A stretch of 49,381 bases of DNA from Gammaproteobacteria bacterium (GTDB lineage: Bacteria > Pseudomonadota > Gammaproteobacteria > Thiohalospirales > Thiohalospiraceae): assembly GCA_015491735.1 (NCBI GenBank), contig WFVH01000010.1, positions 1 through 49,381 on the forward strand, given 5' to 3'. The notes below the pieces were generated by a model. That model had not been told where the DNA came from and searched no databases. It saw only the letters and a program-made list of their open reading frames with translations. Each line of letters opens with the position of its first letter. Position 1 is the first letter of the stretch. The position numbers and the translations under genes were made by a program. This document shows positions 1-49,381 of this stretch, in pieces.

Positions 1-411
1 AAGGCCTTTCATGTTATCTTCATGGTCACCTGGTTCGCCGGGCTGTTCTATCTGCCACGTCTGTTCGTCTACCACGCCATGAGTGATGACGCGATCAGCA
101 ATGAGCGTTTCAAGGTCATGGAGCGCAAACTCTACCGCTTTACCACACCATCGATGCTGTTGACTGTGGGGCTCGGCGTCTGGCTACTGATCGATTACGC
201 CTGGGCCGCCTGGCCACACTCGGGCTGGCTGCACACCAAGCTGCTGCTGGTAACGCTGCTGGTCGGTTATCACTTCTATTGCGGAAAACTGGTAAAGGAT
301 TTCCAGCAGGATCGCAACCGGCGCAGCCACGTATTCTATCGCTGGATAAATGAGGTGCCGGTACCGATCCTGCTGATTGTGGTCATTCTGGTCATCGTCA
401 AGCCATTCTAA
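1..411 (+). CDS. hemJ: HemJ-type protoporphyrinogen oxidase, 5' end cut off by the window
   Basis: HemJ oxidises protoporphyrinogen IX to protoporphyrin IX in the cytoplasmic membrane during haem synthesis. The frame is open from base 1 and reads KAFHVIFMVTWFAGLFYLPR, which is the typical HemJ (UPF0093) N-terminal helix with its conserved His, so only a few codons are missing upstream of the window. The ATG at base 22 is an internal Met. Further hydrophobic segments lie around residues 45-60, 75-90 and at the C-terminus (PVPILLIVVILVIVKPF). The stop codon TAA (409-411) falls inside the target-site duplication of the mobile repeat that starts at 416. The family assignment rests on recognition of the sequence, not on a search. 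Confidence 0.85.
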   Translation, partial: KAFHVIFMVTWFAGLFYLPRLFVYHAMSDDAISNERFKVMERKLYRFTTPSMLLTVGLGVWLLIDYAWAAWPHSGWLHTKLLLVTLLVGYHFYCGKLVKDFQQDRNRRSHVFYRWINEVPVPILLIVVILVIVKPF

Positions 412-415
412 AATA

Positions 416-570
416 GTAACGATTCAGCATAGTATGAAACAACCCGGTAACTGTTCAGATTTCCCCTGAAATCCGTCAGTTCAAGGCGAAAAATGGGAGT
501 TTGCGCGGCGTGTAAATGACCATTTTTCAACGCAGAAATGGCGGATTTCAGGGGTGAGCTGAATAGTTAC
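416..570 (-). mobile_element. MITE copy A, about 155 bp, with 8-bp target duplication
   Basis: The element starts GTAACGATTCAGC and ends GCTGAATAGTTAC, an inverted repeat with one mismatch. It is flanked by CTAAAATA (408-415) and CTGAAATA (571-578), an 8-bp target duplication with one difference. Its interior carries a long imperfect palindrome bounded by CCCCTGAAAT and ATTTCAGGGG. It lies in the opposite orientation to the copies at 18501 and 46975 and has a 3-bp insertion in its centre relative to them. It fills the gap between hemJ and lspA and contains no gene. Confidence 0.9.
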
Positions 571-597
571 CTGAAATATTGTCATTAATGACGCTCA

Positions 598-1074
598 TCA
601 AGACCGGGAGTGACTCTCCCGTTTGAAAAACAGACTGTCAATAATCAGCATGATGGCCCCTGCGGTGATGGCTGAATCGGCAATATTGAACGCCGGATAG
701 GCCCAGCGCCGGTAATAGAGCTGGACAAAGTCCACCACATGGCCCAACAGAATCCGGTCCCACAGATTACCCAATGCCCCACCCAGAATCAGCGCCAGGG
801 CGATGGCGAGCCATCGTTCCGAGGCATCCAGCCGCCACATCCACCATACAATACCTGCACTCACCGTGCTCGAAAGAATGGTAAAAAACCAGCGCTGCCA
901 GCCGCCGGCATCATGCAGGAAGCTGAAGGCGGCGCCGGTATTGTAGGCCAGCATCAGGTTGAATCCCGGAACCACTGCTACCGGATCGTGCAGTTGCAGG
1001 TAGTGCTCGGCCAGCTGTTTGGTAAGCTGATCCAGTACCAGCACGGCCAGCGACAGCCAAAGCCATTTCAGCAT
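598..1074 (-). CDS. lspA: Lipoprotein signal peptidase (signal peptidase II)
   Basis: LspA is the membrane aspartic protease that cleaves the signal peptide of prolipoproteins after lipidation of the +1 cysteine. The 158-residue length is normal. Four hydrophobic helices are visible, and the two catalytic aspartates lie in the conserved boxes GNLWDRI (about residue 105) and FNIADSAI (about residue 130). It follows ileS with a TGATG stop-start overlap, so the two genes are translationally coupled in the classical ileS-lspA order. The usual downstream partners fkpB and ispH are absent; MITE copy A and hemJ lie beyond it. Confidence 0.96.
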   Translation of the reverse strand: MLKWLWLSLAVLVLDQLTKQLAEHYLQLHDPVAVVPGFNLMLAYNTGAAFSFLHDAGGWQRWFFTILSSTVSAGIVWWMWRLDASERWLAIALALILGGALGNLWDRILLGHVVDFVQLYYRRWAYPAFNIADSAITAGAIMLIIDSLFFKRESHSRS

Positions 1075-3929
1075 CAGGCGAACTCCCGCCGTTCGCCCTC
1101 ACCGGCGACATTTTCCACACAGCGCCCGCACAGCTCGGGGTGTTCAGGATGGCGGCCCACATCCTCCCGATGATGCCAGCAGCGGACACACTTGGGATAG
1201 ACAGAGGGGGCCGCGGCGATCCACAGCTCGTCCCCCGAAGGAAGCGTGTAGTGGATGGCGTCGTCCGGCGGAGTCTCCAGGCGGTGGATACGGGCAGCGG
1301 AGGTAATCAGGACAAAGCGCAGCTCATCGCCAAACGGCTCGAGCAGATCGAAGATCTCCCGCCCGCAGTGAAGATCCACCTCGGCATCCAGGGAGGAGCC
1401 GATGCCACCCGCCACGCGCAGCCGTTCCAGCTCCTTGGAGACCGCGTCGCGCACCGCCATCACCTGCTCCCACCAGGCCAGATCCATCCGCTCCTCCTCC
1501 GGCAGCGGCGGCAGTTGGTACCAGGTCTGGAGGAATACCGACGCCTCCCGCTGGCCCGGCAGATGGTCCCGGATCTCTTCTGCGGTAAAACTCAGGATCG
1601 GCGCCAGCCAGCGGGTCATGGCTTCGGCGACGTGGTACATGGCGCTCTGGGCGGAACGGCGCGCGATGCTGTTCTCCTGGGTGGTGTACTGACGATCCTT
1701 GATCACATCCAGATAGAAGCTGCCCAGATCCACCGAGCAGAAGTTGTGGATCTTCTGGTAGATGCGGTGAAACTCGTAGCTGTCATAGGCGGCGGTGATC
1801 TCCTCCTGCAACTGCCGGGTACGCGCCACCAGCCAGCGGTCCAGCGCCAGCATGTTGCCCGCTCCCAACAGGTGCAGGTCTGGGTCGAAACCGTGCAGGT
1901 TGGCCAGCAGGAACCGGGCGGTGTTGCGGATGCGGCGGTAGGCGTCGCTGGTGCGTTTCAGGATCTCGTCGGAGACGGTCATCTCGCCGCTATAGTCGGT
2001 GGCCGCCACCCACAGCCGCAGAATGTCGGCCCCCAGGCTGTTCACCACCTTCTGTGGCGCCACCACGTTGCCCTTCGACTTGGACATCTTCTGCCCCCGG
2101 GCATCCACCGTGAAGCCGTGGGTCAGCACCCCCCGGTAGGGAGCCACGTCACGCATCGCCACCGAAGTGAGCAGGGAGGACTGGAACCAGCCGCGATGCT
2201 GGTCGGAGCCCTCCAGATAGAGATCCGCCGCGGGAAATTCAGCCAACCCCTCACGCCGCTCCAGCACAGCATAGTGAGAAACACCGGAGTCGAACCAGAC
2301 ATCCAGCGTGTCGGTCACCTTCTGGTACTGCTCCGCCTCGCTGCCCAGCAGTTCGGCGGGATCCAGCTCGAACCAGGCGTCGATCCCCTGCTGCTCCACG
2401 CGCTGCGCCACCTGTTCGATCAGCCGCCCGGTATCGGGATGCAGCGCGCCGCTCTGCCGGTGCACGAACAGCGCAATCGGAACCCCCCAGGTACGCTGGC
2501 GCGAGATGCACCAGTCGGGGCGGTTACGCACCATCCCCTCGATGCGCGCCTCGCCCCAGTCAGGGGTCCAGCGGGTCTGCCCGATGGCGCGCAGGGCCGC
2601 CTCGCGCAGGCCGTTCTGCTCCATGCTGATGAACCATTGCAGTGTGGCACGGAAGATGATCGGCGTCTTGTGGCGCCAGCAGTGGGGGTAGCTGTGGGTG
2701 ATCTCCTCCTCGTGAACCAACTTGCCGTTGACCAGCAGCAGCTCGATGAGCTTGTCGTTGGCATCCCACACATCTTTCCTGCCGAGGTCAGGTACACCGG
2801 GCATAAAACGGCCGTCAGGCCCCACGGGGGATTCCATCTTCAGGCGATAACGACTACCCACCACGTAGTCCTCCTGGCCGTGGGCGGGTGCAATATGGAC
2901 CATGCCGGTGCCGGCATCCAGGGTGACATGGTCACTGAGTACCACCGGAACCTCGAGTTGCTCATAGAGAGCATGGACCAGCTTCAGCCCCTCCAGTTCG
3001 GCCCCGAGACAGGTGCCGATCACCCGGTAGTCGCCGAGCAGGTAACGGTCGGTCACCTGCTTGAGCAACGGCTCGGCAATCAACAGTCGCTCGGTACCGT
3101 GCTCGCCCACACCGCCGCACTGGATCAGGCCGTAGACCACCTCCGGGTTGACCGCCACCGCCTGGTTGGCGGGCAGGGTCCAGGGGGTGGTGGTCCAGAT
3201 CACCATCGAAATAGGCCCCTCTCCTTCGTACCCCTCCACATGGTCGCAGCGGGCCATCAGCGCCTCCTCGTCCAGCAGCTCGAAGCGCACGTCGATGGCG
3301 GGGGAGGTCTTGTCCTCGTACTCCACCTCCGCCTCGGCCAGGGCGGAGCCGCAATCGGTACACCAGTGCACCGGCTTAGCTCCCCGATGCAGATGACCGT
3401 TGGCGATGATCCGGCCCAGGGCGCGGATGATGTCCGCCTCGTAGCGGTAGTCCATGGTCAGGTAGGGATTGTCCCAGTCGCCGAACACCCCCAGCCGCCT
3501 GAAATCCTCACGCTGCCCCTCCACCTGCCTGCGGGCGTACTCCCGGCAGGCGCTGCGGAATCCGGCGGCATCCACCTTGCGCCCCGGCTTGCCGATCTTC
3601 TTCTCCACGTTCAGCTCGATGGGCAGACCGTGGCAGTCCCAGCCGGGAATGTAGGGGGCATCGAAACCGCTCAGGGTACGGGCCTTGACGATGATATCCT
3701 TGAGCACCTTGTTGACCGCGTGGCCGATGTGGATGTCGCCATTGGCGTAGGGAGGGCCGTCGTGCAGGATGAACGGCTTGCGACCCTTGCCAGCCTGGCG
3801 CATCCTGCCGTACAGGTCCATCTCCTGCCAGCGCTGGAGCATCTCCGGCTCACGCTTTGGCAGGTTGCCGCGCATCGGGAAGTCAGTCTGGGGAAGATTC
3901 AGCGTGTGTTTGTAGTCAGCCACAGTCAA
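1074..3929 (-). CDS. ileS: Isoleucyl-tRNA synthetase
   Basis: This class I aminoacyl-tRNA synthetase charges tRNA-Ile and edits misactivated valine. Its 951 residues match the bacterial length. The HIGH-type motif appears as [13 protein letters not shown] near residue 65. The KMSKS motif appears as [10 protein letters not shown] near residue 615. A C-terminal zinc site is visible as [12 protein letters not shown] followed by CGRCVENV. The CP1 editing domain lies between the first motifs ([13 protein letters not shown]). It sits 20 bp downstream of ribF and overlaps the lspA start, which is the standard gammaproteobacterial ribF-ileS-lspA order. It is almost certainly the housekeeping copy. 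Confidence 0.98.
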
Positions 3930-3949
3930 CTATCCTTAATAAAGGTCTT

Positions 3950-4888
3950 TCAAGAATCACGGATCCCGGAAAAAAACAAACGGGCATCCCTGATATCCAA
4001 TTCTATCTGTTTCACCAGCTCCTGTAAGGAGTCGAAACGCCGTTCGGGGCGTATTTTGTGGAGAAAATCCACATGCACGTGAGCACCATAGATATCACGT
4101 GAAAAATCGAACAGGTGCACCTCCAGCCGGGCCTGGGTTCCGTTCACTGTCGGGCGTATCCCCACGTTGGCCACGCCAGGAACCGGCTCCCCCGTCACAC
4201 CGAACAGCTCAACAGCAAATACGCCGTTTACCGGACTGACCATACGGTGCAGATGGATGTTGGCGGTGGGGAATCCCAGATCCCGTCCCCGCTTGTCACC
4301 GTGGGCTACCCGGCCGCACATGCGGTAGGGTCGGCCCAGCATCTGCTCCGCCAGCGCCAGCTTCCCCTGGCCCAGCGCTGCGCGGATGCGGGTGCTGCTG
4401 ATACGCTCCCCCTCCAGCTCCACGGTATGCATTCTGGCCACCTGGAAACCATGCTTTTCTCCGGCCTCCCGCAGCAGCTCAAAATCCCCCTCCCGCTGCC
4501 AGCCGAAGCGGAAGTCGTCTCCCACCACCAGATAGCTCACCCCCAGCCGGCCCACCAGCAGCTCGGTGATAAAATTCCGTGCCGGCATATCGGCCAGCCG
4601 CTGATTGAAGCGCAGGCAGAGCACCCGGTCCACGGCATAACGGCGCAGCGCCAACATCTTTTCGCGGAACCGGGTCAACCGGGGCACCGCCGCCGCGGGA
4701 GAAAAAAACTCCTGCGGATAGGGTTCAAAACTCATCAACACCGAGGGCAGATGCAGCTCCGCCGCCTTCTCCGCCAGCTGGCCGATTACCGCCTGGTGAC
4801 CAAGATGCACCCCATCGAAGTTACCGATGGTCAGCACACACCCCTCGTGGTGTGGTTGTAGATTGTAGAGGTCCCGAATGAGTTCCAT
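3950..4888 (-). CDS. ribF: Bifunctional riboflavin kinase / FAD synthetase
   Basis: RibF phosphorylates riboflavin to FMN and adenylates FMN to FAD in the cytoplasm. The N-terminal nucleotidyltransferase domain opens with TIGNFDGVHLGHQAVI (residues about 21-36), which holds the HxGH-like motif. The middle carries ISSTRIRAAL (about residue 165). The C-terminal kinase domain starts near residue 185 (YRMCGRVAHGDKRGRDLGFPTAN) and ends with the typical DFLHKIRPE stretch. Length is 312 residues, normal for the family. It lies between murJ (34 bp upstream) and ileS. A candidate -10 box TATACT is at 4917-4912 inside the murJ-ribF gap. Confidence 0.96.
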   Translation of the reverse strand: MELIRDLYNLQPHHEGCVLTIGNFDGVHLGHQAVIGQLAEKAAELHLPSVLMSFEPYPQEFFSPAAAVPRLTRFREKMLALRRYAVDRVLCLRFNQRLADMPARNFITELLVGRLGVSYLVVGDDFRFGWQREGDFELLREAGEKHGFQVARMHTVELEGERISSTRIRAALGQGKLALAEQMLGRPYRMCGRVAHGDKRGRDLGFPTANIHLHRMVSPVNGVFAVELFGVTGEPVPGVANVGIRPTVNGTQARLEVHLFDFSRDIYGAHVHVDFLHKIRPERRFDSLQELVKQIELDIRDARLFFSGIRDS

Positions 4889-4921
4889 GACAAGATGCCA
4901 AAAAAAGCCAGAGTATAACGG

Positions 4922-6487
4922 CTATCCCGTGCTGCGTCCCAACAACTGGGCCGGACGAATCCCCAACAGCCACAATACCGCGCCGTAGGCCAAGGCACCA
5001 GTCCCGATAGAGAATGCAAGCCGCCCCACCCGCTCCATCCAGCCCCATGCCAGCCATTCCGCCGTGACACCGGCGCTATATCCGACCACCACAGCCAACA
5101 CCAGGTTGGCCAACAGCACCTGCAGCAATAACCGGCCCCATCCCGGCTGCGCCTGGAACACCCCCTCCCGGCGCAACCCCCGCAGCAGCAAGCCGGCATT
5201 GAGAAAGGCCGAACAGGCGGTGGCCAGCGCCAATCCGGTATGCGGACCGGGAACATCGAGCCAGACCAGCGGTGCAACGAACAGCACATTCAGCACCATA
5301 TTGGCAAGCATGGCGATCACGCCGATGCGCACCGGAGTGCGGGTATCCTGCCGGGCGTAGTAACCCGGCGCCAGTACCTTGACCAGAATGAAACCGAGCA
5401 GCCCCAGCGCATAGGCCATCAGGCTCAGGGAGGCCATCTGCACATCGACTGCCGCGAACTCGCCGTAGTGAAACAGGGTGGTCAACATCGGCCCGGCCAG
5501 GATAAACAGTCCGACACTGCAGGGGGTGCCAAGCAGCAATACCCAGCGCAACGCCCAGTCCAGCGTGCGGGAAAACTCCTCCGGAGAACGGCTGGCATGC
5601 TGGCGGGAGAGGCTGGGCAGAATCACCGTCGCCAGGGCGATACCAAATACCCCCAACGGAAACTCCACCAGCCGATCGGAATAGTAGAGCCAGGAGACGC
5701 TGCCCGTAACCAGCAGCGAGGCCAGCAGCGTATCAAACAACAGATTGATCTGCGCCACCGAGGAGCCAAAAATAGCCGGCAGCATCAGCTGGATGATACG
5801 TTTTACACCACTGTCATGCCAATCCCAACGCGGCCATCCGAGCAGACGCAGGCGGAACAGAAACGGTAACTGGAACAGCAGCTGCGCCACCCCGGCGATG
5901 AACACCCCCCAAGCCAGCGCCGTTACCGGCTGCTCCATATGGGGTGCCAACCAGATGGCGACACTGATCATGGAAATATTGAGCAGCACCGGCGTAAAAG
6001 CCGGCACACCAAAACGACCGTAACTGTTGAGCACCCCCCCCGCCAGCGCCGTCAGGGAGATAAACAGCAGATAAGGGAAGGTGATGCGCAACATGCCGGA
6101 CGCCAGCTCAAACTTCTCCTGCTCACCGATAAAACCGGGAGCAAACACCATAATCAACAGCGGCGCGGCAACCACTCCGATCAGAGTCACCAGAAACAGG
6201 ATCCCCCCCAACGTGCCCGCCACCTTGCGGGTCAGCTGCTCGACCTCCTCGTGCTCACGGTTGGACTTGTATTCCGACAGCACCGGAACAAAGGCCTGGG
6301 AAAACGCCCCTTCGGCAAACAGCCGGCGCAGAAAATTGGGGATCTTGAACGCCACGAAAAAGGCATCGGTCCCCATGCCCGCCCCGAACACCCGCGCAAT
6401 AACCATATCCCGCACAAAACCGAGCAGACGCGAAATCAACGTCATCCCGCTGACAACAGCAGTAGACTTCACCAGTTTTTTGCTCAT
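4922..6487 (-). CDS. murJ: Lipid II flippase MurJ (MviN family)
   Basis: MurJ moves lipid II across the cytoplasmic membrane for peptidoglycan synthesis. The protein is strongly hydrophobic throughout, consistent with about 14 transmembrane helices. The N-terminus MSKKLVKSTAVVSGMTLISR followed by LLGFVRDMVIARVFGAG is typical of the family. I chose the ATG at 6487 because it matches that family N-terminus; an upstream in-frame start at 6502 would add MVSRT. It heads the minus-strand murJ-ribF-ileS-lspA run and is divergent from pstS. The rpsT gene that often neighbours murJ in Gammaproteobacteria is not present here. Confidence 0.95.
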   Translation of the reverse strand: MSKKLVKSTAVVSGMTLISRLLGFVRDMVIARVFGAGMGTDAFFVAFKIPNFLRRLFAEGAFSQAFVPVLSEYKSNREHEEVEQLTRKVAGTLGGILFLVTLIGVVAAPLLIMVFAPGFIGEQEKFELASGMLRITFPYLLFISLTALAGGVLNSYGRFGVPAFTPVLLNISMISVAIWLAPHMEQPVTALAWGVFIAGVAQLLFQLPFLFRLRLLGWPRWDWHDSGVKRIIQLMLPAIFGSSVAQINLLFDTLLASLLVTGSVSWLYYSDRLVEFPLGVFGIALATVILPSLSRQHASRSPEEFSRTLDWALRWVLLLGTPCSVGLFILAGPMLTTLFHYGEFAAVDVQMASLSLMAYALGLLGFILVKVLAPGYYARQDTRTPVRIGVIAMLANMVLNVLFVAPLVWLDVPGPHTGLALATACSAFLNAGLLLRGLRREGVFQAQPGWGRLLLQVLLANLVLAVVVGYSAGVTAEWLAWGWMERVGRLAFSIGTGALAYGAVLWLLGIRPAQLLGRSTG

Positions 6488-6560
6488 CGTTCGAGAAACC
6501 ACCCGCCGTTGTTCGCCACAGGCCGCCTATCATCAACCCGTTGTTGCAAATAGGCAAGCG

Positions 6561-6594
6561 CTGTCATAAAACGGTAATACTTCCGTAATATACT
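6561..6594 (+). promoter_or_regulatory. Pho box with three direct repeats and -10 box of pstS
   Basis: Three heptamers lie 11 bp apart: CTGTCAT (6561-6567), CGGTAAT (6572-6578) and CCGTAAT (6583-6589). The first two form an 18-bp Pho box. They are followed after exactly 10 bp by TATACT (6589-6594), which is the placement known for PhoB-activated promoters that lack a good -35 box. Transcription would begin about 50 bp before the pstS ATG. PhoB itself is not encoded in the window. Confidence 0.85.
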
Positions 6595-6647
6595 GATCAC
6601 ACGCATCATATACAGTGGCTGTGAATCAACCACGGGAGTATTGAACT

Positions 6648-7628
6648 ATGAAGAAGCCTTTTCGGAAACTGTTTTTCGCCGCAGGTATCGCAGGCGCCAT
6701 CGCCGGTGGTAATGCCAAGGCTGCTGCCATCGAGCTGGAACCCGGCCTGCCCGAGTATACCGCCGCAAGCGGGGTTTCCGGTAATGTATCCAGTGTCGGT
6801 TCCGATACGCTGGCCAATCTGATGACGTTGTGGGCCGAAAAGTACAAACGCATCTACCCCAACGTCAACATTCAGATCCAGGCTGCGGGTTCGTCCACCG
6901 CGCCACCGGCGCTGACCGAAGGGACCTCCAACCTGGGTCCGATGAGCCGGAGGATGAAAAGCAAGGAGATCGAGGCGTTTGAAAAACGGTATGGTTACAA
7001 ACCGACCCCTATCCGGGTCGCGGTTGATGCGCTGGCGGTATATGTGAACAAGGACAATCCGTTGCAGGGGCTGACGATTCCCCAACTCGACGCCATTTTC
7101 TCCACCACCCGCAAATGTGGCTACCCGGAGGATATTACCAAATGGGGACAGCTGGGACTCTCCGGTTCGTGGATAAACCGCAGTATTCAGCTGTATGGGC
7201 GCAATTCGGTATCCGGCACCTATGGTTACTTCAAGAAAAGAGCACTGTGCAAGGGTGACTTCAAAAATACCGTAAACGAACAGCCTGGTTCCGCTTCGGT
7301 AGTGCAGTCGGTTACCGCCTCAATCAACAGCATCGGATATTCCGGTATCGGTTACAAGACATCCGGAGTAAAGGCGTTGCCGCTGGCCAAGCGGGAGGGT
7401 GACGAATTTGTGGAGGCTACGGCAGAAAATGCAGCTCATGGCAGCTACCCTCTCTCGCGCTACCTCTATGTTTATATCAACAAACACCCGAACAAGCCTG
7501 TCGAGCCGCTGGTCAGGGAGTTTCTTAAAATGGTGCTTTCCCGGATTGGTCAAGAGGTTGTAATCAAGGATGGCTACGTCCCGGTTCCTGCCAAAGTCGT
7601 TGAGAAGGAGCTGGCCAAGCTTGATTAG
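6648..7628 (+). CDS. pstS: Periplasmic phosphate-binding protein of the Pst ABC transporter
   Basis: PstS captures inorganic phosphate in the periplasm and delivers it to the PstCA channel. A Sec signal peptide is evident: [20 protein letters not shown] with cleavage probably after NAKA. The mature part has binding-protein features: [34 protein letters not shown] (phosphate-contacting loop), the SRRMKSKE stretch and [13 protein letters not shown]. It is 326 residues. A Pho box lies directly upstream and pstC follows after a hairpin, so it is the first gene of the pst operon. The fold and context make the assignment firm. The subtype resembles the long PstS of marine and sulfur-oxidising Gammaproteobacteria rather than the E. 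coli protein, which is an inference. Confidence 0.93.
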
Positions 7629-7655
7629 TGTGCCATCTTCCCGGGCTTGCTTTCA

Positions 7656-7679
7656 TCAGCCCCGTCTGCGCGGGGCTGA
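7656..7679 (+). other. Intergenic stem-loop between pstS and pstC
   Basis: A perfect 9-bp stem (TCAGCCCCG / CGGGGCTGA) with a 6-base loop sits 28 bp after the pstS stop. No T-run follows, so it is unlikely to be a strong intrinsic terminator. Such hairpins after binding-protein genes commonly protect the upstream mRNA from 3' decay and make the binding protein more abundant than the permease; that role here is inferred. Confidence 0.6.
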
Positions 7680-7772
7680 CAGGTTTGCTGGCCATCCAGG
7701 CTGTGAAATATTTGTGCTGATAAGGTAATATCCACCTGACCCGATTTGAAGCGGAAACAACCTGAACTTCAC

Positions 7773-10052
7773 ATGGCTGCTCCCGGTAACGACTCCACCA
7801 CAGCGTCACTCACTGAAACGCAGCTTCGACAGCGGGCGCGCATCCTGAAGGATGTTATCGCCCGTTATGCCATTACGCTTGGCGGGATCAGCGTCATCCT
7901 GGCTGTGGTGCTGATCTTCTTCTATCTGCTGTTCGTGGTTGTTCCTCTGTTCAAACCGGCACATATCGAGGAGGTTGCCAGTTATCAGCTGACGCCACCC
8001 AGTATCGGCGATCAGACATTGCATCTGGCAATGGAAGAGCAGGCGGAGATTGGAGTGCGTTTCACCCGCTCCGGTCTCGCGCAGTTTTTTTTCACCCGCA
8101 GCGGCGCGATCATTACGGAGCAATCCATCCCGTTGCCGCCGGAGACCACCATCACCAGTTTTACCAGCGGCTCTCCCCATACCGCAATGGTTGCCCTTGG
8201 CCTGTCCAATGGCAGTGCTATTCTGGTACGTCATGTCTATCAAGTAACCTTTCCCAACGACAAGCGGGTAATCACTCCCCGTCTCGATTATCCGTTGGGA
8301 GAGACTCCGCTGGTCATCGATGACGCCGGCCGCGCTCTGCGGCTGCTGGCCGTCCAGAGCGATGAGGAGCAAACCAGTTTCGGCGCCATAACCGACGATA
8401 ACCGCCTGTTGTTTACCCATTTCAGTTCCGAAGAGTCTTTCCTTGATGAAGATGAGGTTGCGCAGGAGCGCACCAGTATTGAGCTGAAGGGGTTGCCGGA
8501 CAACAGCCGTTATCTGCTGCTCGATACAGAGCAGCGGTACCTCTATGCGGCTAACCGGGAGGGGGTGCTCAGTATCTTCAATCTGGCCGACAAACAGCAG
8601 CCCTATCTCGATCAACGGTTGCCGTCGGTAGCCGATGGAACCCGGATAACGGCCATGAAACTGTTGACCGGGGGGATCTCCCTGATGATCGGCAGCGCCG
8701 ACGGGCAGATCTCACAGTGGTTCCCGGTACGTAACGAGTCGGGAAAATCTGTTTTTACCCGGATCCGTGATTTCAACGCACAAACCGCGCCGATTACCGC
8801 CCTGGCTCCCGAATTCAGCCGTAAGGGGTTTCTTGCGGCAGACGGTTCGGGAAAACTGGGGATCTACCATGCAACCGCCCATCGTACCCTGCTGGTGGAG
8901 CAGATCGGCAAGGAGCCGCTGGAGCAGCTGGCCATTGCCCCTCGCGCCAATGCGCTGCTGGGAGAAGACGATGCGGGAAATATCCATTTTCTGCGAATAG
9001 ATAATGAGCATCCGGAGATCTCCTTTTCATCCCTGTGGGGGAAGGTGTGGTATGAGAGCTACGACGAGCCGGAATATATTTGGCAGTCCTCCTCGTCAAG
9101 CGATGACTTTGAACCCAAGCTCAGCCTGACACCGATTACCTTCGGCACGTTGAAAGCGGCGTTTTACGCCATGCTGATAGCGGTTCCGCTGGCCATTCTG
9201 GGCGCCATATTTACCGCTCAGTTCATGGCGCCACGCATGCGCCGGATCGTGAAACCCACGATTGAAATCATGGAGGCCCTGCCCACGGTCATCATCGGCT
9301 TTCTGGCGGGTCTGTGGCTGGCTCCGGTGCTGGAGACCCATCTGCCCGGTGTATTTGCCCTGTTGCTGGTTATGCCGGTGGGGATCCTGCTGTTTGCCTA
9401 TACCTGGTCACATTGGATCCCGGCTGCCATTCGGAGCAGCCTCCCCGAAAGCTGGGAGGCTGCCCTGCTGATCCCGGTCGTGCTGTTCCTGGCCTGGGGT
9501 TCTTTTGCGATCAGTCCGGTGCTGGAAAAAATGCTGTTCGACGGCGACATGATTCAGTGGCTTACTCATGAGCTCGGTATCGCTTTCGACCAGCGTAACT
9601 CGATGGTGGTCGGCATCGCCATGGGTTTTGCCGTCATCCCCACCATTTTTTCCATGGCCGAAGATGCCCTGTTCGGCGTACCCAAACACCTGGTTCGCGG
9701 CTCCCTTGCCCTGGGTGCAACCCCCTGGCAGACGCTGGTGCGGGTAATTCTGCTGACTGCCAGCCCGGGAATCTTCGCAGCAGTGATGATTGGCCTTGGC
9801 CGTGCCGTTGGCGAAACCATGATTGTTCTGATGGCAACCGGCAATACTCCGATCATGGATTTCAGTATCTTCCAGGGGATGCGCACGTTGTCGGCCAACA
9901 TTGCCGTGGAGATGCCAGAAGCGGAGGTGGCCAGTACGCACTACCGGGTTCTGTTCCTGGCGGCGCTGGTACTGTTTGCCTTGACCTTTGTTTTCAATAC
10001 CCTGGCGGAGGTGGTCCGGCAGCGGTTACGCAAGAAATACAGCTCGCTATGA
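7773..10052 (+). CDS. pstC: Phosphate ABC transporter permease PstC, long form with large extracytoplasmic domain
   Basis: PstC is one half of the membrane channel for phosphate. I prefer the ATG at 7773 (759 residues) to an in-frame TTG at 7746. One transmembrane helix lies near residues 32-58. A soluble periplasmic insertion follows of roughly 390 residues, rich in beta-strand-like repeats (for example LLLDTEQRYLYAANREGVLS), possibly propeller-like. The permease core then spans the last 310 residues, with the ABC-coupling EAA-type loop [20 protein letters not shown] near residue 645. E. coli PstC (about 320 residues) lacks the insertion, but long forms are known in Pseudomonas and Vibrio. 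It overlaps pstA by 4 bp. Confidence 0.93.
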   Translation: MAAPGNDSTTASLTETQLRQRARILKDVIARYAITLGGISVILAVVLIFFYLLFVVVPLFKPAHIEEVASYQLTPPSIGDQTLHLAMEEQAEIGVRFTRSGLAQFFFTRSGAIITEQSIPLPPETTITSFTSGSPHTAMVALGLSNGSAILVRHVYQVTFPNDKRVITPRLDYPLGETPLVIDDAGRALRLLAVQSDEEQTSFGAITDDNRLLFTHFSSEESFLDEDEVAQERTSIELKGLPDNSRYLLLDTEQRYLYAANREGVLSIFNLADKQQPYLDQRLPSVADGTRITAMKLLTGGISLMIGSADGQISQWFPVRNESGKSVFTRIRDFNAQTAPITALAPEFSRKGFLAADGSGKLGIYHATAHRTLLVEQIGKEPLEQLAIAPRANALLGEDDAGNIHFLRIDNEHPEISFSSLWGKVWYESYDEPEYIWQSSSSSDDFEPKLSLTPITFGTLKAAFYAMLIAVPLAILGAIFTAQFMAPRMRRIVKPTIEIMEALPTVIIGFLAGLWLAPVLETHLPGVFALLLVMPVGILLFAYTWSHWIPAAIRSSLPESWEAALLIPVVLFLAWGSFAISPVLEKMLFDGDMIQWLTHELGIAFDQRNSMVVGIAMGFAVIPTIFSMAEDALFGVPKHLVRGSLALGATPWQTLVRVILLTASPGIFAAVMIGLGRAVGETMIVLMATGNTPIMDFSIFQGMRTLSANIAVEMPEAEVASTHYRVLFLAALVLFALTFVFNTLAEVVRQRLRKKYSSL

Positions 10053-11704
10053 TTCGTAACTGGTTCAAGAGTGGTTCCCCCTGGGTGTGGCTGTCCGCGT
10101 CGGCGGTTAGCATCAGCATTCTGCTGGTGGTGGCCCTGCTCGGATTGATAGCTGCCCGGGGACTGGTCTATTTCTGGCCCAGCCCGGTGTTGCAGACCCA
10201 GTACCAGGAGCATGGTGGCAGCAGTTACCGCCTGATTGGGGAGATCCAGGATCGTGAGAAGATCCCCGCCGCCCGGCTCACAGAGAGTGGTATGGAGCCG
10301 CCCGGTGACGAAGCATCCTATGTGCGCTATCTGTTCAAAACCGGTAACCGGGATACCCTGGGAATGGATTTCCGCCTCGTGCTGCCGGATTTCATGACCA
10401 ACATTGAATACCCCGCCGATCTGCTGGTGGTGGAGCGCCGTGAGTGGGGCAACCTGTATGGCTATCTGAAGCAGGTAAAGGAGAACGGAGAGGTCGTTGC
10501 CGAAGGCAAGGCGGCTGTCACCGAGCTTCACCAGCGATTGGAACGCGCGCTGGAGCTGTTCCGTCAGATCAGGCATATCGAAAAGGATCTCATCGGGGCC
10601 ATCAATTACCAGTTGGAACAACTGCGGCTGGAGGAGCGCAGGCTGGATCTGGACAACGACCAGGATCCCGCCAGGCGCGCCGCTATCGCTACCCAGCGCA
10701 GTGAGCTGCAGAACCGGTATCAGGCACTGGAAAAACAGCGCAACGACCTCTATCCACAATTCAATCGTGACAGTTTCACCGCCGAGATCATGGATGGAAG
10801 GGTAGTGGAGATCCCGCTGTCGAAAGTGGTGCGCTTCTATTTCCCCAATGCCATGGGGCTGGGAGATAAAATCGGCCACTATTTCAGCAAGCTGTGGGAA
10901 TTTGTCAGCGAGGAGCCGCGTGAAGCCAACACCGAGGGTGGAATCTTCCCCGCCATCTTCGGCACAGTGATGATGGTGCTGTTGATGTCGATACTGGTAA
11001 CCCCCTGCGGGGTCGTGGCGGCGGTTTATTTGCGCGAATACGCAAAACAGGGTTTTGTCGTGCGCCTGATCCGTATTGCGGTGAACAATCTGGCTGGTGT
11101 GCCGTCCATTGTCTACGGCGTGTTCGGCCTCGGGTTCTTTGTCTATTTTCTTGGCGGCAATATCGATGCACTGTTTTATCCCGAGGCCCAGCCGAGTCCC
11201 ACTTTCGGCACGCCGGGAATACTGTGGTCATCCATCACCCTGGCCCTGCTTACCCTGCCGGTGGTTATCGTTGCTACCGAAGAGGGGTTGTCGCGGGTGC
11301 CACGTTCCATCCGGGAAGGGAGTCTGGCGCTGGGCGCCACCAAGGCGGAAACCCTGTGGCGCACCGTACTGCCGATGGCCAGCCCGGCGATGATGACCGG
11401 GCTGATCCTGGCCGTTGCACGGGCCGCCGGCGAGGTGGCCCCGCTGATGCTGGTCGGGGTGGTCAAGCTGGCGCCCTCCCTGCCGCTGGATGGCAACGCC
11501 CCGTACCTGCACCTGGACCGGAAATTCATGCACCTGGGTTTTCATATCTATGATGTCGGCTTCCAAAGCCCCAATGTGGAAGCGGCACGGCCGCTGGTGT
11601 ATGCAACCGCCCTGCTGCTGGTACTGGTTATCATTGTTCTGAACCTGGCGGCAATCCACATCCGTAACCGTTTGCGCGAAAAGTACCGCACACTGGAGTC
11701 CTGA
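10049..11704 (+). CDS. pstA: Phosphate ABC transporter permease PstA, long form
   Basis: PstA is the second permease subunit. After a first membrane helix (residues about 12-37) there is a periplasmic insertion of about 230 residues. Part of it (about 160-235: [20 protein letters not shown] onward to [10 protein letters not shown]) is charged and heptad-like, a likely coiled coil. The permease core follows with several helices, the [18 protein letters not shown] segment and the coupling loop [20 protein letters not shown] near residue 425. At 551 residues it is much longer than E. coli PstA (about 300) and matches the enlarged partner PstC, so the two insertions probably contact one another. 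The start overlaps the pstC stop (ATGA). Confidence 0.93.
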
Positions 11705-11711
11705 TAGTTCC

Positions 11712-12551
11712 ATGCACGAAAACAACACCAACGTTCCCACTGTCGATGTCAGCGCCCTGCGAGGGAGTTCTGCGCCAGCCGGCTCTCTGGATGATGAAGC
11801 CATCGCCCTGCAGGTCAAAAACCTGGATTTTTACTACGGCAGCAGCAAGGCGCTGAAAAATATCAACATGGTCATCCCGCAGAACCGGGTAACCGCCTTT
11901 ATTGGGCCCAGCGGTTGCGGAAAGTCCACGCTGTTGCGCTGCTTTAACCGGATGAATGATCTAATCGATGATATCCGTATCGAAGGTGAAATTTTGCTGC
12001 ACGGGCAGAATATCTATGACAGGGCGGTCAATGTGGCCAGCCTGCGCCGCCGGGTGGGAATGGTGTTCCAGAAGCCCAATCCGTTTCCCAAGTCCATTTT
12101 TGAAAACGTCGCCTACGGCCTGCGTATTCAGGGAACCAACGATCGCCGCCGCCTGGCTGAGGTGGTGGAGAAATCACTCAAGGGGGCGGCGCTCTGGGAC
12201 GAGGTCAAGGATCGGCTGGAGGACAACGCGCTGGGACTCTCCGGCGGCCAGCAACAACGGCTGGTAATTGCGCGCGCCATCGCTATCGAACCGGAAGTGC
12301 TGCTGCTGGACGAACCGGCCTCGGCGCTGGATCCAATCTCCACCCTCAAGCTGGAGGAGCTGATCTATGAGCTGAAATCCCGCTACACTATTATTATCGT
12401 TACCCACAACATGCAGCAGGCAGCGCGGGTCTCCGACTACTGCACCTTTCTGTTGCTGGGTGAGCTGATTGAGATGGCGAATACCAACACCCTGTTTACC
12501 AACCCGCAACAGAAACAGACCGAAGACTATATCACCGGCCGATACGGATAG
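11712..12551 (+). CDS. pstB: Phosphate ABC transporter ATP-binding protein
   Basis: PstB is the ATPase that powers phosphate import. All ABC landmarks are present: Walker [10 protein letters not shown] (about residue 67), Q-loop [12 protein letters not shown], signature LSGGQQQR (about 176), Walker [15 protein letters not shown] and switch His in [14 protein letters not shown]. An N-terminal extension of about 30 residues precedes the ABC fold. Most PstB have DEPTSALDP; here the T is replaced by A, a neutral-looking change. The gene begins 8 bp after pstA and is followed 5 bp later by phoU. Confidence 0.97.
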
Positions 12552-12555
12552 CACC

Positions 12556-13272
12556 ATGAACGATACAACACTTCCGCACCATATCTCGCAACAGTTCGAC
12601 GCCGATCTGGAAGAGGTTCGCAACAACGTCCTTGCCATGGGCGGCATCGTGGAGCAGCAGCTCGCCAATGCGTTGGCCGCACTCACTGAAAACGATGTTC
12701 GCCTGGGTGAAACGGTGGTTACCAATGACTACAAGGTCAATGCGCTGGAGGTCACCATCGACGAGGAGTGTAACCGCATTCTGGCGCTGCGCCAGCCCAC
12801 CGCCATCGATCTGCGGCTGATTGTCGCCATCATCAAGACGATTACCGATCTGGAGCGTATCGGTGATGAGGCGGAAAAGATTGGCCATCTTGCCGTGCAG
12901 TTGGCGGATCAGGGGGGGCATGACAAATTCAGCGCCCTGGCCCATCTTGGCGATCATGCGCGCAGCATGGTTCACGAAGCCCTCGACGCCTTCGCCCGTC
13001 TGGATGTGGAGCAGGCCATCCAGGTGGTAAAAAAGGATCTGAAAACCGACAAGGAGTATGAGGCTATCTCCCGCCAGTTGATAACCTTCATGATGGAGGA
13101 TCCGCGCTCAATCAGCCGTTTTCTCAACGTGATGTGGGCGGCGCGCTCCCTGGAGCGTATTGGCGATCATGCCCGTAACATCTGTGAGTACATCATCTAT
13201 CTGGTAAAGGGAAAGGATGTCCGTCACACCAGTCTGGAACAGATGGAGCAGGCGGCGCGGGAGCCGCGTTAG
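12556..13272 (+). CDS. phoU: Phosphate-specific transport system accessory protein PhoU
   Basis: PhoU links Pst transporter activity to the PhoR/PhoB two-component system and represses the Pho regulon when phosphate is plentiful. I set the start at the ATG at 12556 (MNDTTLPHHISQQFDADLEE), because an upstream in-frame ATG at 12469 lies deep inside pstB. The 238 residues form the usual pair of three-helix bundles. The metal/regulatory motifs appear as LERIGDEAEKIGHLA (about residue 100) and its second-half counterpart LERIGDHARNICEYI (about residue 203). The stop codon overlaps by 4 bp with the stop of the convergent ATPase-PglZ fusion gene. Confidence 0.96.
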   Translation: MNDTTLPHHISQQFDADLEEVRNNVLAMGGIVEQQLANALAALTENDVRLGETVVTNDYKVNALEVTIDEECNRILALRQPTAIDLRLIVAIIKTITDLERIGDEAEKIGHLAVQLADQGGHDKFSALAHLGDHARSMVHEALDAFARLDVEQAIQVVKKDLKTDKEYEAISRQLITFMMEDPRSISRFLNVMWAARSLERIGDHARNICEYIIYLVKGKDVRHTSLEQMEQAAREPR

Positions 13273-16200
13273 ATCTGTCCCTGCTTCCCATGCGGAGCGC
13301 AGTGCCATACAGGAACCACTCGCTCCAGAGTGGAGTCGCCGCCATGGGAGTAGCCGTCACCGCTGCTGGTCATGCGAAAACCGTGATCCGCAAAGATCAG
13401 CAGGGGTCTCCCGGGATCCAGGCGTGACAACAACCGCCTTGCGGAAATGCGCAGCTCCGCGCTGATTCGAATCACCAGTTCATCGAAATCCGCCGATGCC
13501 GCGTGGATCAGTTCGTCAACAATATCCATCTTCTCCAGCGAGTGGTTGATACCTGCATCCAGTAGCTGGCGGTAGCAGCCATCGGTGGTGGTATCGGCAG
13601 AGACTTCGGCGAAAGAGACAACGGGCGGTTTCCAGGCGGAAAGTATTTCACCGATAACATGCCGTAGCGGTTCCAGCAGTGGCAGCCCCAGGCAGTCGAT
13701 CAGCAGCCATTGGGCGCCAGCGTGCTGCTGCAGCACGTCAGGAAGGGAGGGAACTCCTGACAAGGGGGTGGCCGCCATCTTGTTCAACCACTCGAACCAG
13801 CCAGTACCGGCCAGCCGTTGCAGGGTAGTGGAGTGACGGTACAGGGTGGCAATGCTCCGAGCCAGATCCGTTGGTGTGGCAGGGCGCTGCCGGTCGCGCA
13901 GCAGCTGTACCGCCCGCACAACCGAGTTCTCCGGCAGTGGCTCTGCCGGTAACGGCATCCTGCCCTCCAGCAGCCAGCGGAGAATACGCTCCCTGCCCGC
14001 AGGATTGAGACCCATGTCATCCAGACGCCACAGTGTGGCAGTGCCGATCCGCTCCGGTGCGAGCTGCCCGGTAATAAGTTGCAAGGCGTTCCTGTCCAGC
14101 CCCTCGGGCAGAGGGACACCGTGGCGGATCGCCTGTTCGCCGCACCAGCGGATGACCGGTTCCGGAATGGCGCCTTTCCCGGCGAGCTGCCGGAAGCGGA
14201 TCCGCTGTCCGCCGATGCCTGCAAACAGATGTTCCAGTTTGCGCAGCAGCTGCGCCGGCTCCCAGGCCCGCTGGGTCAGCAGCTCCAGAACCACGGAATC
14301 ATCTATCTCTTTGACCAGATCGAGCCCCGACAGATGCTGATCGAGCAGTTCGATATCGCCAATCTCCGGTAGCGGTTGCGACCCCTGAAGATAGAGATTG
14401 GTGGAGTGGCCGAGTTCGATCCCTTTCTGCTGCCACTCCCGCAGCCGCGTTTTGACCCGCTCTTGCTGAAAAAACAGCCGGATCTGCTCGTCGATCTCTT
14501 CGCTCAACGCCTCGAAACGTCGCAGTTGCTCCGCAATGGGAGCGGAATTCCCGTCGAAACCACAACTGCAGACCGGTTGGTAATCAAGGTTGACCAGGCC
14601 GCGGCAGCGCAGGGAGTTTGCCTGCTGACGGCACGCCTCCACCGCAGCGAGTTGCTGCCCCAGCCCGATATGACGGCTGGTGGCCAGCGTTGAAGGTTGC
14701 CAGAGCCAGATGGGGTGCTGGCCGGTGGTTTGCCACCAGTGTTCATGGGCTGTGCGGTAGTCGCGTTTGTACTCCGCGTAAAGGGTCGTGGCCTGCTGCA
14801 GCCAGCGCTCCAGCTCCCTGGTCTGTTCCAGCGCCGGCATCTCGCCGAGCGCGGCTATCTTTTCGGCCACGGAGCCTTCGGACAGCGCCGGATGTTGCAG
14901 CAGGTAGCGGTAGCGCTCGATCTCGCCAAGCAGTTGTGTCAGCCGCTCTTCCAGCAGGATGAAGGCGTCTGTTTCCGCCAGATGTCCCTGCACCGAACCC
15001 ACCTCGTAAAGAAACTGGCGCATCCCTTGCAGCGCATCCTCCCCTTCTGCCAACGGTTTCCAGGCGGTGATGTGGGCACACAGCCGCTGCTGCAGCGCCT
15101 CCTCCCGGGGGATCTCCCGCAGCCTGTCCACCAGCCGCTGGAGGCGGGCGGCAACTTTCTGAGCCGCCTTGCGCAGCCGCTCACTGGTACGGCGCTGCGC
15201 CAGTACGTTCCACTGACGGGGAACGGGAATATCGAGTCCACCGCAAAGCAGCTCAATCGCCTGCAGTTGTCCGGCGTCGAGGGAGCTGCCCGGAACCACC
15301 TGCTCATACTGCAGCGGATTGGGGAGGGTTTCGAATGCGTCCCGGTAGGAGACATTCTGTTTGACAATGTCCAGTTCTCCCTGCAGCAGCAGGAAGATCA
15401 GCAGGGCCTTGACCTGATCCGGCACCAGGCCGTAGATGGGGTTGGCCAGATGGCGGGCGATGGTTTGTGGTGATGGACTATGCTCCAGCAGGGGCGATAC
15501 GAGGGCCACCAGTTCATGCCGTTCCAGATTGCCGGGAATAGCGTATTCACGCCCCTTGCGGCGTAGCAGCCCCATCGGAACCAGATAGGCTTCGCGGATC
15601 AGCATCACATATTCATCCGCCTGTTCAGACAGCGGATCCGCCTTGGAGGCAAACCGCATGAAACGCCGCCATGCTTCTTTGGCGAGCGGTCCGTGGGCAG
15701 GTGAAAAACGCTCAAAAGCGGGGAAGGTGCGCCGCAGCGCCCACAATGCCAGCGCCTCCAGCCACCCCTCCGGCGGACCATTGATATCGAAAGGGGGTGG
15801 CGTTTCCCGATTCCCTTCCGGGGTCAGTACCACTGCCTCCAGCCAGGCATTGCGCACCGCGCTTTGCCAGGCCGGAATACGGGTCTGGATGCGCTTTCCC
15901 AGCCGCTGCTTATGCTCCAGCCCCAGTGGATGCTCCTGGAGTCTGGCCAGTGCGGCCAGCTCCAGCAGATTTTCGCCAACCTGGATGGAGGCCGGGATCA
16001 GTGTGTAGCACTTCGCCCCGGCGGCAGCCTCTCCCCAGGGCAGGCGGATCCAGAGCTGAAGATCGTCACCTTCCACGGCTGGTTCCGTCTCACCAAACCA
16101 GACGGCGTAGCGCCGCTCATGGAAGCGCCAGCTCAAGCGCCGGTGCTGATACTGTTCGCGGGGCAGCGTGAACGGGTTGAAGCCGCTGTCGGGCAGCAGT

Positions 16201-17585
16201 GGCACCAGCAGCTCCAGAATCAGCGCCTGCTGACCACGCAGCCCGGCCATCTCCCGTTTTAGCTGTCGCTCGAAAGCGGCGCTGCCGTCATCCTTCAGCT
16301 CCAGTCGATAACCACCCCCCCGGTGCACCACGAAACGCCCCTGATCGGCGAATCGGGAAAGGATCTTCTCCATAATCTTCAGATTGCGGGCCGGATCCAC
16401 CCGGCTGGCGCTGAACAGTAGCCAGCTGGCGGCTTCGTGGGTGGTCAGGTTGTCCCGCGCCGGCGAGAGATGGACCAGCACCAGCAGTTTCAGCAGCCGT
16501 TCCGCCAGGGTGCGCAGAGCCGGTTGTTCAAACAGCGTTTCCAGATGTTTGCGGTACCAGGGGAACAGCTGCTGCGCGAGAGCGATAAACTCCGGCTGCA
16601 GCTCGAACAGATCCCGGAAGTGATCCACAATGAGATCAGGTGTTATCAGTGCGCCCCAGCTCTGATCGAGGAAGGGTTCTATGCCGCGGGCCGGATCACC
16701 GCGCAGGCTGGTCACCACGAAATCCACCACTCCCCGGGTCTGCGAGAAGCGATCCCGTATCTCTTCCAGCAGGTCGAGGGTAGCGGGATGCAACGGATAG
16801 ATGGTTTGCAGCAGCGGCAGATCCAGCGCCGCAGAGGGGAAACTTTCTTTCAACTCCCGTCCCAGATGGCGCACCGCCTCGGCATAACCGGTCTTCTTGA
16901 CCAGAATGCTGTCGGCGATCAAAGTCTGCACATGGGCCGGCGTCAACAGCAGGCGCAGCGGATAACGATCCTTGATTTTGCGGTAGAGGCTATGTTCCAG
17001 CTCGCCCGTGTGCTCGATTCCCTCCTGCATCGCCGCCAGAATCCAGAAACGGCGATCCCGCGACCACTCGCCCAGAAACTGAAGAAAACGGACATCTTCA
17101 TTGAAGGCTTGCGCATCCCCTTTGGAGCGCAGAAACTCCGATAGCTCATCCACTATCAACAGGATTCCATCCGGTGTCTGCTCCAGTTGATCCCAGATCA
17201 GACGGCGATCCCCTTCATCTACCTTCAGCCCCAGTGCGGAGCAGATGATATCCTCCAGCCGGTTACTGGCGCTGAAGTTGACCAAAGAGACCGGGATCAC
17301 CTGCACGGAGCCGGAAATCAGCTTTCCGGCGCGTAACTGCTGGGTCAGATAGGTCAGAAAATGGGACTTGCCGGAGCCGTAGTGGCCAATAAGAAAGGCA
17401 CCGCCACCTTCCCTGCGCTCGAGCAGTTGACCCAGGGCGCAGAGGTGGGTTCTGACCTCGGGCGTAACCAGAAAACTGTCACTCAGCCACTCCGCCGAGC
17501 CGCTCTCCAGATCCGTCAGACGCACGACGGTCGGATGCGGTCTGACCTCGAGCCGTTCGCGGATATTGATGATTTTTCCCGACAT
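13269..17585 (-). CDS. PglY/BrxC-like P-loop ATPase fused to a PglZ-like phosphatase-fold domain (candidate defence protein)
   Basis: The 1438-residue protein opens with a P-loop domain. Walker A is FLIGHYGSGKSHFL (about residues 65-78), Walker B is GILLIVDELSEFLRSK (about 139-154) and a sensor-like stretch is FWILAAMQEG. This matches the ATPases PglY/BrxC of Pgl/BREX defence (DUF6079-like). A long helical middle follows, with a small cysteine cluster PVCSCGFDG near residue 1050. The last 145 residues resemble PglZ, an alkaline-phosphatase-fold protein: LLIDCLG (D at about 1297), FADHGFR (D1400, H1401) and YSHGGDSTLERVVP (H at about 1414), spaced as metal ligands should be. In BREX, ATPase and PglZ are separate proteins beside a methyltransferase and others; none of those lie here. 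The start has no clear Shine-Dalgarno and lies a few bases from a truncated MITE. Domain calls come from motifs and phage-defence function is inferred. Confidence 0.8.
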   Translation of the reverse strand: MSGKIINIRERLEVRPHPTVVRLTDLESGSAEWLSDSFLVTPEVRTHLCALGQLLERREGGGAFLIGHYGSGKSHFLTYLTQQLRAGKLISGSVQVIPVSLVNFSASNRLEDIICSALGLKVDEGDRRLIWDQLEQTPDGILLIVDELSEFLRSKGDAQAFNEDVRFLQFLGEWSRDRRFWILAAMQEGIEHTGELEHSLYRKIKDRYPLRLLLTPAHVQTLIADSILVKKTGYAEAVRHLGRELKESFPSAALDLPLLQTIYPLHPATLDLLEEIRDRFSQTRGVVDFVVTSLRGDPARGIEPFLDQSWGALITPDLIVDHFRDLFELQPEFIALAQQLFPWYRKHLETLFEQPALRTLAERLLKLLVLVHLSPARDNLTTHEAASWLLFSASRVDPARNLKIMEKILSRFADQGRFVVHRGGGYRLELKDDGSAAFERQLKREMAGLRGQQALILELLVPLLPDSGFNPFTLPREQYQHRRLSWRFHERRYAVWFGETEPAVEGDDLQLWIRLPWGEAAAGAKCYTLIPASIQVGENLLELAALARLQEHPLGLEHKQRLGKRIQTRIPAWQSAVRNAWLEAVVLTPEGNRETPPPFDINGPPEGWLEALALWALRRTFPAFERFSPAHGPLAKEAWRRFMRFASKADPLSEQADEYVMLIREAYLVPMGLLRRKGREYAIPGNLERHELVALVSPLLEHSPSPQTIARHLANPIYGLVPDQVKALLIFLLLQGELDIVKQNVSYRDAFETLPNPLQYEQVVPGSSLDAGQLQAIELLCGGLDIPVPRQWNVLAQRRTSERLRKAAQKVAARLQRLVDRLREIPREEALQQRLCAHITAWKPLAEGEDALQGMRQFLYEVGSVQGHLAETDAFILLEERLTQLLGEIERYRYLLQHPALSEGSVAEKIAALGEMPALEQTRELERWLQQATTLYAEYKRDYRTAHEHWWQTTGQHPIWLWQPSTLATSRHIGLGQQLAAVEACRQQANSLRCRGLVNLDYQPVCSCGFDGNSAPIAEQLRRFEALSEEIDEQIRLFFQQERVKTRLREWQQKGIELGHSTNLYLQGSQPLPEIGDIELLDQHLSGLDLVKEIDDSVVLELLTQRAWEPAQLLRKLEHLFAGIGGQRIRFRQLAGKGAIPEPVIRWCGEQAIRHGVPLPEGLDRNALQLITGQLAPERIGTATLWRLDDMGLNPAGRERILRWLLEGRMPLPAEPLPENSVVRAVQLLRDRQRPATPTDLARSIATLYRHSTTLQRLAGTGWFEWLNKMAATPLSGVPSLPDVLQQHAGAQWLLIDCLGLPLLEPLRHVIGEILSAWKPPVVSFAEVSADTTTDGCYRQLLDAGINHSLEKMDIVDELIHAASADFDELVIRISAELRISARRLLSRLDPGRPLLIFADHGFRMTSSGDGYSHGGDSTLERVVPVWHCAPHGKQGQI

Positions 17586-17587
17586 AA

Positions 17588-17738
17588 AGCATATTCAGCA
17601 TAGTATGAAACAAGCCGGTAACTGTTCAGATTGCCCCTGAAATTCGTCAGTTCAAGGCGAAAAATGTGAGTTTACGCGTGTAAATGACCATTTTTCAACG
17701 CAGAAATGGCGGATTTCAGGGGTGAGCTGAATAGTTAC
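17588..17738 (-). mobile_element. MITE copy B, one end eroded, abutting the ATPase-PglZ start
   Basis: From 17593 to 17738 the sequence follows the 152-bp repeat almost base for base, and the right end GCTGAATAGTTAC is intact. At the left end, the outer GTAAC is replaced by AAGCA directly before ATTCAGC. No 8-bp duplication is seen (CCGACATA against GCAAACTT). The ATG of the fusion gene (17585-17583) is only about 8 bp away. This end has therefore been altered by deletion or recombination after insertion. Orientation is opposite to copy C at 18501. Confidence 0.85.
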
Positions 17739-18500
17739 GCAAACTTTAGCCTGGCGCCCAGCCTACTCCCGTTTTATCCGATGATGCAAAAAAGCCATGT
17801 AAACTGCGCACTTTTTCCTCGAACAAGGCGGGAGAGACTTGGGCAGCGACAGAGATATTTTCAGGTATTTGTTCAACGAGTTGTAGCGTTTGAAAATAGC
17901 GGTTCGGGTTGCTGCCGAAATTTGTCAATCCACACAGGTAAGATCTTTAGAGAAAAAACAAGTCATATCATGAGCTTGTAGCGCCCCACCCGATCCGATC
18001 GCAGTAGCTCAATACGACGATTGGAGTGGATCGGATAGGACACGAACAGATTAGCCGTGTTTTGAGACAAATGAAACAGGTTTTTCCGGAGAAGAGCTTC
18101 GACGGCCGGGCAGGTGCTGAATTTCAGCCCGGAAAGTCCATTTTCGCGTTTTGGCCCTGTCATTCTGCATGATGGCAGCTCATTTGCGCTGAAGCCCTGC
18201 CGCGGTGGAGCTGTTGAGCGAACGAACCCAATCGGTGTTTGTCAACATAGTTTGGCCGCAAGTCCCGTATGAGAGCTACCAGGTGGGGGGAGGTCAGGTT
18301 GGCAATAACCGTCTTCTTCTGTGCTATATTGGCATTGTATATGCTTCGAGCCACCGTCATTCGAGGAGGCGGCCGCAATGATGCCATCGATAAAGAGTTA
18401 TCCCGGCCGGCCAGCACCGGCGGGCAGGCGATGGATAGCGGTATGGTTCTGTCTGCAGCGTTCAGCGAAGAGACAGGGATGGCGGTTGTCAAATTTTTTG
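17739..18500. other. About 760 bp without recognisable gene between two MITE copies
   Basis: I find no convincing coding sequence. Short open frames exist on both strands (for example minus 17746-17928 and 17963-18163, plus 18269-18523), but none matches a family I know. One plus-strand frame has GGAGG 8 bp before the ATG at 18378 (GAGGAGG), yet it continues into MITE copy C and takes its last 29 residues from it. The stretch is likely the decayed remainder of a former gene or mobile element. Confidence 0.5.
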
Positions 18501-18652
18501 GTAACTATTCAGCTCACCCCTGAAATCCGCCATTTCTGCGTTGAAAAATGGTCATTTACACGCGTAAACTCCCATTTTTCGCCTTGAACTGACGAATTTC
18601 AGGGGCAATCTGAGCAGTTACCGGCTTGTTTCATACTATGCTGAATAGTTAC
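18501..18652 (+). mobile_element. MITE copy C, 152 bp, perfect target-site duplication
   Basis: Both ends form a perfect 13-bp inverted repeat (GTAACTATTCAGC and GCTGAATAGTTAC). The flanks are identical 8-bp direct repeats ATTTTTTG at 18493-18500 and 18653-18660, which is direct evidence of transposition. The interior is a long imperfect palindrome from CCCCTGAAAT to ATTTCAGGGG, with paired AAAAATGG and CCATTTTT arms inside. It ends with a 31-bp tail containing CATACTATG. No open frame could encode a transposase. Confidence 0.93.
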
Positions 18653-18689
18653 ATTTTTTGAACGTTAAGCGTCATAAGGAAGGGCTGCT

Positions 18690-19250
18690 GTGATACAAGG
18701 CAAACTGGGTGGATGGTTTACAAGTTTTTCGAAAAGAAAGACATTGATCGAAGATATAATTCTTCTGGTTCTGCTGGTGCTATGCCTGGTGGGAATGGCC
18801 ATTACCAATTTTTCACCTGCCCGGAGTTATCGCTATTGGCTCAGCATGACGGCGGTTTTCTGGGTTGCCGGGATGGCGATCGTTTGGTCCAAAAAACCGG
18901 AACACAAGGTGCGGGCGGTGTTGCTGGTGCAGACGGCCCACTGGTTGGCGACGGCAATCGCTGTTATTGGTGTTTTTGTGCTACTCAATACGGGGCGGCT
19001 GAACTACGAAACCACCGGGTTGGTTCTGCTGTTGGTTCTCGGCCTGGCCGTGTTTCTGGATGGCTACCGGATTAGCTGGCGATTGAGCCTGCTGGGTATC
19101 ATGCTGGGTATTTCGTCTATTCTGGCCGCATTGGTTGAGCAATATATATGGATAATCACGTTTGGCTCGCTTGCGGCGCTGGTCGCCATCATCCTGTGGG
19201 AGCGTTTCTGGAGCCGCCGAACCTTGTTGCGTGAGCAGAAATTGAAGTGA
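18690..19250 (+). CDS. Unknown small integral membrane protein
   Basis: The 186-residue protein starts at a GTG (18690) with AAGGAAGG placed 6 bases upstream, which supports the start. Five or six hydrophobic helices are visible: DIILLVLLVLCLVGMAI, YWLSMTAVFWVAGMAIVW, TAHWLATAIAVIGVFVLL, TTGLVLLLVLGLAVFLDGY, LLGIMLGISSILAALV and WIITFGSLAALVAIILWERF. The ends are basic. I do not recognise a family. It lies just downstream of MITE copy C and runs tail to tail into the SCO-family gene 19 bp away, so it has no operon partner that would suggest a role. Confidence 0.75.
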   Translation: MIQGKLGGWFTSFSKRKTLIEDIILLVLLVLCLVGMAITNFSPARSYRYWLSMTAVFWVAGMAIVWSKKPEHKVRAVLLVQTAHWLATAIAVIGVFVLLNTGRLNYETTGLVLLLVLGLAVFLDGYRISWRLSLLGIMLGISSILAALVEQYIWIITFGSLAALVAIILWERFWSRRTLLREQKLK

Positions 19251-19269
19251 GAGGCAGGGTGAAGCGGGG

Positions 19270-19869
19270 CTATTCCGGAATGGTCAGCAGATAGCGTATC
19301 GCCTTGGCAACGAGTGCGGGAGATGTGCCGTGAGGAAAAAGAAAACGCAGGGCGCCACCCTTGGTGATGAGGTACAGCGCGGCTGAATGATTGATGTCGT
19401 AGTCAGACGAGGAGTGTCCTGATTCCACGCGATAGTGCTTTACCCCGTATAATTTGGCTGTCCGGGCAATCTCCTCTTCCGATCCGGTAAGACCCACGAG
19501 CTTGGGGTGAAAGAATTTGACGTATTTATCCAGTTTTTTCGCGGTATCCCTTTGGGGATCGAGGGTTATGAAGAGCGGTTGAACCTGTTCCAGCTCGGTT
19601 TTGTCCAGGCTGTTCAACGCCCTGGCGGAAAATGCCAGTGAGGTGGGACAGACATCGGGACAGCTGGTGTAGCCAAAGAAAAGCAGCACGACCTTTCCCT
19701 TGAAATCACTCAATGAGATTGGCCCGTCTTTCGAGTGCAAGGTGAAATTTCCACCAGGAGGGGGCTTTGGCGCGTCGCTTTCGTTGCCCAGCCCCGTCGT
19801 GGCACAACCGAACGTCACCATCAGGCAGAGTAACAGACTGCTCCATTTTGTTAATGTCGGCATATTCAT
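19270..19869 (-). CDS. SCO1/SenC/PrrC family copper-binding thioredoxin-fold lipoprotein
   Basis: SCO proteins deliver copper or reduce thiols for the CuA site of cytochrome c oxidase, in the periplasm. The 199-residue protein begins with a lipoprotein signal (SLLLCLMVTFGCATTG, lipidated Cys near residue 22). The thioredoxin-fold core carries the copper-binding motif CPDVCPTS (about residue 92) after LLFFGYTS. The partner histidine is in YDINHSAALYLI (about residue 165). There is no oxidase gene next to it, so the partner enzyme cannot be read from context. It is convergent with the membrane protein upstream and separated from argF by a short palindromic repeat. Confidence 0.9.
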   Translation of the reverse strand: MNMPTLTKWSSLLLCLMVTFGCATTGLGNESDAPKPPPGGNFTLHSKDGPISLSDFKGKVVLLFFGYTSCPDVCPTSLAFSARALNSLDKTELEQVQPLFITLDPQRDTAKKLDKYVKFFHPKLVGLTGSEEEIARTAKLYGVKHYRVESGHSSSDYDINHSAALYLITKGGALRFLFPHGTSPALVAKAIRYLLTIPE

Positions 19870-19912
19870 TTCGGGCGATGGTTACTGGTTGCTGAGCGCT
19901 GACTTCCGGATA

Positions 19913-19963
19913 TTATCAACCCGGCCACATAATATGTCGTGTTCGGTCGCGCCGGGTAGTTAC
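19913..19963 (+). repeat. Short ACCCGGC-type palindromic repeat, overlapping the argF stop
   Basis: The sequence starts ATTATCAACCCGGCCAC and ends GCCGGGTAGTTAC, so its ends are inverted (ACCCGGC / GCCGGGT). Its stretch CCCGGCCACATAATATGTCG recurs, inverted, at 43067-43088. The stop codon of argF (TAA, 19962-19960) lies in its terminal GTAAC. Related ends occur at 41876 and 44922. Confidence 0.65.
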
Positions 19964-20871
19964 ACCAGCAGCAGTTCCAGCAGCGCTTTTTGGCTGTGCA
20001 GCCGGTTTTCCGCCTCGTCCCATACGACGCTTTGCGGCCCATCGATGATCGCGGACGCCACCTCCTCGCCGCGATGGGCGGGAAGACAGTGCATAAACAG
20101 CGCATCCGGTTTGGCCATCTTCATAATCTCCTCGGTGACCTGATAGGCGGTGAACGCTTCGACCCTGCGGGCCTGCTCCTCCTCCTGCCCCATGCTGGCC
20201 CATACATCGGTAACCACCAGATCGCAGTTTGTCGCGGCTTCCATTGGATCATGGATGATTGTGACATGTTTTTCAGCGCCACTGCCGAGTATAGTAGCCG
20301 GATCCGGTTCATACCCTTCAGGACAGGCGATGTGAAGGTGGAAGTCAAACAGCCGGGCGGCCTCGATATAGGAGTGGCACATATTGTTACCATCGCCTAT
20401 CCAGGCAACTTTCCGCCCGCGGATGCTACCGCGGTGTTCCAGATAGGTTTGCATATCGGCCAGAAGCTGGCAGGGATGAAAGCGATCGGTCAGTGCGTTG
20501 ATAACGGGCACCTGGGAGCAAGCAGCAAACCGTTCGATTTTTTCATGTTCATACGTACGGATCATGATCACATCGACCATTCGTGACAACACGTGCGCGC
20601 TATCCTCGACAGGCTCTCCTCGCCCCAGTTGGGTATCACGGGGTGAAAGAAAGATGGCATGCCCCCCGAATTGCGCCATGCCGGTTTCGAACGAGACGCG
20701 GGTGCGGGTGGATGATTTTTCAAAAATCATCCCCAGCACTTTCCCCTTGAGCGGTTGATAAAGTTCTCTCTTGTGCTGTTTGGCCTTGAGCTCGATGGCT
20801 CTTCTCAGCAGACCGTGCAGTTGCTCGGAGGAGAGATCCATCAAGGTAAGAAAGTGCGTTGGAGCGCTCAT
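19960..20871 (-). CDS. argF: Ornithine carbamoyltransferase
   Basis: ArgF joins carbamoyl phosphate and ornithine to give citrulline in arginine synthesis. The 303 residues contain the carbamoyl-phosphate loop [13 protein letters not shown] (about residue 50), the [14 protein letters not shown] motif (about 130), the ornithine-side sequence [10 protein letters not shown] and the [10 protein letters not shown] motif (about residue 263). It lies 1 bp downstream of argD and is surely co-transcribed with it. The stop codon lies inside a short repeat. Confidence 0.97.
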
Positions 20872-20872
20872 A

Positions 20873-22063
20873 TCAGGCGGCTTCCGTATCCATTGACGAA
20901 AATTCGTTGACCAGCTTGCATACCCGGTGGACGATCTCGTTTGCCTCCTGTTTGCTCAAAATCAGCGGCGGCAGCAGACGAACAACGTTTTCAGCGGTGA
21001 CGTTAATCAGCAGGTTGGCCTCCAGCGCCTTCATTACCAGCTCGCCACAGGGCCGCTCCAGTTCAATGCCAAACATCATTCCCAGGCCACGAATCGCTTT
21101 GACGTGGGCGGTCTCAGACAGGAAATTGCGGAAATCCTTCAGCATCTGTTCTGCCAGGACCGCTGCCCGGGCGGGAAGATCGTGCTGCTCCAGCGTCCGG
21201 ACAACTGCCAGCGCAGCGCTGCATACCAGCGGGTTGCCGCCAAAGGTGGTTGCGTGATTTCCGGGTTGAAAGACGGTGGCTGCGGCCCCACGGGCCAGGC
21301 AGGCGCCAATGGGGACGCCGTTACCCAACCCCTTGGCCAGGGTCATCACATCGGGCATGATACCGCTGTGCTGAAAGGCAAACATTTTACCGGTGCGGCC
21401 CATGCCGGTCTGCACCTCGTCCAGCATCAGCAGCCACCCCTGTTCATCACATAGCGTGCGCAGAGCCGGCAGATAGCCCTTGTCAGGCAGACGGACACCC
21501 CCTTCGCCTTGCACCGGTTCCACCAGCACCGCAACAACGTCCGGGTCGTTTCTGGCGATGTTCTGCATGGCGTCGAGATCATTGTACTCAACCCTCAAAA
21601 ACCCCCGCACCAGCGGTTCGAATCCGGCCCGAATCCTGCGGTTGCCGGTAGCGCTGAGGGTGGCCAGGGTTCGGCCATGAAAGCTGCCATTGGCAACAAC
21701 GATAGCAGGGGTTTTGATTCCTTTCTGGTGGCCGTACAGGCGTGCCAGCTTGATGGCTGCCTCGTTGGCCTCGGCGCCAGAGTTGCAGAAAAATGCTTTG
21801 TCCATTCCCGCCAGCCGCGTCAATGCCATGGCAAGCTCTTGTTGCAGCGGGATATTATATAAATTTGAGGTATGCAGCAGTTTGCCGGCCTGCTCACAGA
21901 GTGCTTTGCTGACTGCTGGATGGGCGTGCCCCAGATTGCATACCGCAACGCCGCTGAGGGCATCCAGATACCGGTTTCCTTGACTGTCCCACAGCCAGGC
22001 GCCATCCCCTCGTTCAAAAGAGACTGGCAGAGGAGCGTAAGTGTCCATAAGTCTGCTGGACAT
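20873..22063 (-). CDS. argD: Acetylornithine aminotransferase
   Basis: ArgD is a PLP enzyme that converts N-acetylglutamate semialdehyde to N-acetylornithine. I place the start at the ATG at 22063 ([19 protein letters not shown]), because GGGAGG lies 9 bases upstream of it. The same GGGAGG directly touches another ATG at 22072 and cannot serve that one. Motifs are [41 protein letters not shown] and the PLP lysine in [14 protein letters not shown] (about residue 250). It is the first gene of an argDF pair and is divergent from argA, so this locus groups three arginine steps. Confidence 0.95.
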
Positions 22064-22159
22064 CGGGTTCATCCTCCCTAAAACAAAAAGGCAGCCATCA
22101 AAGGGCCGCCAATCGAATTCCACATTATACTTCATGCTCCGGTAAAATGCAAGTTAAGG

Positions 22160-22189
22160 TTGCATCCGGCGTCTGAATTCGAGTATATA
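22160..22189 (+). promoter_or_regulatory. Candidate sigma-70 promoter of argA
   Basis: TTGCAT (22160-22165) and TATATA (22184-22189) are separated by 18 bp. Transcription would start near 22196, just before the hairpin at 22200. A GTCTGAATTC stretch within the spacer contains the TGAAT half of an ARG-box, but a full ArgR site is not clear. Confidence 0.5.
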
Positions 22190-22199
22190 TAGGCATGCG

Positions 22200-22234
22200 C
22201 TTCGGATCAGGCGGAGATTCCCTGATCGCCGAAG
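22200..22234 (+). promoter_or_regulatory. Hairpin in the argA leader
   Basis: CTTCGG-ATCAGG pairs with CCTGAT-CG-CCGAAG across a 9-base loop, giving 12 base pairs with a 2-base bulge. The 3' arm runs into GAAGGGA, the only Shine-Dalgarno-like sequence before argA, so the hairpin could hide the ribosome site. No T-run follows, so a translational rather than terminator role is the better guess. Confidence 0.4.
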
Positions 22235-22286
22235 GGATATACTGAACCCGGTGGAAACGGTACCGGGCTGCACGCACGACAACAAA

Positions 22287-23603
22287 ATGCAACCAAGCAA
22301 CCCCTCCTTTATCCACTGGTTCCGCGATTCAGCTCCGTATATCAATGCGTTCCGTGGCCGAACGTTCGTTATCCATTTCAGCAGCGATGCCATTGATGGA
22401 AAGAGCCATCCCCATCTGGTGCATGATTTGGCGCTGCTCAACAGTCTTGGTATCCGGCTGGTGCTGGTATACGGAGCACGCTCGCGGATCGAGCGTTTTT
22501 TCCGGGAGCGGGGCATCGACAGCCGTTATCATGAGGGGTTGCGGATTACCGACCCTCGATCCCTGGAGTGTGTCAAACAGGCTGTTGGCAGTCTGCGTCT
22601 GGAGATCGAGGCGCTGTTTTCCATGGGATTGGCGAATTCACCCATGGCGGGGGCCGATATTCAAATCAGCTCGGGCAACTACGTTGTGGCTCAACCATTG
22701 GGGGTGCGGGATGGCGTCGATTACCGTTATACCGGGGAGTTTCGCCGGGTCGACACAGCCGCCATTTCAGCCCAGTTGGATTCCGGTAACATCGTGCTGC
22801 TGCCGCCGCTGGGTTACTCTCCTACCGGAGAGATCTTCAATTTGCGTGCTGAACAGGTGGCCTGTTCGGTAGGGCAGGCGGTCAAGGCAGAAAAACTGAT
22901 CTATCTGACCGAAGCGGCCGGTTTGCTGGATCCGCAGGGAAAGCTGATACGGGAGTTGACTGTGACCGAAGTGGAGCAGCAGTTGGCGCAGCGTGACGAT
23001 ATCCCGCCCGCTGTTGGTGCTCTCCTGGCTTGTGCTGTCAGTGCCTGCCGTGGCCGGGTGCATCGAACCCATTTGCTCGATAGCCGGGTGGATGGAGCGT
23101 TGCTGCAGGAGTTGTTCACCCGTGATGGCGCGGGTACCCTGGTGGCGATGGAGCGATTTGAAGGGATTCGCCCCGCCACCATTGAGGATGTGGGCGGCAT
23201 TCTTGAGTTGATTGCGCCTTTGGAGCGTAATGGCGTCCTGGTTCATCGCTCCCGTGAATGGTTGGAGATGGAAATTGAGCAGTTCTGCGTGGTTGAGCGT
23301 GACGGGGCGATCATTGCCTGCGCCGCCCTGCACCCCTTTGCCGGAGAGTCGATTGCTGAAGTGGCGGGGTTGGCGGTTCATCCCGATTATCGTGGGGAGC
23401 AGCGCGGCGGCCGGCTGCTGGAGTTTATTGAGCAGCGGGCCAGGCAGCGGGGAATCGGGCGACTGTTTGTGCTGACCACCCATACACCCCACTGGTTTCT
23501 GGAGCGGGGTTACCGGCCGGCCGAAATAGGGGATCTGCCCGTTGCGCGTCAAATGATGTACAATTACCAGCGTAACTCCAAGGTTTTTGTCAAACCATTG
23601 TGA
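22287..23603 (+). CDS. argA: N-acetylglutamate synthase (ArgA type, kinase-like plus GNAT domains)
   Basis: This enzyme acetylates glutamate in the first step of arginine synthesis and is usually the target of arginine feedback. An N-terminal amino-acid-kinase-like domain (residues about 1-285, including LGIRLVLVYGARSRIE) is followed by a GNAT acetyltransferase domain with the acetyl-CoA loop VAGLAVHPDYRGEQRGGRLL (about residue 365). The ATG at 22287 (MQPSNPSFIHWFRDSAPYIN) matches family N-termini but has no clear ribosome site. An in-frame GTG at 22251 is the alternative. The stop overlaps the dam start. It is divergent from argDF. Confidence 0.93.
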   Translation: MQPSNPSFIHWFRDSAPYINAFRGRTFVIHFSSDAIDGKSHPHLVHDLALLNSLGIRLVLVYGARSRIERFFRERGIDSRYHEGLRITDPRSLECVKQAVGSLRLEIEALFSMGLANSPMAGADIQISSGNYVVAQPLGVRDGVDYRYTGEFRRVDTAAISAQLDSGNIVLLPPLGYSPTGEIFNLRAEQVACSVGQAVKAEKLIYLTEAAGLLDPQGKLIRELTVTEVEQQLAQRDDIPPAVGALLACAVSACRGRVHRTHLLDSRVDGALLQELFTRDGAGTLVAMERFEGIRPATIEDVGGILELIAPLERNGVLVHRSREWLEMEIEQFCVVERDGAIIACAALHPFAGESIAEVAGLAVHPDYRGEQRGGRLLEFIEQRARQRGIGRLFVLTTHTPHWFLERGYRPAEIGDLPVARQMMYNYQRNSKVFVKPL

Positions 23604-24433
23604 GTACTCCGGAGCAGCCCCGCCTGGTTCGCCCTTTTCTGAAATGGGCGGGTAACAAATATCGTGTCTTGAAGCATATCCTGCCAAGACTGCCGGCAGG
23701 TGAACAGTTGATAGAGCCTTTTGCCGGCTCCTGCGCCGTTTTTCTCAATACCGACTATTCGCATTACCTGATTAGCGATATCAACCCCGATCTGATCCGG
23801 CTGTTCAAGCTGTTACAGCGGGAAGGAGAGTGTTTTATTGCCTATGCGCAACAGTATTTTACGCCAAAAAACAACTGCGAGCAGCGCTTTTATCAGCTTC
23901 GGCATCAATTCAATACGACCGCTGACCGCAGGAAAAAAGCCGCGCTCTTCCTCTACTTGAACCGCCATGGCTATAACGGCTTATGCCGTTACAACAAGGC
24001 CCGCCAGTTCAATGTTCCCTTCGGGCGTTATAAACGGCCCTATTTTCCGGAGCGCGAGATGCGCCGTTTTCATCTCAAGGCACAACGGGCCGAGTTTGTC
24101 TGCCAGGATTTTAGAACGACGCTCATGCAGGCGCAGCATGGCAGTATTATCTATGCTGATCCGCCCTACATACCCCTCAACGGCACCTCCCGCTTTACCA
24201 GCTACAGCAGTGAGGCTTTCGGCTCCCGCGAACAGGAGGTGCTGGCCGAAACAGCCGAGTTGGTGGCGGAGAGGGATATACCGGTATTGATCTCGAATCA
24301 CGATACCCCCTATGCCCGCAAGATATACCAAAACGCCACGCTTTTTCACTTCAATATACAGCGCTCAATAAGCTGTAACGGTCAGCAGCGTAACGAGGCT
24401 GCCGAACTGCTTGCACTGTTCGGGGCGGATTAG
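23600..24433 (+). CDS. dam: DNA adenine methylase (Dam, GATC-specific type)
   Basis: Dam methylates adenine in GATC and serves mismatch repair, replication control and gene regulation. The 277 residues show RPFLKWAGNKYRVLKHILPR (S-adenosylmethionine motif, about residue 11), EPFAGSCAVFLNT and the catalytic DPPY box in SIIYADPPYIPLNGTSRFT (about residue 188). NRHGYNGLCRYNKARQFNVP is typical of Dam DNA-recognition segments. The GTG start overlaps the argA stop, so the two are probably translated from one message. The usual dam neighbours of enterics (damX, aroB) are absent. No restriction partner lies beside it. Confidence 0.94.
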   Translation: MSTPEQPRLVRPFLKWAGNKYRVLKHILPRLPAGEQLIEPFAGSCAVFLNTDYSHYLISDINPDLIRLFKLLQREGECFIAYAQQYFTPKNNCEQRFYQLRHQFNTTADRRKKAALFLYLNRHGYNGLCRYNKARQFNVPFGRYKRPYFPEREMRRFHLKAQRAEFVCQDFRTTLMQAQHGSIIYADPPYIPLNGTSRFTSYSSEAFGSREQEVLAETAELVAERDIPVLISNHDTPYARKIYQNATLFHFNIQRSISCNGQQRNEAAELLALFGAD

Positions 24434-24441
24434 TCTATAAT
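24411..24441 (+). promoter_or_regulatory. Candidate promoter of sodB
   Basis: A perfect TATAAT (24436-24441) lies just after the dam stop. The best -35 is TTGCAC (24411-24416) with a rather long 19-bp spacer. The start point would be near 24448, about 30 bp before the sodB GTG. Confidence 0.5.
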
Positions 24442-24479
24442 TTGCCCATTGACCCGTTTCTATTTCAGGAGACTCGACA

Positions 24480-25070
24480 GTGGAACATAAATTACCTGAA
24501 CTGCCTTTCGCCCAGGACGCCCTTGCTCCGAGGATCTCGGCAGAGACTCTGGCGTATCACTACGGAAAGCATCATGCTGCTTATGTGGCCAATTTGAACA
24601 AGCTGATCCCCGGTACGAAGTTCGAAAACATGTCTCTGGAAGAGATCATCAAGACGGCGCCAGCGGGGGCGATTTTCAACAATGCTGCGCAGGTGTGGAA
24701 TCATACCTTTTACTGGAACTGCCTTAGCCCGGCAGGTGGCGGCAAACCCGACGGAGCGCTGGCGCAGGCAATCAGTCAGGACTTTGGCTCTTACGACGAG
24801 TTCAAACAGCAGTTTTCCACCCTGGCTGCCACCAATTTTGGTTCTGGCTGGACCTGGCTCGTGAAAAACACCAACGGTTCGCTCGGCATTATCAACACCA
24901 GTAATGCCGGTTGTCCTTTGACCGAAGGAGTGACCCCGCTGTTGACCATCGATATCTGGGAGCACGCCTATTATATCGACTACCGCAATGCCCGCCCCGC
25001 CTATATCGAATCTTTCTGGGAGCTGGTAAATTGGGACTTTGCAAGCAAGTCTCTATCGCTGCCGGGTTAA
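24480..25070 (+). CDS. sodB: Superoxide dismutase, iron type
   Basis: The enzyme converts superoxide to oxygen and hydrogen peroxide in the cytoplasm. Start is a GTG with CAGGAG 9 bases upstream. The metal ligands are present in their usual contexts: His in AYHYGKHHAAYV (about residue 27), His in AAQVWNHTFYWNCL (about 75), and Asp and His in DIWEHAYYIDY (about 158-162). The AAQVWNHTFYWN box with Gln points to iron rather than manganese. Length 196 is normal. Confidence 0.96.
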   Translation: MEHKLPELPFAQDALAPRISAETLAYHYGKHHAAYVANLNKLIPGTKFENMSLEEIIKTAPAGAIFNNAAQVWNHTFYWNCLSPAGGGKPDGALAQAISQDFGSYDEFKQQFSTLAATNFGSGWTWLVKNTNGSLGIINTSNAGCPLTEGVTPLLTIDIWEHAYYIDYRNARPAYIESFWELVNWDFASKSLSLPG

Positions 25071-25084
25071 TAATAGTAATCGCC

Positions 25085-25113
25085 TTGCCATATAGAATGA
25101 ATGTCTGTATCAT
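25085..25113 (+). promoter_or_regulatory. Promoter of the initiator tRNA gene
   Basis: TTGCCA (25085-25090) and TATCAT (25108-25113) are spaced by exactly 17 bp, and transcription would start near 25120, seven bases before the tRNA. Confidence 0.65.
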
Positions 25114-25126
25114 TGGCGGAATCGGA

Positions 25127-25203
<77 letters not shown>

Positions 25204-25216
25204 CGTATTCAATAAT

Positions 25217-25244
25217 AAAAAAGCCCCGTAACCGGGGCTTTTTT
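25217..25244 (+). terminator. Intrinsic terminator after tRNA-fMet
   Basis: AAGCCCCG and CGGGGCTT pair around a short TAAC loop, with an A-run before and TTTTTT after. It is a strong, probably bidirectional terminator. Confidence 0.88.
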
Positions 25245-25259
25245 ATTATGAGTTATTAA

Positions 25260-25268
25260 TGCTATAAT
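25260..25268 (+). promoter_or_regulatory. Candidate extended -10 promoter of the rimP-nusA operon
   Basis: TGCTATAAT combines a perfect -10 hexamer (25263-25268) with the TG motif of extended -10 promoters. The -35 region is T-rich and weak. Transcription would begin near 25275, upstream of the leader terminator at 25306. Confidence 0.55.
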
Positions 25269-25305
25269 GCCGAGTCAATACCCAGTGGGTGGGTGTTGCA
25301 GATAG

Positions 25306-25327
25306 TGGGCCGCATGGCCCATTTTTT
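25306..25327 (+). terminator. Leader terminator/attenuator before rimP
   Basis: TGGGCC-GCAT-GGCCCA is a 6-bp perfect stem followed by TTTTTT. It lies between the candidate promoter at 25260 and the rimP start, so operon transcription must read through it. In E. coli the metY-rimP gap also holds tandem terminators, and NusA and InfB are known to be autoregulated through read-through there. Confidence 0.7.
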
Positions 25328-25360
25328 GTTTGCGGGTAGTGAGGAAGGAAAGACCTGACG

Positions 25361-25816
25361 GTGCGACAGGCTGCTGAACACTTATACGAGCTTCTGGCTC
25401 CAGCGGTAACCGTTCTGGGTTATGAGCTGGTGGGTGTAGAGTATCTTGCGCAGGGGAAACATTCGGTGCTGCGGGTATATATCGATGCTGATGGCGGCAT
25501 AACCGTGGACGACTGCGCGCGGGCGAGCCACCAGATTAGCGGGGTGCTGGATATAGAGGATCCTGTTCGCGGGGAGTATTCCCTCGAGGTCTCGTCACCG
25601 GGGCTGGATCGGCCCCTTTTTGCGTTGGCCCATTTTGAGCGTTTTTCGGGCCGTCAGGCTCGCTTGGTATTGAATGCGCCATGGCGCGGGCGGCGTAAAA
25701 TAACCGCTTTGCTGAGAGGGGTTCGGGAGCAGAAGGTCATCCTGGCGGTGGATGGTGAAGAGGTGCCGCTTTCTCTGGAGGAGATTGACAAAGCGCGGCT
25801 GGTTCCCGAATTGTAA
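25361..25816 (+). CDS. rimP: Ribosome maturation factor RimP
   Basis: RimP helps mature the 30S subunit. The 151-residue length and sequence (YELVGVEYLAQGKHSVLRVY, ISGVLDIEDPVRGEYSLEVS, SPGLDRPLFALAHFERF) are diagnostic of the family. The GTG start has AGGAAGGAAAG about 8 bases upstream. It is the first protein gene of the metY-rimP-nusA-infB operon. Confidence 0.96.
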   Translation: MRQAAEHLYELLAPAVTVLGYELVGVEYLAQGKHSVLRVYIDADGGITVDDCARASHQISGVLDIEDPVRGEYSLEVSSPGLDRPLFALAHFERFSGRQARLVLNAPWRGRRKITALLRGVREQKVILAVDGEEVPLSLEEIDKARLVPEL

Positions 25817-25895
25817 CACTGAGCTTGTATGGTGCAATGGTGGTTTTCAGATGGGTCTAACGCCCCGGAGACACGGTTTTTTGTAGAGGCATGGT

Positions 25896-27395
25896 ATGAA
25901 TAAAGAGATTCTGCTTGTTGTTGATGTCGTATCCAACGAAAAAGGGGTGGAGAAAGCGATTATTTTCGAGGCGATTGAGGCCGCCTTGGCTACGGCAACC
26001 AGAAAACGTCATGCAGGAGATATCGATGTTCGCGTGGAGATCGATCGTGAAACCGGCGATTATAAAACCTTCCGGCGCTGGGAAGTGGTGGAGGATGATG
26101 CGATGGAGTATCCGCAGCGGCAGTTCACCATCAGCGCGGCGCGTGAGGATGATCCTGGTGTCCAGCTTGGTGATTATCTGGAGGAGGAGATTGAATCTGT
26201 CTCCTTTGGCCGTATCGCTGCGCAGACGGCGAAGCAGGTCATTGTCCAGAAGGTCAGGGAAGCGGAGCGTGCGCGAGTGGTTGAGGAGTACAAGGGGCGT
26301 GTCGGTGAGATGCTCTATGGCGTCGTCAAACGGGTTGAGCGCGGCAATGTCATACTGGATCTGGGCAACAATGTGGAGGCGTTCATTCCTCGTGAGGAGA
26401 TGATTCCGCGTGAGCCGGTACGTACCGGCGACCGTCTGCGAGGTTATCTCAAAGAAGTGCGCTTCGAGCCGCGGGGGCCTCAGCTGTTTGTCAGCCGTAC
26501 TGCGCCGGAATTCATCGTTGAGCTGTTCAAGCTGGAGGTACCCGAGGTGGGTGACGGTTTGATCGAAATCCGCAGTGCGGCGCGCGATCCCGGGTTGCGG
26601 GCCAAGATCGCCGTGCATTCGACGGATCCGCGCCTGGATCCGGTGGGGGCCTGTGTCGGTATGCGGGGTTCACGCGTCCAGGCGGTGTCCAACGAACTTT
26701 CCGGGGAGCGGGTGGATATCGTGCTGTGGAATGAAAATCCGGCGCTGTTCGTTATCAATGCCATGGCTCCGGCAGAGGTTTCGTCGGTGATGATCGATGA
26801 AGATACGCACAGCATGGACGTTGCCGTGGAGGAGGAGATGCTGGCGCAGGCCATCGGCCGCAACGGGCAGAACGTCCGGCTGGCCAGCGAGCTGACCGGC
26901 TGGGAGCTCAACGTCATGACCGAAGCGCAGGCGGAGGAGAAGAGCGAGCAGGAGACATCTTCACTGATTGGCCTGTTTCAGCAACATCTCGGTGTTGACG
27001 AAGAGGTGGGTGAAATACTGGCGCGGGAGGGTTTCTCCAGCATCGAGGAGGTGGCCTACGTGCCCGCTGGCGAGATGCTGGAGATCGAAGAGTTCGATGA
27101 GGAGATTGTCAGCGAGCTGCGCGAGCGCGCCAAGGATGCCCTGTTGACGTTGGCCATCTCGAATGAAGAGGTGATACTGGACGCGGCAGAACCTGCCGAG
27201 GATTTGCTGGCGATGGAGGGAATGGATGAAAACCTGGCGGCGCAGCTTGCCAGGCGCGGGGTTACGACCGTGGACGAACTGGCCGAGCAAGCGGTTGACG
27301 ATCTGCTGGATATCGAAGGTATCGACCAGGCGCGGGCGGCAAAATTGATAATGAAGGCGCGCGAACCCTGGTTTGCCGGACAGGCGCAGGAATAG
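25896..27395 (+). CDS. nusA: Transcription elongation/termination factor NusA
   Basis: NusA binds RNA polymerase and controls pausing, termination and antitermination. Domain order is visible: N-terminal polymerase-binding domain (1-135), S1 domain (about 137-200, [20 protein letters not shown]), two KH domains (about 230-345, including [20 protein letters not shown]) and two acidic C-terminal repeats (about 365-495), the second being [20 protein letters not shown]. Length 499 is normal. AGAGG lies 6 bases before the ATG. It shares the operon with infB. Confidence 0.98.
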
Positions 27396-27407
27396 AGGGA
27401 GAGACCA

Positions 27408-29924
27408 ATGGCTGAAGTAAGCGTCAACGAATTTGCCAAAACGGTAGGTATCCCGGTAGAGCGGCTCCTGAAACAGTTGCGGGAAGCCGGTGTTGCTACT
27501 ATGCAAGCCGATAGTCTTATCGGTGACGAAGACAAGCACAAGTTGCTCAGTTATCTACGCAGCAAACATGGCGTTTCCGAACAGGGTGCTGCGCCAAAGC
27601 GGGTGACGCTCAAGCGCAAGAGTGTCAGTGAGGTGAAGCTGGGTTCAGGTCGCGGTGCGTCATCCAAGACCGTGACCGTTGAGGTGCGCAAGAAGCGGAC
27701 TTACGTGAAACGCAGCGTGGTGATGGAGGAAGAGACCCGGCGTCTGGCGCGGGAGAAGGCCGAACGGGAAGCGGCCGAGGAGGCGCTTCGTCTGGAGGCG
27801 GAGGCGCGCAGACAGGAAGAGGCCCGGCGGGCGGAAGAAGAGGCTGCTGCCAGAAGGGCCGAAGAGGAAAAGAGAGCCGCGGCCGAGGCGGCGATTAGCC
27901 CGCCCTCTCCAGTTGAGCCAGCGCCTGTTCAGAAAAAGGATGAGAAAAAGGCCTCACGCGTGGATGGCGCGGAAGAGAAGAAGGCAAAGGCCAGGCCGGT
28001 GGCGCGCCAGCCCGATAAAAAAGGCAAACACGGCAAACTGGGCCTCTCTGATGAGGCGCGCAGGACTGCCCGAACCCCGCGCAAGAGCAAGAAAAAATCC
28101 GGGCGGGGAGCTGCCGTCAAACCCGCGGTGCCGCAGCATGGTTTCGAAAAACCGGTGGGTCCGGTGGTCCGGGAAGTTTCCGTACCGGAAGCCATTACCG
28201 TTGCCGAGTTGGCGCAGCGCATGTCGGTAAAGGCCGGGGAGGTTATCAAGGTGCTGATGAAGATGGGTACCATGGTGACCATCAATCAGGTTCTGGACCA
28301 GGATACCGCTGTTATTCTGGTGGAAGAGATGGGGCATAAACCCCTGCTCAAGAGAGACAGCAGCATTGAAGACGAGCTTGCCACCCATGCGGAGGATATC
28401 GGTGGAGAGGAGTATGTCCGTCCGCCGGTGGTAACCATCATGGGACATGTGGATCACGGTAAAACATCACTGCTCGATTACATCCGCAAATCGAAGGTGA
28501 CCGCGGGTGAGGCGGGTGGAATCACCCAGCACATTGGCGCCTATCATGTGGATATCGAAGGCGGCACCATCACTTTTCTGGATACGCCGGGGCATGCGGC
28601 ATTTACGGCAATGCGCGCCCGTGGCGCAAAAGTGACCGATATCATTATACTGGTGGTTGCTGCCGATGATGGCGTAATGCCACAGACCAAGGAGGCGATT
28701 GAGCATGCGCGCGCCGCGGATGTGCCGCTGATCGTTGCCGTCAACAAAATCGACAAGCCGGAAGCCGATCCGGAACGGGTAAAGACAGAGCTGTCGCAAC
28801 TGGAGGTTATTCCGGAAGACTGGGGCGGCGACACCATGTTTGTCAACGTATCTGCCAAGACCGGTCAGGGCGTGGATGATCTGCTGGAAGGGATTCTGCT
28901 CCAGTCCGAGGTGCTGGAGTTGAAAGCTCCCCGAGATGGAGCAGCGAGCGGCATTGTTATCGAATCCCGACTCGACAGAGGCCGGGGAGTGGTCGCCTCG
29001 CTGCTGATCCAGAAAGGAACGCTTCACAGGGGCGACATACTGCTGGCTGGTCAGGAGTATGGCCGGGTGCGCGCCATGCTGGACGAGAATGGCAAACCGG
29101 TTGCCGAGGCCGGGCCTTCGATTCCCGTCGAGATCCTGGGGCTGTCCGGTACGCCGAGCGCCGGGGATGAGGCGATTGTGGTGCCCAGCGAGCGCAAGGC
29201 GCGGGAAGTGGCTCTGTTCCGGCAGGGCAAGTTCCGCGAGATCAAGCTGGCGCGGCAGCAGGCTGCCAAGCTGGAAAATATGTTCGAACAGATGAAAGAG
29301 GGCGAGGTCAACAGCCTCAATATCGTACTGAAGGCCGATGTGCAGGGTTCCGTGGAGGCCATAGTTGACGCCTTGAACAAGCTCTCTACCAGCGAGGTGC
29401 GCGTCAACACCATCTCCAGCGGTGTGGGGGGAGTTACCGAGTCGGATGTCAATCTGGCGCTGGCGTCGGGCGCGATAATCATCGGGTTCAACGTGCGTGC
29501 CGAAGCGGGTACCCGCAGCATGGCGCAAGAAGAGGGTGTGGATATCCGCTACTATGGCGTTATCTACGATCTCATCGACGAAATCAAGCAGGCGATGAGC
29601 GGCATGCTCGCTCCGGAACTCAAGGAAGAGATCATCGGCCTGGCCGAGGTGCGGGACGTATTCCGTGCGCCCAAAATCGGCGCCATCGCCGGCTGCATGG
29701 TTACCGAGGGCGTGGTCAAACGCAGTAATCCGATTCGGGTGTTGCGTGACAACATCGTGATCTACGAAGGTGAACTCGAATCCCTGCGCCGCTTCAAGGA
29801 TGATGTCAACGAGGTTAAGCAGGGCATGGAGTGCGGGATCGGTGTGAAAAACTATGACGATGTCAGGATTGGTGACCAGATTGAGGTCTACGAGCGGGTT
29901 CAGGTTTCCCGGAAAATTGACTGA
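27408..29924 (+). CDS. infB: Translation initiation factor IF-2
   Basis: IF-2 is the GTPase that brings fMet-tRNA to the 30S subunit. An N-terminal IF2-N domain (1-50) precedes a highly charged Ala/Glu/Lys linker (about residues 100-230). A second IF2-N-like segment follows ([20 protein letters not shown], about 262). The G domain has GHVDHGKTS (about 346), DTPGHAAF and NKIDKP, and the C-terminal domains follow. Length 838 is ordinary for Gammaproteobacteria. The gene lies 12 bp after nusA and next to rbfA. Shorter IF-2 forms from internal starts are known in E. coli; I did not identify one here. Confidence 0.98.
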
Positions 29925-29926
29925 TC

Positions 29927-30298
29927 GTGCCGAGAGAGTTCAACCGTACCCGCCGTATCGCTGAGCAGCTTCAGCGGGAGCTGGCGCAGGTTATCCGCGA
30001 GGAGATGAAAGATCCCCGTTTGGGGCTGGTAACCGTGGTTGCCGCCGATGTGAGCCGGGATCTGTCCCATGCCAGGATCTATGTGACGCTCCTTTCGGGA
30101 GATGCCGAAGAGCGCAAGACCAGCGTGGATATCCTCAACCGCTCCGCCGGATTTCTGCGGGGTTTTATCGGCCGCCGCATGCGCTTGCGCGTTGTTCCCC
30201 GGTTGCATTTTCAATACGATGTTTCCATCGATCAAGGTGCCGAGCTGAGCGCCCTGATCGATGCGGCGGTAGCATCTGACCGAAAACAGAAGAAATGA
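29927..30298 (+). CDS. rbfA: Ribosome-binding factor A
   Basis: RbfA is a cold-shock 30S maturation factor with a KH-like fold. The 123 residues include RRIAEQLQRELAQVIREEMK, DPRLGLVTVVAADVSRDLSH and HARIYVTLLSG, all typical. The GTG start is 2 bp after infB and the stop overlaps the truB start by 4 bp. Confidence 0.95.
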   Translation: MPREFNRTRRIAEQLQRELAQVIREEMKDPRLGLVTVVAADVSRDLSHARIYVTLLSGDAEERKTSVDILNRSAGFLRGFIGRRMRLRVVPRLHFQYDVSIDQGAELSALIDAAVASDRKQKK

Positions 30299-31209
30299 GC
30301 AGGCGGCGTGACAGGGGGCGGGCAGTCGATGGCATTCTTTTGCTCGACAAGCCACAGGGAATCACCTCCAACAGAGCGTTGCAGATAGTCAAACGTCTGT
30401 TCGGCGCACGTAAAGCGGGGCATACCGGCAATCTCGATCCGTTGGCCAGCGGCGTACTGCCTGTCTGCCTGGGTGAGGCTACCAAGATGTCCGCCTTTCT
30501 GCTCGATGCGGATAAACGCTATCGCGGAACGGTCAAGCTCGGCGTCCGCACCAGCAGCGCCGATGCCGAGGGCGAGGTGATTGAACGGCTTCCCGTTCCC
30601 GTGCTGGAGCGGCAGCAGATTGTCGAAGTGCTGTCCCGTTTCACCGGGGAGATAGCGCAGATCCCGCCCATGCATTCGGCACTTAAATACCAGGGGCAGC
30701 CGCTCTACAAACTGGCCCGCCAGGGTGTCGAAGTGGAGCGCAAACCACGGGCCGTTACCATTTATCAACTGGAGCTGTTGCAGTTTGAAACGGATGAGTT
30801 GACCATCGATGTTCACTGTTCCAAGGGTACCTATGTGCGTACCCTGGCAGAGGATATCGGAACAGCCCTGGGCAGTTGCGCTCATTTGAGCAACCTTGTC
30901 CGCACCCGGGCCGGGCCGTTCGGGCTGAAAGAGGCAGTGACGCTGGAACAGCTGGAAAGTACGGCCCAGCAAGGAATCAGCGGGCTGGACCGGTTGTTGC
31001 TGCCGATGGAAAATGCCTTGCTCGACTGGCCTGCCGTCAAGCTCTCCCGGGAAGCAGCCCACTATTTTTGCAAAGGCCAGCCGGTTTTCGTGCCGCAGAA
31101 CGCTCTCACTGGATGGGTTCGCATCTATGAAGGCAAGGAGCGTTTTCTGGGTGTTGGAACCGTCCTTGATGATGGCCGTGTTGCCCCCAAACGGTTATTG
31201 AACGTGTGA
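30295..31209 (+). CDS. truB: tRNA pseudouridine-55 synthase
   Basis: TruB makes pseudouridine 55 in the T loop of tRNAs. The catalytic aspartate lies in GHTGNLDPLASGVLPVCLGE (about residue 47), where the usual GTLDP reads GNLDP with the essential D kept. GILLLDKPQGITSNRALQ and CSKGTYVRTLAEDIG are further family signatures. The C-terminus carries the small PUA-like region. At 304 residues it is of normal length. It is coupled to rbfA. Confidence 0.96.
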   Translation: MSRRRDRGRAVDGILLLDKPQGITSNRALQIVKRLFGARKAGHTGNLDPLASGVLPVCLGEATKMSAFLLDADKRYRGTVKLGVRTSSADAEGEVIERLPVPVLERQQIVEVLSRFTGEIAQIPPMHSALKYQGQPLYKLARQGVEVERKPRAVTIYQLELLQFETDELTIDVHCSKGTYVRTLAEDIGTALGSCAHLSNLVRTRAGPFGLKEAVTLEQLESTAQQGISGLDRLLLPMENALLDWPAVKLSREAAHYFCKGQPVFVPQNALTGWVRIYEGKERFLGVGTVLDDGRVAPKRLLNV

Positions 31210-31260
31210 TGTTTCCGGCCGTTTGTGCATGTGGAGAGCTGTGAATTATCCAGATTCGGC

Positions 31261-31290
31261 TTGTCCCGGCACCTTGGTTGAAGCTACAAT
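31261..31290 (+). promoter_or_regulatory. Candidate promoter of rpsO
   Basis: TTGTCC (31261-31266) and TACAAT (31285-31290) are 18 bp apart in the 147-bp truB-rpsO gap. Separate rpsO promoters are known in E. coli; this one is predicted from sequence only. Confidence 0.4.
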
Positions 31291-31356
31291 ACACCGTTTA
31301 TACAGGCTGTCTGACAGATAGATGGTTTATCTTGTAAAGTTGGGAGTTTATAATTC

Positions 31357-31626
31357 ATGTCATTGAATGCCGAAGCCAAGTCCGGGATCGTCAAGCAGTT
31401 CCAGCGTGGTGACAACGATACCGGTTCACCCGAGGTGCAGGTGGCCCTGCTGACGGCGCAGATTGAACATCTGTCCACCCATTTCAAAACGCATATTCAT
31501 GATCACCATTCCCGCCGCGGATTGTTGCGAATGGTCAGCCAGCGCCGCAAACTGCTGGATTACCTGAAGCGAAAGAATATCGAGCGTTATCGCAGCCTGA
31601 TCAGCCGTCTCGGTTTGCGTCGTTGA
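31357..31626 (+). CDS. rpsO: 30S ribosomal protein S15
   Basis: S15 binds 16S rRNA early in assembly of the 30S platform. The 89-residue sequence is the standard one ([53 protein letters not shown]). It precedes pnp as in other Gammaproteobacteria. Confidence 0.98.
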
Positions 31627-31669
31627 TTTTGTTTTGGTGTAACCACCCGGCAAGTTGTAATGTCTGGAA

Positions 31670-31707
31670 GTAACTGCCCGCATTTCAGGGGCGGGCTGGG
31701 TAGTTGC
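31670..31707 (-). repeat. Short relic resembling fused MITE ends, between rpsO and pnp
   Basis: The sequence starts GTAACTGCCCGC and continues ATTTCAGGGG, then GCTGGGTAGTTGC, which matches the right end of the 152-bp element (ATTTCAGGGGTGAGCTGAATAGTTAC) with a few changes. The middle is missing. It can fold as a small stem (CCCGC/GCGGG). It could equally be an rpsO-pnp processing hairpin that resembles the repeat by chance, so the call is tentative. Confidence 0.45.
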
Positions 31708-31757
31708 GTTTTGGTTATCACGGCCTTCGGCCATCACTCCTTCAAGGAATCAATCAA

Positions 31758-33851
31758 GTGACCCTCGTTAAAAAAGAGTTTCAGTATGGTAATCATCTGG
31801 TCAGTCTCGAGACCGGGCAGATTGCCCGTCAGGCCAACGGCGCCGTCAAGGTGGCGATGGGCGATACGGTGGTGCTGGTTACTGCTGTAGCGCACCCGGA
31901 GGCAGTGGAGGGGCGCGATTTTTTTCCGCTAACCGTGAATTATCAGGAGCGAACCTATGCCGCAGGCAAGATTCCCGGTGGATTTTTCAAGCGTGAAGGG
32001 CGCCCCAGCGAGAAAGAGACACTGACATCCCGTTTGATCGATCGGCCTATCCGGCCACTGTTTCCGAAAGGGTTTACCAATGAAGTGCAGGTTATCTGTA
32101 CCGTGTTGTCGCTGGATCCGGAGATCGACCCGGATGTGCCCTCCCTGATTGGCGCCTCCGCTGCGCTGGCGATCTCGGGGGCGCCTTTCAACGGGCCGCT
32201 GGGCGCAGCGAGAGTTGGCTATAAAGATGGCGGGTACCTGCTGAATCCTACGTTGAGCCAGCTGAAAGAGTCCGCCCTGGATCTGGTGATTGCCGGTACG
32301 GAAGCGGCGGTACTGATGGTCGAATCCGAGGCGAAAGAGTTGTCCGAAGAGGTGATGCTGGGTGCGGTCATGTATGGGCATGAGCAGTTGCAGACCGTTA
32401 TTCAGGCCATCGGCGAGCTGCAAGCGGAAGCCGGCAAGCCGGCTTGGGAGTGGCAGCCGCCCCCCAGAGACGAGGCGTTGCATGCCGCTGTGGCTGCCGA
32501 GTGCGAGACGGCGATCAAGGAAGCCTACCAGATTCGGCAAAAGCAGGAGCGATACAGCCGCCTGTCCGATATTCGCAAGGCAGCGGTCGAAAAGCTCTCG
32601 GGTGAAGAAGGGGGGGAGCGCCACTCTGCCGAACAGATAGCGGATGCCCTCTCTGCACTGGAGAAACGCATCGTGCGAGAGCGGATTCTTGCTGGCGAGC
32701 CGCGCATAGATGGCCGTGACACCCGCACGGTGCGCAATCTGGATATCCAGGTTGGGGTGTTGCCGCGAACCCACGGTTCGGCGCTGTTTACCCGGGGTGA
32801 AACCCAGGCGCTGGTGGTAACCACGCTGGGCACCGAGCGGGATGCCCAGCTGATTGATGCCATCGAAGGGGAGCGCAAAGAAGCGTTCATGCTGCATTAC
32901 AATTTTCCCCCTTACAGTGTTGGCGAGACCGGTTTTGTCGGCAGCCCCAAGCGGCGGGAGATTGGGCACGGCCGTTTGGCCAAGCGGGGCGTTGCTGCGG
33001 TGATGCCGAGCGGGGATGAGTTTCCCTACTCTATCCGGGTGGTGTCTGAAATTACCGAATCCAACGGTTCAAGTTCAATGGCTTCCGTCTGCGGAACGAG
33101 TTTGGCATTGATGGACGCCGGCGTGCCGATTGAGCGGTCGGTAGCAGGTATCGCCATGGGTTTGATCAAGGAAGAAGAGCGATTCGCCGTACTGACCGAT
33201 ATTCTGGGTGACGAGGATCATCTGGGTGATATGGACTTCAAGGTGGCGGGTACTGAACGCGGTATAACGGCTCTGCAGATGGATATAAAAATCGATGGTA
33301 TCACTCAAGAGATAATGCAGCAGGCGTTGGCCCAGGCCACTGAAGGCCGTAACCACATCCTGGCAGCCATGGATCAGGTGATTCGGACACCGCGCCGGGA
33401 GATGTCGGACTATGCACCCCGTTATATTACTATCAAGATTAATCCTGAAAAGATCCGTGACGTGATCGGCAAGGGCGGCGCCACCATCCGGGCTATTACC
33501 GAGGAGACCGGGGCGGTTATCGATATCAGTGATGATGGCGCAATCAAGATCGCTTCCGTGGATAGCGCTGCTGGTCAGGAGGCGTTACGCCGTATCGAGC
33601 AGATTACTGCTGATGTCGAGGTGGGGCAGGTCTACGAAGGAAAGGTTGTCAAACTGATGGATTTTGGCGCCTTCGTAACCATTCTGCCAGGCAAGGATGG
33701 GCTGGTGCACATCTCCCAGATATCCGAAGAGCGTGTACAGAACGTGAGTGACAAGCTTTCGGAAGGCGATGTAATCAAAGTCAAGGTGCTCGAGGTGGAC
33801 AAACAGGGCCGCATCCGGCTTAGCATGAAGGCCGTGGGTAGTGGAGAGTAA
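31758..33851 (+). CDS. pnp: Polyribonucleotide nucleotidyltransferase (PNPase)
   Basis: PNPase degrades RNA 3' to 5' by phosphorolysis and is a core of the degradosome. I take the GTG at 31758 ([13 protein letters not shown]) with AAGGAAT 8 bases upstream. The frame extends further upstream, but those codons do not resemble the family. Two RNase PH domains (about 10-140 and 305-540), a KH domain ([20 protein letters not shown], about 560) and a C-terminal S1 domain ([20 protein letters not shown], about 625) are in the usual order. Length is 697 residues. E. coli autoregulates pnp through RNase III cleavage of the leader; the corresponding hairpin here was not resolved. Confidence 0.97.
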
Positions 33852-33875
33852 CCCACGCTGATACAACGGATAGCG

Positions 33876-33900
33876 AAAAGGGCCTTGATGGCCCTTTTTT
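33876..33900 (+). terminator. Intrinsic terminator after pnp
   Basis: AAAAGGGCC and GGCCCTTTT pair around TTGAT and end in a T-run. It lies 25 bp after the pnp stop and closes the long nusA-pnp operon. Confidence 0.9.
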
Positions 33901-33960
33901 CGTTCGCGGTGACGTGATTCATGGGTCTCGGCTGAAGAAGGAGGGGCGGCAATGGATAAA

Positions 33961-34040
33961 CGCGAGTCTACAAAGCGTACATGAGCATTTTCCAGCACAC
34001 ATATGGCGGATTTTTCGGGGCCAACGGCGTAGTTAGTGAG
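33961..34040 (-). repeat. Degenerate MITE relic between pnp and the Nudix gene
   Basis: The order GAGT...GCGTACATGAGCATTTTCC...ATATGGCGGATTTTTCGGGG...CGTAGTTAGTGAG follows the right half of the 152-bp element (GAGTTT, GTAAATGACCATTTTTC, AAATGGCGGATTTCAGGGG, GAATAGTTAC) with many substitutions. The left half is not recognisable. The rest of the 377-bp gap holds only the pnp terminator. Confidence 0.55.
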
Positions 34041-34228
34041 CAGATACAGAACAGAATGTCAACTAAAACTGATAGGTTAGGGGTCACAGAAACAGCCCGG
34101 TCCGGCGTTGCTGTTGTTGGCGCGAGGGAGCGGGAGTGACCATTGCCGGCGGGCCGTGCCCCGATACGGGCTGTTCTTGCGGCCGTGAGTGCCGGGTAAC
34201 TTGTATTATTCGGGTTGGTAATTGTTAA

Positions 34229-34870
34229 ATGGTTCGGAAAATGGATAGCGGGAACCCTCCCAGTCCGGCTCCGGAGGGGGTCGAGATAGTGGAGCAGAGG
34301 CTTGGTTATGACGGATTTTTCCGTCTCTACCGCTATCGCCTGCGTCATCGCCTGTTTGCCGGTGGCTGGACACCGGTTATCTGCCGTGAACTGTTTGAAC
34401 GCGGTCATGCGGTGGCGGTGCTCCCCTACGACCCGTGCCGTGACGCCGTCGTGCTGATAGAGCAGTTTCGTATCGGCGCGCTGGAAGCGGGTGGTGGTCC
34501 GTGGTTACTGGAGTGTGTGGCCGGTATGATTGAGGTGGGGGAGTCCCCTCAAGCGGTAGCGCACCGGGAGGCGGCGGAAGAGGCCGGGTGCGCCTTGATG
34601 GAGCTGGAATATATCAGCGAGTATCTGGTCAGCCCGGGTGGCACCTCGGAGCGTATTACCCTCTATTGCGGGAGAGTGGATACCAACGGCGTTGGTGGTA
34701 TTCATGGCCTGCCCGAGGAGCACGAGGATATCCGGGTGACCGTGGTTTCGTTCGAGCGGGCGATGGCGCTGTTGCGCACGGGGCGTATCAACTCTGCCGC
34801 CCCGATTATCGCCCTGCAGTGGCTGGCGCTGAACCGGCATCAGCTGCTCGCCAAATGGGGTTGTGGGTGA
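34229..34870 (+). CDS. nudF: ADP-ribose pyrophosphatase-type Nudix hydrolase
   Basis: NudF-type enzymes split ADP-ribose and related nucleotide sugars into AMP and sugar phosphate. The Nudix box is complete: GMIEVGESPQAVAHREAAEE followed by AGC (about residues 100-122). A proline-rich upstream strand ELFERGHAVAVLPYDP and the downstream SEYLVSPGGTSERITLYCGR with GGxSE-like residues are typical of the ADPRase subgroup. Length is 213 residues. In E. coli nudF is next to yqiB (DUF1249); here the DUF1249 gene is 6.4 kb away, across the his/tat region. It stands alone and is convergent with tatC. Confidence 0.88.
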   Translation: MVRKMDSGNPPSPAPEGVEIVEQRLGYDGFFRLYRYRLRHRLFAGGWTPVICRELFERGHAVAVLPYDPCRDAVVLIEQFRIGALEAGGGPWLLECVAGMIEVGESPQAVAHREAAEEAGCALMELEYISEYLVSPGGTSERITLYCGRVDTNGVGGIHGLPEEHEDIRVTVVSFERAMALLRTGRINSAAPIIALQWLALNRHQLLAKWGCG

Positions 34871-34963
34871 TCTATTATTTCGTTAGTCCGGTGACACCCA
34901 ATATATGGGCCTCGGAACAACAAACAGGTAGGGCGTGTAACAAGGTGTGGTAACAGCAGCTGG

Positions 34964-35767
34964 TTATTCGGAATGCTCTCTGTTGCCGGTAGCCTCTTCT
35001 GCGGCCCGGCGTCTGCGGAGCATGATTCGCGAGAAGAGGAGGCCGGTCTCGAACAGTAGCCACATGGGAATGGCCAGCAAGGTCTGGGATATGATGTCGG
35101 GCGGTGTGAGCAGCATGCCGACAATGAAAGCGCCGACAATGATATAAGGGCGCATGGCCGCCAGTTTGTCCGGCGTGGTTGCACCCGTCAGCACCAGGAG
35201 AATAGTGGCGACAGGCACCTCGAAAGCGACCCCAAAAGCGAAAAACATCTTGAGTACAAAGTCGAGGTATTTGCTGATATCTGTCATGACCGCTACCCCT
35301 TCCGGAGCAGTCGAAGTGAGAAAACCGAATACCAGCGGCATGACGGCATAGTAGGCAAAGGCCATGCCGACATAGAACAGCAGCGTGCTGGAGATGAGCA
35401 GGGGGAGCATCAGTTGCCGTTCATGCCGGTACAGCCCGGGAGCCAGGAAGGCCCATGCCTGGTACAGAATAACCGGGATAGCGAGAAACATGGCGATAAC
35501 GAGCGCCAGTTTGAAAGGGGTCAGAAAAGGCGAGGCGACTTCTGTCGCTATCATGGAGCTGCTATCTGGAAGATGTGCCAGCAGGGGGGCTGCCAATAGC
35601 GTATAAAGTGTATTGGCGAAGGGGATCAACGCGATAAAGATCAACCCTACTACCAGCAAGATGCGTAGCAGCCGATCGCGCAGCTCGACCAGGTGAGAGA
35701 GGAAAGGTTGCTCCTGTTTTACTTCGTGGTTATCGTCACCGGGCGGAAGGGGGGCATGCGGCGTCAT
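34964..35767 (-). CDS. tatC: Sec-independent protein translocase TatC
   Basis: TatC is the core receptor of the twin-arginine export system and recognises RR signal peptides. The 267-residue protein has six hydrophobic helices. It shows the family signatures FLSHLVELRDRLLRI near the N-terminus and FAFGVAFEVPVATILLVLTG near residue 180. It overlaps tatB by 4 bp and ends the his-hinT-tat gene run. Confidence 0.97.
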   Translation of the reverse strand: MTPHAPLPPGDDNHEVKQEQPFLSHLVELRDRLLRILLVVGLIFIALIPFANTLYTLLAAPLLAHLPDSSSMIATEVASPFLTPFKLALVIAMFLAIPVILYQAWAFLAPGLYRHERQLMLPLLISSTLLFYVGMAFAYYAVMPLVFGFLTSTAPEGVAVMTDISKYLDFVLKMFFAFGVAFEVPVATILLVLTGATTPDKLAAMRPYIIVGAFIVGMLLTPPDIISQTLLAIPMWLLFETGLLFSRIMLRRRRAAEEATGNREHSE

Positions 35768-36138
35768 TTTGGCGGAACGTTGTTATCGGTTGCAGCCGGG
35801 TTATCCGGGGAGGGCAGATCAGCCTCGGGGAGTTCCCCGGCTGGTTTGATCGCATCCTCGAGGTGGTCGGCGGCTGTCACCCGTTCCAGTTCGGAGCGGG
35901 TCTGGTGCAGTGACTGTTTCAGATGTTCGAGTTCCGCCTTTTGTTCATCCATGATCTGTTTTAGTTCACTGGCTCTGAGTTCCTGTTCGATGTCCGCTTT
36001 TACCGAGGTGATTAACCGCTGTATTTTCCCGTACCAACTGCCCGCCGTACGCGCAACTGCGGGGAGCCGCTCTGGCCCGATCACCAGCAGGGCGATGATG
36101 GCGATGATGGAAAGTTCCCAAAAACCAATGTCGAACAT
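35764..36138 (-). CDS. tatB: Sec-independent protein translocase TatB
   Basis: TatB forms the receptor with TatC. The sequence begins MFDIGFWELSIIAIIALLVI, giving one membrane helix, followed by GPERLPAVART and an amphipathic helix with a long charged tail. These features separate it from TatA. Length is 124 residues. Confidence 0.94.
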   Translation of the reverse strand: MFDIGFWELSIIAIIALLVIGPERLPAVARTAGSWYGKIQRLITSVKADIEQELRASELKQIMDEQKAELEHLKQSLHQTRSELERVTAADHLEDAIKPAGELPEADLPSPDNPAATDNNVPPK

Positions 36139-36182
36139 GGGTGTTGTTTCAACGTGCTGCGGCAGACGGGCTGCCTGTTGAG

Positions 36183-36419
36183 TCAGCTCTTGGTTTTCTC
36201 TTTACTGGCTTCACCGTCGATTATCTGGCCTTCTCTCTCCTGCTCCATCTTTTCGATGTGTTCCGCCTTTTTTTCCGTTTCATCATCCTCTTTCATTGCG
36301 GTACGGAAGCCTTTGATGGCTGCTCCCATATCGCTGCCAACATTCCGTAGACGCTTGGCGCCAAATAGCACGAGTACGATGGCCAGAATAATCAGCAGCT
36401 GCCATGGACTGATACCCAT
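36183..36419 (-). CDS. tatA: Sec-independent protein translocase TatA
   Basis: TatA oligomerises to form the transport-active membrane assembly. The 78 residues start [20 protein letters not shown], then [20 protein letters not shown], the standard membrane helix, FG hinge and amphipathic helix. It lies 44 bp upstream of tatB and 26 bp downstream of hinT. Confidence 0.95.
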
Positions 36420-36445
36420 AAATCTATCTCCACTTGTTGAATGCT

Positions 36446-36784
36446 CTAGAAAATGCGCAGGTCAGGGCCGCCCAGCAGATGAATATGAAGGTGGAAAACG
36501 ACCTGCCCGCCCCCTTTTCCGGTATTGATTACAGTGCGAAAACCCTTCTCCAGCCCCTGCTCCCGGGCCAGTTTTGGCAGTAACCGCATCATGTGAGCAG
36601 TGAGTTCGTCATGTTCCGGCTTGAGATCTTCGAGGCTGGCGAGGTGGATGCGGGGGATTACCAACAGATGCACCCTGGCTTTCGGATTAATGTCATTGAA
36701 CACCACCACTTGCTCATCCTCGTAGACCTTGTCTGCCGGGATATCACCGGCGGCTATGTTGCAAAACAGGCAGTCATCACTCAT
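36446..36784 (-). CDS. hinT: HIT-family nucleotide hydrolase HinT
   Basis: HinT hydrolyses nucleoside phosphoramidates and aminoacyl adenylates. The histidine triad is HLHIHLLGG near residue 99, and the N-terminal pattern [20 protein letters not shown] is typical. Length is 112 residues. It overlaps hisE by 4 bp, so it is co-translated with the histidine genes. Confidence 0.95.
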
Positions 36785-37101
36785 CGCGGTTTTCTCCTGG
36801 CCTTTTCCTCAATACCTGACAGGCCAAAGCGGCGTTCCAGTTCCGCCAGAACATCTTTGGGGCTGGCGCCGAGATGGGCCAGCATCACCATGCTATGGAA
36901 CCATAGATCTGCCGTTTCATAAATGACCTGCGGCAGGTTTTCATCTTTGGCAGCGATGACGGTTTCTGTTGCCTCTTCGCCGATTTTCTTGAGAATGGCG
37001 TCCAGACCTTCATCATACAGCCCTGCTACATACGACGAGGCCGGGTCAGCCTGTTTCCGCGCCTCCAGTATTTCAGACAGTTTTTCCAGCGTATCATTCA
37101 T
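36781..37101 (-). CDS. hisE: Phosphoribosyl-ATP pyrophosphatase
   Basis: HisE catalyses the second step of histidine synthesis, removing pyrophosphate from PR-ATP. I start at the ATG at 37101 ([20 protein letters not shown]), which overlaps the hisI stop by 4 bp; a longer frame upstream is only overlap with hisI. The helical MazG-like core includes [18 protein letters not shown] and [18 protein letters not shown]. Length 106 is normal. HisE is separate from HisI here, not fused as in enterics. Confidence 0.95.
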
Positions 37102-37499
37102 TTTGTTGATGTGTAAATCTCCGCAGGTTCCTTGAGAACCGGCTCGATGCTGTGCCACTGCTTTTTCTCCAACCGTTGGTAGAAGCAGCTTTCACGGCCG
37201 GTGTGGCAGGCAATGCCGCCTTGTTGTTCCACGCTCAGCAGGATGACGTCACCGTCGCAGTCCAGACGGATCTCTCTGACCTTCTGCCGGTGGCCTGACG
37301 ACTCGCCTTTGCGCCACAGTTTGTGGCGCGAGCGGGACCAGTAAACCGCGTAGCCCCGTTCAGCGGTGAGTTGCAGCGCTTCCCGGTTCATCCAGGCGAG
37401 CATCAATACCCGGCCGCTGTTTGCGTCCTGGGCTATGACGGGTACCAGACCCTCCGGATTCCAGTGTATCTGATCCAGCCAGCTGGATGCCTGGTTCAC
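37098..37499 (-). CDS. hisI: Phosphoribosyl-AMP cyclohydrolase
   Basis: HisI opens the purine ring of PR-AMP, the third step of histidine synthesis, with zinc and magnesium. The sequence carries [25 protein letters not shown], the metal Asp cluster [10 protein letters not shown] and the zinc cysteines in [13 protein letters not shown]. Length is 133 residues. It overlaps hisF and hisE by 4 bp each. Confidence 0.96.
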
Positions 37500-38269
37500 A
37501 GCCTTACCTCGATCCCCTTGTCCTGCAGATAGCGCTTTGCCTGTTCGATGGTGTATTCACCAAAGTGAAAGATGCTGGCTGCCAGCACGGCATCCGCATG
37601 GCCGTCGACTATTCCCTCCACCAGATGTTGCAGGTTGCCGACGCCACCCGATGCGATAACCGGAACCGCAACGGCATCACTGACTGCCCGGGTAAGTTCG
37701 AGGTCGAAACCTGCTTTGGTGCCGTCCCGATCCATGCTGGTAAGCAGTATCTCGCCAGCACCGTAGGCCACCATTTTGCGCGCCCACGCCACGGCATCGA
37801 GGCCGGTGGGGTTGCGTCCACCGTGGGTGAAGATCTCCCAGCGGGCGGACTCCTCCTCCGCGCTGACCCGCTTGGCGTCGATGGCCACGACGATGCATTG
37901 GGATCCAAAGCGCCCCGCGGCTTCCTGGACGAACTTGGGGTTGTTCACAGCGGCAGTATTGATAGCGACTTTATCGGCCCCGGCCTTTAGCATATGGCGG
38001 ATGTCCGGGTTGGAGCGAATGCCGCCACCCACTGTGAGGGGGATAAAGACCTGTCCGGCGACCTCCTCTACCACCTCGGCCATTGTCTTGCGGTCTTCGT
38101 GGCTGGCAGTGATATCCAGAAAAGTGAGCTCATCGGCTCCCTGCTCATCGTAGCGGCGGGCAATTTCGACCGGATCGCCGGCATCGCGGATATCCACGAA
38201 CCGGACACCTTTGACCACCCGGCCATTGTCTACGTCCAGACAGGGAATGATACGTTTTGCCAGGGTCAT
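37496..38269 (-). CDS. hisF: Imidazole glycerol phosphate synthase, cyclase subunit
   Basis: HisF is the TIM-barrel cyclase that uses ammonia from HisH to form imidazole glycerol phosphate. [20 protein letters not shown] holds the catalytic Asp near residue 12. The second Asp is in [19 protein letters not shown] (about residue 132). The C-terminal [15 protein letters not shown] stretch is the phosphate site. Length is 257 residues. It overlaps hisA and hisI by 4 bp each. Confidence 0.98.
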
Positions 38270-39012
38270 GTTCTTGCGCGGGTCAGTTTGTCCGCCAGCT
38301 CTTGTCCGGCGCGGAAATCCAGCGTACCCTCATAGATGGCGCGCCCGGTGATTGCGCCCTGAATTCCTTCATCGGCCACTGCGCACAGCGCCCGGATATC
38401 ATCCAGGCTGGTGATGCCCCCCGAGGCGATGACCGGAATGGTGATGGCCTGGGCCAGCGCCACCGTGGATTCGATATTGACTCCGTTCATCATTCCATCG
38501 CGGCTGATATCGGTAAAGATGATCGCCTCTACCCCATCTTTTTCAAAATGTTGCGCCATGTCGATAACGTCATGGTGGGACAGTTTCGACCAGCCATTCA
38601 CCGCAACCTTGCCATTTTTTGCATCGAGGCCGACCATGATATGGCTGGGGAACTCCAGGCAGAGATCATTGACGAAATGGGGGGCGGTAATGGCCCTGGT
38701 GCCGATAATGACATAGCGCACCCCGGCGTCCAGGTATGTCTGCACGGTATCTTCATCCCGGATTCCGCCGCCAATCTGGATTGGCAGATCGGGAAACGCC
38801 TCGCAGATCTCATGCACCACTGCCGCGTTCCTGGGCTCTCCGGACAGGGCGCCATCCAGATCAACCATGTGTAACCGGCGGGCGCCTGCTTCCACCCAGC
38901 GCCGGGCCATCTCCACCGGGTGATCGGAATAGGTGGTGACATCATCCATGCGGCCTTGGCGCAGGCGCACGCACTTGCCGCCTTTGAGATCGATTGCAGG
39001 TATCAGTTCCAT
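38266..39012 (-). CDS. hisA: ProFAR isomerase HisA
   Basis: HisA isomerises the ring-opened histidine intermediate ProFAR to [25 protein letters not shown] carries the catalytic Asp at residue 8, and [20 protein letters not shown] carries the second Asp near residue 129. [16 protein letters not shown] is the phosphate-binding loop. Length is 248 residues. The gap to hisH is 101 bp, the only real spacer inside the his run. Confidence 0.98.
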
Positions 39013-39113
39013 ATCATCTGGGTCTCTCGTTCATTCAGAGCCTTGGCAAGCAGGGTTCCCCACACCGCCCCTTCTGATGGCGTTGCCGGGGCAACCGCAG
39101 AGCGCGGGCGGGT

Positions 39114-39761
39114 TTATCCATTCCAGCGCAAAAAATTGGCGTACAGTGTCAATCCCGCCTGTTGGCTTTTTTCCGGGTGGAACTGTACCGCAAAGATATT
39201 CTCCTGTACTACGGCCGCGGCCAACGGTTCGGGATAGCGGGTGGTAGCCGCTGTCAGCCTGTCTCCGGCCGGGGTCACGTAGTAGCTATGCACAAAATAG
39301 AACCGAGTATCCTGTTCGATACCGCGCCAGAGCGGATGGTGAGCGCTTTGGTGTACCTGATTCCAGCCCATGTGAGGGATTTTCAGCCGTGCACCGCTGA
39401 CGGGATCGGTCATGCCCGGTGTGAAGGCGTGCACTGCTCCCGGCAGGATACCCAGACATGAGGTTCCGCCATTCTCTTCGCTGTGTTCAAACAGCGCCTG
39501 CATGCCGACACACACGCCCAGAAAAGGTTTGTTCTGCGCCGCTTCATGGATTACTTCGCGCAGCCCGAGGCGGGTGATTTCAGCCATGCAGTCGCGGATT
39601 GCGCCCACCCCCGGCAGCACCACTCGTTCGGCGCGCCGGATCTCCTCGGCATCGTGGCTGATCAAGATCTGCACCGCATCGCCGCCGGCAAACTCCAGCG
39701 CCTTGGCGACGGAGTGGATGTTGCCCATACCGTAATCGATAATTGCCACCCGGTTTGCCAT
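39114..39761 (-). CDS. hisH: Imidazole glycerol phosphate synthase, glutaminase subunit
   Basis: HisH supplies ammonia to HisF by hydrolysing glutamine. The class I amidotransferase triad is visible: Cys in KPFLGVCVGMQALFEHSE (about residue 84), and His and Glu in AVQFHPEKSQQAG (about 194-196). VAIIDYGMGNIHSVAKALE opens the protein. Length is 215 residues. It starts 3 bp after hisB. Confidence 0.97.
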   Translation of the reverse strand: MANRVAIIDYGMGNIHSVAKALEFAGGDAVQILISHDAEEIRRAERVVLPGVGAIRDCMAEITRLGLREVIHEAAQNKPFLGVCVGMQALFEHSEENGGTSCLGILPGAVHAFTPGMTDPVSGARLKIPHMGWNQVHQSAHHPLWRGIEQDTRFYFVHSYYVTPAGDRLTAATTRYPEPLAAAVVQENIFAVQFHPEKSQQAGLTLYANFLRWNG

Positions 39762-39764
39762 CGC

Positions 39765-40358
39765 CTACAGGGTCCCCTTGGTGGAAGGGATGGTATCCGC
39801 GCAGCGGGGATCATGTTCCACGGCCATGCGCAGGGCGCGCCCGAATGCCTTGTAGATCGTCTCCGCCATATGATGGGCGTTTTTGCCCCGTAATCCATCG
39901 AGGTGCAGCGTTACCTTGGCATGATTCACAAAGCCCTGGAAAAACTCCCTGAACAGCTCGGTATCGAATTTGCCTATGCTGGTGCGGGGAAACTCCACTG
40001 CATACACCAGACCCGGGCGGCCGGAAAGATCCACGACTGCCCGGGAGAGCGCTTCGTCCAGGGGGACATAGGCGTGACCATAACGGCGGATCCCCTTTTT
40101 GTCCCCCACGGCCCGGGTGAATGCCTGTCCCAGCGTGATACCGATATCTTCGACGGTGTGGTGCCCGTCGATGTGCAGGTCGCCCTTGGCCTGGATGTCC
40201 AGGTCGAAAAGGCCGTGCCGTGCTATCTGATCCAGCATGTGTTCCAGAAACGGCAGGCCGGTATCGAAGCGGCCCCGTCCGCTGCCGTCCAGATCGATTG
40301 AGACGGCGATTTGGGTTTCCAGTGTTTTGCGTTCTACTGTGGTGCTGCGTTTTGGCAT
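39765..40358 (-). CDS. hisB: Imidazoleglycerol-phosphate dehydratase
   Basis: This is the monofunctional HisB dehydratase (197 residues) and lacks the phosphatase domain found in E. coli HisB. Manganese-binding histidine motifs are present: [37 protein letters not shown] and [20 protein letters not shown]. It is the first gene of the minus-strand hisB-hisH-hisA-hisF-hisI-hisE-hinT-tatABC run. hisG, hisD and hisC are not in the window. Confidence 0.97.
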
Positions 40359-40483
40359 GTCGTTTCCGCTGTCCGGATTTTGTGCGAAGTGGATAGAATA
40401 CCCTTATCTGCAACCTGTTTGAATAGGGGTGATGGCCATATTATACGAGGGACTGGATGAGTCCGGCCGGGTGCATGGCGGTT

Positions 40484-41227
40484 TCAACGGATAGCGGCCA
40501 TCAACTCATCGATTTTTTCTTTGCCACCTTCGACATGCAGAACGATGGCGCCTTCGCAATCCTCGGCGCCGCCGGAGGCCACCATGGTAGCGGTCAAATC
40601 ATACAGAATTTGCAGGGCATCCAGTTCGGTGATGACGGTGGCGAATCCGGCCATAACCGGCATGTAGCCCACCGGAGCACCGGTTGCCCGGGAAAGTCGC
40701 TGCTGCCCCAACTTGCCGCCGGCGGCAGATACCGATGGGACGAGTTTCGTGAGGGAGATGGGAATAACCAGTTCCGCGCCACGAGCGTAGATGATGGGCA
40801 GGGCACTGCCAATTCCGCCGCCGACAGGGGAACCCAGCAGAATTCCCACATTGCCTTCGGTATCGATGGCATTGCCGCTTTTTATGTAGATATCACCCGC
40901 CTCGAACTGTTCCAGCAATGGCCCTGGCCACCCTCTCGAGACATGGCTGTGCTCTATCAGATAAGGGCCAGGCCCGCGGCTTTGCGCCGGGGTTTCGGCA
41001 AACACCCCACCCTGAATCCAGCCGATGGAAAAGGGGGCATGACCGGGGTCTTCGCCAAGCAGGGCTTTCACCACGTGCCGGGTGGTGCCACTGCCAGCGA
41101 CAACGATTCTGCCATCGACCATGGCCCGTTTCAGTTGTGGCAGCTCCGTGACGGCCCGGCCAATCAGTTGGCGGGCTGTATCGGGGGGCAGCACAATCAG
41201 GGCGGTTTCCTTTTTCATCCGCCCCAT
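40484..41227 (-). CDS. Conserved protein of unknown function, sugar-phosphate-sensor-like fold suspected
   Basis: The 247-residue soluble protein has no signal peptide or membrane helix. It is glycine-rich with the segments RIVVAGSGTTRHVVKALLG, FSIGWIQGGVFAETP, DIYIKSGNAIDTEGNVGILL and GSPVGGGIGSALPIIYARGA. The GSGTT loop and the NAIDxxGNVG stretch recall the ISOCOT/ribose-5-phosphate-isomerase fold of DeoR-type sensor domains, but there is no DNA-binding domain. A second start at 41218 (MKKETALIVLPP) is equally possible. It is upstream of hisB on the same strand with a 125-bp gap, so a metabolic role near histidine or phosphoribosyl metabolism is conceivable but not shown. Confidence 0.75.
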   Translation of the reverse strand: MGRMKKETALIVLPPDTARQLIGRAVTELPQLKRAMVDGRIVVAGSGTTRHVVKALLGEDPGHAPFSIGWIQGGVFAETPAQSRGPGPYLIEHSHVSRGWPGPLLEQFEAGDIYIKSGNAIDTEGNVGILLGSPVGGGIGSALPIIYARGAELVIPISLTKLVPSVSAAGGKLGQQRLSRATGAPVGYMPVMAGFATVITELDALQILYDLTATMVASGGAEDCEGAIVLHVEGGKEKIDELMAAIR

Positions 41228-41297
41228 TATCCCGGATTCCGCGATTTACCGCTAATCAAAGTTCAGCAAGACGTGTCGGGATACGGATGTTACCGGT

Positions 41298-41756
41298 TCA
41301 ATAGTCCTGGAGCAGCGCAGGCTCGGCCGTGAAGCTTTCATAATGGGTCAGACAGTAGCCAAGCCACTCATGAAGCAGCTGATTAAGCTGGCGTTTTTCA
41401 TCCCGGTGCCGCATCTGGGCGTTGGGATAGTCATAGCGGCCTTCAAAACGGTGCTCTCCCTGGTAGGATAATACCTCGGCAACTTGCGCATCATGATAGA
41501 TACGAACGGTCATACCCATATCGACGAGATAGGGGGTTTGCTGCTTGAAAGAGTGTTTGATAGTAAGGGTTGTGGTATAACGGCTGCACTCCTGCACAAC
41601 CACACTCAGCGACATCTGGGCGTTTTGAATGCTGATCGCGGGGGTCGCCATGTCGATCAGATCCGGAAACAGTTGCAGCAGGTCGCGGTAGTTGTTTTCG
41701 AAGACCCACATGGGTGAAGGTTGCCGGGTATTGGTATTGGTCTGATATTGATGCAT
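41298..41756 (-). CDS. DUF1249 family protein (YqiB-like)
   Basis: The 152-residue protein resembles E. coli YqiB (DUF1249), whose function is unknown. Recognisable parts are WVFENNYRDLLQLFPDLIDM, the segment YTTTLTIKHSF, MGMTVRIYHDAQVAEVLSYQ and the C-terminal NQLLHEWLGYCLTH. There is no signal peptide. It is divergent from psd with 150 bp between the two. In E. coli this family neighbours nudF; here the linkage is loosened. Confidence 0.8.
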   Translation of the reverse strand: MHQYQTNTNTRQPSPMWVFENNYRDLLQLFPDLIDMATPAISIQNAQMSLSVVVQECSRYTTTLTIKHSFKQQTPYLVDMGMTVRIYHDAQVAEVLSYQGEHRFEGRYDYPNAQMRHRDEKRQLNQLLHEWLGYCLTHYESFTAEPALLQDY

Positions 41757-41875
41757 GGCTGTTACTGTTTCGTTGTTAATGTACCTGGGTATAGCTATCG
41801 ACAGTTACCGCGTTCCCCTATAGTTTTTTATCCTACTCGAAATTGGCGCGGATGGTTAGGGGTTTCCCGCTGCCA

Positions 41876-41892
41876 GTTATTAACCCGGCCAC
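41876..41892 (+). repeat. ACCCGGC-type repeat end upstream of psd
   Basis: GTTATTAACCCGGCCAC is the same 17-base start found (with one or a few changes) at 19913, 43094 (inverted) and 44922. The remainder of the repeat is not present here; psd starts 18 bp later. Confidence 0.45.
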
Positions 41893-41909
41893 TTTTCCTT
41901 GGAAAAAAA

Positions 41910-42806
41910 ATGACCAAAATTCTGGATTGTTCGAAAACGTTACCGCAATATCTGTTGCCGCACCACCTGTTGTCACGGGCAGTGGGCCGGTTGGCGCGCT
42001 GCCGGAACCCCATCATCAAAAACCTGTTGATCGACGGGTTCAAGCGCCTGTATAACGTTGATTTGAGCCTGGCTGTAGAAACGGATCCGCATGCCTATCC
42101 CGATTTCAACAGTTTTTTTACCCGGGCGTTGCGTCCTGAAGCGCGCCCGCTGGCATCGGCCGCCGGCGCGGTCGTCTCACCGGTGGATGGTCGGATTAGC
42201 CAGGTGGGGGCCGTGCATGACGGTCACCTGCTGCAGGCGAAGGGCCGCGTGTATTCGCTGACCCGGTTGCTGGACTCTTCCAGCCGGGCCGCCGCCTTCA
42301 ATGGGGGGGGGTATGTGAATATCTATCTTTCGCCCCGGGACTATCATCGCATCCACATGCCGTTGGCGGGCAGATTGAAAGAGATGGTGCATATACCGGG
42401 GCGGCTGTTTAGCGTCAACCCGGCTACCGCGCGTACGGTACCTGGCCTGTTTGCCCGCAATGAGCGTGTGGTGTGCCTGTTCGAAACCGATGCCGGCCCT
42501 GTGGCCATGGTGCTGGTTGGCGCGATCTTCGTCGCAAGTATCGAGACGGTATGGGCGGGGATCGTGACCCCGCCCGCAGGCAGGGAAACACGCGTTTGGG
42601 ATTACTCTGCCGAGGAGTATGTGCTGGAGTTGGGCGCGGAAATGGGGCGGTTCAACATGGGTTCCACCGTTATCCTGCTTTTCGGCCGGGACAGGGTTGA
42701 GTGGGAGCCGGCCTGTCAGCCGGACGCGGTTGTCCGGATGGGACAACAACTGGGTGTTTGCCGGGCACCCGCCATCACAGCCTCGTCGACCAAGCCGATG
42801 GCGTAA
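41910..42806 (+). CDS. psd: Phosphatidylserine decarboxylase proenzyme, C-terminus altered by an IS relic
   Basis: Psd makes phosphatidylethanolamine and cleaves itself to form a pyruvoyl group. I use the ATG at 41910 (MTKILDCSKTLPQYLLPHHL). The charge-relay Asp is in VVSPVDGRISQVG (about residue 93) and His in YHRIHMPLAG (about 150). The self-cleavage site is FNMGSTVILLFG (about 252), with MGST in place of the common LGST. The frame continues past the usual family end (RMGQQLGV) for about 15 residues, RAPAITASSTKPMA, which are antisense to an IS3-type transposase relic. The original stop seems to have been replaced, although the catalytic parts are intact. Confidence 0.93.
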   Translation: MTKILDCSKTLPQYLLPHHLLSRAVGRLARCRNPIIKNLLIDGFKRLYNVDLSLAVETDPHAYPDFNSFFTRALRPEARPLASAAGAVVSPVDGRISQVGAVHDGHLLQAKGRVYSLTRLLDSSSRAAAFNGGGYVNIYLSPRDYHRIHMPLAGRLKEMVHIPGRLFSVNPATARTVPGLFARNERVVCLFETDAGPVAMVLVGAIFVASIETVWAGIVTPPAGRETRVWDYSAEEYVLELGAEMGRFNMGSTVILLFGRDRVEWEPACQPDAVVRMGQQLGVCRAPAITASSTKPMA

Positions 42807-43043
42807 CGGCGATCTGCGGGGCTGATCATTCGCCCTCTCCGTCCCCCCGGATCGCCTGGGCCTTTTGGGGAGCACCAGCAGCGCCGCCGTCTCGGCAAGC
42901 GCCTTTTCCTTGCGCTGTAGTTCTTTCTCCAGCTTCTTTATCTGCCTGCGGTTCTTCTTCGCCTGTTCCTCTGCCGGGCCTTGCGCAAGGCCTCGATCTG
43001 CTCGGCGTACAGGCCTTCCTGGCGGCATGTGCCTGGACGGGGG
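42758..43043 (-). pseudogene. IS3-family transposase relic (orfA end and orfB start)
   Basis: On the minus strand, frames read QEGLYAEQIEALRKA, then after a frameshift AEEQAKKNRRQIKKLEKELQ and RKEKALAETAALLVL, the characteristic leucine-zipper C-terminus of IS3-group OrfA. Next comes MISPADRRYAIGLVDEAVMA followed by GARQ, the start of OrfB. The catalytic DDE part is gone. The relic's end overlaps the 3' end of psd. Both frameshift and truncation show it is dead. Confidence 0.8.
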
Positions 43044-43061
43044 AGAGATGCCTGAGGCTCT

Positions 43062-43094
43062 GAATACGACATATTATGTGGCCGGGTAAATAAC
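43062..43094 (-). repeat. ACCCGGC-type repeat, inverted copy of the one at 19913
   Basis: Read on the minus strand it begins GTTATTTACCCGGCCAC and continues ATAATATGTCGT, matching 19913-19940 over about 28 bases. It sits directly next to the IS3 relic, so it may be an IS or MITE end. Confidence 0.6.
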
Positions 43095-43220
43095 TTCGAT
43101 TACCATAATCAAGTGAGGCGACAACTATCCTGACAGAGGGGGCGGTTTACAAAAACAGGAAAACGAAATTGCGCGATGGTCGATTGAAAGAAAGATTCTA
43201 ATAAATTAAGGAGGTTTTCC

Positions 43221-43463
43221 ATGTTATCCCCAGATGATATTTGTAGTAATGCGACGGAAAAAGGGGTAAAAATACGTATGGAGCAGAGAAATGGGTTCGT
43301 TCTAATTGAAGGGAGAAAAGAAGATTTGATGTTTCTCGGTGAATTATTTTCCGCAATAGCCAATGATCAAAGAGAAGGCAGATTTCAAATTTACCCAGAC
43401 GGAGCTGGGAGTTTGTTGTTTGACGATGGCTCCAACGTGGGTATATATATCAACAAGATTTGA
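43221..43463 (+). CDS. Small AT-rich protein, possibly Imm32-like immunity protein
   Basis: The 80-residue protein has a strong ribosome site AAGGAGG 8 bases before its ATG. It is visibly more AT-rich than the genes around it, which suggests foreign origin. The pattern NGFVLIEGRKEDLMFLGELF followed by a Gly/Asp-rich end (PDGAGSLLFDDGSNVGIYI) resembles the Imm32 family of immunity proteins in polymorphic toxin systems. I hold that resemblance only weakly. It sits between two dead transposases with no toxin gene beside it. Confidence 0.6.
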   Translation: MLSPDDICSNATEKGVKIRMEQRNGFVLIEGRKEDLMFLGELFSAIANDQREGRFQIYPDGAGSLLFDDGSNVGIYINKI

Positions 43464-43560
43464 TACTGACGGATCCCCGCGAATTTTTCACAAAAACGCT
43501 TTCTTCTCAAATGAGCAGCCATAATATTCAAGCTGTATTATGTAGTAGTCCAGATTTGAT

Positions 43561-43788
43561 CTGACAGGTATTCCACCCAACTTATCGGTGTCAAAAGCGG
43601 TGCAATTTCTCCCGGGGAAGAGTTCGCACAAATTGTTGTCGGGGTTTTCGGCGTTGAGGAAGAGATACTGGGGTCAGCATTTGTGGGCGAGAGGCAATCG
43701 GGTAGCCTCCAGTGGTAATGTAACGGATGAAGTTTGGAAGGAGTATATAAAGAACCAGCAGCCGGATGCACCCGACGGTGATTTTTAG
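43561..43788 (+). pseudogene. IS200/IS605-family TnpA fragment (C-terminal part)
   Basis: The frame reads GIPPNLSVSKAVQFLPGKSS, then FSALRKRYWGQHLWARGNRV, then ASSGNVTDEVWKEYIKNQQP. This is the C-terminal half of an IS200-type HUH transposase, including the probable catalytic Tyr in the EYIKNQ helix. The N-terminal half with the HUH motif is missing, so the gene is dead. Confidence 0.85.
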
Positions 43789-43817
43789 TGTACTGTAAAT
43801 TGCCTTTAGGCGAAATG

Positions 43818-43868
43818 ACCGGCTTTCAGCCGTAACCCGAAGCCACCAGCACCGGCTTTTAGCCGGTG
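43818..43868 (+). repeat. Twin hairpins of an IS200/IS605-type right end
   Basis: ACCGGC-TTTCA-GCCGT (818-833 of this kilobase) and CACCGGC-TTTTA-GCCGGTG (43850-43868) are two similar stem-loops 30-80 bp after the TnpA fragment. Subterminal hairpins are how IS200/IS605 elements mark their ends, so this is probably the old right end. Confidence 0.6.
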
Positions 43869-43902
43869 GAGCATTCACATACTCCAGCGGCCAGTCAGGG
43901 CT

Positions 43903-44868
43903 ATGACGATACGGAACAAGCTGATAGCCACGCTGCGGCGGAACCTCCAGCAGGCTATTCTAACGCGGGAACTGGATCAGGCAGCCGACCTGTTGCGGCG
44001 GCTCAAGGTAGAAGATCCGCTCTCCGTAGAGTGCCGCGGTCTGGAACTGGAGTACTTGCTGGTTACACACCGCAGGGAGGATGCCCGGCAGTTGGCTGAC
44101 CAACTGGTGCATCTTCATCCTGGCTCTGCCCGTATCCAGTACCTGGCCGGCCGGGTCGATTATCAGGCCAAAAACTATTCTCGGGCACTCGCCTTTTTCA
44201 GCGAAAGCAACCATTTGCACCCCCACTGGCGAGCCAGGTTGTGGTGCGGCAAGAGCCTGACCCAGCTCGGCCGGTATGCGGAGGCCGAAGCGCTACTGCT
44301 GGAGCTGTATGCCAGTCACTCACAAACTGCGCGGGATCTGGCCTGGTTGTATGAAAGGATGGAAAACACGGAGCGTGCCCTTCACTACCTGGAGCGCTAC
44401 CTGCAGAAACATCCGGATGATGCCCTGGCCCGGGCGCAGCAGCAACGCCTGCGTTCCCGCATCCTCCCTCCGGAAGAGCTGCTGGAGGAGGTGGAGATGC
44501 TCGCCGGACTGGGCGAAGCGATCCCGCCGCAGATGCAGGCAGTCTATCTGCAACGGCTGCTGGAGAAGGGAGAAGGAGCGGCCGCACGCCGTTTTGTCGA
44601 CGAACAGCGGGTTGACATGGAGCCGGCACAGGCCGCCTCCCTGGCCTGGATCTGTTACCGGTTGCACGCTTATGATCTGGCGCTGAAACTCTTTGTGGCT
44701 GGTTTGCCCGTCCAGTTCGGTAACTACAAATATCTCCAGGCGCTGGAGGCAACGGCTGCCCGCTGCAACCGGTTGGCGGATCTGATCGCCAGTTATGAGC
44801 AGTATGCCCCTGAACAGAAAAAGCTCTATGGCAGGATCAAGCGGCTCAGACAACGGATAGAAAAATGA
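43903..44868 (+). CDS. Tetratricopeptide-repeat protein
   Basis: The 321-residue protein is almost entirely helical, with TPR-like 34-residue units around residues 25-60, 70-105 (ARIQYLAGRVDYQAKNYSRA) and 105-165 (CGKSLTQLGRYAEAEALLLE). There is no signal peptide, so it is likely cytoplasmic. TPR proteins scaffold other proteins; the partner is unknown. The first 10 residues (MTIRNKLIATL) have no strong ribosome site. It lies just after the IS200 relic and is convergent with the cytochrome gene. Confidence 0.78.
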   Translation: MTIRNKLIATLRRNLQQAILTRELDQAADLLRRLKVEDPLSVECRGLELEYLLVTHRREDARQLADQLVHLHPGSARIQYLAGRVDYQAKNYSRALAFFSESNHLHPHWRARLWCGKSLTQLGRYAEAEALLLELYASHSQTARDLAWLYERMENTERALHYLERYLQKHPDDALARAQQQRLRSRILPPEELLEEVEMLAGLGEAIPPQMQAVYLQRLLEKGEGAAARRFVDEQRVDMEPAQAASLAWICYRLHAYDLALKLFVAGLPVQFGNYKYLQALEATAARCNRLADLIASYEQYAPEQKKLYGRIKRLRQRIEK

Positions 44869-44921
44869 TCCGTTCCGCCCGTGCTTGTCAACCCCGGCAA
44901 AAAATCAGTTGCAGCTGCTCG

Positions 44922-44960
44922 GTTATTGACCCGGCAACGATGTATATCGTTGCCGGTTAA
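44922..44960 (+). repeat. ACCCGGC-type repeat with perfect 11-bp palindrome
   Basis: GTTATTGACCCGGC starts the unit. CCGGCAACGAT and ATCGTTGCCGG (44931-44956) form a perfect 11-bp stem with a 4-base loop. No T-run follows. It runs into a degenerate MITE copy. Confidence 0.55.
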
Positions 44961-45097
44961 ATACTCCTGAAATCCGCCTTTTCTGCGTTGAAAATGGCCA
45001 TTTGCCCTGTGTAAACTCACCTTTTTCGCCTTGAACTGACAAATTTCAGCGCAACCTGAGCAATCACCTCCGCGGGTTCAGCTTGCTGAGTAGTTGC
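44952..45097 (+). repeat. Degenerate MITE copy E
   Basis: The unit keeps the element order: CTCCTGAAATCCGCC, TTCTGCGTTGAAAATGGCCAT, GTGTAAACTCACC, TTTTTCGCCTTGAACTGACA, AATTTCAG, CCTGAGCA, and the end GCTGAGTAGTTGC. Many substitutions separate it from copies C and D, so it is old. It accounts for much of the 340-bp gap between the TPR gene and the cytochrome gene; I see nothing else there. Confidence 0.8.
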
Positions 45098-45208
45098 GAT
45101 TGTCTTGGTAATGGCATACCTGAACCCGCGGTGCAGTCGGTCATTGGCGTGCATCTTCAGAAATCATGCTCTCATGATGCATCAACTATTCACAATCGTA
45201 TTGTCGAG

Positions 45209-46804
45209 CTATCTCCTCGACCAGCTCCACGAAGACCACCAACTCCAGATCTCCCACCAGCGGGGGCGGCCGGAGGGTGACTTGCATCCCACCACACTGG
45301 CAGTCGCGCTGCCAAAAACCGAGTCCACCCTGACAGCATCATCAACCGTGGCGCCGCAGTCGGCAACGATGCTTGTATCGGTCCAGGTTTGAATATCACA
45401 CTGCTTTGCAGCGCCAATATCGGTAACCCCGGTTCCGGAGCCATCCGCGTCGAGGTAACTGTTGAATCCTGAACCGGTGATGGTGACGGTACCGTGGCTG
45501 CAACTGACCGAATCGACGGTGACTGCGGGGGTTACCACCAGGTTGACCGGTACGCTGGCCATGGCGCCATTGACGGCATTAACGCTGTAGTTTCCGGGGA
45601 CTAGAGTGGGAGGAATCCGTACCTCCATGGTTGTGAAGGTAACACTCTCCGGCACGAGTTCAAGCGGTGGCTGTTCGCTATTGGTGTGGTGTAAAACAAT
45701 CCGGGTGGCAATATTGTTGTCAGCCGTTGCCACCAGATAGCCCGCGCCGGTAAGCAGTAGTAGCGGGGAGGTTCCAGCGGCTACTTTCGCAATATTTGTC
45801 TGGTGAATTTCGGGAAGCAGCGGCCCGAACAGCGGCCTGTTTTCTGTTGAGGCAGCCATAACCGATGCTGCCGCGGCGCTGCCGCCCATATGGCAACCCA
45901 TGCAATCCAAGGAGGTGCCAATATGACCAAAGAAGGGCTGTTCCTCGTAAGAACCAGCTGTGCCGTTGCCATCCGAATCAGCCTGGATGCTGTGCAGTGA
46001 AGTTGGAGCATGGCATCTGACACAGCCCTGCAAGGTATGATTTGGCGGGGTAGCATCATGGCACAGGCTGCAGGTATGTACCGAACCGCTGCCCGGCTGT
46101 CCCAGCCCGGTTCCGTGGTGGGTCATCATGTTGGCATTGGGGCCGGGAACGAGCAGGCCGCTGGCGTCATCTGTTCCGCCGTTGTGGCAGTAACGGCACC
46201 CTCCCTGCCGGTGCCCGGTCAGGCCAAAGTCGCCGTCTCCAAAGCCGGGATTGGGACTCATGTGGGAAATAACCTTCAACTGCCAGGGCTCCTCGTTGGG
46301 ATCATCAATCAAACTACCGTGACAGGCGTTGCACTCTGCGGCTTGTGCTTTGGCTGTCAGATGGTGAACCGACGCAACTCCCGGTTTTTGCTGATGGCAG
46401 TTAAGGCAGTTCCGAAACGCGGGTGTACCGGGTTCAGGTGAAAAAGCAAAATAGCCACCTGAGGGACGGGCGGGATCCTCGATCCAGTCCAGGGCATGGC
46501 AAGTGGTACATGAGTGGGTGCCGTCAGGGGATTTTTCCGGGAAGGGAGAGGCCGAGTATTTGCCAATCGGCCTACCCACGTGAAGATGATGCCGATCGGG
46601 CAGATACCCCTGTTTGACGGGAGCGGAGCTGCTGTCCGGACTAAAATGGCAGCTACCGCAAACATCCGTTGTCATATTGTTGAATATGCTGTCAGGTATG
46701 CCAAGCTTTTGATTTACCGGAGATGGTGGGGTGCTTGCCCAGGTAACAATGCTACTGAAACCTAACAGCAGCAACAAGAGTGCCCCAGATATTTTGTTAG
46801 CCAA
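45209..46804 (-). CDS. Periplasmic octaheme cytochrome c with C-terminal IPT/TIG-like domain
   Basis: I choose the TTG at 46804 (LANKISGALLLLLLGFSSIV) because GGAGA lies 7 bases upstream and the signal peptide follows at once; cleavage is likely after TWA. Eight CxxCH haem sites follow: CGSCH, CTTCH, CLNCH, CNACH, CRYCH, CSLCH, CVRCH and CMGCH, at about residues 49, 99, 133, 158, 203, 245, 261 and 301. The C-terminal part (about 350-515) has beta-rich Ig-like sequence with HGTVTITGSGFNSY, typical of an IPT/TIG fold. The last 20 residues (RPRWWEIWSWWSSWSWSRR) are Trp-rich and look unlike a normal ending, so a frameshift near 45270 is possible. Electron transfer in the periplasm is the likely role; substrate unknown. 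Confidence 0.88.
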   Translation of the reverse strand: MANKISGALLLLLLGFSSIVTWASTPPSPVNQKLGIPDSIFNNMTTDVCGSCHFSPDSSSAPVKQGYLPDRHHLHVGRPIGKYSASPFPEKSPDGTHSCTTCHALDWIEDPARPSGGYFAFSPEPGTPAFRNCLNCHQQKPGVASVHHLTAKAQAAECNACHGSLIDDPNEEPWQLKVISHMSPNPGFGDGDFGLTGHRQGGCRYCHNGGTDDASGLLVPGPNANMMTHHGTGLGQPGSGSVHTCSLCHDATPPNHTLQGCVRCHAPTSLHSIQADSDGNGTAGSYEEQPFFGHIGTSLDCMGCHMGGSAAAASVMAASTENRPLFGPLLPEIHQTNIAKVAAGTSPLLLLTGAGYLVATADNNIATRIVLHHTNSEQPPLELVPESVTFTTMEVRIPPTLVPGNYSVNAVNGAMASVPVNLVVTPAVTVDSVSCSHGTVTITGSGFNSYLDADGSGTGVTDIGAAKQCDIQTWTDTSIVADCGATVDDAVRVDSVFGSATASVVGCKSPSGRPRWWEIWSWWSSWSWSRR

Positions 46805-46974
46805 GTTCTTGTCTCCGCGCGCCCTATTTGCCGGGGTGGCCTGATGTTGGCCACCGTGAAGCCAGAAAAGCACCAAAGGGAAATTCTTTCGCTGGTTATT
46901 CTTTCTTTACTGGAGTATCGGTTGCGGAAACCTGCAAATCAAACCGTCCATGTGACAGGTTTGTAAATTCCGAT

Positions 46975-47126
46975 GTAACTATTCAGCTCACCCCTGAAAT
47001 CCGCCATTTCTGCGTTGAAAAATGGTCATTTACACGCGCAAACTCCCATTTTTCGCCTTGAACTGACGAATTTCAGGGGCAATCTGAACAGTTACCGGCT
47101 TGTTTCATACTATGCTGAATAGTTAC
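46975..47126 (+). mobile_element. MITE copy D, 152 bp, perfect target-site duplication
   Basis: The element has the same perfect 13-bp inverted ends as copy C and differs from it at only two positions by my reading. It is flanked by the identical 8-mer ATTCCGAT at 46967-46974 and 47127-47134. It inserted upstream of the cytochrome gene, about 170 bp from the start. Confidence 0.93.
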
Positions 47127-47419
47127 ATTCCGATTTTGGATGTTCCCCCCCGATTCGGGAAGGAAATGGTGATGGTTCGAGATACTATTGCCAAAACGAC
47201 CGTTTGGTTTGGGGGGCGGTTTTGGTTCCAAACCCTGCTCTATGTCAGGGAGGAGAAGGGGCGGCGGCTCCTTCCGGTGGCTTGTTTTTTAAAACAGCAC
47301 GTTATAGCGAGGTGTTCTGATGATCAGCGCTTGTATCGCCGGAAGAAACAGTCAGTTTGGCGAAGCTTGGTTGATCGGGAGTTTCCTGATGCCTTGTGTT
47401 TGCGAATCGGCCTGAAGCG
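47127..47419. other. Gap of about 290 bp between MITE D and fabI
   Basis: An open frame runs through it on the plus strand but starts inside the MITE and matches nothing I know. I see no terminator with a clear T-run, no RNA gene and no repeat. Confidence 0.4.
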
Positions 47420-48205
47420 TCATTTGTAGCCCCCCATCCCCAATATATTGAACCCGGAATCCACGTATACAATCTGCCCGGTAATGCCAGAGGCGAGATC
47501 AGAGCAAAGAAATGCTGCCGTATCACCAACCTCATCAATAGTGACATTGCGGCGCAGCGGAGCATTTTCTTCCACATGATCCAGCATCTTGCGGAAGTCG
47601 CTGATTCCGGCAGCGGCGAGCGTGCGGATTGGCCCCGCGGATACCGCATTGACCCGAATGCCGTCGGGTCCCAGCGAGTCTGCCATGTAACGTACGTTGG
47701 CTTCCAGGCTGGCCTTTGCCAGCCCCATCACATTGTAGTTGGGCATGGCGCGTTCGGCGCCAAGATAGCTCAGAGTCAGCATCGCACCACCCCGGGTAGT
47801 CATCATGTTTCTTCCCGTCTTGGCCAGGGCGGAGAAGCTGTAGGAGCTTATCTCATGGGCAATTTTGAAGCCTTCCCGGGAAACGCTGTCCAGATAGGGT
47901 CCTTCCAGCTCGTTACGCGGTGCAAAGGCAACGGAATGGATGATGATGTCGAGACTGTCCCAATAGTCATCCAACCGCTCAAATACAGAATCGATCTCGT
48001 TGTCATCGCTGACATCGCAAGGGAGGGTAATGTCAGAGTCCAGTTCTCCGGCCAAATTTTCCACGCGGGACTGCAGTTTTTCATTCTGATAGGTAAAGGC
48101 CAGCTCGGCTCCTTCCCGGTGCATCGCCTTGGCGATACCCCAAGCAATCGAACGGTTACTGGCGAGTCCAACGATAAGTGCCCGTTTGCCTTTCATAAAA
48201 GCCAT
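47420..48205 (-). CDS. fabI: Enoyl-[acyl-carrier-protein] reductase (NADH), FabI
   Basis: FabI reduces enoyl-ACP in the last step of each fatty-acid elongation round. The 261-residue short-chain-dehydrogenase protein shows [20 protein letters not shown] (cofactor loop), [14 protein letters not shown] and the active-site Tyr and Lys in [20 protein letters not shown] (about residues 156-163). AAGGGAT is 9 bases before the ATG. It is the triclosan-target FabI type. It stands alone between the MITE region and the rRNA operon. Confidence 0.96.
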
Positions 48206-48722
48206 GATCTTTATCCCTTGCTGTTGGTTGGTTCATGCGGCCATACAGTACGGTGTTTTTCTGCGGGAATCAATGTTCAAATGGCGCTTTCATGCCTTGT
48301 TGCACTCGAAATCCACGTAATCAAGGTCGGCGCCAGGTTGCTATTGCCCCGGCATCTATGTAGGTTATGTCCGGCCATCGCGTATTGCTGCGCAGCAAGG
48401 CATCAAAGCGCCCCTGTAGCGTGACGCCTGCCGCAAGTTTTGATAACGCAGTCTGCGCAGCGGCACACGGCGGCCTGTCGTCGCGAAAACAGGTGGTGAG
48501 AGGCTTCAAAGCGTTTCTACGCTGTCAGGCTTGCCCATGGAGCCACCTTTGCCGGCAATTGAGCCTTGATCGGGAGAACGCTTGAAATCCTGAACGCGAT
48601 CGATCGATATTGATGCTGAATAATTGGTTGACGTCCGGGTTTCATCCCGTATAATGCCCACTCTCCCGCTTCCGCTGAAATGCCCGGGGAGTGGGGAAGA
48701 CTGAAAAGTGCAAGAAAAAGTG
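48206..48722. other. Gap upstream of the rRNA promoter, with an imperfect inverted repeat
   Basis: The arms GGCGCTTTCATGCCTTGTTGC (21 bases, 48283-48303) and its near-complement at 48392-48412 match at 19 of 21 positions and could pair in RNA or mark a small element. A 62-codon minus frame (48321-48509) is present but I cannot support it as a gene. No other feature is seen before the rrn promoter. Confidence 0.45.
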
Positions 48723-48750
48723 TTGACGAAAGCTGATTAGGCGATATAAT
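48723..48750 (+). promoter_or_regulatory. rRNA operon promoter
   Basis: TTGACG (48723-48728) and a perfect TATAAT (48745-48750) are separated by 16 bp, followed by a GC-rich discriminator (GGTCGGCC), the pattern of growth-rate and ppGpp-controlled rrn promoters. The start point would be near 48757, 200 bp before mature 16S rRNA. Confidence 0.85.
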
Positions 48751-48798
48751 GGTCGGCCTTGTCGGAGCAAGCCGCTGCTTGATAACCCGGTTGCTTCG

Positions 48799-48812
48799 AA
48801 GCTCTTTAAAAA
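48799..48812 (+). promoter_or_regulatory. boxA antitermination site of the rRNA leader
   Basis: AAGCTCTTTAAAAAA resembles the boxA consensus TGCTCTTTAACA and is in the expected place in the 16S leader. It is the loading site for NusB/S10 in rRNA antitermination; NusA for that complex is encoded at 25896. Confidence 0.65.
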
Positions 48813-48955
48813 ATGATCAGGTAATTTGTGTGGGCGCTTGCGTCGATGGTCTGCAACACCAGATATCGGCAAAAGCACCTTTTATGTTGAGGCTTCGGTC
48901 TCAACGGTGATTATGTCGAACCAAGAGTTAAGCTGCCTTCGGGCAGTGATTGATT

Positions 48956-49381
<426 letters not shown>

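Follow-up and report, generated by a model that had tools for sequence, protein, structure and literature searches.

The LPXTG, PEP-CTERM and GlyGly-CTERM tags have each led to an enzyme and to a route of surface display. Among nanowire cytochromes, OmcZ of Geobacter sulfurreducens (filament: PDB 8D9M) is made as a preprotein of 50 kDa, in which an octahaem domain at the N-terminus is followed by tandem immunoglobulin (Ig) domains at the C-terminus. The subtilisin-like OzpA removes its C-terminal part, the whole of which is lost from the mature protein, and operons similar to that of OmcZ are widespread (PMC9473688). Close OmcZ homologues have been reported from ANME archaea (Chadwick et al., PMC9012536).

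The window (i.e., the whole stretch of 49,381 nucleotides that was analysed) contained an OmcZ-like gene whose product ended in a Trp-rich tag. Such a tail closed OmcZ-like genes in 8/8 genomes of the window's genus (g1) and in the two genomes (G086 and G213) of a second gammaproteobacterial genus from another family (g78). Because the conserved 20 residues are also found at the end of unrelated exported enzymes, the tag looks like a so far undescribed address label of the C-terminus, presumably for the cell surface. No description of such a C-terminal tag was found in the literature searched; the sole match of tail peptide strings in papers was irrelevant, a paper on rhythm in dyslexia.

The window gene and its kinship to OmcZ

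The following features were located in the window:

44963..45049, no strand: MITE-like repeat copy downstream of the gene (repeat comparison)
45209..46804, minus strand: OmcZ-like octahaem cytochrome gene, 531 aa, from a TTG start at 46804 to a stop at 45209 (ORF list and homology)
45212..45271, minus strand: Trp-rich C-terminal tag, residues 512-531, GRPRWWEIWSWWSSWSWSRR (tail comparisons across g1 and g78)
45284..45817, minus strand: C-terminal Ig/IPT region, residues about 330-507 (alignment to OmcZ chain 8d9m_A as far as residue 500)
45887..46729, minus strand: octahaem domain, residues about 26-306 (alignment to OmcZ chain 7lq5_A)
46733..46804, minus strand: putative N-terminal signal peptide, residues 1-24 (sequence, judged by eye)
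46813..46816, minus strand: GGAG, Shine-Dalgarno-like, 8 nt 5' of the TTG (direct reading of sequence)
46990..47076, no strand: MITE-like repeat copy upstream of the gene, with 36-nt inverted arms (repeat comparison)

An alternative, longer start (TTG 46876) would give 555 aa. The exact end of the protein was RPRWWEIWSWWSSWSWSRR. When the window protein was compared with the PDB using phmmer, only two sequences matched: 8d9m_A (473 aa; E 3.5e-34; window residues 7-500) and 7lq5_A (258 aa; E 5.6e-21; window residues 25-306). The marks of an OmcZ-type protein were found in the form of homology over both the octahaem and the Ig parts and of eight c-type haem sites, the latter agreeing with the eight CxxCH motifs that the initial annotation had counted. 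The Ig-like C-terminal part that it had also proposed fits the tandem Ig domains expected from OmcZ homology; the TIG/IPT match itself was below the family's cut-off (E 0.015). Its view that octahaem plus Ig is an uncommon combination did not survive the comparison. Since the published OmcZ is an octahaem and Ig preprotein, the layout of the window gene is the OmcZ layout, and the homology rules out an unusual domain fusion. When the window protein was modelled together with one homologue by AlphaFold, the mean pLDDT was 31.7, which is uninformative for the tail. A plasmid search with the whole window protein gave no match.

The likeness to OmcZ (GSU2076; PDB 8D9M and 7LQ5) and OzpA extended in part to gene order, as subtilisin-family genes adjoined omcZ-like genes on G000 C80, G006 C194, G003 C206, G004 C40 and G001 C167. 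The C80 gene is a paralogue from the window's own genome (G000); beside the window copy there was no subtilisin-like ORF. The g78 genomes contained no subtilisin of the family at E<=1e-30. Unlike OmcZ of Geobacter, which occurs without the tag, the tagged genomes each had several OmcZ-like genes with it. The Geobacter chain has 13 residues past the aligned part, which leaves no room for a 20-residue tag. As Geobacter OmcZ loses its C-terminal part and its precursor has no room for the tail, OmcZ filaments as such do not require it.

Several other neighbours were observed. A tetrahaem protein with a Gly/Met-rich end was encoded directly before the OmcZ-like gene in L033:4201-4842, L069, L070, L081, L082 and L098, and a SurA-like PPIase was found near OmcZ-like genes in both genera. 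On G000 C80 (L033:3-3784) a PilY1-like protein and a pilin-like gene, recognised by eye, were upstream of the OmcZ-like and subtilisin genes. The two repeats that bracket the window gene were 87 nt long, 80% identical, in the same orientation and outside the ORF, confirming the bracketing by MITE copies that had been described; no link between them and the tail was found. At its end the window runs into a 16S rRNA gene (48956-49381, model positions 1-423).

Occurrence, carriers and conservation of the tail

A close homologue of the window protein (L065) was 75% identical to it and had the identical last 20 residues in the same frame. It came from the MAG JAJRUX01 (Gammaproteobacteria bacterium isolate Dive96_bin10.247), and the name Dive96 is given to a sample in work on the Longqi vent field (Southwest Indian Ridge; PMC9769843). 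The initial annotation had suspected a recent frameshift, a suspicion to be dropped if a close homologue had the same Trp-rich ending in the same frame; comparison at the C-terminus identified L065 as such a homologue. The second reading frame that it had pointed out (GDLELVVFVELVEEI) does exist in the window and reads as a charged helix, which is what would favour a frameshift. This frame, however, is a shadow of the TGG-rich frame, and in most g1 tails the same alternative frame reads ..xLELVVxxELV.. as well. With the ending and frame of L065, 41 canonical tails in 10 genomes and the tail in every genome of the genus, a frameshift is ruled out as the origin of the Trp-rich end, and there is next to no probability of a recent frameshift or sequencing error near 45230-45290.

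Tails in g1 and g78 followed the 20-residue consensus GRPxWWxIWSWWSSWSWSRR. A whole-protein search of 56 related genomes matched eight, which were all of the g1 genomes, and the best matches reached the last residue. A tail profile (A1) built from 21 tails matched the same eight genomes (best E 1.3e-12 to 9.8e-12), gave single matches in three further genomes (E 0.086 to 0.83) and found nothing in four genomes of sister genera of the window's family. Of 369 gammaproteobacterial genomes sampled across the class, the tail was clear in five: three of g1 and the two of g78, the latter with five tails each. Exactly these five also had whole OmcZ-like matches with E below 1e-20. Weak tail matches (E 0.003-0.05) occurred in seven more genomes; around those of G156, G368, G366 and G066, four of the seven, there was no tailed ORF. 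Tailed genomes made up 8/12 of those in the window's order and 2/3 of those in the order of G086. A phylum sample of 398 genomes yielded the window's own genome alone. GTDB contigs yielded 150 pattern stretches, of which one was confirmed (L065); viral contigs yielded 27, none of them confirmed. The PDB contained no match to the tail profile. Among 290 ORFs from tail neighbourhoods, which were chosen because they hold tails, the last 20 residues contained 7 Trp in 31 (the canonical tail), 4-6 Trp in 4 (degenerate tails) and 0-3 Trp in the remaining 255.

Altogether, the tail was found on six protein types, at the very end of every carrier: OmcZ-like octahaem proteins, trihaem Ig proteins, S8 proteases, Amidase_3-like proteins, an M23 peptidase and a polysaccharide lyase. 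In addition to OmcZ-like proteins, the g1 carriers were trihaem Ig proteins (L067, L071 and L072), Amidase_3-like proteins of G000 (L031; E 8.2e-6, just under the cut-off) and G005 (L032; E 3.5e-7, over the cut-off), and S8 proteases with a degenerate tail beside omcZ-like genes (G000 L033, G003 L070 and G006 L069). The g78 carriers were OmcZ-like proteins, the M23 peptidase (L096; PF01551, E 4.4e-12) and the polysaccharide lyase (L099; PF14099, E 2.7e-20). The lyase and the M23 peptidase each came from one genome and the amidase-like proteins from two. Carriers had signal peptides, as judged by eye at their N-termini, so that the general mark of a sorting signal was present, namely a C-terminal homology region common to otherwise unrelated proteins with putative signal peptides. 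A Pfam scan of the amidase-like, M23 and lyase carriers gave no Ig/TIG match, and the tail therefore moves on its own. The three protease tails may be by-products of duplication, because they are degenerate and accompany an Ig domain like that of OmcZ.

Around the rarer carriers, G000 and G005 each had a protein of unknown family encoded directly beside their tailed amidase-like gene (L031:1636-2631 and L032:623-1699). Elsewhere in G000 (contig C37, L066:6811-7005) a 64-aa frame ended in a tail-like sequence close to the G000 amidase tail (NRHDDDGRPEWWGIWAWWLSWSIR plus a few residues) and is probably a relic of an amidase-like gene. The tailed lyase was near genes that resembled glycosyltransferase genes by eye, perhaps an exopolysaccharide locus.

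Selection acted on the tail at the protein level. The canonical set contained 41 tails of 19 residues (31 g1 and 10 g78). Mean synonymous and non-synonymous differences were 0.72 (pS) and 0.13 (pN) among g1 tails and 0.55 and 0.11 among g78 tails; pN is lowered because the canonical tails were picked for Trp and Arg at set positions, and Trp codons allow no synonymous change. The synonymous difference between non-haem and other tails was 0.81 in g1 and 0.60 in g78, and the tails are therefore not recent DNA copies. Codons have diverged while residues were kept, and the tail sequence follows the genus, not the protein: tail identity was 0.75 between different proteins of the same genus vs. 0.61 between proteins of the same type from different genera. 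All five non-haem canonical tails were nearer to the tails of their own genus (5/5). The g78 gene nearest to the window gene (68% identical) nevertheless had a tail of the g78 form, the commonest of which was GRPDWWSLWSWFASWGWSGR. Across 31 OmcZ-like proteins, mean pairwise identity was 0.76 in the 19 tail columns, 0.38 in the preceding 190 residues and 0.64 in the octahaem part; by column identity the tail ranked 24th of 537 windows.

Both genera showed a strict period of 3 (g1: WWS-IWS-WWS-SWS-WSR-R; g78: WWS-LWS-WFA-SWG-WSG-R), with an aromatic residue at tail positions 2, 5, 8 and 11. The 120-degree hydrophobic moment was greater than that of 98-99% of shuffles (three angles tried), whereas alpha-helical amphipathicity (100-degree moment) was not above shuffles. 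This pattern argues against an amphipathic alpha helix and for a predicted extended or 3-10 ladder. The thrombospondin-type motif WSxWSxW likewise has a Trp at every third residue with Ser between. The likeness is one of resemblance only, and the tail differs in being an isolated 20-residue end without a TSR domain.

In one protease family the Trp tail is exchanged with GlyGly-CTERM-like tails. The subtilisin family comprised twelve genes in 7/14 genomes searched, all of them g1 (7/8). Three genes ended in the Trp tail, three in a Gly-rich and hydrophobic GlyGly-CTERM-like sequence (assigned by eye for G006 C164 and G002 C195) and six in neither, and G000 had one subtilisin of each end type. 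Its C12 subtilisin matched TIGR03501 in one scan (17.7 bits; cut-off 15.5); in a second scan TIGR03501 was not listed and only related rhombosortase-target families appeared, below cut-off. Swapping between LPXTG, PEP-CTERM and GlyGly-CTERM was noted by Haft and Varghese, who used the same argument (PMC3237569).

Possible roles of the tail

A special role, the other option that the initial annotation had offered for the tail, is supported, as the tail is a conserved module common to unrelated exported proteins. With moderate confidence, the Trp-rich end is read here as a C-terminal sorting or retention signal and the window carrier as an OmcZ-type nanowire cytochrome precursor. The precursor would be exported via its signal peptide, after which an envelope factor (a sortase-like enzyme or a receptor) would recognise the tail that closes the Ig domains, and the tail would keep the precursor at the membrane or on the cell surface. 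Next, an OzpA-like subtilisin would cleave the precursor between its octahaem and Ig domains; the octahaem part would be free to polymerise, and the tailed stump would stay behind. The same address would be carried by the subtilisin (three genomes), the wall amidase-like protein, the M23 peptidase and the polysaccharide lyase. Recognition in trans, the destination and the order of cleavage are what we infer. Against a sorting signal, the tail has no Leu-rich transmembrane helix, its basic end is short (one or two Arg only) and the samples searched had it in two genera only; neither a cognate enzyme nor a receptor was found among the sorting enzymes sought (rhombosortase and exosortase).

This last result would suit the main rival, a self-acting anchor in which the Trp/Arg tail partitions unaided into the membrane interface, LPS or glycan without a dedicated factor. 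The Wimley-White interfacial energy of the 13-residue core is strongly favourable, at about -11 to -13 kcal/mol, and such an anchor would suit enzymes acting on wall and polysaccharide. However, the exact genus-specific conservation across unrelated proteins (WFA..GW..GR in g78 vs. WWS..SW..RR in g1) exceeds what partitioning needs, and the lack of alpha-helical amphipathicity above shuffles also counts against it; we consider this anchor unlikely, if worth keeping in view. A divergent substrate signal of the rhombosortase (GlyGly-CTERM) or exosortase (PEP-CTERM) already in these genomes is less probable still. Rhombosortase (TIGR03902) was over cut-off in 8/8 g1 and 2/2 g78 genomes and in 0/4 other genomes of the window's family (f1), in G007 its gene adjoined a tailed gene, and the layout of motif, hydrophobic stretch and Arg end resembles that of GlyGly-CTERM and PEP-CTERM. 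Yet G315 had both enzymes and no tail, and no tailed gene was near the other seven g1 rhombosortases in the stretches fetched, some of them short contigs. The presence of rhombosortase is accounted for by coexisting GlyGly-CTERM proteins, with matches over cut-off, if weak (E 0.001 to 0.09), in 5/8 g1 and both g78 genomes. With its gene adjoining a tailed gene in only 1/8, rhombosortase is an unlikely partner of the tail. Exosortase was found in 7/10 tailed genomes (5/8 g1 and 2/2 g78); the three g1 genomes without it were 85, 86 and 91% complete, and incompleteness may explain some of these. Neither enzyme is convincing as a partner. Among the tailed proteins scanned, no CTERM-domain model matched, TIGR03501 included, which speaks against a known CTERM family for the Trp tail; TIGR03501 did match a protein without it (L076:132-2141, 16.0 bits).

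Two further explanations appear very improbable. The tail copies could have spread as DNA, by gene conversion or a mobile element, without function at the protein level, in keeping with the palindromic repeats around the window gene and the probable relic in G000 (L066); but the repeats are outside the ORF, and synonymous sites are strongly diverged between tails whose residues were kept. A Trp ladder that formed part of an electron path or a haem dock of nanowire cytochromes would agree with cytochromes being most of the carriers, and is equally doubtful given that haem-free enzymes have the same tail and that maturation is expected to remove the C-terminal part.

A bolder form of the sorting signal, offered tentatively and more probably wrong than right, is a separate sorting system of a few gammaproteobacterial genera. 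It would combine the period-3 Trp/Ser ladder, (PhiWS)x4-R, with a dedicated envelope factor and a common export site for the nanowire precursor, the maturation subtilisin, wall-cutting enzymes and the polysaccharide lyase. If true, envelope opening and nanowire release would occur at one place. 

The tag also offers a 20-residue handle with which the surface proteins of uncultured bacteria, and perhaps the factor that reads the tag, could be found. These bacteria may exchange electrons with minerals, and one relative came from a hydrothermal vent.

Comparison with known C-terminal tags

The Trp tail shares with PEP-CTERM/exosortase the broad principle that exported proteins are tagged at the C-terminus, and differs from that system in having neither a PEP motif nor a transmembrane helix and in occurring in 3/8 tailed g1 genomes in which exosortase was not found. 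Like the surface tag of MYXO-CTERM/myxosortase (PMC11980579), it is C-terminal and lineage-restricted and probably addresses the surface, but it has no invariant Cys (profiles A1 and A2), and the amidase-like tails have no nearby Cys.

The likeness to GlyGly-CTERM/rhombosortase is broader and includes a short C-terminal region common to unrelated exported proteins, a sequence of motif, hydrophobic stretch and basic end, and subtilisin carriers (PMC3237569). GlyGly-CTERM works as an independent motif, and the Ig fold of VesB is used together with it (Roberts et al., PMC13393428); the Trp tail too comes after Ig domains, in the cytochromes. In contrast to GlyGly-CTERM, the Trp tail has a period-3 Trp/Ser core in place of a Leu-rich transmembrane helix and GRP in place of SGGS, its proteins gave no TIGR03501 match, and its co-distribution with rhombosortase is inexact. 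Beside these known tags, a genus-tuned tag that has no transmembrane helix and is common to nanowire cytochromes and enzymes that cut the envelope would stand as a further type, and it would link nanowire biogenesis to cell-surface sorting.
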